Assembly: GCA_037481695.1 (NCBI GenBank)
Contig: JBBFLE010000011.1
Location: 1 to 64,000, forward strand
DNA length: 64,000 bases
Direction: 5' to 3'
Origin: a bacterium
GTDB taxonomy: Bacteria > Desulfobacterota > Desulfocorpusculales > Desulfocorpusculum
Positions within the stretch are counted from its first letter, which is position 1. Each line of letters starts with the position of its first letter. Of the stretch, positions 1 through 64,000 are shown one piece after another. The position numbers and the translations under genes are program-made. The notes under the pieces are model-generated. The model ran no database searches, was not told the DNA's origin, and saw nothing but the letters and a program-made list of their open reading frames with translations.

Positions 1-48
1 TTTAAACTCGCTCTCTACCACGGCTTGGGCAAGCTCCCTATGCCACAG

Positions 49-327
49 TTAACCCACAAATTCTTGTGAGGAGCCTTTTTTAAAAAAGGCCGATTCCCCA
101 AAGTCCCCCTGCAAGGCGCTGGAGGCCCATTGCACATATTGAACTACCAGAGGCTTGTCCAGCCCATATTTCTTCCTTATGAACTCTATGTCCTGGGCAG
201 ATGCACTTTCCCCGGCCAGTGCGGCTGCAGGATCTCCAGAGAGCCTAAGGAGCATGAAACTGACCACAGACACTGTGAAGGCCACTGCCAAAGCCAGGGC
301 AAGTCTTCTCAAGATGTAAAAAAACAC
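49..327 (-). pseudogene. DppB/OppB-type ABC transporter permease, N-terminal part, closed by an early stop
   Basis: The product would be the first membrane segment and start of the periplasmic region of a peptide/nickel-type ABC permease. The start is typical of the family: one hydrophobic helix, then SGDPAAALAG, then YGLDKPLVVQYVQW and GDFGES at about residues 74-79. The reading frame stops with TAA at 49-51 after only 92 residues, whereas the family is normally about 300-340 residues. The same frame stays open beyond the stop to the window edge and reads ELAQAVVES, which fits the family position after GDFGES. A small in-frame insertion or a nonsense mutation is therefore likely. It starts 10 bases after the binding-protein gene and shares its operon. 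Whether the gene is truly dead cannot be told without the sequence left of base 1. Confidence 0.6.
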
Positions 328-337
328 CCTCTAAACC

Positions 338-1873
338 TCACTTCCACCTGGCTTCGAAGAACCTTGGCACTTCATCCGGGTAGGGGGTGAACTCCAGATC
401 CTTATGAAAGGCATAGTTGGATACGTATGAAAACAAAGGCACCCAGTAGGCCTGCTCCGCGATTCTCTCCAGAGCCTTTTTGTAGAATTCCTTGCGTTTC
501 TGAGGATCAACAGTGGTGTCTGCCACTTCCAGCCATTCCTTGACCTTTTCGTCCCTTGCAGAATCGTCATTGCTCAGCTTAAACCAGTATCCGGTTATGG
601 CTGAGCAATCGTTTATGGAATAGGATCCCCATGTCCAGTATCCCAAGGCGGCCTTGCCAGCCTGCCACTTGTCTCTCATGGCCGCGTACTGCATGAACTG
701 AAGATTGGCCTTGATTCCCACTGCCCTCAAGTAACCTACCACCGCCTCGGCATAGGGCCTTTCCCTGTACGCATACAAATCCACCTCGAATCCATTGGGA
801 TACCCTGCCTGGGCCAAGAGCTGTTTGGCCTTCTCTGGGTTGTAATCATAACGCATGGCATCCTGCTCCGTGCAGCCGAACTGGCTTGGGAAGCAGGCCG
901 TGTGGATCACGCGGGATTGACCACCCACAAGCTTCCGGGCCATGCTTTCCCGGTCTATGGCATGGTTCAAGGCACGCCTTACTTCCAACTTCTGGAAGGG
1001 ATTGGCCCCGGTTCTTCCAGCTGCATCCATGAACAGAAAGCCTATCCTCATGGTTTCCGCAGGCACCACCTGAATGTTGGGGACCTGAGCCAACTTTTCC
1101 ACCTGATCGGGGGGCACTTGCCAGATCCAATCCAGTCCCCCGGTTATGAGCTCAGCCAGCTTTGTGTTCACCTCCTGTATGGTGCGCTGGGTTATCTTGG
1201 CTATGGAGGGTTTACCTTTGGGGCTGCCCTGGAAGTAATCTTCGTTTTTCACAAAAACTATGGATTTGCCTGGCTCCAACTTCTCCACGCGATAGGGGCC
1301 TGTTCCCACAGGTGAAAACCCGAAGCCCTTGGAGCCCACCTTGGTGTAGTAATCCTTGGGATAGATGGGCAGGTAATTGGCAAGATACTCCAGTGCTGCC
1401 GGAAAAGGCTTCTTGAGATGTATGCGAACCTTGTACTGATCAACCTCCTCAGCCCTTTCCATCCAGTTCACGTTCTGTTGCACCAATACTTTGTTCTCAG
1501 GGTTGGTGACGTAGTTGACTGTAAACACAACGTCCTTGGCATCCATGGGTTTCTTGTCATGAAAGACCACCCCTTTTCTGAGGTCCACCTCCAGTATGGT
1601 GTCGCTTATCCATCTGTAGCCTGTAGCCAGGGCCGGTACATATTCCGAGGTCTTGGGATCCCGGTAAAAGAGGGTGTCGTATATCAGGTAGCTGACTATT
1701 ATTCCTTCTCTGGCTGTATTGTAATAAAGGTCCAAGGTCTCAAGCTCTTTCTCCCAGGCTATGTTGAGGGAATTGTCCTTCTTACCCGCTTGGCTCCAGG
1801 CAGGCCAACCAAGAAAGATCGCCAGGCCAAATGCCAAGAGCAAAAAAAACATACATACCTTCCTGGTGCTCAT
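338..1873 (-). CDS. ABC transporter substrate-binding protein, peptide/nickel family (SBP_bac_5)
   Basis: This is a periplasmic binding protein of 511 residues delivering oligopeptides or a similar ligand to an ABC permease. It has an N-terminal signal peptide (charged start, then a hydrophobic stretch to about residue 28, ending WSQA). Family hallmarks follow: LNIAWEKELETLDLYYN at the mature N terminus, ATGYRWISDTILEVDLRKGVVFHD around 85-105, and GTGPYRVEKLEPG near 190. The usual segment RRALNHAIDRESM is near 300. Length is normal. The next gene on the strand is the permease start at 327, so this is the first visible gene of an uptake operon running off the left edge. The substrate cannot be read from the sequence. 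No cysteine lipobox is seen. Confidence 0.88.
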   Translation of the reverse strand: MSTRKVCMFFLLLAFGLAIFLGWPAWSQAGKKDNSLNIAWEKELETLDLYYNTAREGIIVSYLIYDTLFYRDPKTSEYVPALATGYRWISDTILEVDLRKGVVFHDKKPMDAKDVVFTVNYVTNPENKVLVQQNVNWMERAEEVDQYKVRIHLKKPFPAALEYLANYLPIYPKDYYTKVGSKGFGFSPVGTGPYRVEKLEPGKSIVFVKNEDYFQGSPKGKPSIAKITQRTIQEVNTKLAELITGGLDWIWQVPPDQVEKLAQVPNIQVVPAETMRIGFLFMDAAGRTGANPFQKLEVRRALNHAIDRESMARKLVGGQSRVIHTACFPSQFGCTEQDAMRYDYNPEKAKQLLAQAGYPNGFEVDLYAYRERPYAEAVVGYLRAVGIKANLQFMQYAAMRDKWQAGKAALGYWTWGSYSINDCSAITGYWFKLSNDDSARDEKVKEWLEVADTTVDPQKRKEFYKKALERIAEQAYWVPLFSYVSNYAFHKDLEFTPYPDEVPRFFEARWK

Positions 1874-1986
1874 GGATCACCTCCTCGGGCTTTTTGGGTC
1901 ACTAGGTGGCCACAGAGTGCTTCTTCTTAACATGAAGAAAAAGATCTCTGCAACCCCTTTTGCTGTTGCAAGGCAGGCTTGGATGC

Positions 1987-2015
1987 TTGACAATCTCTTC
2001 CCCTATCTCTAGCCT
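1987..2015 (+). promoter_or_regulatory. candidate sigma-70 promoter for the split-barrel protein gene
   Basis: A perfect TTGACA at 1987-1992 lies 17 bases before TAGCCT at 2010-2015, about 35 bases upstream of the ATG at 2051. The -10 box is weak (three of six consensus bases), so the call rests on the -35 box, spacing and position. Confidence 0.4.
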
Positions 2016-2050
2016 GGGTTCAATACACTGATCAAAGACAGGAGGTGGCC

Positions 2051-2470
2051 ATGTCATCCAAGCTAGTGGAGTTTTTCAACAGGCAACCCAGATTGGGAGC
2101 CCTGGCCAGTTGTGATCGTCAAGGCAGGGTCAACGTGGCGTACTTCAATTCCCTGCGCATGTTGGACGATCGCACCGTGGTCATGGGCTTGGGTGAGAAT
2201 AGAACCCTGGCTAACCTTCAGGAGAACCCTCATGCGGCTTTCATGATTCTGGAGCCGGGCAATACCCTGCAGACCTGGAAGGGCCTCAGAGTGTACATGG
2301 TCATGAAGAGCTGTGAGAGGCAGGGGCAGTTACTGGAGGAGATCAAGAGGGAGATAGCCAGACATGCCGGCGAGAAGGCCGCATCCCTGATCTGTGCGGC
2401 GGTCAGCTTCCAGGTCACAGAAATAAGACCTCTGGCCGATTTTGGACAGGGCTGGGAGAATTCCATCTGA
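2051..2470 (+). CDS. pyridoxamine 5'-phosphate oxidase-like FMN-binding split-barrel protein
   Basis: This 139-residue protein has the flavin-binding split-barrel fold of the PPOX-like superfamily. Visible features are an N-terminal helix ending in RQPRLGALASCDRQGRVN, the strand block DDRTVVMGLGENRTLANLQENPHAAFMI, and a C-terminal strand FQVTEIRPL. The superfamily includes FMN- and F420-dependent reductases and flavin-binding proteins, so a specific substrate cannot be assigned. The start was set at ATG 2051 because AGGAGG at 2040-2045 lies 5 bases before it; an in-frame GTG at 2045 sits inside that ribosome-binding site. A TTGACA-type promoter lies upstream. It is followed by two small genes on the same strand that may be cotranscribed. 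Confidence 0.8.
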   Translation: MSSKLVEFFNRQPRLGALASCDRQGRVNVAYFNSLRMLDDRTVVMGLGENRTLANLQENPHAAFMILEPGNTLQTWKGLRVYMVMKSCERQGQLLEEIKREIARHAGEKAASLICAAVSFQVTEIRPLADFGQGWENSI

Positions 2471-2514
2471 GTCAACCGATGGCTTAAATCCGGGCATACC
2501 AGGGGGAACCTTAC

Positions 2515-2943
2515 ATGAGGGGGATGATGAGAATAGTGGTAAATCAGGATCAAGCCCAGGCTCCCACCGTGACCCTGATGGCCTTTTCCCCCCAAGGGGG
2601 TGACTGGATTCCACTGACAGAGCCTTGTGCCTCTGAGGAGCTGCTGGAGGCTCAGGTGCAACAATTGCACGAGACTCTGAAGAAGCTCGTTTTGGAAGCC
2701 AGGGCAGTTTTTGCCTCAGCATCCAGGGAGCCTCTTTCATCTGTTCCCGAGAGCCCAGAGGAAATATGGAAGCTCATGGAAAGCAAGGCTGATCTTGGGC
2801 AGATGAAACTTATCTTCAACGGGCTTGAGGAAAGGCGAAGGAGAGATCTGGCGGATTACATCTTAACCCATGCCAATGTGTTCAAGGGAGCAGGAGCGCT
2901 TTTTGCCCAACACTACGAAGAGGAGGGAGGAATTCTGGTTTGA
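2515..2943 (+). CDS. hypothetical protein, 142 residues
   Basis: I do not recognise this gene. It encodes a soluble, acidic protein with an N-terminal beta-rich part (MRIVVNQDQAQ to about residue 35) and a long helical region rich in Glu and Leu. The C terminus contains LEERRRRDLADYILTHANVFKGAG. It starts 45 bases after the split-barrel gene, with GGGGGA about 8 bases before the ATG. Its stop overlaps the TTG start of the next gene, which points to translational coupling. No signal peptide, membrane segment or cysteine motif is seen. Coding is supported by length, ribosome-binding site and tight packing rather than by family recognition. Confidence 0.65.
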   Translation: MRGMMRIVVNQDQAQAPTVTLMAFSPQGGDWIPLTEPCASEELLEAQVQQLHETLKKLVLEARAVFASASREPLSSVPESPEEIWKLMESKADLGQMKLIFNGLEERRRRDLADYILTHANVFKGAGALFAQHYEEEGGILV

Positions 2944-3224
2944 CGTGGAACGCTTCCATGGGCCCTGTATTGCTGGGATATGGATTTGTAGTCCTGGGGG
3001 TCTTGATAGCGGCCTATTCCACAAGAAGGGGCGGTCTTCTGCGTGCTTCCTCCAGCGCTGGCAATGCCTTCGGGGCTATGTTTATAACCGGGCTTTGGGT
3101 GGGGCTCATCCTAGGTGGCCTGGGCTCCATATTCTACGTATCGCCGCTGACCGGGGTGCTAACCCTTTCTATTCTCATTGCAGCCAGGCTGGCCATGATA
3201 AGAAAGAGGAAAAATCAAAGATAG
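2940..3224 (+). CDS. small hypothetical membrane protein, 94 residues
   Basis: This predicted inner-membrane protein has two or three hydrophobic segments: about residues 8-24 (VLLGYGFVVLGVLIAAY), 44-65 (AMFITGLWVGLILGGLGSIF) and 70-85 (LTGVLTLSILIAARLA). The C-terminal tail is very basic (MIRKRKNQR), which by the positive-inside rule should face the cytoplasm. TTG at 2940 is chosen because it overlaps the preceding stop and has GGAGGGAGG 8-10 bases upstream; an ATG at 2958 is the alternative. The function is unknown. It is probably expressed together with the preceding hypothetical gene. Confidence 0.55.
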   Translation: MTWNASMGPVLLGYGFVVLGVLIAAYSTRRGGLLRASSSAGNAFGAMFITGLWVGLILGGLGSIFYVSPLTGVLTLSILIAARLAMIRKRKNQR

Positions 3225-3628
3225 GGCCCGGCTGAGTGCAGGATCACAGGGCTCTACCCGTGCTTTTCAATAAAGCAGGGCTTCATGGGATCATCATAAG
3301 CAGGCCAGCTTCACCATATTCTGGGATGAATCGAGAGATGTGGCCTGATGCCCTTGGGGGGCCTTCCAGGCCTGGAGCCGAATTTGATTTTTGAGGCTCG
3401 AATAACCTGGTCCCAAGGCCCAGGGATTTCTACTAAGGCCTTGTTACTTCAAGGACTGACCAGATTCCAGGTTTAAATGCGCTGGCTTCAGAACTGGTTT
3501 GGATCAAGATGTCTTTGAGAAGACTTGTATTACCCATTGGTGGGAATAATGCGGGGTGAAATCATCCTGGCCTTTGTAAATGGGAGTCCGTGAATTCTCC
3601 AGCCCAGGTACCCGTAGGAGGGGAATAA
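3225..3628. other. intergenic region, about 400 bases, no gene seen
   Basis: No credible reading frame or RNA gene was found. The stretch contains a 24-base segment at 3307-3330 (core TCACCATAT) that resembles one at 28511-28533. No convincing promoter for the downstream amidohydrolase gene could be picked out. Confidence 0.5.
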
Positions 3629-4813
3629 TTGGCTCGGATCATACGGGTCAGAAAAGAAGAGAAAACAGCCATCCTGGGAAGAGGTGTAGTGGCCAAGGCT
3701 GGGGATGGTGCTTTGGCAGCAAGAGGGATTCTAGTAATGGGGGAGAAAATATTGGGTTTGATTCCATCCCATGAGGCGGGTCTTGAGAGTTTGGAAGCAG
3801 ACCATGTGATAGATCTGTCCCATTGCTTTCTCTTCCCGGCCCTTGTGGATGCACACTTGCATCTTAGTTTGGGGGGTGAAAGCAAGGCAGGGCAGCGTCT
3901 CAGGGCCTGTCTGGAGTCAGGCATAGCCGCTGTTCGGGATGCGGGGCATAGGCATCCCCAGCAGCTTCTAAAAATGTTGAGGAACGGCCCCCAGGGAGTG
4001 GAGGTGCAAGTTTGTGGGTGGGCAATCCACGCTCCAGGCACATATGGATCGTTTTTGGGGCGAAGTGTGAAAGACATGGCAGAGTTCCAGCAGACATTGG
4101 AAAACCTCATAAATATGGGGGCCCTCTTTTTGAAGGTTATTCTCACGGGACCGGTAGATTTCGGGATGGGTCGGGTGTGGCCGGCCCAAGGCTTCCCAAC
4201 AGCCGATTTGAGGCATATGGTCTCCAAGGCCAAGGAGGCCGGCCTTAAGGTCATGGTCCATGCCAATGGAAGCCAGGGGGTCAGGGCAGCCCTGGAGGCT
4301 GGTGTGGACACCTTGGAGCACGGATACCTGATAGACAAGCAGACCCTGCGTTTGATGTCCCAGACCTCCACAACATGGATACCCACCCTTGTGCCTGTGA
4401 GAAAACTCATGGACAGATGCTCCCAGGAGCCCCACTGCCCTGCCGATTTTTTGGAGAACCTAAGAAGGATTTATGACATTCAGAAAGAGAACTTGGCTGA
4501 GGCATATGAGCTGGGGGTGCGCATAGCTGCAGGCACTGATGCTGGGGCTCCCCATGTGGAACCAGGTGAATCCATTTATGAAGAGATGAGGTTACTGTCC
4601 CAGGCAGGACTGGGGCCTTGGGAAGCTCTCAGAGCAGCCACCTGCAATGGGGCAGAGATCCTTTGTGTCTCTTCCAGACCCGCCTTGGGGTGCTTAGAAA
4701 AGGGCTTCAGGACACACATCTTGGCCATCAGGGAGCCCAAGTGGCTCTTGGAGCCACAGCAGCTTGTGGCCGTGATATTGCCCGAAGATGGAAATAGGGC
4801 AGAAATGTGTTGA
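3629..4813 (+). CDS. metal-dependent amidohydrolase (imidazolonepropionase-like)
   Basis: This is a 394-residue hydrolase of the amidohydrolase superfamily, cleaving a cyclic or linear C-N bond. It shows the metal-site motifs in order: VDAHLHL near residue 72, a Lys in FLKVILTGP near 170, HANGSQG near 210, LEHGYLID near 232 and GTDAGAPHVEPGESIYEEM near 305. The end of the TIM barrel carries the usual ALRAATCNGAEIL segment. The start is TTG with AGGAGGGG 7 bases upstream. The gene stands alone between noncoding stretches, so context does not reveal its substrate. Relatives include prolidase-like and imidazolonepropionase-like enzymes; the exact reaction is undetermined. Confidence 0.85.
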   Translation: MARIIRVRKEEKTAILGRGVVAKAGDGALAARGILVMGEKILGLIPSHEAGLESLEADHVIDLSHCFLFPALVDAHLHLSLGGESKAGQRLRACLESGIAAVRDAGHRHPQQLLKMLRNGPQGVEVQVCGWAIHAPGTYGSFLGRSVKDMAEFQQTLENLINMGALFLKVILTGPVDFGMGRVWPAQGFPTADLRHMVSKAKEAGLKVMVHANGSQGVRAALEAGVDTLEHGYLIDKQTLRLMSQTSTTWIPTLVPVRKLMDRCSQEPHCPADFLENLRRIYDIQKENLAEAYELGVRIAAGTDAGAPHVEPGESIYEEMRLLSQAGLGPWEALRAATCNGAEILCVSSRPALGCLEKGFRTHILAIREPKWLLEPQQLVAVILPEDGNRAEMC

Positions 4814-4918
4814 CAAGTGAAGCAAGTTCCTGAAAAGTGATAATCGGGAACAGACCCAAAAACCAAAAGAGAGAGCTCCAGGGAAGTTTCAGGTATAGGC
4901 GTTACATGGGAGGAACCC

Positions 4919-5869
4919 TTGAGGGTCAAGATCAGCGGAATGTATAGCATTGCCCTGGCCAGGCTGCTTATGGAAGGAGGCCATGAGGTGGTGGAGCCCA
5001 CGGCCGAGCTCAAAGCAAAGCTGGGAATTTGCGATGTGCAGGGAGCTCCTCAAACCATGATGCAAGATCGCTATAGTCTTCACGGAGTCGATATCATAGG
5101 GGAGACAGAATTGGTTTGGCAGTTGCTTCGCTTTTTGCAGGTACAACTGACAGATGCGGTCCTGGTAAGACTGGATCCAGAAGAAGAAAGAGACGGTTGG
5201 GTGAGGGCGGCCGTGGAGTTTCCCGGTGCGGCCAAGGAGGCGCTGGATCGTGTTCGTGGGACCGTGGTGCCCACAATTCCCAAACATCACAGGCTCAGGA
5301 TAGTCAATTGGCGCGCGGTGAAGAGTTGTGAGCAAGACTTGGGAAATGACTCCTGGGAGATCCATCAGGCCGGGCAGAAATTGTTTCAGGAGCTGGTTTT
5401 GGGTTGCCTGGGCAGGGGTGGGTCCGTGAGGTTGGAACATGTAAGGGTTGGGGCAAGACCTGCCAGACCCAGGGAGGCCATTCTCATAGAGTTTTCCTCC
5501 GAGGGATTCGTGGTCAAGAGAAGGCTCAGCCAGGGATGGTATGATGGCTTGGACATGCCCATAGAGGAAGGGGATTATGCCATAACCGAGATCAGAGAGG
5601 GGGCATGGTCTGTGCGCCACGTTTATTATTCGGGCACTGGCGCCATGAAAGGAGAATATCACAACATCAACACCCCAGTGGAGATGTATCCATATGGGGC
5701 CAGATATGTGGATCTGGAGATAGACGTGGTGCGCCGTCCTGGAGAGCCAGCCTTTCTTGTGGACAAAGAAAGGCTGGAGTTGCTTGCCAGGGAGGGATAT
5801 GTATCAGAAAACCTCAGGAACAAGGCCTTGGAGGTTGCCCAAGGCATACTTCAACGTCTTAACCGTTGA
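4919..5869 (+). CDS. FAU-1-like RNA-binding/ribonuclease protein with DUF402 domain
   Basis: The 316-residue protein matches the layout of archaeal FAU-1 proteins. An RNase E/G-like N-terminal part begins VKISGMYSIALARLLMEGG. The C-terminal DUF402 domain starts around residue 185 and contains DGLDMPIEEGDYAITEIREG, a tyrosine-rich strand, NINTPVEMYPYGARYVDLEID and VDKERLELLAREG. Archaeal FAU-1 has been described as an RNA-binding protein with ribonuclease activity; transferring that role here is an inference. The TTG start has GGAGGA close upstream. It ends head-on against the pfkA gene with only a base between them, so it shares no operon with its right-hand neighbour. Full-length FAU-1 homologues are less usual in bacteria than isolated DUF402 proteins. 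Confidence 0.7.
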   Translation: MRVKISGMYSIALARLLMEGGHEVVEPTAELKAKLGICDVQGAPQTMMQDRYSLHGVDIIGETELVWQLLRFLQVQLTDAVLVRLDPEEERDGWVRAAVEFPGAAKEALDRVRGTVVPTIPKHHRLRIVNWRAVKSCEQDLGNDSWEIHQAGQKLFQELVLGCLGRGGSVRLEHVRVGARPARPREAILIEFSSEGFVVKRRLSQGWYDGLDMPIEEGDYAITEIREGAWSVRHVYYSGTGAMKGEYHNINTPVEMYPYGARYVDLEIDVVRRPGEPAFLVDKERLELLAREGYVSENLRNKALEVAQGILQRLNR

Positions 5870-5870
5870 G

Positions 5871-6965
5871 TCAGTCTCCCAGACAAATCCCCAGATCCCT
5901 GGCAGTTTCAACCGTGTCTGAGTCAAGAGGTACCTTTTTCATCCTCTCTACAGCCATCTGCAAAGGAACGGCTGTCATTCCAGGAGGGTTGTTGGCCACC
6001 ATTATGCCAGAGAGGCCCTGCTCGATGAATCTGACCGCAGCGGCTCCAAAGCGGGTGGCCAGGAGCCTGTCAAAGGTTGTAGGTGATCCTCCCCTTTGCA
6101 GGTGTCCTAAGACCAGTGACCTCGTATCCTTGCCTGTTCTATGGGCGATCTCCCTGGCCACGTTTTCTCCAACGCCTCCCAGCAACACCTGATCCCGGCC
6201 GGGCTCTCCGCTTCCCTTCACGGTAATGGCACCACCTATGGGAGCGGCTCCTTCTGCCACCACAACTATTCCATAGCGCCTTCCATTCAGTTCGTTTTCC
6301 ATGAGACGCCGGCATACCTTCTCTATGTCATAAGGAATCTCCGGGATGAGTATGACATCTGCCGAGCCTGCAATGCCGCTATGCAAAGCTATCCAACCCG
6401 CATATCTGCCCATCACCTCCACCACCATTATTCTCTCGTGAGCCGAAGCAGTGGAGTGAAGCTTGTCTATGGCCTCCGTGGCTGTGGAAACCGCTGTGTC
6501 AAAACCGAAGGTTACCATGGTGGCCGAAAGATCGTTGTCTATGGTCTTGGGGATGCCCACCACTGGTATTCCCTTCTCAAAGAAACGATGAGCAATTGCC
6601 AGGCTTCCATCACCGCCTACTGCTATGAGGTAATCCAAACCAAGCCTCTTGAAATTCGAAACTATCTTGTCCGAAACATCCCTTTTCTGGACCTCCCCAG
6701 ATGCGGTTTCCACCACCAGCTCGAAGGGATTGGCCTTGTTGGTGGTTCCCAATATGGTGCCTCCCAAGGCCGTAATGTTGGCCACCATCTCCGGACTCAA
6801 CCTAACCATTTGGTCGATGTCCAGGAGCCCTTCGTAACCGTTTCGGCTCCCGTATACCTCCCAGCTCCTTTGGTGGGCTGCCAGAACAACCGCTCTGATA
6901 ACGGCATTTAGTCCTGGGGCATCTCCACCTCCCGTGTTGATGACAATTCTGGTGCCCCTTGGCAT
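5871..6965 (-). CDS. pfkA: 6-phosphofructokinase
   Basis: This 364-residue cytoplasmic kinase phosphorylates fructose 6-phosphate in glycolysis. Motifs are NTGGGDAPGLNAVIRAVV at the N terminus, GGDGSL near 118, PKTIDNDLSATM with the catalytic TIDND near 138-143, VEVMGRYAGWIA near 184 and LGHLQRGGSPT near 290. The residue after GGD is Gly, as in ATP-dependent enzymes; pyrophosphate-dependent enzymes have Asp there. The Lys before TIDND, however, is the residue found in the pyrophosphate and mixed group. The combination Gly/Lys is known from ATP-using members of the mixed-substrate clade, so ATP is the better guess. AGGAGAGG precedes the ATG. It is transcribed alone, converging on the FAU-1 gene. 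Confidence 0.93.
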   Translation of the reverse strand: MPRGTRIVINTGGGDAPGLNAVIRAVVLAAHQRSWEVYGSRNGYEGLLDIDQMVRLSPEMVANITALGGTILGTTNKANPFELVVETASGEVQKRDVSDKIVSNFKRLGLDYLIAVGGDGSLAIAHRFFEKGIPVVGIPKTIDNDLSATMVTFGFDTAVSTATEAIDKLHSTASAHERIMVVEVMGRYAGWIALHSGIAGSADVILIPEIPYDIEKVCRRLMENELNGRRYGIVVVAEGAAPIGGAITVKGSGEPGRDQVLLGGVGENVAREIAHRTGKDTRSLVLGHLQRGGSPTTFDRLLATRFGAAAVRFIEQGLSGIMVANNPPGMTAVPLQMAVERMKKVPLDSDTVETARDLGICLGD

Positions 6966-7524
6966 ATCTTCCTCTCCTAAAAGATTTCTATTTGATGCCC
7001 CCTGCCCAAAGCCCTTTTGAATCTTCAGGGCTCCAAGGTCTTATCGGTCCAAATCCTGTTTCACTTGAAAAGGACTCCTTACGGGACCATGTCTAGACGA
7101 GCCCGAACCCATGCATCCCTCATGGAAGTGCCCCAAGGCTCACAGGTGGCAGACCAGGCTGCCTGGGCCTGGAGTTGGCCGTATAAAAAGAACAACTACC
7201 GTGAAACCAGGCCCAAGAGTCTCCAGGAGATTTTATTGGGACACGAGAAAAAACAAAACCCTTTTCCACCAGGTGGCCTCGTGCTTAAATGGTAATTTCT
7301 TAGGCTTCATAAGTGGGCCAGGGGAAATAGAGAAACATGGCAGGAATCGCAAAGGCTTAGCAAGGGTTGGTCCTAAACGGGTTGTGGTTTTCCCCATGTG
7401 GTCTGCCCCAGATCCAGAGGCCCGAAAGCCGGTAAATGTACCGGGGCTTGGCAATGCCGTCCCAAGGTAACAGATCTGGGGGAATGATGGGGCCAGAGAA
7501 GATGTTTTCCTGAGGAGAAAAAAA
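6966..7524. other. intergenic region, about 560 bases, no supported gene
   Basis: Open frames here lack ribosome-binding sites and protein-like composition. The left end is the leader of pfkA; the right end carries GAGGAGA, the ribosome-binding site of the ACT gene. No tRNA, riboswitch or terminator could be recognised. Confidence 0.5.
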
Positions 7525-7947
7525 TTGGTGATTCACTCGGACACTGGGCTTTGTATGAGGCTTCTAGAGGGCAATTATGCCATTTGCCAACTTTGCTCTG
7601 GCAGCTCTATTCCTGAATGGGCCCTGGGAGGGCAATGGGCTTCTTTCACCATGAGCCCCCGGGAACTCTCTTTGGTTTGTCTTGAGGAGAGGGTGCCTCA
7701 GGGAGTCATTTGCCAAAGGGGATGGCGCGTGTTGGAGTTACAGGGACCAGTGGATCCCAACTCCGTAGGGGTCATCTCCAGGATAAGCTCTGCTTTGGCT
7801 GAAGCCTCGATCCCTCTTTGTGTGATATCTGCCTATGAGACAGATTACTTCCTGATTAGAGATGAGGATCTGGGCAGGGCCATGGAGGTGCTAGAAGGCA
7901 AAGGCAGCAGAATTGGTGGCCGGAGCAGATGTGGGAGGGATAGGTGA
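7525..7947 (+). CDS. ACT-domain protein
   Basis: This small regulatory-type protein of about 140 residues consists of an N-terminal ACT-like unit (LLEGNYAICQLCSGSSIPEWALGG) and a second ACT repeat. The second repeat includes LQGPVDPNSVGVISRISSALAEASIPLCVISAYETDYFLI, typical of stand-alone ACT_7/COG3603 proteins. Such proteins bind small ligands, often amino acids. TTG at 7525 is used because GAGGAGA lies about 7 bases upstream; ATG 7555 would agree better with relatives but has no ribosome-binding site. The stop overlaps the next gene, suggesting coupling. Its ligand is unknown. Confidence 0.72.
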   Translation: MVIHSDTGLCMRLLEGNYAICQLCSGSSIPEWALGGQWASFTMSPRELSLVCLEERVPQGVICQRGWRVLELQGPVDPNSVGVISRISSALAEASIPLCVISAYETDYFLIRDEDLGRAMEVLEGKGSRIGGRSRCGRDR

Positions 7948-8360
7948 TGAGGATGAAGATGGGTGATTTTGGAAGGAGTCATGCAACAGGGATCGCTTCT
8001 TCTGAGTTTCAAAGACCTCTTTTGGGCCATGAGACCATCAAGAACAGGCTGAGGGAGATATGGTGGGCCATTGCTGTTGCCCAAAGGCTTTTCATGGGGA
8101 AGCTCAGGAGGTTCTATCTTGTGCACTTCAGAAAAACGTATGTCTTAGCCAAGTTGTCTTCCCGGAAGGGAAACTGCCGACAGTGCGGAGTTTGCTGTGG
8201 CTTTATTTTCAGGTGTCCTGCTTTGAGCTGTGAGGGATTATGCAGAGTTTATGACACTTGCAGGTGGAAGGCCTGCACCTTTTTCCCACTGGACGAGAGA
8301 GACCTCCTGGATGTGGCAGTCTCTGGAGGGGCTTGTGGGTATTTCTGGAAGGAACCATAA
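7947..8360 (+). CDS. YkgJ-like cysteine-cluster protein (putative metal-binding)
   Basis: The 137-residue protein carries a CxxCGxCC signature (CRQCGVCCGF) near residues 78-87. It is followed by CPALSCEGLCRVYDTCRWKAC and FPLDERDL, the layout of the CxxCxxCC zinc- or iron-chelating family. The N-terminal half is basic and lacks known motifs. The ATG at 7947 shares its first base with the last base of the ACT gene's TGA, and GGAGG lies 8-9 bases upstream; a GTG at 7944 is the alternative. The product is probably cotranslated with the ACT protein and stands just ahead of panB. Function unknown beyond likely metal or Fe-S binding. Confidence 0.68.
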   Translation: MRMKMGDFGRSHATGIASSEFQRPLLGHETIKNRLREIWWAIAVAQRLFMGKLRRFYLVHFRKTYVLAKLSSRKGNCRQCGVCCGFIFRCPALSCEGLCRVYDTCRWKACTFFPLDERDLLDVAVSGGACGYFWKEP

Positions 8361-8446
8361 TTGGCTATTTAAGGCCATGACCAGAGGGGAAATCCTGATA
8401 CTTCTCCAAGGCCAAGAGCTTCCAATTGATCTGAGGAGGATTGCAG

Positions 8447-9280
8447 ATGCCTAAAGTGACCATCACACAGCTACAGAAGATGAAAGAGAGGGGGGAGCGC
8501 ATAAGCATGACCACTGCTTATGACTATCCCACGGCCCACTTCGTGGACAAGGCCGGTATAGAGGTTATCCTGGTGGGGGATTCCTTGGCCATGACAGTAC
8601 TGGGTTTGGATTCCACGGTGCCGGTGACCATGGAAGAGATGATCCACCACATCAGGCCTGTGGTGCGAGGGGCCCCCAATGCCTTGATAGTGGGTGACAT
8701 GCCCTTTGGCTCTTACAATGTTTCATGTGAACAGGCCATAATGAACGCCACCCGCCTGATTAAAGAAGGAGGATGTGATGTGGTTAAGTTGGAAGGAGGC
8801 TCGGAGGTGGCGGACAAGGTCAAAGCCATAGTTGATGGCGGCATTCCGGTGATGGCTCATATAGGCCTTACTCCTCAAACCATATCCAAGCTTGGGGGTT
8901 TCAAGGTGCAAGGAAAGGATCTCCAGGCTGTCAAAAACCTGCTGGAAGGCGCCCTGGCCCTGGAGGAGGCAGGTGCTTTCTCCATGGTCATAGAATGTGT
9001 ACCGGAAGAAGTAGGCAGGCTCATCACCAAGAAACTCAGGATTCCCACCATAGGCATCGGGGCAGGCAGATACTGTGACGGCCAGGTCTTGGTTTTCCAC
9101 GACATGTTGGGCTTGTTCGAGAAATTCCTGCCCAAGTTTGTGAAGCGTTACGCAAACCTGGGACCGGAAGTGATCCGTGCCCTACAGGAGTTCAAACAGG
9201 AGATAAAGCAAGGGAGCTTTCCTTCGGATGAGTTTGTGTTCGGAGGCGTAACACAAGAGGACTTAAGAGCCTTGTACTGA
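8447..9280 (+). CDS. panB: 3-methyl-2-oxobutanoate hydroxymethyltransferase (first of two PanB proteins)
   Basis: The enzyme adds a hydroxymethyl group from methylene-tetrahydrofolate to 2-oxoisovalerate, giving ketopantoate for coenzyme A synthesis. The 277-residue protein shows all active-site motifs: TTAYDYPTA near 21, VGDSLAM (metal Asp) near 44, GDMPFGSY (metal Asp) near 83, VKLEGG (Lys and Glu) near 111, AHIGLTPQ near 135 and the catalytic Glu in IECVPEEVG near 180. ATG 8447 is chosen because AGGAGG at 8434-8439 is 7 bases away. The next gene encodes a ketopantoate reductase, so this is the biosynthetic PanB, in contrast to the paralogue at 17070. Confidence 0.93.
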   Translation: MPKVTITQLQKMKERGERISMTTAYDYPTAHFVDKAGIEVILVGDSLAMTVLGLDSTVPVTMEEMIHHIRPVVRGAPNALIVGDMPFGSYNVSCEQAIMNATRLIKEGGCDVVKLEGGSEVADKVKAIVDGGIPVMAHIGLTPQTISKLGGFKVQGKDLQAVKNLLEGALALEEAGAFSMVIECVPEEVGRLITKKLRIPTIGIGAGRYCDGQVLVFHDMLGLFEKFLPKFVKRYANLGPEVIRALQEFKQEIKQGSFPSDEFVFGGVTQEDLRALY

Positions 9281-9336
9281 TTCCTGATGGGGCAGGGGAA
9301 AAAGGTGTGAGAGAAAAAGGAGATTCTCGGGGAAAA

Positions 9337-10275
9337 ATGAAAGTGGCAGTGCTTGGGGCCGGAGCCATGGGTTCGCTCTTTGGGGGCATGCTGGCACAGA
9401 GGGGTCACCATGTGTGGCTCCTGGATATCTGGAAGGAACACGTGGAGACCATTGGAAAAAGGGGGCTTCGCATAACAGGTCTTAGCGGGGACCGGGTGAT
9501 CAAGAGCGTCAAGGCGGCCAGCTCGGCCCAAGAGGTGGGGAGTGTGGATCTGGTCATCGTTTTTGTGAAGTCCACGGTAACAGAAGAAGCGGTCAGGAGT
9601 GCCAGCTCTCTTTTCGGGCCTGAGACTTTGGCCCTGACTCTGCAAAACGGAATCGGAAATGTGGAGCAGATCGCAAGAGTAATAGGCTCGCGAAATGTTC
9701 TGGCAGGAACCACGGCCCAAGGGGCCACTGTGTTGGGCCCAGGAGAAATATATCATGCAGGTCAGGGCCCAACGGCCATAGGTGAACTAATGGGAGCTGT
9801 CACGCCCAGGGTAAAGAATGTGGCTGCCATCTTCAATGATGCGGGTATCCAGACAAGCGTTTCAGACAATGTCATGGGGCTCATCTGGGGCAAGCTTCTG
9901 GTGAACTTGGGTATAAATGCCCTGACAGCCTTGACAGGGCTCAGAAACGGACAGCTGCTGGATCATCCCGAGACGGTTGAAATCTTGGAATTGGCGGTGC
10001 TGGAAGGATTTCGGGTGTGCAAGGCCAAGGGTATTAGCCTTCCCTACGAAGATCCAGTGGCCCACACCAAGGAGGTGGCCATGGCTACCTCCAGCAACAT
10101 TTCCTCCATGCTGCAGGATGTCAAGAATCGCAGAAAAACAGAGATCGAGATGATAAACGGAGCAGTAGTCAGGGAAGCCCAGGCCATGGGTATTGAAACC
10201 CCGGTAAACAAGGTGCTTACAAACCTGGTTCGTGTGCTTGAACGTTCATATATCCATGGATCTCAAAAGCCTTGA
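9337..10275 (+). CDS. panE: 2-dehydropantoate 2-reductase
   Basis: This NADPH-dependent enzyme reduces ketopantoate to pantoate, the step after PanB. The 312-residue product opens with the dinucleotide-binding motif KVAVLGAGAMGSLFGG and has TLQNGIGN near 100. The catalytic Lys lies in WGKLLVNLGINALTAL near 180, and SSMLQDVKNRRKTEIEMINGAVV with the substrate Glu is near 258. ATG 9337 fits the family N terminus; a GTG at 9307 would add ten residues with no family counterpart. It lies 56 bases after panB on the same strand and most likely shares its mRNA. It converges on the pdxA2 gene. Confidence 0.9.
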   Translation: MKVAVLGAGAMGSLFGGMLAQRGHHVWLLDIWKEHVETIGKRGLRITGLSGDRVIKSVKAASSAQEVGSVDLVIVFVKSTVTEEAVRSASSLFGPETLALTLQNGIGNVEQIARVIGSRNVLAGTTAQGATVLGPGEIYHAGQGPTAIGELMGAVTPRVKNVAAIFNDAGIQTSVSDNVMGLIWGKLLVNLGINALTALTGLRNGQLLDHPETVEILELAVLEGFRVCKAKGISLPYEDPVAHTKEVAMATSSNISSMLQDVKNRRKTEIEMINGAVVREAQAMGIETPVNKVLTNLVRVLERSYIHGSQKP

Positions 10276-10372
10276 TGAGACACATGGCCCCAAACCGGCT
10301 GCCCTGGGGATCCAACTCGCCCACTGCCAAGACGTGCCACCCGGGGCTTGGAAATCTCTCCTGCCAGGCCCT

Positions 10373-11428
10373 TCAGGCTTGGACCCTGCTCAGAATCGCA
10401 GCCATACGGATGGCCTCTATCATTGATCCCGCATTGGCCAGCCCCTTTCCTGCCTTGCCAAAGGCAGTGCCATGGTCCACGGAAACCCTGACTATGGGGA
10501 GCCCGAGGGTTATGTTTACCCCAGATACCTCGGACCATGTGTTTGTCTTTTCGTCATAGCGGAACCCCACCAGTTTCACGGGAATATGACCCTGATCGTG
10601 ATACATGACCACCACCAGGTCATACATGTTTCCCATCATCTTGGAGAACACTGTGTCCGCTGGTATGGGGCCATCGGCCAGGATTCCCCTTTTTCTGGCC
10701 TCCTCCACCGCAGGTATTATCTCCTTTTGTTCTTCGTTGCCGAAGAGGCCTGCCTCCCCGGCATGGGGGTTGAGGGCAGCCACAGCTATCCTGGGTGGAT
10801 CAATGCCCATCTTCTTGAGGACCTCATGGGAAAGAGTGATGACCTTCAGTATCCTCTCTTTTTTTACCCTATCACAGGCCTCTTTCAGACTCACATGGGT
10901 GGAGACGTGCACCACCCTGAAAGCTCCGTGAGCCAGCATCATGGCGTAGTCTTTGGTGCCGGTCATGTGTGCGAATATCTCTGTATGGCCAGCAAAATGA
11001 TGGCCTGCAGCATTTATGGCCTCTTTGTGGATGGGCCCTGTGACCGTGGCGTGGATCTGACCGGCAATGGCCAGCTGGATTAGTTTTTGCACATATTGGA
11101 ACGAGGCTTCACCCTGCTCAGGGCTTATTGATCCATATCTTATTTTGGATTTGGGCATGTTGGGGATGTGAAGCACATCCAAGGTGCCCCACTGGTACAG
11201 GCCTTGGTCTGGGCTGGATATGGGATTGATTCTTAACTTGAGAGCTGTTATGCGAAGGGCTTCCTCCATGACCCCAGTATCTGATATCACCATGGGCCTG
11301 CACAAAGAATATATGTCTTGGAGGGCCAGGGCCTTTGCCGTCACCTCAGGGCCTATTCCTCCCGGGTCCCCTACGGAGATGCCCAGAATGGGCCTAAATT
11401 TATCCCGTGGGTCCTTCTGGTTTTTCAT
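10373..11428 (-). CDS. PdxA2-type 4-phospho-hydroxyacid dehydrogenase
   Basis: The 351-residue protein belongs to the PdxA family of NAD-dependent oxidative decarboxylases. Motifs are GISVGDPGGIGPEV near 16, VTGPIHKEAINAAGHHFAGHTE near 128-150 with metal and substrate His residues, NPHAGE near 223 and VVVMYHDQGHIP near 278. In PdxA2 clusters this enzyme oxidises D-threonate or D-erythronate 4-phosphate at C3 and loses CO2 to give dihydroxyacetone phosphate. The pairing with a DUF1537 kinase immediately upstream supports that role over vitamin B6 synthesis. It is the last gene of the minus-strand operon and overlaps the kinase gene by 29 bases. AAGGAAG precedes the ATG. The exact substrate is unknown. 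Confidence 0.88.
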   Translation of the reverse strand: MKNQKDPRDKFRPILGISVGDPGGIGPEVTAKALALQDIYSLCRPMVISDTGVMEEALRITALKLRINPISSPDQGLYQWGTLDVLHIPNMPKSKIRYGSISPEQGEASFQYVQKLIQLAIAGQIHATVTGPIHKEAINAAGHHFAGHTEIFAHMTGTKDYAMMLAHGAFRVVHVSTHVSLKEACDRVKKERILKVITLSHEVLKKMGIDPPRIAVAALNPHAGEAGLFGNEEQKEIIPAVEEARKRGILADGPIPADTVFSKMMGNMYDLVVVMYHDQGHIPVKLVGFRYDEKTNTWSEVSGVNITLGLPIVRVSVDHGTAFGKAGKGLANAGSMIEAIRMAAILSRVQA

Positions 11429-12725
11429 CTGATTCTTCCTTTCTTTTCCTTTGGGGGCTGAACCCCTGGATCAAGCCTTCCAGGATTCTGGCCATGATCT
11501 GATCCTCTCCAAAAGCACCTGCCTTGGTCAAGATCAGCATGCCAGGCTTTGAGCCCCCATGAGCTCTTCCCAGCACAACGCCCGGAAGGGGTTCTGCCAG
11601 AAGCAAGATACTCTCCACAGCTAGATGTGTCAGGGCAGCCTGGGCGGTTTCCCCGCCTGTGAGAAAAAGAGTCTGGGGAGACCATATCTGGACAATTTTT
11701 TTTGCCGCAAGGGCCAGGGCTTGAGTCATGCGCTTGGGATCCGGGCCTTGGGCTCTGGGCTGCTCTGGGGTAAGCAGGATACATCCTCTTCTCATACCAG
11801 AAATCCAATCCCATGGCTCCTTTTTCTTGCCATAGCTCTCCCATGGCACAGAAAGCCTGCATACCATGGGGTTTTTAAGTAGTACTGTCATCTGAGTCTT
11901 GGCTCTTGGGGAGTTGGATCCTACAACAAAAAGGTGGCGCTCAAGACCCATCTTCAATGGTTCTTCTCTGGAGGCTTTTCTATGCTCAAACCTGCTCTGG
12001 GCCAAGGCTGTGGCAAGACCTGCTGAGCCCACGGGCAGTGCATCCATTTTCAAGGCCATGGCAGCTATTTTCCTGAGGTGTCTCATCTGGGTGGCGTCGA
12101 AGGTTATTTGCCGAATCCCGCTGGAGACCAGTCTCTCTATATGCCTCTGGAGGCTCATCTGTGAACCTTCCAACAGCTCTAGACTCAAATGTGCAACGGG
12201 AAGCTTCCATGGGCCGCTGACCATTTCCCTCAGCTCGGAGGAGCCCACTGGGCACAGAGGGTCTCTGGCCATCTCGCTTTGGGAAACGGGCACACCGTAA
12301 ACAAGATGGACTCCTCCCAGGGTTGTCCTGCCCATCTCAGGATAGGCCGGAGCTATGAAGGCGCAAGGTTTAGCCAAAGCCTCAAGCAGTGCCTGAACCT
12401 CAACACCCACATTTCCTCGCATGCAGGAGTCCACCTTCTTGTAAACCAGGGCAGGAGCCATCTTTATAAGCCAAGAAGTCCATGTGCTGAGTCGGTTATG
12501 CGCTTCATGAGGTGGAAGATTCCTGGAGTCAGTGTGCACCCCCAAGGCTGTTGAGCTTGAGGGATCCCATGGGCTTGAGGGAATTTCTCCAGGGAAGAGC
12601 CAGACCTCTTCCATATATGGACAGAACCTTACCGTTGTGTCAGCCGCACCGGTAAGATCGTCGGCTATTACCACCAGTTCCAGCATGGAATGTGTTTCCG
12701 GCCAGGTCTTGAGAACATGATTCAA
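11400..12725 (-). CDS. four-carbon acid sugar kinase (DUF1537 family)
   Basis: Members of this family phosphorylate the 4-hydroxyl of threonate, erythronate and related acids. The N-terminal domain begins LELVVIADDLTGAADTTVRF and contains YKKVDSCMRGNVGVE and FIAPAYPEMGRTTLGGVHLV. The C-terminal nucleotide domain has LFLTGGETAQAALTHL near 365 and a glycine-rich PGVVLGRAHGGSKPGMLILTKAGAFG end. The length of 441 residues is normal. The TTG at 12725 overlaps the stop of the LarA-like gene (TTGA). An ATG at 12686 would match the family start better but has a weak ribosome-binding site. With PdxA2 downstream, the pair should convert a tetronate-like acid to a triose phosphate plus CO2. Confidence 0.88.
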   Translation of the reverse strand: MNHVLKTWPETHSMLELVVIADDLTGAADTTVRFCPYMEEVWLFPGEIPSSPWDPSSSTALGVHTDSRNLPPHEAHNRLSTWTSWLIKMAPALVYKKVDSCMRGNVGVEVQALLEALAKPCAFIAPAYPEMGRTTLGGVHLVYGVPVSQSEMARDPLCPVGSSELREMVSGPWKLPVAHLSLELLEGSQMSLQRHIERLVSSGIRQITFDATQMRHLRKIAAMALKMDALPVGSAGLATALAQSRFEHRKASREEPLKMGLERHLFVVGSNSPRAKTQMTVLLKNPMVCRLSVPWESYGKKKEPWDWISGMRRGCILLTPEQPRAQGPDPKRMTQALALAAKKIVQIWSPQTLFLTGGETAQAALTHLAVESILLLAEPLPGVVLGRAHGGSKPGMLILTKAGAFGEDQIMARILEGLIQGFSPQRKRKEESDEKPEGPTG

Positions 12726-13990
12726 AAGGCCTTCACAGGAAGAGTGTCAGGTGCATGGGTCAGCACCGCCACCCTGGCCTCTGGCCCTTGTTTCTTGAAA
12801 GCCTCTTTTAGGGCCTCTTGGGGGTCCTGGGCATGAACAAATCCAAGTCTTTTTTTGTCCTCCACAGAAATGCCGGGAGAAACAAGTATCACCTGGGCCT
12901 TCTCCCTTACCTTGGCCCAGGCCACAGCCAGAGCCGTGGCAACACCATTTCTTATCTGCCCTGACCTGTAAGCCCTCTCTATGCGCTGCGAGGGCCATGC
13001 CGTAAACTTCAACATGCCGGTGTGCACCGGAGAGACCCCCTCTGGAGCAGGGGTAATTACTATTATGCTTCCGCCTGGCTTCACCATTCTGGCTGCTGGA
13101 TAAAGGGCTTTATGGGACTGCCAGAAGTCTATGTCACATGGGCAAGAGTTGGCTATGACCACATCTGGGGTTTCGTAAAATGGTATTCCATATATTTTTC
13201 TCGCCAGCTTGACACCCTCTTGAAAAACTCTCTTCATCTTGCCAAAGAAGACCCCTGCCACCTGGCCTTCTGGGTTGAGAACCACGTTGAGGATGCTCTT
13301 CATGCCCACCCTCTCTGCCATGTCATCCATGTCCCTTCTAACCGGATTATCCTCCAGGCCCAAGAGGCTGTCCTCACCCCTGGTGGATAGAAGGTGGGTC
13401 TCGGCAGTTGTGATAGCCCCGCAAATGCCAGGTTGGACTATCTTGGATGAGCCCGAGAAGCCTGGTATGTGATGGGGCACAATGGCTCCCAGTCCGATGA
13501 TGAGGTCTGCTTCCAATGCTGCTTTGTTGACCCAAAGAGGAGTACCCTGGCTGGATGTGCCCAGCTCCACCAACTGATTTGGATCCCTCCAGTCGTGGTT
13601 GAAGACACGAAAAGCTCCATAAACCCTGTCCCCGACCTTGACCCTCATCTCTTCTTGGGTCATGGGTCTGTGGGTTCCCAGGGCCATGAGGATGGATATG
13701 CGATCCTTGGGGACGCCTGCCTTACCCAGCCCATCCAGCAAAGGGGGAAGCAGTCTGTGTGCCGGGGTCAGACGGGTGTTGTCATCGCTCAGGATTAGCA
13801 CTCGATCCGATGGTTTAACCCATTCCCACAGGGGAGCCTGCTCCAGGGGAGAATTCAAGGCCTTGTGCAGCTCTGATTCCAGGTCCTCTAGGGGTTGCCA
13901 ATTCCTGGGGGTCAGCACTTGGGCCAGGTTGGAGTCTTCCATCTGGATGGAAATTTGACTGTCTCCAAAAGGCAGCTTCACTCTCACCAT
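12722..13990 (-). CDS. LarA-like nickel-pincer 2-hydroxyacid racemase/epimerase (DUF2088)
   Basis: LarA enzymes invert the carbon bearing the 2-hydroxyl of a hydroxy acid through hydride transfer on a nickel-pincer nucleotide. In this 422-residue protein the key residues are present: LSDDNTRLTP near 68, LMALGTHRPMT near 103 and GAIVPHHIPGFSGSSKIVQP near 173-190. The last of these holds the His pair and the Lys that binds the cofactor in LarA. HTGMLKFTAWP and FVHAQDPQEAL lie in the C-terminal domain. The cofactor genes larB, larC and larE are not in the window. Placed between a TRAP transporter and a tetronate kinase, it most likely epimerises the imported acid at C2 so that the kinase can use it. 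Confidence 0.87.
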   Translation of the reverse strand: MVRVKLPFGDSQISIQMEDSNLAQVLTPRNWQPLEDLESELHKALNSPLEQAPLWEWVKPSDRVLILSDDNTRLTPAHRLLPPLLDGLGKAGVPKDRISILMALGTHRPMTQEEMRVKVGDRVYGAFRVFNHDWRDPNQLVELGTSSQGTPLWVNKAALEADLIIGLGAIVPHHIPGFSGSSKIVQPGICGAITTAETHLLSTRGEDSLLGLEDNPVRRDMDDMAERVGMKSILNVVLNPEGQVAGVFFGKMKRVFQEGVKLARKIYGIPFYETPDVVIANSCPCDIDFWQSHKALYPAARMVKPGGSIIVITPAPEGVSPVHTGMLKFTAWPSQRIERAYRSGQIRNGVATALAVAWAKVREKAQVILVSPGISVEDKKRLGFVHAQDPQEALKEAFKKQGPEARVAVLTHAPDTLPVKAF

Positions 13991-14009
13991 CTGGGATCCC
14001 TTTTGGCCT

Positions 14010-15293
14010 TCATGGAGAGCCCATCACCAGCTTGGGCAAGAAGGTGCTAAGCCACGGTACGTAAGTAACTATGCCCAAGACCACCAAAGACACCAGAAAA
14101 GGAGGCCATATTGCCTTGGAAAGGGAATCCATGGTGATGTTGGCAACTCCACAGACAGCAAAGAGCACTGCTCCCACAGGAGGCGTGATCAATCCCAAAA
14201 CCAGGTTTAGGCAGATTACCACGCCCATGTGCACCGGATCTATGCCTACTGATGCGGCGATGGGAGCCAGCACAGGGGTCACAATGACCAAAGCTGGGGC
14301 TGTTTCTATGGGTATTCCCAGAAGCAGCAAAAACACGTTTATCAGAAGTAATATCACATAGGGTGAGGTGGTCACACCAGATATCCATTCCAGAAGCATC
14401 TGGGGAATCTGATCAGCTGCCACTATCCAGGCAAAAGGCTCAGACATGGCAATCAAGAGCATAACCATTCCGGATTCAAGACCGGATTTCAAAAGCACTT
14501 CAGGAAGATCTTTGATCTTTAGACGCCTGTACACAAAGAAGCCCACCAGCACGGCGTAGAGCACCGCCACCCCCGCTGCTTCGGTGGGGGTGAATGCTCC
14601 GGTCAATATGCCCCCCATAATGATCAAGGGCATGAGAAGTGCCGGAAGCGCCCTCCAGCCTGCCAACAAGATCTCCTTGAGAGGTTTCTTCTCGTCTTTG
14701 GGATACCCCTTCTTGGATGCCACCAGATACATGTAGAGCATCAAAGCCAGTCCCAACAGAATGCCTGGGAAAACCCCGCCCAGGAAAAGAGCCCCTATGG
14801 ACACGCTGGCCGACACACCATAGATGATGAAGGGAATGCTGGGAGGAATTATGGGCCCCATACATGATGCCACGCTTGTCACAGCAGCGCTCACATCCTG
14901 ATCATACCCCGCTTTTCTCATGGCAGGTATCATGACCACTCCTATGGCCACTGCAGTGGCCACAGCTGCCCCTGAAATGGCTGAGAAGATGGCACAGGCA
15001 AATATGGTGGCCAAACCCAGCCCTCCCCTGATGTGTCCCATGAGAGTACGGGCGAAGCCCACCAGGTCGGGAGTTATTCCACCGGCATTCATGAGGTTTC
15101 CTGCCAGCATGAACAAAGGTATGGCCAGAAGCGGAAAGCTTGTGAGACCGCCGAAAGTGGTCTGTATCAGCATGGCCAGTGGGATGTTACCGCTTATGAG
15201 AGAATAGATGAGGGAAGAGCCTCCCAGTCCCACCAAGATGGGGGCGGATAGGGCTAATAGAGCCAGAAAGGATGCGGCAAATACCAGGATCAT
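14010..15293 (-). CDS. dctM: TRAP transporter large permease (DctM), set 1
   Basis: This is the large membrane subunit of a tripartite ATP-independent periplasmic transporter, which imports organic acids driven by the sodium or proton gradient. The 427 residues form about twelve hydrophobic segments. Family motifs are TTFGGLTSFPLLAIPLFMLAG near 45, ISGAAVATAVAIG near 108, GPIIPPSIPFIIYG near 145 and FTPTEAAGVAVLYA near 230. The ATG overlaps the dctQ stop (ATGA) with GAGGAG upstream, so the two permease subunits are translationally coupled. The gene is followed 19 bases later by the LarA-like gene, which links transport to metabolism. Confidence 0.93.
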   Translation of the reverse strand: MILVFAASFLALLALSAPILVGLGGSSLIYSLISGNIPLAMLIQTTFGGLTSFPLLAIPLFMLAGNLMNAGGITPDLVGFARTLMGHIRGGLGLATIFACAIFSAISGAAVATAVAIGVVMIPAMRKAGYDQDVSAAVTSVASCMGPIIPPSIPFIIYGVSASVSIGALFLGGVFPGILLGLALMLYMYLVASKKGYPKDEKKPLKEILLAGWRALPALLMPLIIMGGILTGAFTPTEAAGVAVLYAVLVGFFVYRRLKIKDLPEVLLKSGLESGMVMLLIAMSEPFAWIVAADQIPQMLLEWISGVTTSPYVILLLINVFLLLLGIPIETAPALVIVTPVLAPIAASVGIDPVHMGVVICLNLVLGLITPPVGAVLFAVCGVANITMDSLSKAIWPPFLVSLVVLGIVTYVPWLSTFLPKLVMGSP

Positions 15294-15781
15294 GCCTCAG
15301 CTCCTCTCTTCTGGAGCCCCAGGAAACCCAAGAACTCCTCCAGGGTTATGAAGAACATGATGAAAAACCCGGCGGGTAGCGAGGCATAAGGTATGCTCAT
15401 CACAAGGCCTATGGCAGGAGAAGTCTGCCTATAATTGTATATGGTTTGGTAGAGCCCCCAGGCGAACATCACTGCAAAGAAAAACAGCGAAAAGATGTAA
15501 CCCACTGTTCTGAGCCACTTGGCGGCCATGGGTGGCACCGCATCCACCAGGGCCGTCACTGCCACCTGGTAGCCTTTTCTCAGGCCCACTGCTCCGCCTA
15601 GCATGGAAGCCCAGGCCAGAGAATAGGTGGAAACTTCCCCTGACCAAATGGTCATTTTCCCGAAGATGTATCTGCCCAATACTTCATAAGGAATTACCAC
15701 TCCTATCACGGCCATAAAAAAAATGGTCCCCCATGAGCCCCATTTGACGTTGATGTCGTTGAATTTCTTAAGCGCTCTCAT
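15290..15781 (-). CDS. dctQ: TRAP transporter small permease (DctQ), set 1
   Basis: The small membrane subunit of the TRAP transporter has 163 residues and four hydrophobic segments: around 18-36 (GTIFFMAVIGVVIPYEVLGR), 50-66, 88-110 and 125-148. The family signature region WSGEVSTYSLAWASMLGGAVGLRKG, seen near residue 43, marks it clearly. It precedes dctM with a 4-base overlap. A gap of 172 bases with a GC-rich hairpin separates it from dctP. That arrangement often allows more binding protein than permease to be made. Confidence 0.88.
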   Translation of the reverse strand: MRALKKFNDINVKWGSWGTIFFMAVIGVVIPYEVLGRYIFGKMTIWSGEVSTYSLAWASMLGGAVGLRKGYQVAVTALVDAVPPMAAKWLRTVGYIFSLFFFAVMFAWGLYQTIYNYRQTSPAIGLVMSIPYASLPAGFFIMFFITLEEFLGFLGLQKRGAEA

Positions 15782-15922
15782 CTCCTACTCCGCCATTGGA
15801 AGTGATGATTGGGGTCTTCCATTTAAGAAAAGGTGCTGGATATGGTTTTTGACCTTGCTGCAAAGGACTTGACATGCAGGGGCTGACTTTCTCTGAGATG
15901 AGGGGAAGGGCGCTCAGCAATT

Positions 15923-15937
15923 AAAAGGGGCGTCCCC
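15923..15937 (-). terminator. GC-rich hairpin with T-run between dctP and dctQ (possible attenuator)
   Basis: Read on the minus strand, GGGGACGCCCC is followed by TTTTAA. The 4-bp G/C stem is short and sits inside a longer G run. It could reduce read-through from dctP into dctQM and so favour the binding protein. Confidence 0.35.
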
Positions 15938-15953
15938 CCCCCTCACAACCATC

Positions 15954-16940
15954 TTACTTGGCGTTCATTATGGCTTCTATTTTCTCCTTGGGAAACTCGT
16001 TTGAGAACTGCTCATAGCTGGGCAGCATGGCTTTCCTGAAGCTTTCCTTGTCAACATCACGGATCACCTGGACTCCCTTGGCCTCCATTTCCTTGATCTT
16101 TCTTTCTTCGTCATCGCGGTTGAGCTTTCGCTGAAATTTACCCACCTCCAATGCGGTCTTCATGAACAATTCCTGATCCTCTTTGGGCATGGAGTCAAAC
16201 ACCTTCTTGCTCATCATCAAAATGGCCGGGGAATAAACGTGACCTGTTAAGGAAAGGTATTTTTGCCCGGCATCCCAGAACTTGGAACTGTAAATGACCG
16301 CCACTGGATTTTCCTGGCCGTCTATGACCTTTTGCTGCAGTGCCGTAAAAACCTCCCCAAAGGCCATGGGGGTAGGATTCAGCCCTGCAGCCTTCCAGGC
16401 TGCCAGGTGAACCTTGTTCTCCATGGTTCGGATCTTGAGGCCCTTGGCATCCTCCACTTTTTTCACGGGCACCTTGCTGTTGGTAAGATGTCTGAATCCA
16501 TTTTCCCAGAAAGCCAGTCCCTTCAAATTGGCTTTTTCAAAATCATCCAGGAGCTTGCGGCCTATGGGGCCATCCAGCACCGAGTCCACATGATCATAGT
16601 CTCTGAAAAGAAACGGAAAATCCAATATGTTGATGGAAGGGCTGAAACCTCCCTGGGGCCCGGTGGAAGTCACCAGTAATTCAATGGCACCCTGCTGCAC
16701 GCCTTCGGTCATCTCCCGCTCACCCTTACCCAACTGACCGGCCGGGTATATCTTTATTTGTATTCTCCCGTTGGTCCTCTCTTTGATGAGATCCGCGAAC
16801 TTCTGCCCGCCTACGTTATATGGATGGTCAGGAGCCACAGAAGAAGCCAGTTTCATGTTGGCCTTGAACTGGGCAGGGGCCTCCTGTGCCAGTGCGGGGA
16901 TAAGAAGTGCCCCAAGTGCTGCCAAAAGAATCCTTTTCAT
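15954..16940 (-). CDS. dctP: TRAP transporter substrate-binding protein (DctP), set 1
   Basis: The 328-residue periplasmic receptor of the TRAP transporter has a short signal peptide (MKRILLAALGALLIPALA). The mature part starts KLASSVAPDHPYNVGGQKFAD. The ligand-clamping Arg lies in GLKIRTMENKVH near residue 155, and the family motif VIDGQENPVAVIYSS near 200 is present. ATG 16940 is chosen because GGGAGGCGG precedes it; the 38 residues upstream in the same frame are not signal-like. The binding-site arginine points to a carboxylate ligand. Neighbouring genes suggest a hydroxy acid. Confidence 0.92.
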   Translation of the reverse strand: MKRILLAALGALLIPALAQEAPAQFKANMKLASSVAPDHPYNVGGQKFADLIKERTNGRIQIKIYPAGQLGKGEREMTEGVQQGAIELLVTSTGPQGGFSPSINILDFPFLFRDYDHVDSVLDGPIGRKLLDDFEKANLKGLAFWENGFRHLTNSKVPVKKVEDAKGLKIRTMENKVHLAAWKAAGLNPTPMAFGEVFTALQQKVIDGQENPVAVIYSSKFWDAGQKYLSLTGHVYSPAILMMSKKVFDSMPKEDQELFMKTALEVGKFQRKLNRDDEERKIKEMEAKGVQVIRDVDKESFRKAMLPSYEQFSNEFPKEKIEAIMNAK

Positions 16941-17069
16941 TTTCCGCCTCCCATTGATTTTTAAATTTTTCCCCAAGTAAGGGGAAAGCCCTGCTCTATG
17001 AACTTTTTCAAGCTGATGGTCCACATGAAGAGCACCTGAAATATGGCCCACCACCTCGTTTCTGTCAAG

Positions 17070-17933
17070 CTATAGGCCCTTTTTGCGCATGGCATCCTGG
17101 AGCTTGGTTAGCTCGCCCTCCACCATGGAATAGGTGTGCTCTTGAGCCGGGAACCTCCTCTGCCTCACATCATCGCAGTATTCTTTGAAAGCCTTAAGGA
17201 TTTCCTCTGCCAGGTTCGCATATTTTTTTACGAACTTGGGCGTGAAGGCCTGGAAAATCCCCAGGATGTCGCTGCATATCATGACCTCACCATCGGTGTG
17301 AACACCGGCTCCTATTCCATAAACCGGTATTCTCAGGATCTCCCTCATTATCTTTGTGACCTCTGGGGGCACGGCCTCCACCAAGATGGAGAAAGCCCCG
17401 GCTTCTTGAACTGCCAAGGCATCCTCTATGAGTTCCATGGCCGAATCCGCGGTTCGTCCTTGAGCCTTGAAGCCCCCCAGCTGCCCTGAGCTCTGGGGTG
17501 TGAGCCCTATGTGGCCCATGACAAGCATCCCGCCGTCAGCTATGGCCCGGATCTGAGGGCAGACCCTTCTGCCTCCTTCCAGTTTGATGGCATCCGCCCT
17601 AGCCTCTTTGAAAAAGCGGCCAGCGTTACGCACTGCTTCTTCCACACTCACCTGGTAGGACAGAAAGGGCATGTCACCTATGACAAAGGTGTTGGGGGCT
17701 CCCCTTCTCACTGCCTCACAGTGCCATATGCACTGCTCCATGGTGACTGGCACGGTGCCTTCATAGCCGTAAACGCACATGCCCATGGAATCCCCCACAA
17801 GGAGCATGTCCATGCCAGCCTGTTCTCCAAAGTAAGCAGTCCAATAATCGTACGCAGTGATCCATACGGCCTTCTTGCCTTCTTCCTTCATGCGCTGGAG
17901 ATCCAGCCTACTCAGTTTTTTTCTCGGCGCCAT
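17070..17933 (-). CDS. second PanB-like ketoacid hydroxymethyltransferase/aldolase
   Basis: This 287-residue paralogue keeps every PanB active-site motif: ITAYDYWTAYF near 25, VGDSMGM near 46, GDMPFLSY near 87, IKLEGG near 115, GHIGLTPQSSGQ near 138 and the catalytic Glu in VEAVPPEVT near 184. It differs from the biosynthetic copy at 8447 in its N and C termini and in loops such as CVYGYEGTVPV. ATG 17933 was chosen because GGGAG is 7 bases upstream; ATG 17939 is too close. It heads the TRAP/LarA/DUF1537/PdxA2 operon. I infer a role in making or, in reverse, cleaving a hydroxymethyl-branched 2-oxo acid rather than coenzyme A synthesis. Confidence 0.88.
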   Translation of the reverse strand: MAPRKKLSRLDLQRMKEEGKKAVWITAYDYWTAYFGEQAGMDMLLVGDSMGMCVYGYEGTVPVTMEQCIWHCEAVRRGAPNTFVIGDMPFLSYQVSVEEAVRNAGRFFKEARADAIKLEGGRRVCPQIRAIADGGMLVMGHIGLTPQSSGQLGGFKAQGRTADSAMELIEDALAVQEAGAFSILVEAVPPEVTKIMREILRIPVYGIGAGVHTDGEVMICSDILGIFQAFTPKFVKKYANLAEEILKAFKEYCDDVRQRRFPAQEHTYSMVEGELTKLQDAMRKKGL

Positions 17934-17979
17934 TTTCATGCTCCCATGTCACTTGATATATGAGCTGTCTAATTTTTTG

Positions 17980-18009
17980 AGGCTAATCCGTGCTCATCAG
18001 ACTTGTCAA
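17980..18009 (-). promoter_or_regulatory. candidate promoter for the panB2-TRAP operon
   Basis: On the minus strand TTGACA (18004-18009) is followed after 18 bases by TAGCCT (17980-17985), about 47 bases before the panB2 start. The -10 is weak but is the same hexamer as in the promoter proposed at 1987-2015. Confidence 0.35.
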
Positions 18010-18031
18010 CCCATTTGAGAAGCTCTTGGCC

Positions 18032-18059
18032 TTGGAATTCCGTGCCTCTGGAGTAGAAT
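18032..18059 (+). promoter_or_regulatory. candidate promoter for glcD-glcF
   Basis: TTGGAA at 18032-18037 and TAGAAT at 18054-18059 are separated by 16 bases and lie about 68 bases upstream of the glcD start. It diverges from the panB2 promoter, so both units could share regulation. Confidence 0.4.
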
Positions 18060-18126
18060 GGATCATAAAATCTGAAAACTCCTGCAAGAGCCCCATGGCT
18101 CTTAAGTCGGGAAAAGCGAGGTACAG

Positions 18127-19500
18127 ATGCTCAAAGAGGAAGTCTCCAGGGAATTAAGAGACATAGTGGGTGGGCAGGACTACCTGGACAGCCCAGAGGA
18201 TCTTGTAAATTACTCCTATGATGCATACCTTCCCGAGGCCAGGCCAGATGCCGTGCTTCTTCCAAGGAGCACCGAGCAGGTTGCTTCCATCATGCGCATA
18301 GCCCACAGGGAGTCCATTGCCGTCACCCCAAGGGGGGCCGGAACCAACATAGTGGGGGGCACGGTTCCCATGAGAGGTGGGATCGTGCTCTGTTTTACCC
18401 GCATGAACAGAATCCTGGAGATTCACCCCGAGGACAGATACGCTGTGGTGCAACCGGGGGTAGTCAATGCCCAACTCCAGTCGGCTGTGGCCCGCTTTGG
18501 GCTTTTCTATCCTCCTGACCCTGCCTCCCTCAATGTTTCCACCATAGGGGGAAATGTGGCTGAAAATGCAGGGGGTCCCAGGGCAGTGAAGTACGGAGTT
18601 ACCAGGGATTACCTGCTGGGCCTGAGCGTGGTGCTAGCCGACGGCCGCATCATCCAAACAGGTGGCAGGACCACTAAGAATGTTACAGGCTACGATCTTA
18701 CAGCTCTTTTCTGCGGCTCTGAGGGCACCTTGGGTCTCATTACAGAGATAGTTGTGAGGCTAATTTGCAAGCCCGAGGCCCAAAGGAGTATCCAGGCCAT
18801 ATTTTCCGATTTGGATGGGGCAGGGCAGGCGGTCTCCAAAATCATGGCCGCCGGGATAGTGCCCGTAGCCTTGGAACTCATGGATTCCACGGTGATAAGG
18901 CTCATAGAGGAGTCCCAGAAGGTGGGGCTTCCTGTGGAGGCTGAGGGACTCTTGCTCATCCAAGTGGATGGCTCCGAGGAAAATGTGATGGGGGAGGCGC
19001 AAAAGGTAGCTGCCTTCTGCCAGGAGAACGGAGCAAGGGAGGTACGTGTGTCCAAGGATCCCAAAGACGAGGAGCTTCTTTGGTTTGCCCGCAGGAGCGC
19101 CTTTGGGGTCATGGCAAGGGCAAGGCCCAATTGCATAGTGGAAGATGTGACAGTGCCTGTGAGCAAATTGCCTGCCATGGTGCGCAGCATAGTTGCTCTG
19201 GCCAAGGCTCGGGGAGTGACCGTGGGGGTGCTGGCCCATGCAGGAGACGGAAACATGCATCCCTTGATCCTGTTTGACCGTAGGGATCCGCAGGAGTGGA
19301 AGAAGGTGGAGAGCTTCACCAGGGATTTGTTTGAGAAGGCAGTGGAGTTTGGAGGCACTCTATCAGGAGAGCACGGCATAGGAATGGCCAAGCATGAATT
19401 CCTGCCCATGGTCATGAACCAGGAGACTCGAGAGTTGATACGCCAATTAAAGGCCTGCCTGGATCCCAAGGGGATCCTCAATCCTGGAAAGTTCGTTTGA
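18127..19500 (+). CDS. glcD: FAD-linked oxidase, GlcD/D-lactate dehydrogenase type
   Basis: This flavoprotein oxidises 2-hydroxy acids such as glycolate or D-lactate to 2-oxo acids. The 457-residue protein has the VAO-type FAD domain: RSTEQVASIMRIAHRE near 45, TPRGAGTNIVGG near 63, YPPDPASLNVSTIGGNVAENAGG near 127 and GSEGTLGLITEIVVRL near 200. The C-terminal FAD-oxidase domain carries VGVLAHAGDGNMHPLI near 372 and GGTLSGEHGIGMAKHEFL near 415. GAGG precedes the ATG. An Fe-S partner follows 73 bases later. Its divergence from the hydroxy-acid operon suggests it may oxidise the same or a related substrate. Confidence 0.9.
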   Translation: MLKEEVSRELRDIVGGQDYLDSPEDLVNYSYDAYLPEARPDAVLLPRSTEQVASIMRIAHRESIAVTPRGAGTNIVGGTVPMRGGIVLCFTRMNRILEIHPEDRYAVVQPGVVNAQLQSAVARFGLFYPPDPASLNVSTIGGNVAENAGGPRAVKYGVTRDYLLGLSVVLADGRIIQTGGRTTKNVTGYDLTALFCGSEGTLGLITEIVVRLICKPEAQRSIQAIFSDLDGAGQAVSKIMAAGIVPVALELMDSTVIRLIEESQKVGLPVEAEGLLLIQVDGSEENVMGEAQKVAAFCQENGAREVRVSKDPKDEELLWFARRSAFGVMARARPNCIVEDVTVPVSKLPAMVRSIVALAKARGVTVGVLAHAGDGNMHPLILFDRRDPQEWKKVESFTRDLFEKAVEFGGTLSGEHGIGMAKHEFLPMVMNQETRELIRQLKACLDPKGILNPGKFV

Positions 19501-19573
19501 GAGGTAACTGTCTTAAGTAATTTTTGTGAGGCCTACTCCAAGATCTAATTCTAAAGTTCAGGAAAGGAATCCC

Positions 19574-20884
19574 ATGGAACACAAGACCGAGCAATCTCTG
19601 CTCAGCCCTGAAACAATGGAGAACATCCATCACTGCAACAAATGCGGGCTTTGCATGGCAGCCTGTCCAGTATACAAAGAACTGCTTCTGGAACCAGCCA
19701 GCCCCCGAGGCAAGGTTCAGCTTTCCAGACACCTTCTGCAGGGGGATCTGGAACTATCCCCCAGGGTGAAAGAGATCCTCTCCCAATGCTTGCTTTGCGG
19801 CTCTTGTGTGGCCGCATGCCCCAGTGGAGTGCAAGGGGACAGGCTCTTCTCTGGTTTTAGGTGGCGTGTAACCAGAAGGTACGGGGTGGATTGGAAAAAG
19901 AGGATCCTATTTCAGCTGTTGGCCCATCCTTGGCTGACCGCAGGTTCAGCTCGCCTCGGCCGCTGGGCCAAAGATATCCTGGGAAAAAAATTGCAGGCAG
20001 GGATAAAAGCCGGGAATCTACCCCTGGATAGAATACCTCCTTTTAACCAGCAACCCTTTTCCCACCAGGCCCCAGAAGTGATGAACCCCGAAGGGGAAAT
20101 CAGGGCCAGGGTCTTCTATTTCCATGGTTGCGCCACCAACTATCTGTTTGACCGGGTGGGGCATGCGGTGCTCTCTGTGCTCTCCAAGATGGGGATTCAG
20201 GTCATCACTCCCAAGAAACAGGGTTGCTGCGGGGTGCCCATGTTCTTGTCTGGGGCCAGAGAAGAGTCCTTGGCCTGTATCAGCGAGGTGCTCAAGACCT
20301 TCGCCAGCCAGGAGGTGGACGCCGTGGTGGTTGACTGTGCCACTTGTGGCTCGGCCTTTGTCAGGGAGTATCCTCACATGCTCGGGGAGCTAAGAAGCCT
20401 TGGGGAGGATGTCAGTGGGGAACTGATCCAGGCAGCACAACTGCTTTCACAAAAGACAAGGGATGTGACGGCCTTCATAGGGGATCATATGAGCTGGCTT
20501 CCTGAAATGACTCAGGCAGGGCCTTTGATCAAAGTCACTTATCACGATCCTTGTCATTTGCTGAAGGCTCAGGGAATAGGGATTCTGCCCAGAAAGGTCT
20601 TGGCTGGTCTGCCCAATGTGGAGTTTGTGGAGATGGAAGCAGCGGATGCTTGCTGTGGAGGAGGTGGCTCCTTTCAGGTGGAGCATCCGGAGATCTCGGC
20701 TGGCATAACCAGCAAGAAGATACAAAATGTCCAAGCCACAGGCGCCAATGTTGTGGCCACAGGGTGTCCTGGATGCAGGATCACCATCGGAGCCCACCTG
20801 GACCCAGAGCTTGAGATAGGAGTCTTGCATCCCGTAGAGCTCATAGAGCTGGCCATAAAAGCCCAAACAGGGTCTGCTCCTTGA
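19574..20884 (+). CDS. glcF: Fe-S subunit of 2-hydroxyacid oxidase (GlcF-like, CCG domains)
   Basis: This 436-residue partner of GlcD passes electrons onward. Two [4Fe-4S] ferredoxin motifs are visible: CNKCGLCMAACPVYKE near 21 and CLLCGSCVAACPSG near 76. They are followed by two cysteine-rich CCG domains (KKQGCCGVPMFLSG near 215 and ADACCGGGGSFQVEHP near 355, with a final GCPGCRITIG). ATG 19574 is used because AGGAAAGGA lies just upstream and relatives begin shortly before the first cluster. It lies directly downstream of glcD. The physiological electron acceptor is not visible here. Confidence 0.88.
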   Translation: MEHKTEQSLLSPETMENIHHCNKCGLCMAACPVYKELLLEPASPRGKVQLSRHLLQGDLELSPRVKEILSQCLLCGSCVAACPSGVQGDRLFSGFRWRVTRRYGVDWKKRILFQLLAHPWLTAGSARLGRWAKDILGKKLQAGIKAGNLPLDRIPPFNQQPFSHQAPEVMNPEGEIRARVFYFHGCATNYLFDRVGHAVLSVLSKMGIQVITPKKQGCCGVPMFLSGAREESLACISEVLKTFASQEVDAVVVDCATCGSAFVREYPHMLGELRSLGEDVSGELIQAAQLLSQKTRDVTAFIGDHMSWLPEMTQAGPLIKVTYHDPCHLLKAQGIGILPRKVLAGLPNVEFVEMEAADACCGGGGSFQVEHPEISAGITSKKIQNVQATGANVVATGCPGCRITIGAHLDPELEIGVLHPVELIELAIKAQTGSAP

Positions 20885-20952
20885 CACCCAGCGTGGCCAT
20901 CCCCTAACATGCGATAATCGCATGGGTAATTCTAGTCAGGAGTTTTCTTGGA

Positions 20953-22290
20953 ATGTTCGAGAGCTTGAGCGATAAACTGCAATCGGTCTTCAAGAAAATA
21001 AGAGGACACGGCACCCTCAGTGAGGCCAACATGCAAGAGGCCTTAAGAGAAGTGCGATTGGCTCTCTTGGAGGCTGATGTCCATTACAAGGTGGTAAAGG
21101 ACTTTGTGGAGTCTGTGCGAGCCAAGGCCCTGGGCCAGGAAGTTCTCCAGAGCCTCAGCCCGGGTCAGCAGCTTGTGAAGATTGTCCACGATGAGCTGGT
21201 CAGGCTCATGGGGGAGGGGGAACGGAAGCTGGACCTCAGTGGAACGCCTGCCAATGTGATGCTAGTGGGGTTGCAAGGCTCAGGCAAGACCACCACAGGA
21301 GGCAAACTGGCAAGATGGCTCTCAAGCCAGGGACGTAAGGTGGGGATGGTGCCCGCTGACCTATATAGACCGGCGGCTGTGGAACAGGTTTTCCAACTTT
21401 GTGAGATGTTGGGGGTGCCTGCCTTCAGGCCTACGAGGCAAGAGGATCCGGTGCAGATCTGCCTTGGGGCCCAGGCCTGGGCCAGGCAGGAAGGCTTGGA
21501 CACCCTGATATTGGACACCGCCGGCCGACTCCACATTGATGAGTCCTTGATGGATGAGCTCAGAAAGATAAAGGCTGCTGTGGCACCCAGAGAGAGCCTT
21601 CTGGTGGTAGACGCCATGACCGGGCAGGACGCTGTCCAGATAGCGCAGGCCTTTAAGGACAAGCTGGACATCACTGGGGTGATTCTGACCAAACTGGACG
21701 GGGATGCCAGGGGTGGGGCAGCCCTATCCATCAGGGCCGTGACACTAAGGCCCATAGTGTTTGTAGGTGTGGGGGAAAAACTGGATGCCCTGGAGGTGTT
21801 CCACCCGGATAGGATGGCCTCACGCATCCTGGGCATGGGTGATGTGCTGACCCTCATCGAAAAAGCCCAGGCTGCATACGACGAAAAAAAGGTTCAGGAG
21901 CTAGAGCGCAAGTTACGCAAGGATGAATTTACTCTCGAGGATCTCTTGGATCAGATCCGCCAGGTGCGAAAGATGGGCTCCCTGGAGGATCTGGTCAAGA
22001 TGATTCCAGGGGCCGGGAAGGTCAAGGGTATGCTGGATACCACGGGCGGCGAGGGTGAGCTCAAGAAAATGGAGGCCATCATCTGTTCCATGACCAAGGA
22101 AGAAAGACGAAATCATCATATTCTGAACGCCAGCCGGAGATTGAGAATAGCCAAGGGAAGTGGGACCACGGTTCAGGATGTGAATCGCCTGATGAAAAAC
22201 TATCTGGAAATGCGCAAGATGATGAAGAAAATGGGCAAGATGAGCCGATTCGCCATGGGCAGGGGAATGTTCTTTGGGGGTAGAGGATGA
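20953..22290 (+). CDS. ffh: signal recognition particle protein Ffh (SRP54)
   Basis: This GTPase targets nascent membrane proteins to the translocon together with SRP RNA and FtsY. The 445-residue protein shows the N domain, then the G domain: GLQGSGKTTTGGKLARWL near 105, DLYRPAAVEQ near 136, DTAGRLHIDE near 187 and TKLDGDARGG near 245. The methionine-rich M domain follows (MIPGAGKVKGM near 350, then MRKMMKKMGKMSRFAMGRGMF). Its stop overlaps the psd start (ATGA). The usual rpsP-trmD neighbours are absent; phospholipid genes follow instead. No SRP RNA gene was found. Confidence 0.96.
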   Translation: MFESLSDKLQSVFKKIRGHGTLSEANMQEALREVRLALLEADVHYKVVKDFVESVRAKALGQEVLQSLSPGQQLVKIVHDELVRLMGEGERKLDLSGTPANVMLVGLQGSGKTTTGGKLARWLSSQGRKVGMVPADLYRPAAVEQVFQLCEMLGVPAFRPTRQEDPVQICLGAQAWARQEGLDTLILDTAGRLHIDESLMDELRKIKAAVAPRESLLVVDAMTGQDAVQIAQAFKDKLDITGVILTKLDGDARGGAALSIRAVTLRPIVFVGVGEKLDALEVFHPDRMASRILGMGDVLTLIEKAQAAYDEKKVQELERKLRKDEFTLEDLLDQIRQVRKMGSLEDLVKMIPGAGKVKGMLDTTGGEGELKKMEAIICSMTKEERRNHHILNASRRLRIAKGSGTTVQDVNRLMKNYLEMRKMMKKMGKMSRFAMGRGMFFGGRG

Positions 22291-23024
22291 ACATTGCCCC
22301 AGGCCCGGAACAAGGCAGAGATCTATTGGTAAAGAGGGCTTCCACTGCTGTGAGAGGAAAAGTCTTGAGGGAGGCACTTCCCTTTGTGATACCTCTTTTG
22401 GGGGTTGGGGCCTTGGGTATGGGAGTGGGCTGGCCTTTGCTGGGATGGGCCGGAATCTTTTCTGCCCTTGGGGTAAGTCTGTTTTTCAGAAACCCTTCCA
22501 GGAGACCGCTTAGGGATCCCAGGATAGTCTTGTCCCCTGCAGATGGACGAGTCGTGGAGATATCCAGCCTGGAGGAGTTGGAAGGCAGGCCCGGTCCATT
22601 CAAAAAAGTGAGTGTCTTCATGTCGGTCTTCAATGTGCACGTGAATCGTGCCCCTGTAACGGGTGAGGTGGTGGAGGTGAGCCATCGGCCTGGCCGATTC
22701 GACCCTGCATATAGGCACGATACCTCGCATGGAAACGAGCGCAATCTGGTACGGATCCGTATGCAAGGGGGAATGGAAGTTCTCTGCGTCCAGGTGGCAG
22801 GGATCCTGGCCAGGAGAATAGTATGTTGGATCCATGAGGGCAATTTCATCTTGCAAGGAGCCCCCTTTGGCCTTATAAGATTTGGCTCCAGGGTGGACAC
22901 ATATCTGCCCCAGGGCTTTGAGCCTGATGTGAGGATCAATCAGAGGGTCTGGGCAGGAGAGACGCCCCTGGGTTACTTCACGGAAATGGAGGCCCCAAGC
23001 CGGCAGATCTTGCCCCACAGTTAG
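22287..23024 (+). CDS. psd: phosphatidylserine decarboxylase, short form
   Basis: The enzyme converts phosphatidylserine to phosphatidylethanolamine in the membrane. The 245-residue form has two hydrophobic stretches (about 30-65), then FFRNPSRRPLRDPRIVLSPADGRVVEI, FMSVFNVHVNRAPVTGEV and ERNLVRI. The self-cleavage site LIRFGSRVDTYLP lies near residue 197, where the Ser would become the pyruvoyl group. Length and the FGSR cleavage site match the short, soluble-tail Psd proteins rather than the E. coli type. It is coupled to ffh by ATGA and followed by pssA, which makes its substrate. Confidence 0.92.
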   Translation: MNIAPGPEQGRDLLVKRASTAVRGKVLREALPFVIPLLGVGALGMGVGWPLLGWAGIFSALGVSLFFRNPSRRPLRDPRIVLSPADGRVVEISSLEELEGRPGPFKKVSVFMSVFNVHVNRAPVTGEVVEVSHRPGRFDPAYRHDTSHGNERNLVRIRMQGGMEVLCVQVAGILARRIVCWIHEGNFILQGAPFGLIRFGSRVDTYLPQGFEPDVRINQRVWAGETPLGYFTEMEAPSRQILPHS

Positions 23025-23054
23025 GGCTGATTCTTATATGGGGCAGTTTTTTTT
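23012..23054 (+). terminator. possible rho-independent terminator after psd
   Basis: GCCCCA (23012-23017) pairs with TGGGGC (23039-23044), enclosing a smaller CAG/CTG stem, followed by a run of eight T. The stem overlaps the psd stop codon and the loop is long, so strength is uncertain. Confidence 0.4.
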
Positions 23055-23111
23055 GGAGAAATGCTGTACATGGGTTAAAATTAAGACAAATTCCCAGAGA
23101 GGACATCATCC

Positions 23112-23924
23112 ATGGAAAACAAGATCAGTGGGTTTAGGCGAAAGAGGCCGAAATTGAGAAGTCCCAAGCAGCCCAGGAGGGGTTTCTACATTTTACCCAA
23201 CCTCATGACAACAGCCAGTCTTTTTTGCGGGTTCTATGCCCTTGTGGCAGCAATTCATCAGGATTTCGAGAGGGCTTCCCTTGCCATATTGGCCTCTTTT
23301 TTCTTTGACGGTTTGGACGGCAGGGTGGCCAGGGCCACTCGAACCACAAGCCAGTTTGGGGTGGAGTATGATTCCCTGGCTGATCTGGTGGCTTTTGGGG
23401 TTGCCCCAGCGGTGCTGGCCTTCATGTGGGCGCTGGGGCAGGCGGGAAGGCTTGGTTGGCTGGCAGCCTTTTTGTTTGTGGCCTGTGGAGCCTTGAGATT
23501 GGCGCGTTTTAACACATTATCTTTGAAGGGAGGGCTGAGTTACTTCAAGGGGCTTCCCATACCGGCTGCAGCGGGCCTCGTGGCAACCATGGTTCTGTTC
23601 AGCCGAGAGCTGGATCTGGAGGGGAAGATCCCCATGGCGCTGGTCTTGGTGCTTCTGTACGCCCTTTCTTTCCTGATGGTGAGCGGCATCAAGTACCAGA
23701 GTTTCAAGGACATGGAGGTTGTGAAACAGAAGCCTTTTCAGATCTTGGTCTTGTGCGTGCTTCTTTTGGTAGTAGTGCTGGCCAATCCGCCGGTGACCCT
23801 TTTCCTCCTGTCCTTGGCATATGTGCTGTCAGGGCCAGCAGGATTGCTCAGGGGGATCCTCAGACGAGAAAAATTGAAGGCCGAAGCCATTTCCGGTGAT
23901 ATCAAGGAGGAGAAGGTACTGTGA
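23112..23924 (+). CDS. pssA: CDP-diacylglycerol-serine O-phosphatidyltransferase
   Basis: This membrane enzyme makes phosphatidylserine, the substrate of Psd. The 270-residue protein carries the CDP-alcohol phosphotransferase signature DG-x2-AR-x8-G-x3-D-x3-D in FDGLDGRVARATR and FGVEYDSLADL near residues 62-95. Further hydrophobic segments follow near 100-125, 150-170, 175-195 and 210-250. The very basic N terminus (RRKRPKLRSPKQPRR) should stay in the cytoplasm. GAGAGG is about 9 bases before the ATG, and the stop overlaps the GTG of asd. Confidence 0.93.
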   Translation: MENKISGFRRKRPKLRSPKQPRRGFYILPNLMTTASLFCGFYALVAAIHQDFERASLAILASFFFDGLDGRVARATRTTSQFGVEYDSLADLVAFGVAPAVLAFMWALGQAGRLGWLAAFLFVACGALRLARFNTLSLKGGLSYFKGLPIPAAAGLVATMVLFSRELDLEGKIPMALVLVLLYALSFLMVSGIKYQSFKDMEVVKQKPFQILVLCVLLLVVVLANPPVTLFLLSLAYVLSGPAGLLRGILRREKLKAEAISGDIKEEKVL

Positions 23925-24946
23925 GCAAGAGACTTTTTTCTGTGGCAGTGGTAGGTGCCACAGGGGCAGTGGGAACAGAGATGATTCGTATTTTGGAGCA
24001 GAGGGAGTTTCCCGTGGGGAAACTCTTACCTCTGGCATCATCCCGTTCTGTGGGAAAGAAGGTAACCTTCAAAGGGGAGCAGATTCCTGTGGAGGAGCTC
24101 ACCGAGGATAGCTTTCAAGGGATTGATATAGGGCTTTTCTCTGCAGGAGGCAGCGTGAGCGAGCGTTTTGCTCCTGCGGCCGCGGCCCGGGGTTGTGTGG
24201 TGGTGGACAACACCAGCGCTTTTCGCATGGATCCGCAGGTGCCCCTTGTTGTACCTGAGGTCAATCCTCACGCCATAGCCCAGTTCTCAAACAAGAGGAT
24301 CATTGCCAATCCCAATTGCTCCACCATCCAGATGGTGGTGGCCCTCAAACCCATTCATGATTTTGCAAAGATAAAGAGGATAGTGGTGGCCACTTATCAG
24401 TCCGTCTCAGGCACTGGCATGAAGGCCATCCTGGAGTTGGATGCTCAGGTGAGGGCCTGGGTACAGGGCCAGGTCTCGGAGCCAAAGGTCTACCCACATC
24501 CCATTGCTTTCAACTGCCTTCCACACATAGACATATTTTTGGATGACGGCTATACCAAGGAAGAGTTGAAGATGGTCAATGAGACTCGAAAGATTCTAGA
24601 AGACGACTCCATCAGGATAAGCGCCACCACCGTAAGAGTTCCGGTCTTCAGAGGCCACTCGGAAGCAGTCAACATAGAGACCGAGCGAAAGCTCACGGCT
24701 GCCCAGGCCAGAGAGATTCTTTCCAGAGCTCCTGGAGTCAGGCTTTGGGACGATCCGGCCCAGAAACATTACCCCATGCCCATACTGGCTGCGGGAGGCG
24801 ATGAGACCTGGGTGGGACGTATCAGGGAGGATAGCTCCGTGGAAAACGGCTTGAACATGTGGGTGGTTGCGGACAATCTACGCAAGGGAGCTGCCCTCAA
24901 TGCTGTTCAGATAGCGGAGATCCTGTGCAGGGACTATCTGGATTGA
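23921..24946 (+). CDS. asd: aspartate-semialdehyde dehydrogenase
   Basis: The enzyme reduces aspartyl phosphate to aspartate semialdehyde for lysine, threonine, methionine and diaminopimelate synthesis. The 341-residue protein has the NADP motif VAVVGATGAVGTEMI, SAGGSVSERFAP near 73, the catalytic Cys in ANPNCSTIQMVV near 128, and the substrate His in VPVFRGHSEAVNI near 240. The GTG start overlaps the pssA stop and has AAGGAGGAGAAGG upstream. A clear terminator follows at 24971, ending this operon. Confidence 0.95.
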   Translation: MSKRLFSVAVVGATGAVGTEMIRILEQREFPVGKLLPLASSRSVGKKVTFKGEQIPVEELTEDSFQGIDIGLFSAGGSVSERFAPAAAARGCVVVDNTSAFRMDPQVPLVVPEVNPHAIAQFSNKRIIANPNCSTIQMVVALKPIHDFAKIKRIVVATYQSVSGTGMKAILELDAQVRAWVQGQVSEPKVYPHPIAFNCLPHIDIFLDDGYTKEELKMVNETRKILEDDSIRISATTVRVPVFRGHSEAVNIETERKLTAAQAREILSRAPGVRLWDDPAQKHYPMPILAAGGDETWVGRIREDSSVENGLNMWVVADNLRKGAALNAVQIAEILCRDYLD

Positions 24947-24970
24947 TCATGCTCCCCTGAGAAAGGCAAA

Positions 24971-24995
24971 CCCCTCCTTAGAAGAGGGGTTTTTT
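24971..24995 (+). terminator. rho-independent terminator after asd
   Basis: CCCCTC (24971-24976) pairs with GAGGGG (24984-24989) across a 7-base loop, followed at once by six T. It lies 25 bases after the asd stop. The right arm doubles as the likely ribosome-binding site of the next gene. Confidence 0.8.
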
Positions 24996-24996
24996 G

Positions 24997-25983
24997 GTGT
25001 TTAGAGGCAAAATAGAATTGAAGGCTGAATCGCCCAGATCCTATCCGGTGATCTTGACGGCCGGGGACAGAGGCAGAGCCAGGCCTGTCCTGGGAGTGAA
25101 CAAGGGCCTGCTGGATCTGCAAGGAGCAGCTGTGTTCACCCATGTCATGGCAAGTCTGGAAAAAAGCCCATGTGTGGAATCCATATATGTGGTGGGACCC
25201 AAGGAGCGCCTTGCCGAGGCCCTGGAGAGCCCGGGCGTACCATTCAAGGGCCTCAAGCCTGTCACGCTTCTGGCGCAATGGGAAAACCTCTATCTGAATA
25301 TCTGGAACACCTTTCAGAGGATAGTGGAAGACAAGAAAAAAGAGGATCCAGGCCTGGCCCCAGAGGATTTGACCGTGCTCATAGTGCCATGTGACATCCC
25401 GTTGCTGGTGCCCCAGGAGGTGGATCAGTTTGTGCAGGGCTGTGACATGGAGAAGTTCGACTATGTGGTGGGCATAAGTTCAGACAAGACCTTGAGCCGT
25501 TACTATCCCCAGAAGCATAGAAGGGGTATCAGGCTCATGTGTTTTCATGTGAGAGAAGGTAGTTTCCGTCAAAACAATCTGCACATGGTCAGACCCATGA
25601 AGTTGGGCAACAGGGGCTATATCCAGAAAATATACGACTACAGGCTTCAAAGAGAGTGGGGGTCCATACTCAGGCTTCTCTGGGAGATCTTCAGGGCAGA
25701 GGAGGCGACCTTAAGTACAGCTACCTGGTACCTTTTGTTGCACATGGCTGCCCTCTTACATGGAGTCCCCAAGGTACCTCTGTACAGGATTGCGGCGTAT
25801 TGCCTTCCCAAGGATCGACTGGAGAGAAGCGTCTCGCGGTTACTCAGAACCAGATTCTCCACTGTGGAGACCGACTTTGGCGGTGCTGCTTTGGACATAG
25901 ACACACTGGAGCACTACAAGGTCATAAAGGAAAATTTTGAGGCATGGATCCGTATGCAGAACGAGATGATGGGGCCGGGCTAA
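24997..25983 (+). CDS. NTP-transferase-like protein (MobA/IspD-type fold)
   Basis: The 328-residue protein starts like a nucleotidyltransferase, with YPVILTAGDRGRARPVLGVNKGLLDL. It then has SIYVVGPKERLAEAL near 66 and VLIVPCDIPLLVPQEVDQF near 128-146, where the Asp would bind metal. The C-terminal half, from about residue 190, is helical and matches nothing I recognise. The canonical Lys and Arg sites are loosely kept, so the substrate is open; nucleotide-sugar or cofactor precursors are possible. The GTG at 24997 has GAGGGG 7 bases upstream, inside the terminator stem of asd; a TTG at 24994 is also possible. Confidence 0.65.
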   Translation: MFRGKIELKAESPRSYPVILTAGDRGRARPVLGVNKGLLDLQGAAVFTHVMASLEKSPCVESIYVVGPKERLAEALESPGVPFKGLKPVTLLAQWENLYLNIWNTFQRIVEDKKKEDPGLAPEDLTVLIVPCDIPLLVPQEVDQFVQGCDMEKFDYVVGISSDKTLSRYYPQKHRRGIRLMCFHVREGSFRQNNLHMVRPMKLGNRGYIQKIYDYRLQREWGSILRLLWEIFRAEEATLSTATWYLLLHMAALLHGVPKVPLYRIAAYCLPKDRLERSVSRLLRTRFSTVETDFGGAALDIDTLEHYKVIKENFEAWIRMQNEMMGPG

Positions 25984-26022
25984 AATCGTTGAATCCGGTC
26001 CTGAGTTGTGGTAAAAAACCGC

Positions 26023-26054
26023 TTTACCCCGCGTGAGGTAGGCCCCTATATAAC
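26023..26054 (+). promoter_or_regulatory. candidate promoter giving a near-leaderless rsmD transcript
   Basis: TATATAAC at 26047-26054 ends only 6 bases before the rsmD ATG, with a weak TTTACC at 26023-26028 as -35. No ribosome-binding site precedes the ATG, so transcription may begin at or next to the start codon. Confidence 0.4.
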
Positions 26055-26060
26055 AACAGC

Positions 26061-26618
26061 ATGAGAGTTGTATCAGGCACAGCCAAAGGGAGAAGACTGA
26101 AGGCTCCCGGAGGCCGCAGAACAAGGCCTACTGCCGACAAGGTCAAGGAAGCCCTCTTTGATATATTGAGGGTTCAGTGGGGTGGTTGTTGGGTGCTGGA
26201 TCTTTTTGCAGGGTCAGGGGCTCTGGGCATAGAGGCACTCAGCAGGGGGGCGGATATAGCGGTCTTTGTAGAGAAGGATCCCTTGGCCATAAAAGCCTTG
26301 AGGGCAAACCTGGAGACATGTGCATTGGCGGATCGAGCCAAGGTGGTGATGGGAGATGTGCTGAAGTTTCTGCGTATGGGATCCCAAGGAAACAGGTTTG
26401 ATGTGATCCTGGCTGACCCTCCCTATGATAGAGGCCTGGCCTTAAGTTGCCTCCTGGAGGTGGACAGGGGGGATTGGATAAAAGAGGGGGGCATCCTGGT
26501 GGTGGAACACTCTGTGAGGGAAGCTCTTCCCCAAAGCTCTCGGGCCTTGGCCAGGGTCCAGCTGAGACGCTACGGAGACACTTGTGTCTCCCTGTACCAA
26601 GTTGTGGAAGGGCCCTGA
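26061..26618 (+). CDS. rsmD: 16S rRNA (guanine966-N2)-methyltransferase
   Basis: This methylates G966 of 16S rRNA using S-adenosylmethionine. The 185-residue protein begins with the typical MRVVSGTAKGRRLKAPGG and RPTADKVKEALFDIL. SAM-binding motif I is LDLFAGSGALGIEALSRGA near 49-67, and the catalytic motif is LADPPYDRGL near 122. The ATG has no ribosome-binding site and a -10-like box lies just upstream. The gene is followed 61 bases later by coaD, the usual partner of rsmD in many bacteria. Confidence 0.93.
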   Translation: MRVVSGTAKGRRLKAPGGRRTRPTADKVKEALFDILRVQWGGCWVLDLFAGSGALGIEALSRGADIAVFVEKDPLAIKALRANLETCALADRAKVVMGDVLKFLRMGSQGNRFDVILADPPYDRGLALSCLLEVDRGDWIKEGGILVVEHSVREALPQSSRALARVQLRRYGDTCVSLYQVVEGP

Positions 26619-26679
26619 AAAAACCCGAGTTTGAAAAGGCCGCCTGTGACAACGGAAAGATGGAGAAAGGAGACAAGCC

Positions 26680-27183
26680 TTGGACGAGGTAGCGCGCAGA
26701 GCCAGTAAGGCCATCTATGCGGGTTCCTTCGATCCCATCACCAACGGGCATGTGGACATAATTCGAAGGGGGCTGGAACTCTTTGATCATCTCATCGTGG
26801 CAGTGGCCAGAAACCCCGGGAAAGCCCCGCTTTTCACAGTGGAGGAAAGGCTGGAAATGATACGGGAGGCCATAGGGCCTCAACCAAGATTGACCGTGGA
26901 TGCCTTTGACGGACTGTTGGTGGACTATGCGGCCAAACATCATGTCAAGGTCATAATCCGTGGGCTGAGGGCCCTTTCGGACTTCGAGTATGAGTTTCAG
27001 ATGGCTATCATGAACAGAAGGCTCAACAGGGAGATAGATACGATTTTTCTGATGACCGGTTTCAGATGGTTTTATGTTAGCTCTAGGATAATAAAGGAGG
27101 CCGCCAGCTTCGGCGGCACGGTGGAGGGGCTTGTGCCCGATATAGTAAACAGAAGGCTCATAGAAAAATTCTCTGGGAGGTAA
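26680..27183 (+). CDS. coaD: phosphopantetheine adenylyltransferase
   Basis: The enzyme transfers AMP to 4'-phosphopantetheine in coenzyme A synthesis. The 167-residue protein has AIYAGSFDPITNGHVDIIRRG, in which the TxGH motif binds ATP, then LIVAVARNPGKAPLFTVEERL and HHVKVIIRGLRALSDFEYEFQMA. The ISSxxIKE-like motif appears as VSSRIIKEAASFGG. The TTG start has AAGGAG 8 bases upstream. It follows rsmD and precedes an aminotransferase gene by 5 bases. Confidence 0.95.
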   Translation: MDEVARRASKAIYAGSFDPITNGHVDIIRRGLELFDHLIVAVARNPGKAPLFTVEERLEMIREAIGPQPRLTVDAFDGLLVDYAAKHHVKVIIRGLRALSDFEYEFQMAIMNRRLNREIDTIFLMTGFRWFYVSSRIIKEAASFGGTVEGLVPDIVNRRLIEKFSGR

Positions 27184-27188
27184 GGCCC

Positions 27189-28382
27189 GTGAAGCTGGCG
27201 GACCGCATGGGTAGAATACAACCTTCGGCCACCCTGGCCATTAGCGCCAAAGCCAAGGCCATGAAGGCCCAAGGCATAGATGTGGTTGGTTTTGGCGCTG
27301 GTGAACCTGATTTTGACACCCCTGAGCACATCAAGGAAGCTGCTGTAAAGGCTGCCAGGGAGGGTTTCACCAAGTACACCCCGGTGAGCGGCACAGAAGA
27401 ATTGAAGGACGCCATCATAGAAAGGGTCCAACAGGAACTGAATCTCTCTTATGAGCGCTCCCAGGTCATAGTTTCTTGCGGGGCCAAGCATGCTGTTTTC
27501 AATGCGGCCATGGCTCTTTTCCAGGAAAGGGATGAAGTGCTTGTGCCATCTCCTTTCTGGGTGTCTTATCCAGAGATTCTGGCCATGGCCGGAGCCACTC
27601 CCGTAATAGTAAAAACCCGCGAGGAGGATAACTTCAAGTTGAGGCCCGAAGCGCTCAGAGAGGCCATCACCCCAAGGACCAAGGCCCTGATCTTGAATAG
27701 CCCCGCAAACCCCACGGGATCTGTTTACACTCAGGAAGAGCTGGAAGCCCTGGCTTGGGTGATTCTGGAAGAAGAGCTCTTGGTGATCTCGGATGACATC
27801 TATGACAAGCTGGTCTATGGTGGGGTATGCCCGGGCCACATAGTGAAGGTGGGGCCAGAGCTCACAGATAGGACCCTCTTGGTCAACGGTGTTTCCAAGA
27901 CATATGCCATGACAGGATGGCGAATAGGCTATGCCCTTGGGCCCAAGGAACTCATCGCGGCCATGGACACGGTGCAGGGGCAGAGCACTTCCAATCCTAC
28001 CTCCATAGCTCAAAAGGCTGCTGTTGCCGCCCTCAGGGGGCCTCAGGAGTGCGTGGAGCATATGGTGCAGGAGTTTGATCTCAGAAGACGCTACATGGTG
28101 GACAGGCTAAATGCCATGGAAGGGGTAAGCTGTATCGAGCCTTTTGGTGCCTTCTATGTTTTTCCCAACATGGCCCAGCACCTGGGCAAGAGCTACAAGG
28201 GGAGGCCGGTGAGAACCCCTTCGGATCTGGCAGCATATCTGCTGGAGGAGGCCCGGGTGGCAGTGGTGGCAGGGGAGCCATTCGGATCTGACAGTCACAT
28301 AAGGCTTTCCTTCGCATTGTCCATGGCCGAAATAAAAAAGGGCTTGGACAGGCTTGAGGAGGCCCTGGGGAAACTGAGCTGA
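27189..28382 (+). CDS. class I pyridoxal-phosphate aminotransferase, aspartate aminotransferase type
   Basis: The 397-residue enzyme moves amino groups between aspartate (or a similar amino acid) and 2-oxoglutarate. Motifs are VVGFGAGEPDFDTPEHIK near 35, the pyridine-stacking region near 95-120 (SCGAKHAVFNA), NSPANPTGSVYT near 172, SDDIYDKLVYGG near 203, and the PLP Lys in VNGVSKTYAMTGWRIGYA near 235. The substrate-carboxylate Arg is in SHIRLSFALS near 375. The GTG start has GGGAGG 8 bases upstream. It is probably cotranscribed with rsmD and coaD. Substrate range beyond aspartate is not decided by sequence. Confidence 0.92.
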   Translation: MKLADRMGRIQPSATLAISAKAKAMKAQGIDVVGFGAGEPDFDTPEHIKEAAVKAAREGFTKYTPVSGTEELKDAIIERVQQELNLSYERSQVIVSCGAKHAVFNAAMALFQERDEVLVPSPFWVSYPEILAMAGATPVIVKTREEDNFKLRPEALREAITPRTKALILNSPANPTGSVYTQEELEALAWVILEEELLVISDDIYDKLVYGGVCPGHIVKVGPELTDRTLLVNGVSKTYAMTGWRIGYALGPKELIAAMDTVQGQSTSNPTSIAQKAAVAALRGPQECVEHMVQEFDLRRRYMVDRLNAMEGVSCIEPFGAFYVFPNMAQHLGKSYKGRPVRTPSDLAAYLLEEARVAVVAGEPFGSDSHIRLSFALSMAEIKKGLDRLEEALGKLS

Positions 28383-28682
28383 GAACCCTTCGATCTGTCG
28401 CATTGGGCCTGGGCCAAATGGACCCCAATGGCGGCAATCCCATTGAGCCTTTCCTCTGCTGGTGGTCGCATTGGCCCGTATTGTTCAGGGTGGGTGAATA
28501 GTGCGGGCTAAGCTCACCATATCCTAAGATGAACTGATTTATGATTTAAGGCAGACTGATTTGCCCAATGGGGTTCTTCCCCGGTCTAGGTCTTAAAATG
28601 GCCAGACCTGTGGGGGCTTGGGAGGGGTAGACACCAAGGTCATCCATTTGGGGAGTGATACGGGCTGGAAAAAGAGGTGCAA

Positions 28683-30518
28683 ATGATGAAACAGTGGGTC
28701 TTTGCCGAGCAGGGTGGCCCCAGTGGGAGTCATGAGAGTGAGCATCCCACAGGGGCCGAGCAGGTGATTTGGGATCTTTCGCATCTCTACAAGGGGCAGA
28801 ATCATGAAGAACTGCACAGGGACTTGCAGGATCTGAATTCAAAAGCCCAGGCTTTCAGGGATAGGTACCTGGGCAGGGTGGGGAACCTGGATGGATCAGA
28901 GCTGAACCAGGCCATGGTGGAGTATGAGGAGATCTTGGAGAGACTTGGGAAGGCCGAAAGCTTTTCACACCTGTGGTTCGTGACAGACACAAGGGATCCT
29001 GCCAGGGGAAAGTTGCTGCAGGAGGTGCGGGAGCATGAGGCCAGGCTGAGAAGCCAGCTCTTGTTCCTGGAATTGGAATGGGTGCAGGTGGAAGAGGTTA
29101 GGGCTCAAGAGCTTCTGGAGCATCAGGAGCTCATCAAGTGGCGCCATTACCTTCAATCAGCAAGGCGTTACAGGCCACACCTGCTCAGTGAGCCTGAGGA
29201 GAGAATTCTGGCTGAGAAATCCGTCACAGGCAGCTCGGCCTGGGTGAGGCTCTTTGAGGAGACCATCAGCAGCATTCCCTTTCAGATGGACGGAAGACCC
29301 ATCACAGAGGAGGAATTGCTCAGCAGACTTCACTGGCCTGACAGGGAAGAGCGAAAAAAGGCGGCCAGAGCCATGACCCAGGGGCTCCAGGGCAGCCTCA
29401 GGCTCCTGACCTTCATCTTCAACATGCTGGCCTCGGACAAGGCCATAGAGGACAGGCTGCGCAGATACCCCCACTGGCTCTCTGCACGAAATCTGACCAA
29501 TGAGATAAGTGACCAGATGGTAGAGTCCCTGATCCAGGAGGTTGTGGCGCGCTATGACCTGCCCCAGCGTTACTATTGCTTGAAAAGAAAGCTGCTGGGC
29601 CTGGACACGCTTTATGACTATGACAGGTACGCACCTTTGGAGGGTCTAAATAGGGCCGTGAGCTGGTCCAGTTGCGTGGAGGAGGTCTTAAGTAGTTTCA
29701 AGGGGTTCTCAGAGAAGATGGCTGAGATAGCCTCACGTTTCTTCAAGGAGAGGTGGATAGACGCTTCTGTGAGGCCAGGAAAGAGGGGAGGTGCTTTCAG
29801 TCACCCCACAGTACCATCGGTTCATCCATACGTGATGGTTAACTTCACAGGGAAGCTTAGGGATGTGATGACCCTGGCCCACGAGCTGGGCCATGGGGTG
29901 CACCAGTTCCTGGCCTACTCCCAAGGCTATCTCAACAGCCAGACTCCTCTCACAATAGCTGAGACAGCATCGGTCTTTGGTGAGATGCTAACATTCGAGA
30001 GGATAATGTCCCGCCTGCATGATCCAAGGGAACGACTGGCATTTCTTTGCAACAAGATAGAGGACATACTGGCAACGGTCTTCAGACAGATAGCCATGAA
30101 CCGCTTCGAGGACAAATACCATACCACAAGACGTAACCAGGGAGAACTCAGCTCAGATGAGTTGGGCAGTATATGGATACAGACCCAAGAAGAGATGTTC
30201 GGGGACTCAGTACATCTTACAGAAGACTATTCCTTGTGGTGGGCCTACATTCCTCACTTCCTGCACACCCCGGGTTATGTTTATGCTTATGCCTTCGGGG
30301 AGTTGCTGGTCTTGGCCATGTTTGGGAGGTTTAAAGAAGAGGGCCAAAACTTTGTGAAGGGATACCTGGAGATGCTGTCCATGGGAGGAGCAGAGGCGCC
30401 TGGAGAGTTGGTGGCCAGGACCGGTCTGGATCTCAATGATCCCGGTCTTTGGAGAAGAGGCTTGAAAGTGTTGGAAGGCATGATGGAGCAGGCCGAGGTT
30501 TTGGCAGAGGGTGTTTGA
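28683..30518 (+). CDS. pepF: M3-family oligoendopeptidase F-like metallopeptidase
   Basis: This cytoplasmic zinc peptidase cleaves short peptides. The 611-residue protein has the zinc motif in LAHELGHGVHQFLA near 395-408, with the third ligand Glu in TIAETASVFGEMLTFE near 425. It also has the substrate-loop tyrosines in HTPGYVYAYAFGELLVLAMFG near 525-545. The N-terminal half is the usual long helical domain. AGAGGTG at 28673-28679 puts the start at ATG 28683 or the adjacent 28686. It stands alone, about 300 bases after the aminotransferase gene, and nothing was recognised in that gap apart from a degenerate repeat. Confidence 0.9.
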   Translation: MMKQWVFAEQGGPSGSHESEHPTGAEQVIWDLSHLYKGQNHEELHRDLQDLNSKAQAFRDRYLGRVGNLDGSELNQAMVEYEEILERLGKAESFSHLWFVTDTRDPARGKLLQEVREHEARLRSQLLFLELEWVQVEEVRAQELLEHQELIKWRHYLQSARRYRPHLLSEPEERILAEKSVTGSSAWVRLFEETISSIPFQMDGRPITEEELLSRLHWPDREERKKAARAMTQGLQGSLRLLTFIFNMLASDKAIEDRLRRYPHWLSARNLTNEISDQMVESLIQEVVARYDLPQRYYCLKRKLLGLDTLYDYDRYAPLEGLNRAVSWSSCVEEVLSSFKGFSEKMAEIASRFFKERWIDASVRPGKRGGAFSHPTVPSVHPYVMVNFTGKLRDVMTLAHELGHGVHQFLAYSQGYLNSQTPLTIAETASVFGEMLTFERIMSRLHDPRERLAFLCNKIEDILATVFRQIAMNRFEDKYHTTRRNQGELSSDELGSIWIQTQEEMFGDSVHLTEDYSLWWAYIPHFLHTPGYVYAYAFGELLVLAMFGRFKEEGQNFVKGYLEMLSMGGAEAPGELVARTGLDLNDPGLWRRGLKVLEGMMEQAEVLAEGV

Positions 30519-30641
30519 AATCTGTGAAATCTATGATGCTGACCTACACGGGGATGCTTGACTGGCACCTTTGGTGAGGTAAGACTCTTAAAAGAAGTGG
30601 CTTTAAGCCACGAGCCTAATCTTATCACAGGGGGTGAAAGC

Positions 30642-31229
30642 ATGACCTTGGTAGGTAAAGCAGCACCGGATTTTGAACTGGAGGGTTTTCAGGATGGGCA
30701 TTTTCACAAGTATCGTCTATCGGAGTTTAAGGGAAAGTGGGTGTTTCTACTTTTCTACCCTTTGGATTTCACCTTCGTGTGCCCCACCGAGGTACTTAAC
30801 TTCTCTGACTCCATGGAACGTTTCAGAAGTCTGAATTGCGAGGTGCTGGGTATTTCTGTGGACTCCAAGTTCGTGCACAAGGCCTGGGTGGAGACCAAGA
30901 GAGAGGATGGGGGGCTGGGGGGCAGCCTGAATTTCCCGCTTCTGTCAGACATCAACAAGAAGGTGGCCAGGGACTATGGAATACTTCTGGAGGATGAGGG
31001 TGTGGCCTTGAGAGGTCTTTTCCTGGTGAATCCCGAAGGCACTGTGGTCCACAGCACGGTCAACCATTTGGCAGTTGGCCGTTCGGTCAATGAAGCCATG
31101 AGGATCTTGAAGGCATTTCAATTCGTCACCACCCACCAGGGCCAGGTCTGCCCGGCCGACTGGGAAGAGGGCAAGGAAAGCATGGTGGCGGATCCGGATG
31201 GTTTGAAAAGATATCTGTCCACGCACTGA
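30642..31229 (+). CDS. typical 2-Cys peroxiredoxin (AhpC/Prx1 type)
   Basis: The 195-residue enzyme reduces hydrogen peroxide and organic peroxides. The peroxidatic Cys is in YPLDFTFVCPTEV near residue 49, with the supporting Thr and a later Arg. The resolving Cys is in HQGQVCPADWEEG near 167. The segment LRGLFLVNPEGTVVHSTVNHLAVGRSVNE is family-typical. ATG 30642 is supported by GGGGGTG 5 bases upstream; the frame extends 28 residues further without family similarity. No reductase (ahpF or trxB) lies in the window, so the electron donor is unknown. Confidence 0.93.
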   Translation: MTLVGKAAPDFELEGFQDGHFHKYRLSEFKGKWVFLLFYPLDFTFVCPTEVLNFSDSMERFRSLNCEVLGISVDSKFVHKAWVETKREDGGLGGSLNFPLLSDINKKVARDYGILLEDEGVALRGLFLVNPEGTVVHSTVNHLAVGRSVNEAMRILKAFQFVTTHQGQVCPADWEEGKESMVADPDGLKRYLSTH

Positions 31230-31263
31230 GGCCAAGAAAAAGACTTTTTCACAAAGGCAATCC

Positions 31264-32043
31264 ATGGCAGGGAAGTTCCAGAGATTTGCTTTTTTTTGCC
31301 TGCTGATTCTGGGGACCAGCTATTCCACGGGGGCCGCAGGCGGAGATGACTCTGTGCTGCGGGTGATGAACCTCAAGTTGCAGATGCGTGCAGCTATGAG
31401 CTCATCGGCCCAACCGGGGCCAGAGGAATTGGCCCATTGGGTTCTGGCAGAAGGTACAAAAGAGGGGCTACCTCATGTGGTGGGGCTCTCGGGGTTGGGT
31501 GATGCCACTCAGGTGGAAGATTTCATATGGCCTCTTAACAGGTCCATTGGGCCCGATGAGAGAAGCTACGTGACATGGCTCACAGGAGGGGGGAAGCAGG
31601 CCGGGGTAGTGGCTGTGGTGAGCCTGTTTCCCCTTGTGCGTTTTGAAGAGCTTTCTTGGAGAGGTGCTGGCCTGGGAATCCTGTACGCTGTGCTGGATGC
31701 TCCGGAGGGGCAGATTCATGTAGTTCTGGTTGGGGATAGGCGGCTTACGCAGGAGAGGCTTGGTCTTGGAGTTGCAGTGGAAAGAGTGGTGGGAAGGCTC
31801 CTAGGGCTCATAACCAGGGATCATTCCCAAGCCCGGGTGATTCTCATGGGAGATGTGAAGCCGGAGTTACTCGGTGCTGAGGATGTAAAGGGGGGGTTCC
31901 TGCAGTGTGTTTCCTGTTCTGTGGCAAAGAGAGAAACTGCTGGGGTCATAATGGTGCATTCGGGCCTGAAAACTACATGGATCAGGCCCCTGGCCCAAGA
32001 TCTTTGGCTTGGGGGAGTTTTGGTGGAGCTGGCTCCACCTTAG
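31264..32043 (+). CDS. secreted degenerate endonuclease/exonuclease/phosphatase-fold protein
   Basis: I recognise this only by pattern. The 259-residue product has a signal peptide (FFCLLILGTSYSTGAAGG). Its order of strands resembles the EEP superfamily: LRVMNL near 32, HVVGLSGLGD near 70, AGVVAVVSLFPLVRF near 117, LGILYAVLDAPEGQIHVVLVGDRR near 137, and ARVILMGDVKPEL near 188. In active EEP enzymes those positions read LQE, NxHL and GDFN. Here the Glu, His and Asn are missing, so catalysis looks lost. It follows the peroxiredoxin gene by 35 bases. An unrelated secreted protein cannot be excluded. Confidence 0.5.
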   Translation: MAGKFQRFAFFCLLILGTSYSTGAAGGDDSVLRVMNLKLQMRAAMSSSAQPGPEELAHWVLAEGTKEGLPHVVGLSGLGDATQVEDFIWPLNRSIGPDERSYVTWLTGGGKQAGVVAVVSLFPLVRFEELSWRGAGLGILYAVLDAPEGQIHVVLVGDRRLTQERLGLGVAVERVVGRLLGLITRDHSQARVILMGDVKPELLGAEDVKGGFLQCVSCSVAKRETAGVIMVHSGLKTTWIRPLAQDLWLGGVLVELAPP

Positions 32044-32083
32044 GATCTCGAAGTCCAAGACCTGGAGCAAAAGAAATTCTTGC

Positions 32084-32110
32084 AAGGGGGGGGGCCAGGG
32101 CCCCCACCTT
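32084..32110. terminator. GC-rich hairpin between convergent genes, probable terminator
   Basis: AAGG plus a G run pairs with CCCCC-A-CCTT around a loop of about 7 bases (one mismatch). It sits between the end of the EEP-like gene and the end of the small minus-strand gene. The tail is only weakly T-rich (TTGTTTTG), so efficiency is uncertain. Confidence 0.45.
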
Positions 32111-32128
32111 TCACCTTGTTTTGATCTT

Positions 32129-32248
32129 TTACTTGAGATAGTGGTAGAAGCGCCATCTGTCCGGATCAAGTCCCCTGCGGGTCCCCTTGAGCCCACGCAG
32201 AGCTTGTCTTGCCCTTCGAAGAATCTCTTTGAATCTTTCCATGCTCAT
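32129..32248 (-). CDS. small basic protein, 39 residues
   Basis: This short gene has a perfect AGGAGG (32257-32262) 8 bases before its ATG at 32248. It encodes a 39-residue, strongly basic product: it starts MSMERFKEILRRARQ, continues with LRGLKGTRRGLDPDRW and ends in FYHYLK. The N-terminal two thirds would form an amphipathic helix with Arg and Lys on one face. I know no family for it. It lies alone on the minus strand, converging on the EEP-like gene, with a hairpin beyond its stop. The ribosome-binding site and biased composition support coding; function is open (nucleic-acid binding is only a guess). Confidence 0.5.
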   Translation of the reverse strand: MSMERFKEILRRARQALRGLKGTRRGLDPDRWRFYHYLK

Positions 32249-32494
32249 GCCCTGTACCTCCTGAAAAATGAATCCATTACAGATCTCGGCTCATGTTTCT
32301 CTTTTCAATATAGGGTTGTCTCCAAGGGCTTGCCAGGGGTGGAAAATCACTGAGGCATGGATATGAGTTGCCCCGACAAAGCTCTTGGTATAGAATCCGC
32401 AACGTGTTTAGACGCCCATCTAGGCTTTCTGGGCACTCATAAGAGTAAGCTTGGAGCTTTCAAATAGAGTTTTGAGATTTGGGGAGCCATAGTA

Positions 32495-32812
32495 ATGACG
32501 CCTTTGGGAAACAAGCCCAGGTGGCCCAAGGACAATGGAATGGACATTTCCGAGATGGAATGGGAAGCTGCGGTGACATACCTGGTTCAGACCCTGAGCC
32601 TGGAGGCATGGGCGGAAATCCAAGAAGCCATGAGAGCCAGAGGCCAGCGGTGGTACGCCGGAGAGGGGCAGAGGGTTGGCCGTGCGGTCAGGCGTTTGCT
32701 GGTAAGGGGTGGGTTTCATTGGGGAGCTGTCTGCATGCAGGCCAATTGGTTCAGGTTGGTGGAGGAGGGAGCCACAAGGGTTTATTTTGTGCAAGTGGAA
32801 CTCACAGGTTGA
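32495..32812 (+). CDS. hypothetical protein, 105 residues
   Basis: The gene has GGGGAG 8 bases before its ATG and a strong hairpin terminator 70 bases after its stop. The product is soluble and mostly helical: MEWEAAVTYLVQTLSLEAWAE, then EGQRVGRAVRRLLVRGGFHW, then ANWFRLVEEGATRVYF. Its pattern of a short helical domain with conserved-looking Trp, Arg and Asn residues recalls small uncharacterised bacterial domains, but I cannot name a family. It lies between the small minus-strand gene and tRNA-Arg. Confidence 0.55.
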   Translation: MTPLGNKPRWPKDNGMDISEMEWEAAVTYLVQTLSLEAWAEIQEAMRARGQRWYAGEGQRVGRAVRRLLVRGGFHWGAVCMQANWFRLVEEGATRVYFVQVELTG

Positions 32813-32880
32813 AAGGGGCACCAGGTGGAGCTTGCCCCCATCTTTGGGCAAAGAAGAGTCAATATTGGTCGGGGGTCATG

Positions 32881-32908
32881 GAAGGGGGGCTTGCCCCCCT
32901 TCAGTTTT
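32881..32908 (+). terminator. strong hairpin followed by T4, probable terminator
   Basis: GAAGGGGGG (32881-32889) pairs perfectly with CCCCCCTTC (32894-32902) around CTTG, followed by AG and TTTT. It would end the transcript of the 105-residue gene. Confidence 0.6.
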
Positions 32909-33084
32909 GATTAGGGGGGAGGTGCTTGTTGAGGCAGAGGTGGATGGGGGAGGTTTGGGTGGGTGCTGTTGGTTGCAGCGGGCTGCACTAGGGGACGGGA
33001 TGAATGGTCGGTCAGGGGAGGGTTTGGGTCGTTTGTGGAGGTTCTTGACTAAGAGCCCTTGAGGTAGGAAAATATTGGGACCTA

Positions 33085-33158
33085 GCCCCCGTAGCTCAGG
33101 AGGATAGAGCGACGGATTCCTAATCCGTAGGCCACAGGTTCGAATCCTGCCGGGGGTA
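33085..33158 (+). tRNA. tRNA-Arg (anticodon CCT)
   Basis: A full cloverleaf can be drawn. The acceptor GCCCCCG pairs with CGGGGGT (with one G-T pair), followed by a D arm with GCTC/GAGC. The anticodon stem ACGGA/TCCGT encloses the loop TTCCTAA, so the anticodon is CCT and reads AGG. The T arm is CAGG-TTCGAAT-CCTG. CCA is not encoded. TTGACT at 33045-33050 may be its -35 box. A strong terminator follows 6 bases after the gene. Confidence 0.95.
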
Positions 33159-33163
33159 CATGC

Positions 33164-33197
33164 TGAGGGCCGGTTGTATGAGGCCCTCATTTTTTTT
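33164..33197 (+). terminator. rho-independent terminator of tRNA-Arg
   Basis: TGAGGGCC (33164-33171) and GGCCCTCA (33182-33189) form a perfect 8-bp stem with a 10-base loop, followed by eight T. Confidence 0.9.
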
Positions 33198-33213
33198 GTT
33201 TGGGCCCTTTCTA

Positions 33214-34529
33214 TTAGCTGAAAAGCATTTTTGGTAACCATGTGGCCGTACCTGGGAAAAAAGCCACGATGGCTAGCCCGACCAACTGAAGACCCATGAA
33301 CTGAAACATACCTATGTAGATATCCCAGAGGCTTAGTTTTGGGGCAACCCCTTTTAGGTAGTAAGCTGCAATTGCCACAGGGGGGAGAGAAAGGCTGTTT
33401 GTAGATTCATTGCTACCAGAATGCAAAACCAAAGTTTGTCAAAGCCAAAGGCATCCACAATGGGAAGCATCATGGGAAGGAAGATATATATGATTGCAGG
33501 CCATTCAAGGGGCCATCCCAGAATGAAGACAAAAAGCATCAATACTATTAGCACAACCACAGGAGACATCTCGAGTCCGAGGAAGCCTTTTACCAGCATT
33601 GTCCCTGAGCCAAGCCTGGAGAAAACCGCTCCATATACGTTGGCTGCCATGCCCAGGAAGAGGACCATGCTGGAGGTCTGGACAGTCTCCCTGGTGGAGT
33701 TGATGAGTTTCTCCCAGGTGAGTCTCCTGTAGAGCAGGCCAAGCAAGAGCGCCCCAAAAGCTCCAAGGGCCGCCCCCTCTGTTGGGGTGGCAAGCCCAAA
33801 GAGGATGCTTCCCAGAGAGGCAGCTACAAGCACGAGCACAGGCATAATGCCCAAGGAGAGTTCCTTTAAGGCCTGACCAACAGATTTGGCCCTTTCTTCA
33901 GGTGGGAGTGCCGGACCCAAGGCCGGGTTGAGGTAGCAGCGCACCATTGCATAAACAATATAAAGCCCTGAAAGGATGAAACCAGGGATTATTGCTGCTG
34001 CCAGGAGCTTTATCACAGATATGCCGGCAACAGGTCCCATGACCACAAGCATGACACTCGGTGGAATGAGGATCCCCAAACAACCTCCCCCGGTTATCAC
34101 CCCTGCAGAGAGTCTAGGATCGTAATTGTTCCTCATCATTATTGGCACTGCCATAAGCCCCATGACAGTGACGGGCGCACCAATTATTCCTGTGGCCATT
34201 GCGAAGACTGTCGATGCCACGAGAACAGCCAGATAGAGGGAACCTCTCACAGGCCCCATCACCATCTGGAAGGAAGTAAAAAGCTTCTCCATCAATCCAC
34301 ATCGTTCCAGAACGTAGCCCATGAAGACAAAGAGGGGCACAGCAGCCAATACCTCTTCCTTCATGAAACCGAAGGCCTGCATTACCATGAGGTGAAAGAC
34401 CAAATCCCCAAAACCGATGTACCCAAAGAACAGGGAAATTATGATGAGGGTGAAGGACATGGGAAAGCCCAGAAATATAGCCACCAAAAGGACTCCCAGC
34501 ATTAAGAACCCCAGGGGCTCAGGACTCAT
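33214..34529 (-). pseudogene. dctM: TRAP transporter large permease (DctM), set 2, frameshifted near the C terminus
   Basis: The first 378 or so residues are a normal DctM: VPLFVFMGYVLERCGLM near 63, GAPVTVMGLMAVP near 116, GGGCLGILIPPSVMLVV near 147 and GLATPTEGAALGAFGALLLG near 250. The frame then leaves the family at AFLSP and stops after LWQLQLTT. The expected C terminus continues in another frame as PPVAIAAYYLKGVAP and runs through a last membrane helix to a stop at 33214. The switch point is a run of six G at 33380-33385 (plus strand), where seven would restore the frame. This is either a sequencing error or a real loss of the last helix. The dctQ and dctP genes upstream are intact, so an error is quite possible. 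Confidence 0.85.
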
Positions 34530-35031
34530 ACGGCCTCCCTTTTATGATGGCGTAAAGGGATTTAAAGAACTCCGAGATCCCTTGAAGAAGGAGCAGAAAG
34601 CCCGTAATGGCAATCACTGTTTTGAAAGGATATATGGGGGGTCTCCATGGGCTTGCATCAGATCTTTCCCCCATCATCCAGGATCTGGCTGCATAGTCCC
34701 ATCCGGCTACAAGGAAAAGGATGATACCGGGAAAAAAGAAGAGCAAGTACATGATGGCATCCAGAATGTTCTGGCACCTCAGGGACCACTTGGCGTAGAA
34801 CATGTCGGTCCTGATATGGGCCTTCTTGTACAGGGTGTAGGATGCCCCGATCATGAATATGGTCCCGTAGAGCATGTAAGTCACATCATAGGCCCAAACA
34901 GTTGGGGCTCCCAAAAAATACCTGCTGAAAACCTCAAATAGAAGGCCCCCCATAAGCGGCAATATGAGCCATCCAAGGATCTTCCCGGTCCACTCTGCAA
35001 TGGTGTCTATCAGACGCACAATTTTGTCCAA
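34519..35031 (-). CDS. dctQ: TRAP transporter small permease (DctQ), set 2
   Basis: The small membrane subunit has 170 residues from a TTG start at 35031, chosen because AAGGAGGT lies 7 bases upstream. It has four hydrophobic segments: GWLILPLMGGLLFEVFSRYF near 20, VTYMLYGTIFMIGASYTLY near 50, DAIMYLLFFFPGIILFLVAG near 88 and FKTVIAITGFLLLLQGISEF near 135. The motif APTVWAYDVTYMLYG matches the DctQ family. Its end overlaps the dctM start by 11 bases. A GC-rich hairpin separates it from dctP. Confidence 0.88.
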   Translation of the reverse strand: MDKIVRLIDTIAEWTGKILGWLILPLMGGLLFEVFSRYFLGAPTVWAYDVTYMLYGTIFMIGASYTLYKKAHIRTDMFYAKWSLRCQNILDAIMYLLFFFPGIILFLVAGWDYAARSWMMGERSDASPWRPPIYPFKTVIAITGFLLLLQGISEFFKSLYAIIKGRPYES

Positions 35032-35081
35032 GATGTGTACCTCCTTAAGCTGAGGCACTGATGATGGATTGATGAGGAGGA

Positions 35082-35101
35082 GAGGGCCCTCGGGCCCCCT
35101 C
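35082..35101 (-). other. GC-rich stem-loop in the dctP-dctQ gap, set 2
   Basis: GAGGGCCC (35082-35089) pairs with GGGCCC and CTC (35092-35101) with a two-base bulge and a very short loop. On the minus-strand mRNA it lies just after dctP and is not followed by T. It may protect or punctuate the message instead of terminating it. Set 1 has a hairpin at the matching position. Confidence 0.4.
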
Positions 35102-35147
35102 CCCATCGCCTTGAGCCATTCAAGATCTCATCAGGCATCTTGCTTCA

Positions 35148-36254
35148 TCACTTCTTGGGAAAATAGTAGTTAGCTGTGAAGGAGTAATCCTTGAAGAAGG
35201 TCCTCCTGTAAGGGACTATCTTGGAGGCCCAATCCTTCTGAGATTTATAGATCTTGGCAAAAAGCGGATTTTTCTGGCTTTCCCTCTCTGCCACTTTATC
35301 CCATGCCTTGAGCACATTGAGCAAGATTTCATCCGGGGTCTCTACGAGATTGACCTTATGTTTTGTCACAAGCTCTTCAAGCGCCTGCTGGCCGAGCACA
35401 TATTCCTCTATGGTGTTCTTGAGCATCATCTCATTGGTGGCAAGTTCTACCAGCACCTGGATATCCTTGGGAAGTTCATCCCATTTCTTCTTGTTTATCA
35501 AGAGCTCCACGTAGCCTGTGGGCTGGTGGACCCCTGGTGCATGATAGTACTTGCAGACGTCATGAAGTCCAAGGAGCATGTCACTGTGAGGGTCGCTGTA
35601 CTCAGCTCCGTCTATGACTCCCCTTTCCAAAGCAGGAAGGATTTCCCCTCCAGGCAGGGTTACCACTGACATCCCTGCCTCCTTAAAGACCTCTGCTGCA
35701 AGCCCCGCTGCACGCACCTTCAGCCCTTTAAGCTCTGCCCATGACTTGATGGACTTCTTGAACCATCCCTGGGGCTCTGGGAACTCCCCTTTAAGAAAGA
35801 AGGAATGAACGTTCTTGTAACCTACCTCCTTGATGAGGTCCCTCCAAAGCTGATATCCACCTCCAAAGAGCATCCATCCAGTGTGGTCCCAAGTGTCCAT
35901 ACCAAAAGGCCCGCCGGCTGCGGAAGCGAAAAGGGTGAAGGCCGAGTTCTTCCCAACCCAATAGCCAGGCCAACTCAGTCCCGCATCCAGAAGGCCCTTC
36001 TCCACAGCATCCAAGATATCGAAAGCTGGGACTATTTCACCTGGGGCCATGACCGGGGTCACCTTCAACCTGCCGCCGGTTACATCCTCTATGCGTTTCA
36101 TGAGGCGCTCCCCGCACAGATAATCCCAAGAGCCGGGAGCAAAGGCGCTCTGTACCTTCCATTTGATTTCAGCCGTAGCCCCTGGTGCAGGAAGAATAAG
36201 GCACATACAAACCAAAGATATCACTGCACCCAAAGGTAACCCCTTTCCTTTCAT
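35148..36254 (-). CDS. dctP: TRAP transporter substrate-binding protein (DctP), set 2, ketoacid/lactate type
   Basis: The 368-residue periplasmic receptor has a signal peptide (LGAVISLVCMCLILPAPGATA). The mature part starts IKWKVQSAFAPGSWDYLCGER. The segments LSWPGYWVGKNSAFTLFAS, GLKVRAAGLAAEVFKEAG with the ligand Arg, and DGAEYSDPHSDMLLGLHDV, followed by YYHAPGVHQPTGYVELLIN, resemble the TakP-type receptors that bind 2-oxo acids or lactate, often with a metal ion. That ligand guess is from family resemblance. The gene heads a dctPQM operon whose permease is frameshifted here. A possible promoter lies far upstream near 36530-36553. Confidence 0.9.
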   Translation of the reverse strand: MKGKGLPLGAVISLVCMCLILPAPGATAEIKWKVQSAFAPGSWDYLCGERLMKRIEDVTGGRLKVTPVMAPGEIVPAFDILDAVEKGLLDAGLSWPGYWVGKNSAFTLFASAAGGPFGMDTWDHTGWMLFGGGYQLWRDLIKEVGYKNVHSFFLKGEFPEPQGWFKKSIKSWAELKGLKVRAAGLAAEVFKEAGMSVVTLPGGEILPALERGVIDGAEYSDPHSDMLLGLHDVCKYYHAPGVHQPTGYVELLINKKKWDELPKDIQVLVELATNEMMLKNTIEEYVLGQQALEELVTKHKVNLVETPDEILLNVLKAWDKVAERESQKNPLFAKIYKSQKDWASKIVPYRRTFFKDYSFTANYYFPKK

Positions 36255-37065
36255 GTTTCACCTCCCTAGCAAGAGTATTTCATCCTCAAAAAGGCCCTGG
36301 CCTTTCAAAGGCCTTTCTGCCCAATGCTCCTTGTACGCGAAAATCCTTATGGCACTTCACAAACACACCTGAGCTGAGGCCCATAGGTTTGGAAGTCTAC
36401 ACGCCTTGTTGGAGCTTGCCTCAAAATAGCCCAAGAGGCCACCTTGCCTTTTACCACTTGAACAAGAGGGGCTGAAACTCAGCTAGAGAAATGAATCTAC
36501 ATTCTGTACACCGATGAGCGGAGTCTTTATCATATCCAAGATTTTCCTGTCAAGAGCCCAAAGACATCTTTATCAAGAATTTTCTGGGCCACCTGGGCTT
36601 ACACCAGGTAAGTGATTAAATCCTCTTTGGTGTGGCAAATCATATCAGGCTGACCAAAAATGCAAGGCCCGCTGGCTAAATGGAGTGAGCTTGCTTACGC
36701 TCCCACCAGGGTGGGCACCAGAAAAACATCAAGCCTTTCCCAGATAGGTTCAGCTAAGGCCAGGGGGATTTCTTATTGTTAAAGCTTTTGGCTCTGCGGG
36801 AGCTTCACACCCTGCTTGGGGGTGCGTCTGGGACCCTCTGGCTGACTTGCGGAAATGGAGCCATGAGGGGATTGGGGTTTTGAAGACACCATTCCAGGGA
36901 GTGCCCAACTGCAGAGATCTTCTCCACCAAGAGAATCTTAACCCTTGGCTCCAGCCTCGGGTGGCCCCTTGTTTTAGAACTTGAAAGTTACCTGGGTTGT
37001 GTGCTAGCCCTCAAAGCCAAAGCTCTTGGAGAAAGACTCAATTGGAAGGGTCATGAGTCTTCCCT
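36255..37065. other. intergenic region, about 810 bases, no gene seen
   Basis: No supported reading frame or RNA gene was found. On the minus strand TTGACA (36548-36553) with TAAAGA 18 bases later could be a promoter for the second TRAP operon. There are a few short inverted repeats around 36690-36720 (GCTCCCACCAGGGTGGGCAC) of unknown role. This is the longest clearly non-coding stretch in the window with no features assigned. Confidence 0.45.
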
Positions 37066-38013
37066 TCATCGGATTTTCTTCAGAAAGTGCCACAACTCCG
37101 AAGAGGTATCCAGAACCAGAGTGCTTCTCTCATCCAGGCCCTTGGAGTAGACCTCCAGGGATTTTAGCAGGCCGTAAAACTCAGGATCCCGGCTGTAGGC
37201 CTGGGCATAGATCCTTGCAGCCTCTGCCTCTGCCCTACCTTTAATTTCTTCGGCCTCCCTGTAAGCCTGGGAGGATATCTCAGCCAGTTTCCTGGCCTTA
37301 TTCCCCTCTATTATGTTGGCTTCCCTTTTGCCTTCGGACCTGATCTTCTCTGCTATTCGTTTCCTTTCCTGTATCATGCGTGCGAAGACTGACTTCTGGA
37401 CGTCTTCCACGTAGAGAATCCTTTTTATGCGCACATCTACCAGCTCTATTCCAAACTCCTCCAATTTCTTGGCAGCGTTTTCCTGTATCATCTCCGTCAA
37501 CTTGTAACGCCCCACGGCTATGGGAACAAAAAGGGCATCGCTTCCAGTCTCTTCCTCGCCTATGACTGCGCGTATCTCAGCTTCATCCCTGTTGGTGTTG
37601 CGCACTGCCTCTATGAGCATGTAAGAGGTAATGGCATTGCGAACTGCAGGGTCTATTATGTCATCTAGTTTTTTTTGGGCCCAAGTCTCATTTCCCACTG
37701 TCTGGAAGAACTTAAGAGGATCCTTGACTCTCCACCTGGCAAAGGCGTCAACCCATATGAAAGTCTTGTCCAAGGTGGGGATCTGCCCAGGGTCTCCGTC
37801 CCACTCCAGAAGGGTCTTGGGAAAACGGTTTAGCTGCTGTATTAGAGGCCACTTGAAGTACAGGCCTGCCTCCTGAATGGGGCTTCCCACGGGCTTTCCG
37901 AACTGGGTTATGATGACCTGCTCCCTCTCATCCACCACGAATAGGCCGCCCAGCCCAAGCAAGACCGCTACACCTAGTAAGACCCATATCAGAATGGGAT
38001 TGCGGGCTTTCAT
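37066..38013 (-). CDS. hflC: HflC, FtsH-associated SPFH membrane protein
   Basis: HflC joins HflK in a large complex in the inner membrane around the protease FtsH and modulates its turnover of membrane proteins. The 315-residue protein has one N-terminal helix (ILIWVLLGVAVLLGLGGLFVV), then the band-7/SPFH domain starting VDEREQVIITQFGKPVG. A long coiled-coil region rich in Glu and Arg (IQERKRIAEKIRSEGKREANI near 215) follows, with the AQAYSRDPEFYGLLKSLEVY segment near 270. Its ATG overlaps the hflK stop. Confidence 0.93.
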   Translation of the reverse strand: MKARNPILIWVLLGVAVLLGLGGLFVVDEREQVIITQFGKPVGSPIQEAGLYFKWPLIQQLNRFPKTLLEWDGDPGQIPTLDKTFIWVDAFARWRVKDPLKFFQTVGNETWAQKKLDDIIDPAVRNAITSYMLIEAVRNTNRDEAEIRAVIGEEETGSDALFVPIAVGRYKLTEMIQENAAKKLEEFGIELVDVRIKRILYVEDVQKSVFARMIQERKRIAEKIRSEGKREANIIEGNKARKLAEISSQAYREAEEIKGRAEAEAARIYAQAYSRDPEFYGLLKSLEVYSKGLDERSTLVLDTSSELWHFLKKIR

Positions 38014-39047
38014 TTTCCTACCCCCTTCTGACCCAAATCCAGAAAAGGCACAATCCCCTTCTGGTCCTGATCCAGCACATACTTCCGCCCAACTCTTGGA
38101 AGCACTTCGCCCATGGCCTCCAGATAAAGCCTTTGTCGGGTGATCTCAGGAGAGGCCTTGTACTCCTCCCAAAGGGCTAGAAAACGGTTTGCATCACCTT
38201 TGGCCCTGTTGACCCTCTCAGCCAAGTAGCCTTGGGCCTCTTGCACCATTTTCTGGGCCTGCCCTTCGGCTGCTGGCACCTCCCGATTGTATTGCTCCTC
38301 GGCTGCCCTGATCATGGTCTCCTTGTCCTGTGTGGCCTTGTTAACGTCATTGAAGGCCGGCTGTACAGGCTCAGGCACATTGGTGGTCTTGAGTTCCAGA
38401 TTCACCACCCTGAGGCCCGTGTCTGCAATGTCCAAGGCCTTCTGCAGTTCCACCTTTGCCTCGTCCGCTATTACCTCCCGGCGGTTGAGCACCTCATTGA
38501 CGCTGCGGTCCCCGACAACCTGTCTCACCACGGCCTCAGAGAGATCCCTAAGGGTTTCCCTCACGTTTCTGACACGGAAAAGAAACTTGTAAGGGTCCTG
38601 GATCCTGTACTGCACTATCCAGGGCACCACCACCACGTTGAGATCTCCGGTGAGCATGAGAGATTCCCTCTCCAGTTCCCTGGTGGGGGCGGCGTACTCG
38701 GTGCGCACTCCGGACCTGAGAGTCCTAAGCCCAAAATCCTCTGTGAAGACCTTCCGCACCGGGACCTTGGTGACCTTCTCGATGCCTGCCGGAAGCTTTA
38801 GGTTAAGCCCCGGATCGGAGATGCGTTGAAAGCGCCCGAAGCGCTGGACCACCCCCACCTCTTCCACATCCACCTTGTAAACACAAGTGGTGAGCGCCCA
38901 GATAAGAGCCAGAATCCCCAATAAAAGAAGAGGACTGGGGCCCCTCGTGCGTAATCGATCTCCTGCCTTTCTAAGAAGCTCCTCCAAGGGGTTGGTGCGT
39001 GGCTGCCAAGGGCCACCGCCCCCATCTGTCCTAGGGTCCCAGACCAT
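38010..39047 (-). CDS. hflK: HflK, FtsH-associated SPFH membrane protein
   Basis: The 345-residue partner of HflC begins with a short Gly/Pro-rich cytoplasmic tail (VWDPRTDGGGGPWQ). One membrane helix (LLLLGILALIWALTTCVYKV near 45) is followed by the SPFH domain (VEEVGVVQRFGRF near 67) and an alanine/glutamate-rich coiled coil ending near AQGYLAERVNRAKGDANRFLAL. ATG 39047 was chosen because GGAGG is 5 bases upstream and the protein then matches the family start. A near-perfect promoter lies 50-80 bases upstream on this strand. hflX and hfq are not adjacent. Confidence 0.93.
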   Translation of the reverse strand: MVWDPRTDGGGGPWQPRTNPLEELLRKAGDRLRTRGPSPLLLLGILALIWALTTCVYKVDVEEVGVVQRFGRFQRISDPGLNLKLPAGIEKVTKVPVRKVFTEDFGLRTLRSGVRTEYAAPTRELERESLMLTGDLNVVVVPWIVQYRIQDPYKFLFRVRNVRETLRDLSEAVVRQVVGDRSVNEVLNRREVIADEAKVELQKALDIADTGLRVVNLELKTTNVPEPVQPAFNDVNKATQDKETMIRAAEEQYNREVPAAEGQAQKMVQEAQGYLAERVNRAKGDANRFLALWEEYKASPEITRQRLYLEAMGEVLPRVGRKYVLDQDQKGIVPFLDLGQKGVGK

Positions 39048-39095
39048 CGATACCTCCAGCCAAGAGTAGATTAGACCTGATGCAAGATCCCTCTG

Positions 39096-39124
39096 ACTGT
39101 ACAGAGAAGAGAAAAACGTGTCAA
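39096..39124 (-). promoter_or_regulatory. sigma-70-type promoter for hflK-hflC
   Basis: On the minus strand TTGACA (39119-39124), a 17-base spacer and TACAGT (39096-39101) lie about 50 bases before the hflK ATG. Confidence 0.6.
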
Positions 39125-39288
39125 CAAAAAGCGTCCTGGCACAGCCTGGGCCCGGGCACTGATCCTCTGGGTGTGATGATGAGAAGCAAGGAAACCTCTC
39201 AAGTGTTGTTTTTGAACAGGAGCCATTTGACAGCAGCCTTGGGTCGTGTTCAACTAAATTGAGGAGTGCCAAGACAACGGAGCAGTCC

Positions 39289-40017
39289 TTGAGTTCAAAG
39301 AGGGATTATCGCAGGCTGGTGCCCAGTCAGGCTGGTTGGGTACCCTTCACGGTAAGATATAGGGAAAGCGACCTGTGGATCCAGGCTGATCTGGATCTGA
39401 GGCAAAAGGCGGAAACCCTGCTTCTGGAGGCCAGGTTGCAGGTGGAGAATTATGCTCAGGAAAACCCCAGGTTTCTTAGTAGCCATCAGCCTCTGCCAGA
39501 AGATGGCGTGGCCCCAGAGGCTGTGAGATGGATGCTGTCTGCTGCAATGTCAGCAGGGGTAGGGCCCATGGCCGCCGTGGCCGGTGCTATTGCCAGGTAT
39601 GTTGGGGAGGGCCTCCTGAAGCTGGGATGTAAAGAGGTGGTGGTGGAAAACGGTGGGGATTTATTCTTGATGGCCAACAGGGAGCTGCTGGTGGGTATCT
39701 ATGCAGGTTCCTCGCCTTTGAGCCAGCGATTGGGCCTAAAGATCGAGCCTCGGGGGATTCCCCTTGGGGTGGCCACCTCCTCTGCCACGGTGGGTCACTC
39801 TTTTAGCTATGGCGCCACAGATGCAGCCTGTGTGGTGGCCCAGGACGCGGCTCTTGCAGATGCAGCTGCCACGGCCTTGGGCAACAGGGTTAGAAAGAGC
39901 TCAGACATGGAGCCAGCCCTGGATTGGGTGCTTTGCCTGGAAGGGGTGCTGGGGGCTGTCTTGATTCTGGGCAAGGCCCTGGCCGTCAAAGGAGAGATCC
40001 AACTGGCAAGCCTGTAA
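39289..40017 (+). CDS. UPF0280 family protein
   Basis: The 242-residue protein belongs to the uncharacterised UPF0280 family, which resembles ApbE flavin transferases in fold. Visible features are VPFTVRYRESDLWIQAD near 12, GPMAAVAGAIARYVGEGLL near 95, EVVVENGGDLFLM near 120, and GVATSSATVGHSFSYGATDAACVV with conserved Ser, His and Asp near 165-190. ADAAATALGNRV follows. The TTG at 39289 has CGGAG 6 bases upstream; TTG 39259 has none. It diverges from hflK. The biochemical role of the family is unknown; flavin-related or cofactor chemistry is a guess from fold. Confidence 0.82.
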   Translation: MSSKRDYRRLVPSQAGWVPFTVRYRESDLWIQADLDLRQKAETLLLEARLQVENYAQENPRFLSSHQPLPEDGVAPEAVRWMLSAAMSAGVGPMAAVAGAIARYVGEGLLKLGCKEVVVENGGDLFLMANRELLVGIYAGSSPLSQRLGLKIEPRGIPLGVATSSATVGHSFSYGATDAACVVAQDAALADAAATALGNRVRKSSDMEPALDWVLCLEGVLGAVLILGKALAVKGEIQLASL

Positions 40018-40302
40018 AGGCTTCCAGCTGCCTGAGGGGTTTGAAAGGATGCTGGAAGGAATGGCCTCTGGGATCCAGGCCAGTCCCCAAAGATTTCATG
40101 GGTGGGCCCCAGGGCTTGCGCTTAAGTGTTTGAGAGGCCCTACGGGGGTGGGCCCAAGGTTTTTAGCCACAGGATCCAAATGATTTGGCCAAGTGTTCCT
40201 GAGAGTTCTCAAGTGATGGAAAGGTGCCATGGGATTGGTACCAGGGTTGATTCCTCTGAGTGCTTATGCTAATAGTGACCGGGCTTGAAGGGGTATCGGG
40301 CA

Positions 40303-40800
40303 GTGCGAATCGGAGTTATCTCGGACAGTCATTTGAAGGTTGTCCATGAAGATTTCATGTATGGTCTTAGGAAGGCATTCCATGGGGTGGATTTGATCTT
40401 CCATTGCGGAGACTGGGTCTCCAGAGCTGTCTTGGAGGCCATGGTCGGCCAGGGTTGGGAGGTCATAGGTGTGGCGGGGAACATGGATCCTCCTGAAGTA
40501 TATTGTGAGGTTCCTGTGAAGAGGGAGTTGGAGTTGGAGCAAAGGAGAATCGGCCTGCTCCATGGATGGGGTGCGCCTGAGGGTATAGAGAAGAGAGTGA
40601 TCGCGGCTTTTCCAGGGGTGGAGCTCATTGTGTTTGGTCATACCCACAGGCCACTTTGGACAAGGTTGGGAGATGTCTGGTTGTTCAATCCTGGTTCTGC
40701 GGCCGGATGGGGCAACCCTCAGGGCCCGACCGTGGGTATCTTGGACGTGGGAGAAGAGATCAGGGCCAGCATAGTGCCCCTGAGGGGGGAGGCTCAGTGA
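40303..40800 (+). CDS. MJ0936/YfcE-type metallophosphoesterase
   Basis: The 165-residue enzyme is a two-metal phosphodiesterase. Metal motifs appear in order: RIGVISDSHLK at the N terminus, LIFHCGDWV near 36, VAGNMDPP near 58, GLLHGW near 84 and VFGHTHRP near 108, with FNPGSA near 126. GTG 40303 gives the usual start; an upstream TTG at 40285 lacks a ribosome-binding site. Relatives hydrolyse model phosphodiesters; the natural substrate is unknown. The last bases overlap the GTG of the HIT gene, so both are translated from one message. Confidence 0.87.
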   Translation: MRIGVISDSHLKVVHEDFMYGLRKAFHGVDLIFHCGDWVSRAVLEAMVGQGWEVIGVAGNMDPPEVYCEVPVKRELELEQRRIGLLHGWGAPEGIEKRVIAAFPGVELIVFGHTHRPLWTRLGDVWLFNPGSAAGWGNPQGPTVGILDVGEEIRASIVPLRGEAQ

Positions 40801-41321
40801 GCCAGCCCAGGGAAACTTCGGGAAAGATCTTGTGGGCGCCTTGGAGGGCCTGTTACGTACAGGAGAAGAAAAGAGGCGGCTGCGTGTTTTGTCAGGCCCT
40901 GGAAGAGGTGCAAGAATCTGAAAGCCTGGTACTTAGAGTGGCGAGGCGGGTGTTTGTCATGATGAACCGTTACCCCTATGCCCATGGCCACCTGCTGGTT
41001 TCCCCACTTAGGCATGTGCCGGATCTGGAAGGTCTCACCAGCGAGGAGGCTGCAGATCTCATGGAGGAGACCCGCTTGGCCACCAGGGTCCTGACCAGAG
41101 TCTTGAATCCCGAGGGTTTCAACGTGGGGATCAACCTGGGCAAGGTGGCTGGCGCAGGTTATGCGGGCCATCTCCATGTACACGTGGTGCCCAGATGGAA
41201 CGGAGATCTGAACTTCATGCCCATTCTGGCCGACGTGAGGGTCATCTCCGAGCATCTTCAAGACACATATTTCAAGCTAAAGAGGGAGTTCACCAACTTA
41301 GGGAAGGAGGATCCCAAATGA
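40797..41321 (+). CDS. HIT-family nucleotide hydrolase/phosphorylase
   Basis: The 174-residue protein has the histidine triad HLHVHVVPRW near residue 122 and an N-terminal CVFC-containing stretch typical of AP4A-phosphorylase-like HIT proteins. VMMNRYPYAHGHLLVSPLRHV near 55-75 is the family core. GTG 40797 overlaps the preceding TGA (GTGA) and has GGGAGG upstream; longer frames upstream are noise. It precedes lapA with an ATGA overlap. Likely substrates are dinucleoside polyphosphates or nucleoside phosphoramidates. Confidence 0.88.
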   Translation: MSQPRETSGKILWAPWRACYVQEKKRGGCVFCQALEEVQESESLVLRVARRVFVMMNRYPYAHGHLLVSPLRHVPDLEGLTSEEAADLMEETRLATRVLTRVLNPEGFNVGINLGKVAGAGYAGHLHVHVVPRWNGDLNFMPILADVRVISEHLQDTYFKLKREFTNLGKEDPK

Positions 41322-41680
41322 TGAGAGTCCTCCGGAGTGTTTTGTTGGTAGTGTTGATAGGTTTGATGCTGGTATTCGTGCTGCAAAACAGCTCGGAGCT
41401 GGTCAGGCCAGTGGAAATAAAACTGGACTTGTTCATAAAGGACCTCTCCCCGGGCCCCATCCCCCAATATGGGCTTGTACTGGGTGCTTTGCTGGCAGGA
41501 GTGCTGATAGGAGGGATTTGGGGGCTGCTTCAGCAGCTGGGGCTAAGATCAAGGCTGAGGGAAGCCAAGAAGCTGCTCAAAGAAAGGGAAAGCGAACTGG
41601 ATTCATTGCGCAACCTGCCTGTGGTAGAGACTTCTTCACTTCCTGTTGGTTCCCAACCGGGGACAGGGCTGGGGAAGTGA
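41318..41680 (+). CDS. lapA: LapA-domain membrane protein
   Basis: The 120-residue inner-membrane protein has two helices (VLLVVLIGLMLVFVLQNS and GLVLGALLAGVLIGGIWGLL) with a short periplasmic loop containing VRPVEIKLDLF. A cytoplasmic coiled coil (RLREAKKLLKERESELDSLR) follows. This is the LapA/DUF1049 pattern. AAGGAGG lies 7 bases before the ATG, which overlaps the HIT stop. It is followed immediately by lapB, as in Proteobacteria, where the pair controls the amount of lipopolysaccharide precursor. Confidence 0.82.
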   Translation: MMRVLRSVLLVVLIGLMLVFVLQNSSELVRPVEIKLDLFIKDLSPGPIPQYGLVLGALLAGVLIGGIWGLLQQLGLRSRLREAKKLLKERESELDSLRNLPVVETSSLPVGSQPGTGLGK

Positions 41681-41684
41681 CCTG

Positions 41685-42947
41685 ATGATCCTGGAACTCC
41701 TCATAGGGATTGCCGGATTGCTGGTGGGCTTGGGTTTGGGCCGGCTGGGATTGGGCCGGTCCATGAGGAGCTCTGGAGAGCAGCTTGCCCAGGAGGGGCT
41801 CGCCTATATACGTGGGGTGAATTTTCTGTTGGCCAAGCAACCCGAGCAGGCCATAGCCGAGTTCGTAAAGGCTGTGAAATTGAATTCCGAGACAGTGGAA
41901 GCCTACTTGGCCTTGGGTAACCTCTTTCGCAGCCAAGGGGATGCGGCTCGGGCAGCCAGGGTTCATCAGTCAATAACCTGTAGACCAGGTCTTCCCCAAA
42001 GAGTGCTGGTGCAGGCCTTGTACGAGCTGGGTCAGGACTACAAGGCCTGTGGGCTGCTGGAAAAGGCCAAGACAGCCCTGGAGGAAGCCCTGGGCAAAGA
42101 CCCCAAGATGCTCCAGGGCTGGTTGTTGCTCCAGGAGGTGCAATCCGAACTGGGTCAATGGGAGGAGGCGCTCAAGAGTCAAGAAAAGATTTCCAAGCTG
42201 CAAAAGAAGGATGACTCAAGTGCGGTTGCCCACCTTTGGGCGGAGCTGGGCAAGGCCCAGCTGGGAAAAGGAGATCGCAAGGCAGCAAGGTCTTCCCTTA
42301 AGAAAGCCATATCCACCAATGAGCTTTGCCTGGAGGCTTATCTCTATCTTGGAGACCTTTATGCCGAGGAAGGGGCGGATCCCAAGGCAGTGGCCATGTG
42401 GAGGCGAATCCTGGATCTTGCTCCCGAGTTTACGTTTCTGGCCTATGACAGACTGGAACATGCTTTTTTCCGTATGGGGCAGGTCAGCGGGCTGGAGATG
42501 CTTCTTCGCAACCAAAAAGATACGGACCCTTTCTCTCGGCTTTACCTGGCCCGGCACCTGCGAAAAAAAGGAGAGTTGAAGGAGGCCACCCACATTCTTG
42601 AGAGTTTAATCCAGGAAAAACCCAACTGGTCAAAGGCCAGAAGAGAGCTGATTCAGATCTATGTGGACCAGGGCTTGCAGGAACAGGCCCTTGAGGAATG
42701 CAAGACTCTGGCTTTCTGTTGGGAGAGTGAAGGGCCTGGATTCAAGTGCTCGCAATGTGGGCACCAAAGCCATGAGCTTTCCTGGAGATGTCCAGGCTGC
42801 AAGAGGTGGGACACTTTGCGCCCACAGGAGGAATCAGATTGGCATGTCCGAGAGCAGGACTCAGCCCTGTCGGGAAGCTCGGTTCCTTCTGGACGGGAGC
42901 CTAGGCAGGTTGGCCAGAAACCTGAGAATGTTCGGGTTGGATGCTGA
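41685..42947 (+). CDS. lapB: LapB-like TPR protein with C-terminal metal-binding knuckle
   Basis: LapB is a membrane-anchored TPR scaffold that in E. coli helps FtsH degrade LpxC and so tunes lipopolysaccharide synthesis. The 420-residue protein has an N-terminal anchor (LELLIGIAGLLVGLGLGRLG). A series of TPR units follows (AYIRGVNFLLAKQPEQAIAE near 42; EAYLALGNLFRSQGDAARAA near 78; and others to about 350). The rubredoxin-like end has CSQCGHQ and CPGCKRWDTL, four cysteines for a metal. The ATG at 41685 lies 4 bases after the lapA stop. hflKC, FtsH partners, lie 4 kb away. Confidence 0.88.
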   Translation: MILELLIGIAGLLVGLGLGRLGLGRSMRSSGEQLAQEGLAYIRGVNFLLAKQPEQAIAEFVKAVKLNSETVEAYLALGNLFRSQGDAARAARVHQSITCRPGLPQRVLVQALYELGQDYKACGLLEKAKTALEEALGKDPKMLQGWLLLQEVQSELGQWEEALKSQEKISKLQKKDDSSAVAHLWAELGKAQLGKGDRKAARSSLKKAISTNELCLEAYLYLGDLYAEEGADPKAVAMWRRILDLAPEFTFLAYDRLEHAFFRMGQVSGLEMLLRNQKDTDPFSRLYLARHLRKKGELKEATHILESLIQEKPNWSKARRELIQIYVDQGLQEQALEECKTLAFCWESEGPGFKCSQCGHQSHELSWRCPGCKRWDTLRPQEESDWHVREQDSALSGSSVPSGREPRQVGQKPENVRVGC

Positions 42948-43359
42948 GCTCCTGGACAGCTCCCTCAGCACTCTTGTGACAGTGGCCATGGAACAAGGGA
43001 GATGCTTGATCACCAGGCGAGGCAAATCAAACCATAGCAAGTCCTGGCCGGTACCGGTAATGGAAATTTTGGATGAATCCCCTGAGGCACAGCTCATACA
43101 GGTCCTAAAGAGCCTTCCCCAGCCAGTGCCCAAGTCGAGGTGGTTTCGGCGCTGCCTTTTGTGTAACACCAGGCTCAAAGACATATCCAGAGAGGAAGCA
43201 GCTTTCAGGGTGCCTGATCATGTGGCATTGTCCCACGTGGATTTCAAGAATTGCACGGCTTGCGGCAGAATCTATTGGCCCGGTACCCACAGGGAAAACA
43301 TGTTGAAAAATATGCAGAGATGGTGCCTGGAAGCCTGGGGGGTTGTTCCCCAGGATTGA
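42844..43359 (+). CDS. Mut7-C RNase-domain protein with zinc ribbon
   Basis: The 171-residue protein starts its domain with ARFLLDGSLGRLARNLRMFG, the PIN-like Mut7-C signature with a catalytic Asp. AEQGRCLITR-type strands follow, and the C-terminal zinc ribbon has CLLCNTRLKDI near 108 and CTACGRIYWPGTH near 142. Stand-alone bacterial Mut7-C proteins are thought to be ribonucleases; no substrate is known. The start lies about 100 bases inside the lapB gene in another frame, with AGGAGG 11 bases upstream. Confidence 0.8.
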   Translation: MSESRTQPCREARFLLDGSLGRLARNLRMFGLDAELLDSSLSTLVTVAMEQGRCLITRRGKSNHSKSWPVPVMEILDESPEAQLIQVLKSLPQPVPKSRWFRRCLLCNTRLKDISREEAAFRVPDHVALSHVDFKNCTACGRIYWPGTHRENMLKNMQRWCLEAWGVVPQD

Positions 43360-43548
43360 GGGGCCTTTGCTGGAATCAGTAAGGCCTGAAGCCATATTGG
43401 GATGAGGTAGGACAGCTCTTTTGGAGTGTAAGTTTGGCGCGAGGATGCAAAAGTGGGTTATTTGCACTTAGAGTAAGAATAAGACCTCAATTTCACTAGA
43501 TCTAAAAGGGCATATGGGTTTCCATGAGATTGCCTGAGAGGACTGGCT

Positions 43549-43920
43549 ATGAGATACGCTGGTAAGGATTCTGCCTGGCATGGCCAGGAAGGAAATGCTT
43601 TGAGCCTTCCCGAGCGCGGGAGAAAAAATGCTGGGGACCCTCTGGAAGAGACAAGGGCTGCCCTGGCTTCTGCCAGAAGAAGGGAAAGCCGGCTTCTAAG
43701 GAGGTTGGGCCGCAAGGCCATGGAGGCCTTGGCAGAAGGCCGGTTTCTGAGTCCCAAGGACGGTCACATCAAGCTGATGATGGAGGATTTGACAAGGGTC
43801 CAATCCGAAATAGCCTGTCTTGTGGACAGGCTCAAACGGGCCAACCTGTCTCCTTTTTCAGAAAAGAACCTGTACCCTCCTCCACCAGGAAGCGATACTC
43901 ACTTTCCGTTCAGCCGTTAA
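43549..43920 (+). CDS. hypothetical coiled-coil protein, 123 residues
   Basis: I do not recognise it. The ATG has GAGAGG about 8 bases upstream. The product has a polar, low-complexity N terminus, then a helical part from about 30 to 100 rich in Arg, Glu and Leu (ALASARRRESRLLRRLGRK; LMMEDLTRVQSEIACLVDRL). It ends in a Pro-rich tail (YPPPPGSD). It may form a coiled coil. It stands alone between the Mut7-C gene and the repeat at 44092. Confidence 0.45.
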   Translation: MRYAGKDSAWHGQEGNALSLPERGRKNAGDPLEETRAALASARRRESRLLRRLGRKAMEALAEGRFLSPKDGHIKLMMEDLTRVQSEIACLVDRLKRANLSPFSEKNLYPPPPGSDTHFPFSR

Positions 43921-44091
43921 ATTTGACTTCTTCCGGCCCATCCCGGCTAGGGCAGGACCTCTTCTCTTGTACAGGACTTTCACAGACAGATTTCGGGAAT
44001 GGGTGTAATTGGTTGTTATCAAGGAGGAATCATGGATTAAGCTTGTAGAACCCACCTCTCCTCGAAGCTGTAGCCCAGGGCTACCGCAAAC

Positions 44092-44128
44092 TTTTTACCC
44101 AAATCAGCTCAAAGCGGTTTTGGGTAAA
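44092..44128. repeat. 37-bp palindromic repeat, copy 1
   Basis: This sequence is identical base for base to 49727-49763 and in the same orientation. It contains a 10-bp inverted repeat, TTTACCCAAA (44094-44103) and TTTGGGTAAA (44119-44128), around a 15-base centre. Flanking bases differ between copies. It marks the left edge of the chromate islet. Confidence 0.9.
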
Positions 44129-44224
44129 ATGTTCGGCCTTCCCTACTTGGATGCGGAGGCCCGCTTTTATGGGGAAGGCCATTTTGGGATTCCAGATGCT
44201 CCTTTCAACAGAGGCCACGGTACC

Positions 44225-44809
44225 TTAATCCTGCGGTTTCACATCGGGGTCTAGTTCGGCCGCATTCCTCATAAGCTGCTGTATTTCCCTGTGATAGGCA
44301 AGATACCTCTTCAGTGTCTTTTCGTTCTTTCCATACTTGGGATACTTCTCCAGGATCTCCTCGAACCCCTCCTCTGCCTCTTTTTCGGAGCGCATTTCCA
44401 CGATTCGGTCAGTTATTATGTCTACAAGCCTGTCAGCATAGATCACTATGCGTTCCTCGATAGCCCTTGGAGTATAATCCTTGACCGGCAATCCCAGCTC
44501 CCTTGCTTCTTCCTCTGTCAATCCGCCGCGAATATGTTTCTCCATGATATCTTTTACTGTCACCGGGAGTCCCAGGCTCTCACCTATTTGCGCCCCGATC
44601 TTTCCGTGGTCTATTTGGTGGCTCCTTGCCTTGCCCAGGTCGTGGAAAAGTGCTCCCCGCCCGACCAGTTCCATGTCCATGGGTACCCCTGTCCTCTCGG
44701 CTATTTCAAGGGCCTTTCTCGCAACCCTGACAGAATGCTCTATGTCTTCATCCGAAACCCCTGCTCTTCTCAAAAGGTCAATGTCTCTGTCTTGGATGTT
44801 GTATATCAT
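44225..44809 (-). CDS. HD-domain phosphohydrolase
   Basis: The 194-residue protein has the HD metal-site motifs: EHSVRVARKALEIAERTG near 24, ALFHDLGKARSHQIDHGKIGA near 53-73, and KHIRGGLTEEEA near 92. The later Asp is in VIYADRLVDIITDR near 125. AAGGAGGG lies 4-5 bases before ATG 44809, so the longer frame to 44845 is rejected. HD proteins of this type hydrolyse phosphates of nucleotides or related metabolites. It is the first gene inside the left repeat and reads out toward it. Confidence 0.82.
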   Translation of the reverse strand: MIYNIQDRDIDLLRRAGVSDEDIEHSVRVARKALEIAERTGVPMDMELVGRGALFHDLGKARSHQIDHGKIGAQIGESLGLPVTVKDIMEKHIRGGLTEEEARELGLPVKDYTPRAIEERIVIYADRLVDIITDRIVEMRSEKEAEEGFEEILEKYPKYGKNEKTLKRYLAYHREIQQLMRNAAELDPDVKPQD

Positions 44810-44906
44810 TAGTCCCTCCTTTTGTTGGCGATCATCTTTTCCCAAGGGCTAACATCTTTCAGTGGTTCCTAGGCTCCCATATGATTCCTGATCCCCGGGT
44901 AATCCC

Positions 44907-46274
44907 TCAAATGGAGATCACACCCGTCAGATATGCAGCCAGGCCCAGGCCCCCTGAACATAAGATGGCCATCACTATGCCCAGGCCTGCCCATTGGATG
45001 GCCAGGAATGTTGCCAGCCCAACAACTGTTCCAAACCAGTTCAAGCCACCTTCTGGCGGGAGAAGAACGTGCATTCCGAACCAGACTGCCAGGTTGAGCA
45101 CGACCCCCACGACTGCGGCTGTGATACTGGAGAGTATTGATGTGAGCCTTGGATTTCCCCGTAGCCTCTCCATGTAAGGAGCGCCCATGAATATGAAGAA
45201 GAAAGAGGGGAGAAAGGTGAAGTAGGTGGCTGCAAGGGAGCTAAATACCGCAGCCGCCACAGGGGAAAAAGATCCCGGCATGTTCCATCCGGCCAGGAAA
45301 CCAACGAACTGCACGACCATGATGAGAGGGCCCGGCGTGGTCTCCGCTAGCCCTAGGCCATCCATCATTTGGAGTCCGGTCAGCCACCCGTAGTGCTCCA
45401 CCGCCTTCTGTGCCAGGTACGCCAATACCGCGTATGCCCCTCCGAACGTGAGAAATGCCGCCTGAGTGAAGAAGAGCCCAACGTCTTTCAGAACAGGCAT
45501 CGATTCCAGTTTGGCCAGGATCAGCATTGGAAGTGCCCACAGAGCCCCGAAGCTCACAAGGAGGAGAAGCCCCCGGTTTCGGGAGGGGTTGATGTGGCAT
45601 GCGAGGGGATCCTGGCAGATCTGAACCACCCCCTGTTCTGAGTCGACGGCCGTGTGCTGCCTCATTATCTGAAACCGTGTGGGAAGGAGGATTCCTCCCA
45701 ACAGCCCCACTAGCCCGGCCCCTAAGACAATAGCGGGAAAGGGCAGCTTGAGTAAAAAGATACCTGCGAAGGAGAGGGCAGCCAGGGAAAACATGATGGG
45801 ATTCTTTAGAGTTTTTTTCCCGATACGGATCACTGCAGCCAGCACTACTGCCATGACAGCGGGTTTGAGACCCGCGAAGATGGCAGCGATGCCGGGGACA
45901 TTACCGTGGAGTACGTAGAGATAGCTCAACCCAAAAAGTATGAACATGGACGGTATGATGAAGAACGAGCCAGCGATGATGCCTCCGCGAATTCCGTGGA
46001 GCAGCCAGCCGATGTACGCAGCCAGTTGCTGTGCCTCCGGCCCGGGAAGTAGCATGCAGTAGTTGAGTGCGTTGAGAAAACGGCCCTCGCTCACCCAGCG
46101 CCTCTTTTCCACCAGTTCCTGGTGCATGATGGCGATCTGGCCGGTGGGACCGCCAAAATTGATGAAGCCCAGCTTAAGCCAGAATCTTACTGCCTGAGCG
46201 AACGATGGGTGTGGGATCTTCTCCTGCTGTCCGTTTTTGCGTTCCTCAGCCCTGTTTTCTGCCAGATCTTTCAT
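44907..46274 (-). CDS. chrA: ChrA chromate transporter, two-domain form
   Basis: This inner-membrane exporter expels chromate (or sulfate-like oxyanions). The 455-residue protein has two homologous CHR halves. The first contains FWLKLGFINFGGPTGQIAIMH and LPGPEAQQLAAYIGWLLHG; the second contains FFTQAAFLTFGGAYAVLAYL and LGLAETTPGPLIMVVQFVGFLAG. About ten to twelve hydrophobic segments are seen. ATG 46274 is supported by GGAGGG 8 bases upstream; a TTG at 46343 overlapping the MFS stop is the alternative. With chrB genes nearby, chromate resistance is the likely job. Confidence 0.9.
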   Translation of the reverse strand: MKDLAENRAEERKNGQQEKIPHPSFAQAVRFWLKLGFINFGGPTGQIAIMHQELVEKRRWVSEGRFLNALNYCMLLPGPEAQQLAAYIGWLLHGIRGGIIAGSFFIIPSMFILFGLSYLYVLHGNVPGIAAIFAGLKPAVMAVVLAAVIRIGKKTLKNPIMFSLAALSFAGIFLLKLPFPAIVLGAGLVGLLGGILLPTRFQIMRQHTAVDSEQGVVQICQDPLACHINPSRNRGLLLLVSFGALWALPMLILAKLESMPVLKDVGLFFTQAAFLTFGGAYAVLAYLAQKAVEHYGWLTGLQMMDGLGLAETTPGPLIMVVQFVGFLAGWNMPGSFSPVAAAVFSSLAATYFTFLPSFFFIFMGAPYMERLRGNPRLTSILSSITAAVVGVVLNLAVWFGMHVLLPPEGGLNWFGTVVGLATFLAIQWAGLGIVMAILCSGGLGLAAYLTGVISI

Positions 46275-46339
46275 CTTCCATTCCCTCCACGTCTTGTTCC
46301 TGTGGCGGGCAGTCCAATGATGATTCTCATTTCTGTTCT

Positions 46340-47581
46340 TCAAGGTCTTTTTCTCTCAGACAAAAGCTTCAGAAGACCTTCCCTCTTTTTGGCTTTCATC
46401 CCCAAGAGAAATACCGGAATCGCCCCGAGGAGCAGGGCCGATATTATCGTGAAACACACACCATAACCCCATGGGGCGATGAGCACTCCGGCCACAATTG
46501 GCCCTGAGGCATGACCGATGTCGAAGATGGTCCCAAAGGTCCCCATGGCAGTCCCCAGATGTTTCTCCTTGCAGAGATCCGCGACTAGCGCGGCAGCCGA
46601 AGAGGTCACGAAGGCTTCACCCAGTCCAAAAACAACCGCAGCCAGCAATAGGTTGGGAAAGCTCATAAGCATGGGAATGCATGCCAGGGAACTCGCGCAT
46701 AGGATCATCCCCAACACAATCACCGGCTTCCGGCCATATTTGTCTGAGGTCTTTCCCATGAGAGGTTTGGAAAGGATCGTAGCCAGGACCTGGATCCCCC
46801 ATAGAAGACCTGCCTGAAACTCATTTAGGCCTGCCACTGTGACTGCGTAGACCGGCAGGAAGGCCTCCAGCGCCCCCATGCTCATGTTCTGAAGCCCCTC
46901 CATGCTTGAGGCCAGAAGTACCCGCCTGTCGCTTATAACTTCCCGTATCCCTGAGGAGAACCTTCTGACATGACTTCGAAGGCTCCCCCCACCGCGTGCA
47001 GCATCCTCTCCCTTGAGAAACTTGAGTCCCAGGAGCAAGGAGCCTACCCCAAGGACACCGCTCAGGAGGTACACCGCGTGGAATTCTTCAATCCCCGGGG
47101 CCCCCGAGGAGGCCAGACCATAAAGCAACAGTCCTCCAACTGGCGCCCCCATAAGGTTCCCCGTGATGGTGAGGGAAGAGAACCACGAGAGCATCTCTCC
47201 CCTGCGGGTGCCGGCCACATCGGCGATGACCGCCATGGATACGGGCCCATAGACGGCTGTGGCGAACCCGTGGAAGAAACGAACGATCAGAAGTGGAGTG
47301 TAGTCCTGTACCAGGAGATAGGTAAAGGGCATGACCGCAAAGACCAAGAGGCCGGCGATCATGGTGCTTCGCCTTCCGATCAGGTCAGAAAGTGCCCCAG
47401 AAGGAAGCTTGAAGAAAATGCCTGTGATTGTGGAGATCCCTACTACCATCCCGATGGCCTCGGGCCCTGCCCCAAGATGAAGGGCGAAAAGTGGAAGCAC
47501 AGGGGTCCTGGCCAGGGCGTAAGAGAACCTGGCCAGGAAGCCCACTGCGCTCAGGCCGATGATTGCGCGCCAAAGATCCAT
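46340..47581 (-). CDS. major facilitator superfamily transporter
   Basis: The 413-residue transporter has twelve hydrophobic segments and the MFS loop motif in FFKLPSGALSDLIGRRSTMIAG near residues 54-75. A second copy, KPLMGKTSDKYGRKPVIVLG, is near 250 at the start of the C-terminal half. ATG 47581 has AGGAG 5 bases upstream. The long frame reaching 47875 is noise antisense to a neighbour. It lies between chrA and the DUF2148 gene in one operon. The substrate is unknown; export of a metal oxyanion or organic compound is an inference from neighbours. Confidence 0.88.
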   Translation of the reverse strand: MDLWRAIIGLSAVGFLARFSYALARTPVLPLFALHLGAGPEAIGMVVGISTITGIFFKLPSGALSDLIGRRSTMIAGLLVFAVMPFTYLLVQDYTPLLIVRFFHGFATAVYGPVSMAVIADVAGTRRGEMLSWFSSLTITGNLMGAPVGGLLLYGLASSGAPGIEEFHAVYLLSGVLGVGSLLLGLKFLKGEDAARGGGSLRSHVRRFSSGIREVISDRRVLLASSMEGLQNMSMGALEAFLPVYAVTVAGLNEFQAGLLWGIQVLATILSKPLMGKTSDKYGRKPVIVLGMILCASSLACIPMLMSFPNLLLAAVVFGLGEAFVTSSAAALVADLCKEKHLGTAMGTFGTIFDIGHASGPIVAGVLIAPWGYGVCFTIISALLLGAIPVFLLGMKAKKREGLLKLLSERKRP

Positions 47582-47589
47582 GCCATCTC

Positions 47590-48141
47590 CTACTTCGCAG
47601 GGACCTTTCGGTCGAAGTATATGCTCTTGCCGCTTATGTTGATGGGGATACCCATGGCCACCTCGGCCTGAATGTAGCCCAGTTCCCTGGCCGCAGCCCC
47701 CACCCGTTGTTGGACCCTGTTGTCCACATTGAGGAGCCCGGCAGTCTTGGCAGCAGAAACTAGGGCAGCGCCCATATCCATCATGCGCATGACACAGTGG
47801 GGACCCGTGTACCCCATCTCTTTCCGCCTCATCTGGCGCTGCTTGGTGAACTCCGCACAAGTGGAGAACCCACACCCTCCACAGTCATAGCCGGCCGCTG
47901 CGGATTCCTTGAGTCCAACGAGAAGAAGCGCCTGGGAGCCTTCGATATTCGCGGCATCCCTCAGCCAAAACGGTTCGTTGGTGCTCCTGGGCGCATGGGC
48001 CTTCATGGTCTCTGCTATGTTCTTGAGATCCTCCTCTTCCGTGATGGCCACGATCTCTAGGAAGTCCTTGCCTCCAGCCTTGGGGGCCGTCCTGGCCGAT
48101 GCAGCCATCAAACCCACAACCATATGAGCTACCTCTTTCAT
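47590..48141 (-). CDS. DUF2148 ferredoxin-like protein
   Basis: The 183-residue protein matches DUF2148: ARTAPKAGGKDFLEIVAITEE near 16-36, DCGGCGFSTCAEF near 86-98 with CGPH-type Cys (GPHCVMRMMDMGAAL near 113), and ENRVQQRVGAAARELGY-like end. The spaced cysteines suit an Fe-S cluster. AAGGAGG lies just upstream of the ATG. It is first in the minus-strand operon with the MFS and chrA genes and is driven by a strong promoter with an operator. It may handle redox chemistry linked to oxyanion stress; that is inference. Confidence 0.82.
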   Translation of the reverse strand: MKEVAHMVVGLMAASARTAPKAGGKDFLEIVAITEEEDLKNIAETMKAHAPRSTNEPFWLRDAANIEGSQALLLVGLKESAAAGYDCGGCGFSTCAEFTKQRQMRRKEMGYTGPHCVMRMMDMGAALVSAAKTAGLLNVDNRVQQRVGAAARELGYIQAEVAMGIPINISGKSIYFDRKVPAK

Positions 48142-48170
48142 GGCTCAACCTCCTTGTTTGAGAAAAAATA

Positions 48171-48184
48171 GTAACCATGGTTAC
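48171..48184. promoter_or_regulatory. operator 1, perfect palindrome with TAAC-N4-GTTA core
   Basis: GTAACCATGGTTAC is a perfect 14-bp palindrome directly after the -10 box of the leftward promoter. A second site with the same TAAC-N4-GTTA core lies at 48313-48326 in the opposite promoter, so both are likely bound by one regulator. Confidence 0.7.
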
Positions 48185-48212
48185 AGTATATTTGAGGCCT
48201 GGGTCTTGTCAA
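48185..48212 (-). promoter_or_regulatory. strong promoter for the DUF2148-MFS-chrA operon
   Basis: On the minus strand TTGACA (48207-48212), a 16-base spacer and TATACT (48185-48190). Operator 1 begins at the next base, covering the start of transcription. Confidence 0.75.
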
Positions 48213-48286
48213 TTCCCAAAGGACTAATCTTTTTGTCTTGGCTTGTCATGGATCCAAGACCCATGGGCAGCCCGCCCGTATAGGGC

Positions 48287-48317
48287 TTGACAGCTACCTT
48301 ATCCTGGCAAATATAAC
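48287..48317 (+). promoter_or_regulatory. promoter for the chrB genes
   Basis: TTGACA at 48287-48292 is followed by ATATAA (48311-48316, 18 bases) or TATAAC (48312-48317, 19 bases), about 55 bases before the first chrB ATG. Operator 2 overlaps the -10 box. Confidence 0.65.
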
Positions 48318-48326
48318 TACAGTTAC
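48313..48326. promoter_or_regulatory. operator 2, TAAC-N4-GTTA site
   Basis: ATAACTACAGTTAC matches operator 1 in ten of its fourteen positions, including TAAC, GTTA and the final C. It overlaps the -10 box of the rightward promoter, a position that suits repression. Confidence 0.65.
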
Positions 48327-48372
48327 TTATGCTATGACCGGGTCACAGGGGCTTTTTCAAGAAAGGACTCCC

Positions 48373-48828
48373 ATGAAGTGGCTGATACTCGTGTACAGGT
48401 TGCCACGGTCCAAGACGACAGCGACCAAGGTCGGCACGTGGCGGAAGCTGAGGAAGCTGGGTGTATTCCCTTTGCAGGATTCTGTCTGCGTTCTGCCTAG
48501 TTCCGAGAAGACCCTCCACAGCTTGGATTGGCTGGCAGCAGAGTTGCGCGAGTTGGGAGGAGATGCTTCGCTGTGGGAAGCGGAGGCGCTGACCGAGTCT
48601 CAGGAAAGAGATCTCAGGGAGTATTTCCTAGAGCAGGTGAACATTCATTACAGGAAGATCATGGAGGAAGCGGCCAAGGCAGAGAGCATCCAGGAGATCA
48701 AGTCTCTCTGGATGCGATTTCACAGGATAAAGGATCAGGATCACTTGAAATCACCCCTTTCCATACAGGCCGAGGCAGCCTGCAAGGCGCGGGCAGCGGA
48801 TCTGGCAAGAGAGGAGGAGCCAAAGTGA
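48373..48828 (+). CDS. chrB: ChrB N-terminal-domain protein (split chrB, part 1)
   Basis: The 151-residue protein corresponds to the N-terminal half of ChrB: KWLILVYRLPRSKTTATKVGTWRKLRKLGV at the start, LQDSVCVLPSS near 38, LGGDASLWEAEAL near 65, then a helical RDLREYFLEQVNIHYRKI segment. In some proteobacteria ChrB is a chromate-responsive regulator or resistance protein of about 300 residues. Here the halves are separate genes. ATG 48373 has AAAGGA 5 bases upstream. The stop overlaps the GTG of part 2. Confidence 0.85.
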   Translation: MKWLILVYRLPRSKTTATKVGTWRKLRKLGVFPLQDSVCVLPSSEKTLHSLDWLAAELRELGGDASLWEAEALTESQERDLREYFLEQVNIHYRKIMEEAAKAESIQEIKSLWMRFHRIKDQDHLKSPLSIQAEAACKARAADLAREEEPK

Positions 48829-49241
48829 AGTGGGTCACATGGGAAAAAGTCGGCATCGATCGAATAGCCTGTGCGTGGCTAATTCGAAAGAGGATAGATC
48901 CTCACGCCGAGTTTCTTTTCATCAAGAGGGGAGAGGACTACAAGGGCCTTGACGCCATCCCCTTTGATATCCCAGGGGCCAATCTCAGTCACAAAAGGGG
49001 GAAGTGCTCCTTCAGCACCATCCTCAAGGAGTACGGCATCGAGGACAAGTTCTTGGAGCAGATTGCCAAGATCGTCAACGGAGCCGACACCTTGAGCGAT
49101 CTGCTCCCACCGCCGGAATCAGCCGGTGTGGATCTGGTATGCCGAGGCCTGACTAAGACCTTGCACGACGATGCCAGGGCCCTTGAGATAGGTGGGGTGA
49201 TCTTTGATGCTATTTACACACAGCTCGCCGAGGGAGGCTGA
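48825..49241 (+). CDS. chrB: ChrB C-terminal-domain protein (split chrB, part 2)
   Basis: The 138-residue product is the C-terminal domain of ChrB. It begins WVTWEKVGIDRIACAWLIRKRIDP and has FIKRGEDYKG and IPFDIPGANLSHKRGKCSFSTI. The acidic/histidine region near HDDARALEIGGVIFDAIY ends the domain. The GTG overlaps the previous TGA (GTGA) with GAGGAGGAG upstream, so the two halves are made together. In standard ChrB these are one chain; the split suggests a two-subunit protein. Either half could bind the TAAC-N4-GTTA sites, but neither shows an obvious helix-turn-helix. Confidence 0.85.
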   Translation: MKWVTWEKVGIDRIACAWLIRKRIDPHAEFLFIKRGEDYKGLDAIPFDIPGANLSHKRGKCSFSTILKEYGIEDKFLEQIAKIVNGADTLSDLLPPPESAGVDLVCRGLTKTLHDDARALEIGGVIFDAIYTQLAEGG

Positions 49242-49934
49242 ACCCATTGATCCCAAGCCGCTAAGCGATGAATCCAACCCCCTGGGGGTGCCTAGTGAGG
49301 TGTGAGCCTCGTGTCGTGAAGGGAAAATCCATGAGAAAATCAGAAAAGACTGTTATTACCCCGTCTGCCTTGAAGAGGTTGGTGCTTTTCTAATAAGGAA
49401 ATACTCCTGGGAAAATAGGTGGGAGGAAGGAACAAAAAGCTTGGCCTGCCCTCACGAGGGGATCTGGGCCGGAAATGCAGGGTGGCAAAGTGAGGGGGGC
49501 TAGCTTGGCTGCGCTTGGGGGCGAGCTCGCCTTTACGGTTTGAGTGTAGATTGACTCTCTTGGGCCAGCTCGAAGGCAGGGGTGAGGCCGTGTAGACATG
49601 TGAGGCTTTCAAGCCATGGGCCCAGTTTGGCCACCCCAAAAGACACCTGCTGGGGCCCATGCCAGGCGACGGCCAAGCCATTGGCAACTACCTGAAAGTC
49701 CTACAAAAAGCAAACTACTCCAAGCTTTTTTACCCAAATCAGCTCAAAGCGGTTTTGGGTAAATTTGGATACAAGGGCTCCTATTTTTGCCTGTTTTGCC
49801 TTAGAGCCGACTGGGGTGGACCAAAGCCGCATGAGAAATGGCCCGTGCCAAAGGGCCTAAGAAAGAAATTGCCCGGCAAGGGTGGCTGGCTTTCAGAATC
49901 GCCCAGGGCAGCATGGCCGTATCCCCTGCTGCGG
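49242..49934. other. intergenic region, about 690 bases, containing repeat copy 2
   Basis: No supported gene. A long plus-strand frame from 49659 is antisense to the PadR and TauE genes and is rejected. The stretch forms the right edge of the chromate islet. Confidence 0.5.
49727..49763. repeat. 37-bp palindromic repeat, copy 2
   Basis: Identical over 37 bases to 44092-44128 and in the same orientation, with the same 10-bp inverted arms. The distance between copies is about 5.6 kb and encloses six genes. Confidence 0.9.
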
Positions 49935-50300
49935 TCACGTCCCCACTCGAGCGAGGAGCTCCTCTACCAGCTCCCTGATCTTCTCTTTGGCTTCGGCGAG
50001 GGCCTCGCGGCCCTTGGGTGTGGCCAGGTAATATCTCCTCAGCTTGCCCTCCACCACCTCGCCGCGGCTTGCCAGGTATCCGTGCTCCTCCAGGCCGTGC
50101 AGAATGGGGTAAAGGGTCCCCGGGCTCAAGTTATACCCATGCCGGGCGAGTTCCTCCTTGATGCCCGTGCCATAGATGGGCCCCTCACAGGCGTGATGCA
50201 GGATGTGGATGCGCACAAACCCCAAGAAAAAGAACTGCAGCATACGACTCCCGCCGCCGTCTTCTCTACCTTTTCCGGTGACCATCTGGGATTCTCTCAT
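49935..50300 (-). CDS. PadR-family transcriptional regulator
   Basis: The 121-residue protein has the winged-helix core of PadR: FFFLGFVRIHILHHACEGPIYGTGIKEELA near 22-50, then LSPGTLYPILHGLEEHGYLAS, KLRRYYLATPKGREALAEA and a C-terminal helix. ATG 50300 has GGAGG 6-7 bases upstream and overlaps the stop of the TauE gene, so the two are cotranscribed. The inverted repeat at 51139-51157 over the operon promoter is its likely binding site, giving autoregulation. The ligand is unknown; the TauE partner suggests a sulfur compound. Confidence 0.87.
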   Translation of the reverse strand: MRESQMVTGKGREDGGGSRMLQFFFLGFVRIHILHHACEGPIYGTGIKEELARHGYNLSPGTLYPILHGLEEHGYLASRGEVVEGKLRRYYLATPKGREALAEAKEKIRELVEELLARVGT

Positions 50301-51097
50301 ATTAGTCCTCCCATCAATCCCAGGGCAACCAGCAGCAACAGACCTCCAACGATGATTTGCACGGCCCTCATGGTCACCTTCTTCATGAGACGCGTCCCCA
50401 TGAAGGCCCCTGCGAATGCGGCCAGTGTAGTCAAAGCCACGATTCCTAGACCACCAGCCTCTTTGATCGACTGGAAGTGGTCCAGGAAGAAGGCCACCCC
50501 GTATGTTGCAAGACGCGTCACATCCACCACCACCGCGCATACAACACCGGTGGTGATAAAGGCTTCCTTTCCAAGCCCGCACTTCAGAAGCACTGCCGAA
50601 CGCAACGCCCCCTGATGGCCCGAGAGCCCTCCGAAGAACCCCGAGAGTGCTCCGCCCAATGGGAGGTGCCTTTTATCCAGTCTGATCCGGGCCTCCAGGC
50701 TCGGGGCCAGCTCCAGAACAGCAAAGGCGGCGATGAGTGCGCCCAGGACCAGCTTCACAAGGGAGACCTGGAAGGTGCTCCCCGCCAACGTGTAGCTCCC
50801 AATCGCAGGGAAGTGCGCCAATGCGGTGAGAAGCCATGCGCCGGCTATTGCCGCCAGTGCTCCAGGAAGGGCGAAGCGAGCCACAACGCCCCAGTCCGCG
50901 CGGCGGCCCAGGAGCGCCAGCTTGAATAGGTTGTTGGCCAGGTGTACCACCCCGGTGGCGGCCACGGCCACCTCAACGGGAAAGAAGATGGCGAATGCTG
51001 GCATGAGAATGGTGCCCAGGCCAAATCCCGAGAAAAGGGTCAATCCGGATGCTGTCAGGGCCACCAGGGGCAGAAGCAATTGGGATAGGCTTAACAT
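50297..51097 (-). CDS. TauE/SafE family membrane permease (putative sulfite/organosulfonate exporter)
   Basis: The 266-residue protein has about eight hydrophobic segments and the family pattern. It begins LLPLVALTASGLTLFSGFGLGTILMPAFAIFFPV and has VHLANNLFKLALLGRRADW near 52. GALSGFFGGLSGHQGALRSAVL is near 147 and MGTRLMKKVTMRAVQIIVGGLLL is at the end. Family members are linked to export of sulfite, sulfoacetate or other sulfur anions. ATG 51097 is used; TTG 51103 is 6 bases nearer the AAGG ribosome-binding site and also possible. It leads the operon with padR. Confidence 0.85.
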   Translation of the reverse strand: MLSLSQLLLPLVALTASGLTLFSGFGLGTILMPAFAIFFPVEVAVAATGVVHLANNLFKLALLGRRADWGVVARFALPGALAAIAGAWLLTALAHFPAIGSYTLAGSTFQVSLVKLVLGALIAAFAVLELAPSLEARIRLDKRHLPLGGALSGFFGGLSGHQGALRSAVLLKCGLGKEAFITTGVVCAVVVDVTRLATYGVAFFLDHFQSIKEAGGLGIVALTTLAAFAGAFMGTRLMKKVTMRAVQIIVGGLLLLVALGLMGGLI

Positions 51098-51138
51098 ATG
51101 CAAGGGACCTTAATAAACGGATATAGATATCGTTTTAC

Positions 51139-51157
51139 AATATCGGTATACGATATT
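51139..51157. promoter_or_regulatory. probable PadR operator
   Basis: AATATCG (51139-51145) and CGATATT (51151-51157) form a perfect 7-bp inverted repeat around GTATA; a third ATATCG half-site lies at 51127-51132. The repeat overlaps the -10 box of the tauE-padR promoter. Confidence 0.65.
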
Positions 51158-51181
51158 ATTTGACCCCTTTTCGACAGTCAA
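51153..51181 (-). promoter_or_regulatory. promoter for the tauE-padR operon
   Basis: On the minus strand TTGACT (51176-51181), a 17-base spacer and TAATAT (51153-51158). It lies about 55 bases before the TauE start and is overlapped by the ATATCG inverted repeat. Confidence 0.7.
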
Positions 51182-51296
51182 GCCCAGAGTGCCTTTTACT
51201 GCAGTGCTCTCTTACACCATCAGTATCTTTTACACTGCCCAAGGGAGAACAGATCCCGTTTCCAGAGGATCAGCCATTTGGGGTCTCTTTTACGAT

Positions 51297-51800
51297 TCAG
51301 ATTTTTTGTGCCCGGATCCCTGAGTAAACAGCCTTGCAGATTCCAGACACGCCGCCTTTGAGTCCTTGGGGGTTCTTGAAGCCCTCTGTGGCGCGGAGGC
51401 TTTCCAGGTAGGAGTCCGCATCCAGGAATGCCGCGGCCTCTTGGGATTCCCCGGTCACGATCTTGAAGAGCCAGCCCCCGCCGTATGGTTCTTGGTTTAC
51501 CAAGGAGGGCTCCTCTTTGGCCTTGCCATTGTAATTTATCCTGCCCGAGAGCGGCGACTCGATGTACATTATTTTTGCCGTGATGGCAAAGGCCACGCTG
51601 GCGCCTTTCTCGACAGCCTCTCCATCCGAGGCCAGCCAGTCCAGTCCGTTGATACCCCCCAACAGGACCAGTGCAGGCTCGCTCAGGCCAAAGGTGAATG
51701 CCGAACCATCCCTCATCACCCAAAGACCCTGCTTGCCCTCATATTGACGGTCCTCGGGTATTTGCACGCGTTTTCCGAGGAATTTCTCGATAATGGCCAT
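51297..51800 (-). CDS. atypical GcvH-like lipoyl-domain protein
   Basis: The 167-residue protein resembles glycine cleavage H protein: FTFGLSEPALVLLGGINGLDWL near 36-57, GEAVEKGASVAFAITAKIMYI, SPLSGRINYN, EEPSLVNQEPYGGGWLFKIV and DADSYLESL. The lipoyl Lys of normal GcvH is eight residues before the Pro of SPxSG; here the only candidate Lys (TAKIM) is seven before, implying a one-residue deletion. A C-terminal extension of about 25 residues has one Cys (GGVSGICKAVYSG). GGAGGG precedes ATG 51800. No gcvT or gcvP is near, so a role outside glycine cleavage, perhaps lipoate-linked sulfur chemistry, is possible but inferred. Confidence 0.75.
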   Translation of the reverse strand: MAIIEKFLGKRVQIPEDRQYEGKQGLWVMRDGSAFTFGLSEPALVLLGGINGLDWLASDGEAVEKGASVAFAITAKIMYIESPLSGRINYNGKAKEEPSLVNQEPYGGGWLFKIVTGESQEAAAFLDADSYLESLRATEGFKNPQGLKGGVSGICKAVYSGIRAQKI

Positions 51801-51893
51801 GGTTTTGTCCCTCCCCGGTTGCATTTTTCCGGTTATCCCAGAGGCCGCCTTGCGGGCAAAGCCACTCACACCAGTGTCTGCCCCAAAGCGCGG

Positions 51894-52251
51894 CTATATT
51901 GTTTCCTGAAGCTTTGGAGAATCTTGGGTAAAAAAACCAAAATACCAAGGGCCCAAGGAAAGGGCCAGCTTCCAGGAGAATAGCTGCCCCCCCCAGCTTC
52001 CCTTTGCCCGGATTTCCTTGATGATGCCTACAAAGAAAAAGAAGACAAAGGTTCCTACGATGATTCCTAAGGGATCTCCATGAAGGCCCCAGGACCCTAG
52101 AATCCTGCCTGCTCCATGAGCCTTGCCATACGCTCTGTACTAGGCCGGTTCCAGCTGGTGTGAGGCGAGCAACAGCCACGAAAACCACAATGAAGGCCAA
52201 GAAGATCCCGGCCTTTGGCCTGGTTTTTCTGGCTGTGTTGCCTGGTCTCAT
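51894..52251 (-). pseudogene. hypothetical two-helix membrane protein, apparently frameshifted
   Basis: The ATG at 52251 has AGGGTGAT about 8 bases upstream and starts a membrane-type sequence (AGIFLAFIVVFVAVARLTPAG). The frame then loses protein character, while the next frame reads LHGDPLGIIVGTFVFFFFVG, then IIKEIRAKGSWGGQLFSWKL, and stops at 51894. Removing one base from the run of four C at 52087-52090 (plus strand) would join them into a protein of about 118 residues with two helices. I cannot name a family. It lies between the GcvH-like gene and the thioredoxin-like gene. The frameshift may be a sequencing error. Confidence 0.4.
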
Positions 52252-52356
52252 GAGATCACCCTGCGCCAGGCCTCCTGTATCAGGGTGTTTTCTGGAGCAT
52301 TCTTAACCTTCTGGCTCAGGCTATTTCTTGAAAGATCAAGCCAGCAAGAGCTCCTT

Positions 52357-52638
52357 CTAGGGCTGCGGTTTGAGAGGGTCTAGATGACGGCATATGGCTT
52401 TCTCCAGCTCATCTTGGCCAATGTCTGACCCTTGTATCACCACCTCATCGCCAACCATAATGGCCGGGGCAGCGGGAAGGCCCGACTCCAAGTACTGGGG
52501 GCTCTGGTAATGAGCCCTGGGATTGGATCTCAGTTGGATCTCAATGGGGTACTTGACATCCAGCCTGGGGGCCATTTCCTTGAAATGGGTTCACGTTTTG
52601 CCACTTGGTTCGTTCAGAAAAAAAACTACCTTTAACAT
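52357..52638 (-). CDS. thioredoxin-fold protein with in-frame TGA, candidate selenoprotein
   Basis: AGGAGG (52644-52649) lies 5 bases before ATG 52638. The frame reads MLKVVFFLNEPSGKT, then TGA (52591-52593) as codon 16, then THFKEMAPRLDVKYPIEIQL and a thioredoxin-like half with the cis-Pro segment GLPAAPAIMVGDEVVIQGSD. It ends at 52357. The TGA falls after the first beta strand, where thioredoxin-fold proteins carry the redox Cys. Reading it as selenocysteine gives a complete 93-residue protein; ending there would leave a 15-residue peptide. A perfect 7-bp hairpin starts two bases after the TGA. The alternative is an inactivated gene, or a start at ATG 52575 that lacks the active site. No sel genes are in the window. 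Confidence 0.6.
52572..52588 (-). promoter_or_regulatory. hairpin directly downstream of the in-frame TGA (SECIS-like candidate)
   Basis: On the mRNA, CCAUUUC pairs perfectly with GAAAUGG around an AAG loop, two bases after the UGA. The loop contains a G, but it lies closer to UGA than the usual bacterial SECIS, so its role is uncertain. Confidence 0.35.
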
Positions 52639-52652
52639 CTCATCCTCCTGTT

Positions 52653-52821
52653 TCAAGGCTTGCCCATGCAGGGCATTGTGATCCGGTTCAGAAACTGATC
52701 TGGCAGGATGTAGTCCAGGAATTTCACATGTATTCTATCCTTCTCAGCTGTGTCAAGAAAAAAACACCCCAATCTCCAACCACACAGGCAAAATTGCCTC
52801 TGGTAGAATAAGACACTCCAC
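52653..52821 (-). pseudogene. small hypothetical protein, probable frameshift
   Basis: One frame reads ECLILPEAILPVWLEIGVFF up to a poly-T tract (seven A at 52758-52764 on the plus strand). A second frame continues as LDTAEKDRIHVKFLDYILPD and then QFLNRITMPCMGKP, with its stop 5 bases before the ribosome-binding site of the thioredoxin-like gene. Removing one base of the run would join them into a protein of about 55 residues from GTG 52821. The two halves look more protein-like together than either full frame alone. No family is recognised. Confidence 0.3.
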
Positions 52822-52883
52822 CTCGGGAACATCTCGAGGCTTAGGCCCATTGCTTGATCTGGCCTGTTGTCCTGGTTTGAGGC

Positions 52884-53396
52884 TTATTGAGACGGCAAAA
52901 CAGATGAGCCGCATTCCCCAGGATCCCCATGGATCTTTTCCAGGGCGTGCGGTATGGCCGGGAGCAAAACCAAGAGGTTTTCCCTTACTGCCTTAGGACT
53001 TCCTGGGAGGTTCACCACTAAAGTCTTTTTCCTTAAGCCCACTAGGCCCCGAGAGAGCATGGCATGGGGTGTCTTGGACATGGAGGCCGAGCGCATGGCC
53101 TCTGCCATGCCAGGTATTTCCTTTTCCAGCAAAGGCCTTGTGGCCTCCGGTGTCACATCTCTTGGATGAACTCCGGTGCCACCTGTCGTGATGATCAGGT
53201 CCACTTCCTCTGTGTCAGCCCACTCTATTATGGCCTTCTGGATTTCAAACACCTCGTCCGGGACCACCCGGTAATGCTCAAGCCTTGCACCCAGAGGCTC
53301 AAGGAGTTCCCTTATGGCCGGAGCGCTCAGGTCCTCTCTGATGCCTGCAGCCCCACGGTCGCTGACCGTCAGAACCGCATATCTAAAAGAGCTCAT
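52884..53396 (-). CDS. mog: molybdopterin adenylyltransferase-like protein (MogA/MoaB)
   Basis: This enzyme activates molybdopterin with AMP before molybdenum insertion. The 170-residue protein has the MoCF-domain motifs: YAVLTVSDRGAAGIREDLSAP near 6-26, VDLIITTGGTGVHPRDVTPEAT near 67-88 and VVNLPGSPKAVREN near 130. ATG 53396 overlaps the end of the MOSC gene. Together they form a molybdenum-cofactor pair, implying molybdo- or tungsto-enzymes elsewhere in the genome. Whether it acts as MogA or MoaB cannot be decided. Confidence 0.9.
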   Translation of the reverse strand: MSSFRYAVLTVSDRGAAGIREDLSAPAIRELLEPLGARLEHYRVVPDEVFEIQKAIIEWADTEEVDLIITTGGTGVHPRDVTPEATRPLLEKEIPGMAEAMRSASMSKTPHAMLSRGLVGLRKKTLVVNLPGSPKAVRENLLVLLPAIPHALEKIHGDPGECGSSVLPSQ

Positions 53397-53866
53397 CCGG
53401 GCCTCTCTTTTTCCACCTGGATCAGGTCTCCGGCCTTGACCACTCCGCCCCTTATCACCCTGGCGAATATTCCCTCGGTGGGCATTATGCACTGGCCCAC
53501 CTGCTGAAATATGGCGCAGCCGGAGTGGCACTGCTTGCCGATCTGGGTTATTTCCAAGACCGCCTCACTGCCCACTTTCAGGCGGGTTCCTATGGGCAGA
53601 CTAAGCAGGTCCAGGCCTTCAGTAGTTATGTTCTCAGCAAAGTCTCCAGGCCTGACATCCAAGCCTTTGCCTTGCATCTTCTTGATGCTCTCCATGCCCA
53701 GGAGGCTCACCTGTCTGTGCCAGGCCCCGGCATGGGCGTCCCCCTCGGCGCCCCACTCCACCAAAAGATGCAACTCCTCCACGTTTCTTTTGGGCACGCC
53801 CTTTTCGTCGCTGATGGACACCTGCAACACCCTGGCCTGCCTGCTCTTGTTCATGTTGCTTGTCAT
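53393..53866 (-). CDS. MOSC-domain protein
   Basis: The 157-residue protein has the MOSC fold found in molybdenum-cofactor sulfurases and related proteins. Visible features are ARVLQVSISDEKGVPKR near 9, VEWGAEGDAHAGAWHRQVSLLG near 33, PGDFAENITTEGLDLLSLPIG near 70 and the conserved Cys in GKQCHSGC near 107. Free-standing MOSC proteins probably bind or carry sulfur for the cofactor. ATG 53866 overlaps the stop of the upstream gene (ATGA). Mog follows with another ATGA overlap, so all three are translationally coupled. Confidence 0.87.
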   Translation of the reverse strand: MTSNMNKSRQARVLQVSISDEKGVPKRNVEELHLLVEWGAEGDAHAGAWHRQVSLLGMESIKKMQGKGLDVRPGDFAENITTEGLDLLSLPIGTRLKVGSEAVLEITQIGKQCHSGCAIFQQVGQCIMPTEGIFARVIRGGVVKAGDLIQVEKERPG

Positions 53867-54348
53867 GTCTTTCGCTCTACCATGAGCTTCTTGGCGGCCA
53901 CCACCACAGGATTGGGAAGGTTTCTGGATCTGGCCACCTCCTTGAGCTCCTTTTCCCTCAGGTGGCCAAGCAGCCTCAGGCTTTCTTTCACCGGAGTCCT
54001 GGGATTGTTCACAAGGGCTACTTTCACGGAATAATACTTGAGCCAATCCCTGTTCTTGAGTATGAGTCGGAGCACTTCCTCATCCACACTTCGAGAGGCT
54101 GCTATACGCTCTATCTCTTTTTCCGTGATCCTCGGGTTCTGGATAACAGATACCTGAACTGATCTCACAGGATCCCTGATGAGGATAGAGCGAACCTCCC
54201 GGTTGCCCAAAAGAGCCAGCTTCATCCTTTCAGCCACTGTCATTCGCTGAATCTGCAATAGCAGTGTAGCTCTCTCTTGGTCATTCCCGGGTTGAGCCTC
54301 TGCCAGCTGACGGATCTTGGTATCAGATGATTGCTCCTCAGGTTCCAT
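53863..54348 (-). CDS. conserved hypothetical helical-repeat protein
   Basis: The 161-residue protein is built of short helical repeats of the form LLGNREVRSILIRDPVRSVQ, VSVIQNPRITEKEIERIAAS and KVALVNNPRTPVKESLRLLG. This resembles HEAT-like or leucine-rich-variant repeats. I know similar conserved hypothetical proteins from delta-proteobacterial genomes, without a function. ATG 54348 is preceded by GGTGGGG; GTG 54381 is an alternative start. It is coupled to the MOSC and mog genes by ATGA overlaps. Confidence 0.7.
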   Translation of the reverse strand: MEPEEQSSDTKIRQLAEAQPGNDQERATLLLQIQRMTVAERMKLALLGNREVRSILIRDPVRSVQVSVIQNPRITEKEIERIAASRSVDEEVLRLILKNRDWLKYYSVKVALVNNPRTPVKESLRLLGHLREKELKEVARSRNLPNPVVVAAKKLMVERKT

Positions 54349-54493
54349 GATCCCCACCTGTCCTGTGACCAGTCGGTTCACCCAGGAGCTTCCCGATCGA
54401 AACTGGGTTCTGTTTGATTTTCAGTTCCACTCCCAGGCCTTGACACTTGGGACACCAGTAAGTGTTTCAGGCTAAGCCTGACCCCTCAGCACA

Positions 54494-56587
54494 CTAGGCC
54501 TCTTCCTTGGCCACCTTGGCCTGTTGGATCACTTTTTCACTCAGGTGCCCAGGCACCTCATCGTAATGGGAAAACTCCATGGTATAGGATCCCCTGCCGC
54601 TGGTGATGGAGGTAAGATCAGGTTCATAAAGCAGCAGCTCTGCGTAAGGAACCTGGGCCTTTATTACCTTAAAAGCCCCTTTGTCCTCCATTCCAAGGAC
54701 CCTTCCTCTTCGTCCATTGAGGTCCCCTATGATGTCTCCCATGTACTCCTCGGGGACGGTTACCTCCACGTTCATTATGGGCTCCAAGAGAACCGGGCTC
54801 GCCTCCATGACTCCCTTCTTGAAACACATGGATGCGGCTATCTTGAATGCCATATCCGAAGAGTCCACCTCATGGGATTTTCCGTCGTAAAACCGAACCT
54901 TTATGTCTGTTACAGGGTATCCAGCCAAGGGACCTGAAGTCATTGCCTCCTGAACACCCTTTTCCACGGCCGGAACGAAATTTCTGGGCACATTCATACC
55001 CGTGAGGTTCTCCAAGAATTCATAACCCTGGCCCCTTGGCAGCGGAGAGATGTCAAAGTGTACTTCTGCAAACTGACCACGTCCTCCAGTCTGCTTCTTG
55101 TGCCTGTAAATGACCCCCTTCTTGGCTGTTTTTATGGTCTCCCTATAGGGCACCTTGGGTGTCTTCATGTTCACTTCCAGGCCGAACTTGCGCTTCAACT
55201 TCTCCACGGCCACATCCAGATGGGATCGTCCCATTCCCTGAAGGATGATCTCCCTGGTCTGTTCATCACGGGTGAGCCTTAAAGTGGGATCCTCCTCCAA
55301 GAGCTTCTGGAGCGAAGTCATGACTTTGTCCTCATCTTCCCTGGTCTTGGGTTCGATGGCATAAGATATTATGGCAGGTGGAAGGGGGCTCAGCTCATAG
55401 ATGATGGGGGCCTTTTCATCGCACAAAGTGTCACCGGTCCTGGTTTCCTTTAATTTGGCCACTGCCACTATGGCCCCGGGTCCAGCACTTTCAATGGGGT
55501 TTTGGCTCTTGCCCTGTAGAAGCATGAGCTGCCCAAAACGCTCCTTTGTGGAACGGGTGGAGTTGTACACCGTAGAGTCAGGTGTGAGAGTTCCCGAAAC
55601 TATCCTAAAGATACTGAGCTTGCCAGCGTAAGGATCTGTGAGGGTCTTAAAAACAAAAGCTGAAAAGGGGGCCTCTGGTGTGGGTTCCCTGGTGGCCGTC
55701 TCCTGGGTGGCACCTGGCACTCTGCCCTGCCGCGCTGGACGCTGGGCAGGGGAGGGGAGAAGGCGCAACATGGCCTCCATCAACTGAACCACCCCGAGGT
55801 TCAAAGTGGCAGAGCCACAAAGCACAGGAGTCAATTTTCCTGAAATAGCCCCTGAGGTAAGACCCTTTAAGATCTCCTCTTCGCTCAGGACCCCCTCCTC
55901 CAGGTACTTCTCCATGAGTTCATCATCAGCCTCTGCCACGTCTTCCACCAGCTTTTCTCTGAATTCTTTTGCTTTCTCCCCGTACTGGGAAGGGATCTCC
56001 TCTGTAGTGAAATTGCCTGAGCCATCTTTCTTGTAAACCATGGCTTTCATGGCAACCAGATCTATGACTCCCTGGAAATTTGCTTCTTCTCCCAGGGGTA
56101 TCTGCAAGACCAGGGGCCTCAGCCTTAGGATGGATCGGATGTCTTCCAGGGTCTTGAAAAAATCGGCCCGCTCTCTGTCCATCTTGTTGACAAAGATCAA
56201 GCATGGTAGCCCCAGGTCCCGGCACCTTTGCCAGGCCTTTTCGGTCTGAACTTTGACACCGTCTATGGCCTCCACAACCACCACCGCGCCATCCACAGCA
56301 TCTAGGGCCAAAAAGGTGTCTGCAAAAAAGTTGCTGTCTCCAGGGGTGTCGGCCAGGTAAACATGGTGCTTTTTCCAGTCCAGATAGCCAAAGGCTGTTC
56401 CCAGGGACTTGACTCGCCTTACTTCCTCTGGTTCAAAATCCATGACCGTGGAGCCGTCTTCCACGCGGCCCATCCTGGTGGTGACCTTGGCGTTGAACAA
56501 GATGCTTTCCGCCAAGGAGGTCTTCCCGCAGCCCGCGTGACCTACCAGGGCCAGACTTCTTACGCTGTTGACATCCGCTGCTCCCAT
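54494..56587 (-). CDS. elongation factor G paralogue (EF-G-2 type)
   Basis: The 697-residue GTPase has EF-G domain order. The P-loop GHAGCGKTS is near 17, and NKMDRERADF is near 134. Domain II is near 310-390, EVNMKTPKVPYRETIKTAKKG near 475, and domains IV-V end near 680. The switch-II motif that reads DTPGH in translocating EF-G is DTPGDSNF here, so the His that positions the hydrolytic water is replaced by Asp. The switch-I region (RRVKSLGTAF) also departs from RGITI. This matches the EF-G-2 group known from Thermus and other bacteria. It is unlikely to be the main translocase. Confidence 0.88.
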   Translation of the reverse strand: MGAADVNSVRSLALVGHAGCGKTSLAESILFNAKVTTRMGRVEDGSTVMDFEPEEVRRVKSLGTAFGYLDWKKHHVYLADTPGDSNFFADTFLALDAVDGAVVVVEAIDGVKVQTEKAWQRCRDLGLPCLIFVNKMDRERADFFKTLEDIRSILRLRPLVLQIPLGEEANFQGVIDLVAMKAMVYKKDGSGNFTTEEIPSQYGEKAKEFREKLVEDVAEADDELMEKYLEEGVLSEEEILKGLTSGAISGKLTPVLCGSATLNLGVVQLMEAMLRLLPSPAQRPARQGRVPGATQETATREPTPEAPFSAFVFKTLTDPYAGKLSIFRIVSGTLTPDSTVYNSTRSTKERFGQLMLLQGKSQNPIESAGPGAIVAVAKLKETRTGDTLCDEKAPIIYELSPLPPAIISYAIEPKTREDEDKVMTSLQKLLEEDPTLRLTRDEQTREIILQGMGRSHLDVAVEKLKRKFGLEVNMKTPKVPYRETIKTAKKGVIYRHKKQTGGRGQFAEVHFDISPLPRGQGYEFLENLTGMNVPRNFVPAVEKGVQEAMTSGPLAGYPVTDIKVRFYDGKSHEVDSSDMAFKIAASMCFKKGVMEASPVLLEPIMNVEVTVPEEYMGDIIGDLNGRRGRVLGMEDKGAFKVIKAQVPYAELLLYEPDLTSITSGRGSYTMEFSHYDEVPGHLSEKVIQQAKVAKEEA

Positions 56588-56757
56588 CTTTCTACCTCGA
56601 TTCTAGGTTGTAAGGTCTCCAACTGGCGTAAAGAATCTCCGCGCTGCTCTTTGAGACCAGGGTTCAAGTTTTCCATTATATATCCTCAAGGGGACAATAA
56701 CTCAAGAGGAAAGCCGAGCTTCGCCTCATCAGGGAGCACATGCAGCCCGACTCTGTG

Positions 56758-56786
56758 TTGACAGCCCATCCAAGGCGTGTTAGAGA
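56758..56786 (+). promoter_or_regulatory. candidate promoter for scpB-rluB
   Basis: TTGACA (56758-56763), a 17-base spacer and TAGAGA (56781-56786) lie about 100 bases before the scpB ATG. On the minus strand TATAAT near 56677-56682 could serve the EF-G gene. Confidence 0.45.
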
Positions 56787-56889
56787 ATCAAAAGGTCACC
56801 CGCAATTGTTCCCCAGCAATCCTCTCCGGCCCAGAAAAAAGGCCATGCGGCCCTGATCCCATGAAGAAGCTTTGGCAGGGAGAGCAGTA

Positions 56890-57480
56890 ATGGAGCTCAA
56901 AAGGATCATTGAAGGGCTGCTCTTTGCAACCCATGAACCGCTAAGCATGGACAAGATCCAGTCACTGCTGGAAGGCGTGGATAGGGCAACGATAAGGGCC
57001 TGTATTGAAAAGCTGGGTAAGGAATACCAGGAGCTGGACAGAAGTTTCAGGTTGGTGGAGGTGGCGGGGGGATACCAGCTTCGCACCGTGGAGGAACTCG
57101 CCCCGTGGGTGCGCAAGCTCAGACGACAAAGCCCCCCTCGTCTGAGCCAGGCCTCCATGGAAACCCTTGCTGTCATAGCTTACAGGCAACCTGTCACCAG
57201 GGCCGAAGTGGAATACATAAGGGGCGTGGATTGTGGGGCTGTGGTAAGGAGCTTGATGGAGAAAGGGCTCATAAAGATCCTGGGCAGGAAAGATGGGCCA
57301 GGCAGACCTCTGCTTTATGGAACCTCCAAGAAGTTCCTGGAGGTTTTCGGTCTCAAGGATCTTTCAAGTCTGCCTGCCCTCAGTGAGCTGGAGGACTTGC
57401 CCCGGGTGGAACCTCCGGCCCAGATGGAGGAGGAAGCCTCCGGTGGCACGGGGAGAGATCAAGAGGAATTCTCCCAATGA
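56890..57480 (+). CDS. scpB: segregation and condensation protein B
   Basis: ScpB joins ScpA and SMC in the condensin complex that organises the chromosome. The 196-residue protein has two winged-helix units: MELKRIIEGLLFATHEPLSMDKIQ at the start, QLRTVEELAPWVRKLR near 64, and SQASMETLAVIAYRQPVTRAEVEYIRGVD near 85-113. GLIKILGRKDGPGRPLLYGTSKKFLEVFGL follows near 127-155. ATG 56890 has GGGAG about 8 bases upstream. Its stop overlaps the rluB start. scpA is not visible in the window. Confidence 0.93.
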   Translation: MELKRIIEGLLFATHEPLSMDKIQSLLEGVDRATIRACIEKLGKEYQELDRSFRLVEVAGGYQLRTVEELAPWVRKLRRQSPPRLSQASMETLAVIAYRQPVTRAEVEYIRGVDCGAVVRSLMEKGLIKILGRKDGPGRPLLYGTSKKFLEVFGLKDLSSLPALSELEDLPRVEPPAQMEEEASGGTGRDQEEFSQ

Positions 57481-58325
57481 TGAGGCTGGTCAAGTTCATA
57501 GCCAGGGCAGGAGTGGCCTCACGCCGGGCAGCAGAAGCCCTCATCAAGGAAGGCCATGTCAAGCTCAACGGGAAAGTGGTCAAAGAGCCTGGGATCATGG
57601 TGGATCCAGTGGAAGACCGGGTGCAGGTAAAGAACAAGGAGCTCTCAAGCCCTTTTTCCCCTCTTTACATCCTCTTGAACAAGCCCAAGGGTGTTGTGAC
57701 TACCCTGAGAGACCCCCATGGGCGCACCACAGTGCGGGATCTGTTAAAGGGGATTCAAAGAAGAGTCTTTCCGGTGGGCAGGCTGGACTACCATACAGAA
57801 GGCGTTCTTCTGCTCACCAATGACGGGGAGCTTGCCCAGAAGCTTTTGCACCCCCGCTATCAGCTTGAGCGAACTTACCAGGCCAAGGTCAAGGGGGTTC
57901 CAAGCAAGGCCGCATTGCAAAAGATCAGAACCGGCTTGGAATTGGAGCCAGGGGTAGTAATGAGGGCCAGGGTGCGGGTCTTGAAGCACCTGAAGGCCAA
58001 CTCCTGGTTGGAACTGACCCTGTGCGAGGGTAAATACCGGGAAGTAAGAAGAATGTGTGAAGCCGTGGGCCACCCGGTGCTGGCCCTCAAGAGAACCCGC
58101 TTCGGCCCACTGAGTGTCCAAGGCCTCCCACCTGGCGCCTATCGCCACCTGACCCAACTTGAACTGGATCTATTGCGTAAGACAGTGCATGGGAAAGGAA
58201 ATAATGAGTCTGAATCCAAACAAAGAGCGGGATCGAACAAAAAGCTTGTGCGTGGGAAAAGAGCTCTGGACTCCAAAGGCAAGAAGGGATCACCAGGAAA
58301 AACAGGAGGCTCCTCCAGGAGCTGA
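57477..58325 (+). CDS. rluB: RluB/RsuA-family rRNA pseudouridine synthase
   Basis: The enzyme isomerises a uridine in 23S or 16S rRNA. The 282-residue protein has an N-terminal S4 RNA-binding domain (MRLVKFIARAGVASRRAAEALI, then GHVKLNGKVV). The catalytic domain has LLNKPKGVVTTLRDPHGRTT near 65 and the active-site Asp in FPVGRLDYHTEGVLLLTNDG near 103. LCEGKYREVRRMCEAVGHPV lies near 183. A Lys/Arg-rich tail of about 45 residues ends the protein, as in many RluB proteins. It overlaps scpB by ATGA, a common pairing. Confidence 0.92.
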   Translation: MMRLVKFIARAGVASRRAAEALIKEGHVKLNGKVVKEPGIMVDPVEDRVQVKNKELSSPFSPLYILLNKPKGVVTTLRDPHGRTTVRDLLKGIQRRVFPVGRLDYHTEGVLLLTNDGELAQKLLHPRYQLERTYQAKVKGVPSKAALQKIRTGLELEPGVVMRARVRVLKHLKANSWLELTLCEGKYREVRRMCEAVGHPVLALKRTRFGPLSVQGLPPGAYRHLTQLELDLLRKTVHGKGNNESESKQRAGSNKKLVRGKRALDSKGKKGSPGKTGGSSRS

Positions 58326-58522
58326 TCCGGATTTTACCAAGCCTGAGGGCTGATCCTAGAAAAATTGAAGCTCCTCTCAAGCAAACAGGAGCCAGCGGGG
58401 GAGAAGCAGCTGCGAGTTAAGGAACCTGAGGGGATCCTATTTGGCTGGGGATGATCAGCCCCAGACGCCTGAATAAACAATGGCTCGGGAAAAGCATAGG
58501 AGTCTCGAGGGGAGGTTCTGCC

Positions 58523-60238
58523 ATGGCAGCATCTATTAGGGTGCTACCTCCTGGGGTGATAGATCAGATAGCAGCCGGTGAGGTGGTAGAGAGGCCAGCC
58601 TCGGTCTTGAAAGAACTCCTGGAGAACTCCCTGGATGCAGGTGCCTGCAGGATAGATGTAAGAACAGCCGGGGGCGGCATGGAGCTCATAGAAGTATCAG
58701 ACGACGGTTGCGGGATGGACAGCTCTGATGCTCTCGAGGCCTTCAAAAGACATGCAACCAGCAAGATCAGTAGCCTGGAAGATCTCACACATCTGGGTAC
58801 CCTTGGCTTCAGAGGGGAGGCTCTCTCGTCCATAGCCTCTGTGAGCAGGGTGGAGCTTGTGACTCGGCTTCGTGGAAGCCATGAAGGCACCAGGGTTCTT
58901 GTGGAGGCAGGGGTGATCAAGGAGACCTTGCCCTGGGGTGCTCCCGAGGGGACCATGGTGAGGGTTCAGGGTCTCTTTTACAATGTGCCTGCCCGAAGGA
59001 AATTCTTGAGAACCCAGGCCACCGAGGCCCATCACCTAAGAGAAGTGATGGATCGCATAGCTGTTCTCTACCCTGAGATAGGCTTCAGTTACGAGCATGA
59101 ACAGAGAGGATCCCTGGAGTGGCCCAGTACGGATCAATGGGCCTACAGGCTCAGGCAGGTCCTGGGTGAAGAGTGTTTTTCGAGACTTTTCCATATAAAG
59201 TCCTCTGGGCGCGGATGCAAGGTGTGGGGATACCTCTCGGATCCCAATTATCATCGTTCCACTGCCTCTGGTCTGTGGCTTTACGTGAACAAGAGACCCA
59301 TTCAGGACAGACTCTTACTAGGAGCTGTCATGAGAGGCTATGGGCAGCTCTTGGAAAGGGGCCGCTACCCAGTGGGGGTGATTTGTTTGGAGCTGGATCC
59401 CCGAGAGGTAGACGTCAATGTTCATCCTGCCAAGCGAGAGGTGCGTTTTGCAGATCCCCGGAGAATTCAAGAGGAAGTATACCTATGTGTGAGAAGATTC
59501 TTGAAGGAACAGCCTTGGGTGAGGCCCCTGGAGCTTAGGCTCTCCAGAGATCTGCCCCAGGTCTCGGAAAGCCCGGGGAAGGCCTTTGAGAACCTGCGCT
59601 TGGGCCTGAAGCAGTACGTGGATGCTTCTTTTGGCCTGGAAGCCCAGGAAGACCATACAGATGGAGCACAGCAACAAGAAACTGTCCGATATCTCGGACA
59701 GGCTGCCAAGACGTACCTGCTTTTCGAGACCCGAGATGGGCTCTTGGTGGTTGACCAGCATGCAGCCCACGAAAGGATCTTGTTCGAGGAACTCAAACTC
59801 CAGAGGAAGGCACAACAGGCGCCTTCCCAAAGAGTGCTCTTGAACCAGCTTGTGGAGCTCAATCCTTCCCAGGAGGAGACCCTCCAAGAGATCACAACTC
59901 CATTGAGGGAGTTGGGCTGGGTGATGGAGCCATTCGGACAGGGCTGTTGGAGAATTGTGTCATTGCCATCTTGGGTGGATGCAAGCCGGTGTCAGGAACT
60001 GCTCAAGGAAATACTGGATACAAGAATGGGCAACAAATCTGAAGAACTGGAAGTCTTGCTGGCCGCTTTGGCCTGCCGGGATGCTGTTCGTGCAGGCAGG
60101 CGGATGGGAGCCATGGAGGCCCTTTCCCTCCTGGAGCGAGTGCGTGGAGTCCCGCAATGGGGGCTTTGCCCCCACGGGCGTCCGGTCTTTATCGAGATAC
60201 CGTTTTCGGAGCTAAGAAGGCGCTTCGGAAGAAGCTGA
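58523..60238 (+). CDS. mutL: DNA mismatch repair protein MutL, endonuclease-competent type
   Basis: MutL links mismatch recognition by MutS to strand nicking and removal. The 571-residue protein has the GHKL ATPase motifs (VIDQIAAGEVVERPASVLKEL with the catalytic Glu; SDDGCGMD; ATSKI; GFRGEALSSIASVS) and FYNVPARRKFL near 155. The C-terminal domain has the metal motif VVDQHAAHERILFEE near 412, LACRDAVRAG near 520 and CPHGRP near 550. The DQHA-x2-E-x4-E and CPHGRP motifs mark MutL that cuts DNA itself, as in species lacking MutH. ATG 58523 has GGGGAGG 8 bases upstream. Confidence 0.94.
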   Translation: MAASIRVLPPGVIDQIAAGEVVERPASVLKELLENSLDAGACRIDVRTAGGGMELIEVSDDGCGMDSSDALEAFKRHATSKISSLEDLTHLGTLGFRGEALSSIASVSRVELVTRLRGSHEGTRVLVEAGVIKETLPWGAPEGTMVRVQGLFYNVPARRKFLRTQATEAHHLREVMDRIAVLYPEIGFSYEHEQRGSLEWPSTDQWAYRLRQVLGEECFSRLFHIKSSGRGCKVWGYLSDPNYHRSTASGLWLYVNKRPIQDRLLLGAVMRGYGQLLERGRYPVGVICLELDPREVDVNVHPAKREVRFADPRRIQEEVYLCVRRFLKEQPWVRPLELRLSRDLPQVSESPGKAFENLRLGLKQYVDASFGLEAQEDHTDGAQQQETVRYLGQAAKTYLLFETRDGLLVVDQHAAHERILFEELKLQRKAQQAPSQRVLLNQLVELNPSQEETLQEITTPLRELGWVMEPFGQGCWRIVSLPSWVDASRCQELLKEILDTRMGNKSEELEVLLAALACRDAVRAGRRMGAMEALSLLERVRGVPQWGLCPHGRPVFIEIPFSELRRRFGRS

Positions 60239-60245
60239 GAGGCCC

Positions 60246-61184
60246 ATGGAACATGCAAGAAAAATCTCCCTCGTTGTTCTTTTGGGGCCCACTGCCTCGG
60301 GTAAGACAGAGATATCCTTGGCATGGGCCCAGGCTCTGGGCTGCGAGATTCTAAGCGCTGATTCCATGCAGGTTTACCGGTACATGGACATAGGTACAGC
60401 AAAGCCCACCAGGGAAATGCGGGAGTTGGTCCCTCACCATCTCATAGATGTGGCAGACCCTGATGAGCTGTACAGCGCAGCCCGATTTCAGAGGGAGGCG
60501 GACTTGGCCATCCAGGATGTCCACTCCAGGGGAAAGAGTGTCCTGGTAGTGGCTGGCACAGGCCTTTACCTGAGAGCTCTTACCAGGGGTCTTTTTTCTT
60601 TTACAGGCAGGGACCTGGTGCTTCGCAAGAGGTTGCAGGAGAAAGCTCGCGAAAAAGGGGTGGAGTGCCTTCATGAAACTCTACGCATGGTAGACCCGGA
60701 GGCATCCAGGAGAATCCACCCGCACGATCTCTTTAGGATCATAAGGGCCCTGGAGGTCTTTTATCTAAGTGGTATTCCCATAAGCCAACACCACAGCAGG
60801 CACGCCATGGGGCGGGAGCGCTACAGGATCCTATATCTGGGATTGGAGAGGGAAAGGGCGGAGCTGTTTAAAAGAATAGACAGGCGGGTGGATGAGATGG
60901 CTCACCAGGGCCTTCTGGAAGAGGTCAGGTCTTTGCTGGAGAGGGGTTACTCCCCTGATCTACCCCCAATGAAAGCCCTTGGTTACAGACATATGATAGC
61001 CCATCTAGAGGGCCTGGTTTCTCTGGAAGAAGCATTGAACAAAATGAAGGTGGACACCAGGAAATTTGCCAAGAGACAGCTTACCTGGTTCAAGGCCATG
61101 GACCGGGTGCTTTGGTTTGGGGCCAAAGATCAGGAGATCATCTTGGAGAAGGCCAGATCTTTTCTGGCTGAGCAGAAAACCTGA
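60246..61184 (+). CDS. miaA: tRNA dimethylallyltransferase
   Basis: MiaA adds a dimethylallyl group to A37 of tRNAs reading codons that begin with U. The 312-residue protein has VVLLGPTASGKTEISLAWAQ with the P-loop, CEILSADSMQVYRYMDIGTAKPT near 34-56, and PHHLIDVADPDELYSAARF near 65. VVAGTGLYLRALTRGL lies near 100, and FAKRQLTWFKAMDRVLWFG is at the end. It starts 8 bases after the mutL stop. The mutL-miaA order is common in bacteria, although the usual hfq does not follow here. Confidence 0.95.
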   Translation: MEHARKISLVVLLGPTASGKTEISLAWAQALGCEILSADSMQVYRYMDIGTAKPTREMRELVPHHLIDVADPDELYSAARFQREADLAIQDVHSRGKSVLVVAGTGLYLRALTRGLFSFTGRDLVLRKRLQEKAREKGVECLHETLRMVDPEASRRIHPHDLFRIIRALEVFYLSGIPISQHHSRHAMGRERYRILYLGLERERAELFKRIDRRVDEMAHQGLLEEVRSLLERGYSPDLPPMKALGYRHMIAHLEGLVSLEEALNKMKVDTRKFAKRQLTWFKAMDRVLWFGAKDQEIILEKARSFLAEQKT

Positions 61185-61352
61185 GCTCTCAAGATCACGG
61201 GTCTGGAGCTCCAAGTCTTGAGGTCGGCTTCACTCTATTCAATACGGCTGGGCATACAGGCCATAGGGATTTCTCGGCCTGCTCCATGGGGCCCAAGAGG
61301 CTCTGTACAGGGCGTCATCACTGCAGAGAAGCCCATGAGCCGGCAATACGCC

Positions 61353-61381
61353 TTGACAAGAGGCAGGAAGATTGCTAAAAA
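61353..61381 (+). promoter_or_regulatory. candidate promoter for tRNA-Val
   Basis: TTGACA (61353-61358), a 17-base spacer and TAAAAA (61376-61381) lie about 30 bases before the tRNA. The -10 box matches four of six consensus bases. Confidence 0.5.
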
Positions 61382-61413
61382 AACTTGATATCTTGGGAGG
61401 TAGAAAAGATTGT

Positions 61414-61488
61414 AGGCACGTAGCTCAGGGGGAGAGCGCTACCTTGACGCGGTAGAAGTCGGCGGTTCGAAACCGCCCGTGCCTACCA
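61414..61488 (+). tRNA. tRNA-Val (anticodon GAC)
   Basis: The acceptor AGGCACG pairs with CGTGCCT. The anticodon stem CTACC/GGTAG encloses TTGACGC, giving anticodon GAC. The T arm is GGCGG-TTCGAAA-CCGCC. The 3' CCA is encoded, unlike tRNA-Arg in this window. A run of seven T follows within 2 bases. It lies between miaA and thrS. Confidence 0.96.
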
Positions 61489-61528
61489 TTTTTTTGTCCC
61501 CAAGAGGCTAATTTTGGGAAGGCAACTC

Positions 61529-63442
61529 ATGCCCACTGAAGTGACCCTTTGGGATGGACGAAAACTTACCATTCCAGAAAACTGGACTTTCTCGGAGCTT
61601 GCCCAGAGCGTTTGGAACGGACAGCAGGCCGATTTGGTTGCTGCCAAATTGGACGGAAAGCTGGTGGATCTCTCTTCTCCCATCGGTTCGGCCGGCGGGG
61701 AGGTTTCCTTTGTGGAGGCAGGCTCCCCGGAAGGACTTGAAGTGCTCAGACACAGTACATCGCACCTCATGGCCCAGGCAGTACAGCAGCTTTTCCCCGA
61801 GGTGAAGGTAACCATAGGACCTGCCATTGAAAATGGTTTCTATTATGACTTTGATTATGAAAAGAGTTTCACTCCAGAGGACCTGGAGCGCATAGAGCAG
61901 CGCATGAGGGAACTGGTGCGGATGGACATTCCGGTTCACCGCAGAGTCATGCAAAAGGCCGAGGCATTGGAGTTCTTCCGAAAAAGGGGTGAACCCTACA
62001 AGGTGGAACTCATTGAGGAGATGGGGGATCAGGAGGTCTCCCTTTACGAACAGGGGGATTTCGTGGATCTTTGCCGTGGGCCCCATGTGCCCTCCACTGG
62101 CAGGATAAGAGCTTTTAAGCTCACCAAGGTGGCAGGGGCTTACTGGCGCGGAGATGAGCGCAACCCCATGTTGCAGAGAATTTACGGCACAGCCTTTTCT
62201 ACCCAGGAGGCCTTGGAGGAATATCTTAAGTGGCTGGAGGAGGCTGAGCGAAGAGATCATAGAAGGCTTGGGCGACAACTGGATCTTTTCAGCTTCAGCG
62301 ATGAGGCCGGTGCAGGGCTTGTAATATACCATCCCAGGGGAGCCGTGCTCAGGTGGGTGCTGGAGGAAATAGAGAAAAAAGAACATCTGAAACGCGGTTA
62401 TCAGATGGTCATTGGGCCCCAGATGCTCAGGGCTGAACTTTGGGAACGCTCCGGTCACATGGACTATTACCGCGATTTCATGTATTTTACCGAGAAGGAC
62501 GGGCAGAGCTTTGCCATCAAGCCCATGAACTGCCTGGCCCACATGTTGATTTTTAACTCTCGCATCCGAAGTTACAGGGATCTGCCCATCAGGTACTTTG
62601 AACTGGGTACAGTTCACCGACATGAAAAAACAGGAGTCAGGCATGGCCTGTTGAGGGCAAGGGGTTTCACGCAGGATGATGCGCACCTCTTTTGTGCACC
62701 CCATCAACTTCAGGAAGAGATAAAGGGCATCCTGAGCTTTGTGAAAGACATGATGGGATTGTTTGGTTTCCCCTTCGAGCTGGAGATCAGCACAAGACCA
62801 GAGAAGGCTTTCGGACAGCCAGAGGTGTGGGACAGGGCCACCATAGCCTTGAAACAGGGGCTGGAGGCCATGGGGTATGATTACAAGATCAACGAAGGAG
62901 AGGGCGCTTTTTACGGCCCCAAGATAGACGTCAAGCTCCGAGATGCCTTGCAGCGAAGCTGGCAGTGTGCCACCATCCAGTGCGACTTCTTCCTGCCAGA
63001 GCGTTTTGATTTAACTTACGTGGATGCCGACGGCCAGAGGAAACGGCCGGTGATGCTTCACAGGGTCATATTGGGCTCTTTGGAGAGGTTCATAGGCATA
63101 TTGATAGAGCATTATGCAGGGGCCTTCCCGGTGTGGCTGGCTCCTGTTCAGGCCACTGTGATCAATATTACCGATGCTCAGCGCTCGTATGCCCAACAGG
63201 TGGCAACCCGTCTCAGGGACGAGGGATTCAGGGTGGAGGAGGACCTTCGAAACGAGAAGTTGGGTTTGAAGATTCGTGAGAACCAGCTTCAGAAGGTCCC
63301 TTACATGCTCGTGGTGGGCAACAGGGAGATGGCGCAGGGGGGAGTGTCGGTGCGTAGCCGGGAGGAGGGGGACCTGGGATTCTTTCCACTGGAAGGTTTC
63401 CTGGAGAGAATTCGCATGGAGTCCCGGGTTAGTTTGGGATAG
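61529..63442 (+). CDS. thrS: threonyl-tRNA synthetase
   Basis: The enzyme charges tRNA-Thr. The 637-residue protein has the TGS domain ([20 protein letters not shown] at the start) and the editing domain with [19 protein letters not shown] near 75. [12 protein letters not shown] lies near 182. The class II core has zinc ligands Cys in MNCLAHM near 337, His in [11 protein letters not shown] and His in [12 protein letters not shown] near 515. The anticodon-binding domain begins [20 protein letters not shown] 61529 has AAGG 6 bases upstream. It precedes infC, the usual thrS-infC order. Confidence 0.96.
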
Positions 63443-63465
63443 GAATTGGAAAAGGAGGTGGTCAG

Positions 63466-63975
63466 ATAGCCCTGCAGGACACTGCCGTCAACGAGAAGAT
63501 TAGAGCCCCTGAGGTCCGGGTAATTGATCCGGAGGGAAAGCAACTGGGCATAATGACGCGGGAGGCTGCCCTCAAACTGGCGGCTGAGTACGAGCTGGAT
63601 CTGGTGGAAGTCTCGGCCAAGTCGGTACCACCGGTTTGCCGGATAATGGACTATGGGAAGTTCAAGTACCAACAGAGCAAAAAGGTCCAGGAGGCCAAGA
63701 AGAAACAGTCCTACGTCCAAATCAAAGAGGTCAAAGTACGTCCCAAGACCGACGAGCATGATCTCCAGATCAAGATCCGGCAGATGAAAGATTTCCTAGG
63801 CAAAGGCCATAAGGTGAAGGTAAGCCTTATGTTCAGGGGAAGGGAAATCTCTCATCCTGAATTGGCCCATAGGGTGATAGGATTCATAGCCGAGGGGATC
63901 AAGGACGTGGGAAACGTTGAAATGGAGCCTCGTCTGGAAGGCCGCTTCATGACCATGGTGATAGCTCCGCGCTAG
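63466..63975 (+). CDS. infC: translation initiation factor IF-3, apparently starting at AUA
   Basis: IF-3 keeps ribosomal subunits apart and checks start codons. The protein of about 169 residues has the N-terminal domain (VNEKIRAPEVRVIDPEGKQL near 9) and AVSAKSVPP-type linker. MDYGKFKYQQSKKVQEAKKK lies near 62, then the C-terminal KEVKVRPKTDEHDLQIKIRQ. No ATG, GTG or TTG exists at the expected start. AGGAGG (63453-63458) lies 7 bases before an in-frame ATA at 63466, which gives the normal IF-3 length; CTG at 63472 is second choice. The first ATG (63553) would delete 29 conserved residues. E. coli infC uses AUU for self-control by IF-3, so a rare start fits. Confidence 0.92.
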   Translation: MALQDTAVNEKIRAPEVRVIDPEGKQLGIMTREAALKLAAEYELDLVEVSAKSVPPVCRIMDYGKFKYQQSKKVQEAKKKQSYVQIKEVKVRPKTDEHDLQIKIRQMKDFLGKGHKVKVSLMFRGREISHPELAHRVIGFIAEGIKDVGNVEMEPRLEGRFMTMVIAPR

Positions 63976-64000
63976 GCCTGAGCCAGGTACCAGGAAAAGG

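Follow-up and report, generated by a model that had tools for sequence, protein, structure and literature searches.

The window (the whole 64-kb stretch of DNA analysed here) belongs to a genome of 4.1 Mb in 52 contigs. It carries the small gene tsoC on the minus strand, together with the remains of an operon. The features are as follows:

52357..52638, minus strand: tsoC, 93 codons with UGA (Sec) at codon 16 and a TAG stop, identified by the NF045708 match and the translation
52591..52593, minus strand: in-frame TGA, selenocysteine codon by descent, with TGA at the aligned codon in readable TsoC relatives and Cys in a distant homologue
52644..52649, minus strand: ribosome-binding site AGGAGG (AGGAGG-ATGAG-ATG), five bases 5' of the tsoC ATG
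52572..52588, minus strand: 7-bp hairpin CCATTTC-AAG-GAAATGG, starting two bases after the TGA; not the SECIS
52557..52571, minus strand: position of the apical stem of the family SECIS, CCCCCA-GGC-UGGAUG in the window, with the pairs C.A and C.U broken
52677..52760, minus strand: remnant of the C-terminal end of tsoB (FLDTAEKDRIHVKFLDYILPDQFLNRIT), 39% identical to TsoB over its final 28 residues
51897..52251, minus strand: pseudogene of a TVP38/DedA-like membrane protein, recognized by a profile match, with pieces in different frames
51297..51800, minus strand: gene for a GcvH-related protein (NF045810, 234.9 bits against a cut-off of 150), intact and of a kind that belongs to some Tso operons

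Other neighbours in the window include a TauE/SafE exporter gene (50297-51103), a MoCF (MogA/MoaB-like) gene (52884-53531) and a MOSC gene (53393-54046). For the MoCF and MOSC genes, no matching gene turned up close to tsoC in those relatives with which the window was compared.

Translation of the minus strand from 52638 to 52357 gave MLKVVFFLNEPSGKT*THFKEMAPRLDVKYPIEIQLRSNPRAHYQSPQYLESGLPAAPAIMVGDEVVIQGSDIGQDELEKAICRHLDPLKPQP*, in which codon 16 is TGA and the final codon is TAG; around the internal stop, the gene reads MLKVVFFLNEPSGKT-TGA-THFKEM…KPQP-TAG. An earlier note on this DNA had described a frame with a single TGA at codon 16, which was confirmed by this translation, and had left its strand unstated. 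The other 92 codons contain no indel or extra stop. The strong ribosome-binding site claimed ahead of the frame is also present; exact strings of this site plus ATG are common in the window (14 found, 9.6 expected), and therefore the site alone is weak evidence. The sole ORF obtained here by standard ORF calling has 72 residues, opens at ATG 52575 and lacks the active site, just as had been predicted for a standard annotation.

The 93-residue product was searched with Cys in place of the TGA. Residues 2-87 matched the family model NF045708 ("NEPxGxxU motif selenoprotein TsoC") over model positions 1-86 of 87, across the TGA, with 129.4 bits (cut-off 45) and E = 3.6e-38, which places the frame far beyond chance; scored directly on the DNA, the match reached 121.5 bits with 1 TGA. 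The family motif is present as NEPSGKT-TGA, the TGA being at the U codon. TsoC is listed in a 2026 review with the motif GxxU and Sec in the second position (PMC13188914), and Tso stands for "three selenoprotein operon" (Haft & Tolstoy 2025, as cited in PMC13188914). TsoB is annotated as rhodanese/DsbD-like. The Pfam search of the product gave a weak match to Thioredoxin_3 (E = 0.077), and the Rfam search at a permissive threshold gave chance matches only. Judged by the family model, the window gene is tsoC, a member of an already described selenoprotein family, and so the candidate selenoprotein of the earlier note is not a new one. The claim of a thioredoxin-fold gene with a selenocysteine TGA was upheld by descent, that is, by the family model, by the same codon in readable relatives and by the Sec machinery of the genome.

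Of the 395 genomes covered by the phylum search, 30 have TsoC. Exactly one TGA was present in 40 of the 41 matches, and TGA stood at the aligned codon wherever the site was read out. A single-sequence scan of the genome contigs found no TsoC loci; a second scan, with an alignment query limited to the residues after the TGA, found 80. The DNA pattern of the second scan (LPxAPA[VI]M) did not include the Sec codon, and thus the scan could not favour TGA. The motif-bearing reads had TGA in 95/95 cases; one regex match among them (L158, TGA index 6345) was later removed because it was spurious in the tree. Four further relatives with an NLPNGxPU motif also carry TGA, and two others are cut or broken ahead of the Sec site. 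In the alignment with homologues, which had been suggested earlier as a check, TGA occupies the Sec codon in all readable TsoC relatives (about 110 distinct genes), and the distant homologue L055 (genome G006; 31 bits, below the cut-off) has Cys at this position (NNPMGVRC). A Sec codon shows such conservation, a decaying stop does not. As read from this alignment, the UGA at codon 16 codes for selenocysteine by descent. A divergent family member, L054 of genome G128 (NHPPGRRU, 61 bits), also carries TGA; its genome lacks TsoA and has only weak matches to the TsoB model. Two tandem tsoC copies also occur (L028, L029, L030, L031, L034, L039 and L048), and the second type often has an NDPCGLTU motif.

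Absence of the selenocysteine machinery had been named in the earlier note as a reason to abandon its reading. The window's genome contains selA (595 bits), selB (370 bits), tRNA-Sec(UCA) (anticodon tca, 74.6 bits with the RF01852 model) and selD (381 bits; L086, G000:C3:67670-68590). Two lower-scoring matches of the tRNA-Sec model in this genome were assigned by ARAGORN to tRNA-Ser and tRNA-Cys. The selD gene is itself interrupted in frame by a TGA, with a strong stem-loop behind it, and so there is a second Sec gene in this genome, one for a Sec-containing SelD.

The hairpin to which the earlier note drew attention does exist, with 7 perfect pairs two bases after the TGA, but it is not the SECIS. 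The 64 kb contain 11 perfect hairpins of 7 bp with a 3-nt loop, and thus its presence is unremarkable. Its loop lies 9 nt after the UGA and has its G in the third position; the published bSECIS model has G in the first two loop positions, a spacing of 16-37 nt, an upper stem of at least 4 bp and MFE <= -7.5 (PMC13188914). Among 38 phylum copies, the hairpin is perfect in the window copy only, and its paired cells and covariation score are no higher than in shuffles. It was therefore ruled out as too close to the UGA, outside the bSECIS model, unconserved and without covariation.

Another stem-loop, …GCCCA-GGY-UGGGC…, is conserved in the relatives, and 25 nt separate the UGA from its loop. This stem is paired in 84% of cells compared with 79% in shuffles (0/500 shuffles as high), its covariation score is 0.190 compared with 0.117 in shuffles, and pairing falls to 28-45% when the stem is slid. 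The Arg codon over the apex is AGG in 96/96 cases; of the 259 Arg codons at other places in these genes, 39 are AGG. The simple bSECIS criteria of stem, loop and spacing are passed by 76% of the control positions taken from these genes; being so lax, they are supportive only, and the case for the SECIS rests on the covariation and the AGG codon. At the family site, the window copy agrees with the bSECIS model in loop and spacing and has 2 mismatches in the stem, and its local fold of -5.2 kcal/mol is the third weakest of 112. Two adjacent broken pairs were found in the window copy only among 113 sequences. A TsoA copy in a relative likewise fails the simple criteria. The fair reading of the window copy is that its SECIS is weakened rather than abolished.

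The gene order in relatives is tsoA-tsoB-tsoC(-tsoC)-TVP38-like, with a GcvH-related gene in some. The remains in the window keep this order and spacing; whereas tsoA is lacking, tsoB is reduced to a tail relic and the TVP38-like gene is a pseudogene. TsoA was not found in the window's genome with the model that finds it in 24 of the 30 TsoC-bearing genomes, and no TsoB above the cut-off was found there, the C-terminal relic beside tsoC being the only trace. A three-selenoprotein operon with tsoA and tsoB beside tsoC is therefore not present at this locus, and some relatives also lack tsoA/tsoB. The tsoB relic is the best frame in the whole window with the TsoB C-terminal profile (E = 0.0026 for a short match of 28 residues), and its spacing to tsoC is within the range of the relatives (mostly 32-56 nt). 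In the TVP38 pseudogene, an N-terminal piece (52251-52141) and a C-terminal piece in another frame (52085-51909; profile E = 6.9e-14) are left, and about 130 residues of the middle are missing. Annotation may call spurious ORFs in this decayed gene. A Fer4_5 match in the same stretch was taken as a chance out-of-frame match, since the stretch aligns to TVP38. Median identity to the relatives, compared with that among the relatives, is 51% and 69% for the TVP38 relic and 36% and 61% for the TsoB relic; the corresponding values are 53% and 66% for TsoC, and 55% and 56% for the GcvH-related gene. The latter, found beside tsoC in about ten relatives, is as conserved as in these relatives despite the decay of most of the operon. 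Judged by these remains, the locus is an eroded Tso operon. Indels and decay, which the earlier note had listed as signs against its reading, are absent inside tsoC and present in the neighbours tsoB and TVP38, where they had been overlooked.

The described TsoC family and the window gene share a full-length match above the cut-off, the NEPxGxxU motif, TGA at the Sec codon and a thioredoxin-like fold. They differ in that the window's genome has no tsoA/tsoB beyond the tsoB tail, the SECIS stem has two mismatches and the branch is long. These differences bear on whether tsoC is still functional. It might be a very young pseudogene with a nonfunctional SECIS, in which the UGA ends a peptide of 15 residues and the frame is intact only by recency. 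The destruction of tsoB and TVP38 and the loss of tsoA fit this explanation, as does the SECIS site, since a G loop on a stem of at least 4 pairs stands at the proper distance in all of the 112 copies but this one. The TsoC end branch (0.82, compared with a median of 0.13) points the same way, being only indicative with so few columns. Also against a living tsoC are the lowered identity of TsoC to its relatives, next to the normal value of the GcvH-related gene, and the single strongly conserved residue that it has lost, a change of Gly to Asp at the very codon where the SECIS is broken. However, the intact frame with its good ribosome-binding site also keeps 21/22 of the columns conserved at 90% or more, and the gene differs from its relatives mainly at third codon positions. 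Moreover, in genome G294 a tsoC with an intact SECIS stands by itself between P-type ATPase and sensor kinase genes (L067, about 8600-8880), without TsoA or full TsoB, which shows that tsoC can persist alone. If the ribosome is assumed to occupy the first 11 bases, so that the 5' part is melted, a 3-bp GGC-loop helix, a 2x2 internal loop and a 4-bp lower stem could still form (-5.2 kcal/mol). A young pseudogene thus keeps a substantial minority of the probability, and the balance leans modestly towards a tsoC that is still decoded as a selenoprotein. Rather tentatively, the gene might have been caught at its loss, with the RNA signal decaying before the coding sequence and the partners gone; or a lone TsoC might be working with an altered SECIS that contains an internal loop.

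An ordinary stop is very unlikely: the 72-residue ORF from ATG 52575, which standard ORF calling does yield, would alone be real and the upstream similarity incidental, whereas the model match spans the TGA, and N9, P11 and G13 before it are invariant in 46 sequences. A sequencing error, by which a Cys codon (TGC/TGT) was read as TGA, could be imagined for a sequence from a single genome and is the most improbable explanation, as every readable relative, across many independent assemblies, has this TGA too.

The AlphaFold2 model of TsoC (pLDDT 84.5; E2-7 H18-29 E32-37 H41-44 H47-52 E59-62 E65-69 H75-86) fits the thioredoxin fold beta-alpha-beta ... beta-beta-alpha, with a Pro before strand 3. 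Among the best Foldseek matches in the PDB are thioredoxins and SelW-like proteins (E about 0.004-0.03), and also ArsD, all with modest E-values. The thioredoxin-like fold is common to the MTH895/ArsE-type (TIGR00412; PDB 1ilo) and SelW-like (PDB 2fa8) proteins, with Foldseek probabilities of 0.99-1.00; whereas the window TsoC scores 16.3 bits against the TIGR00412 cut-off of 62, has no CxxC and reaches Foldseek E-values of only about 0.01. The assignment of the TGA to the first redox residue became uncertain, because the GxxU motif has Sec in the second position (PMC13188914) and the model places it two residues ahead of helix 1. Apart from this residue, TsoC has no invariant Cys (the Cys of 'ICRHL' is present in 73% of copies), which suggests that the protein probably acts as a single selenol.

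A possible mechanism can be proposed from these data. The UGA at codon 16 was inherited from the Tso operon of Desulfobacterota-type bacteria. The product would be a small protein of thioredoxin fold that has one redox selenol, at the N-terminal end of helix 1, and lacks an invariant Cys as its partner. SelB with Sec-tRNA(UCA) would bind the stem-loop with the G-G loop 25 nt downstream of the UGA, and insert Sec. The operon has eroded until tsoC and the GcvH-related gene alone were intact, with tsoA lost, tsoB left as a tail and TVP38 as a pseudogene. With the weakened SECIS, Sec is probably still inserted, presumably less efficiently. TsoC might serve the rhodanese/DsbD-like TsoB as its partner in a selenol relay. 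The preferred reading, a tsoC with an inherited Sec codon in an eroded operon, with a weakened SECIS at which Sec is probably inserted less efficiently, is given a probability of about 0.82.

What the analysis adds for this described family is where the true SECIS lies, how it is damaged in the window copy and that the operon has decayed. The position of the true TsoC SECIS is shown by covariation and codon bias. Moreover, the locus provides a natural test of how a multi-selenoprotein operon comes to be lost, and of whether tsoC could function without tsoA and tsoB.
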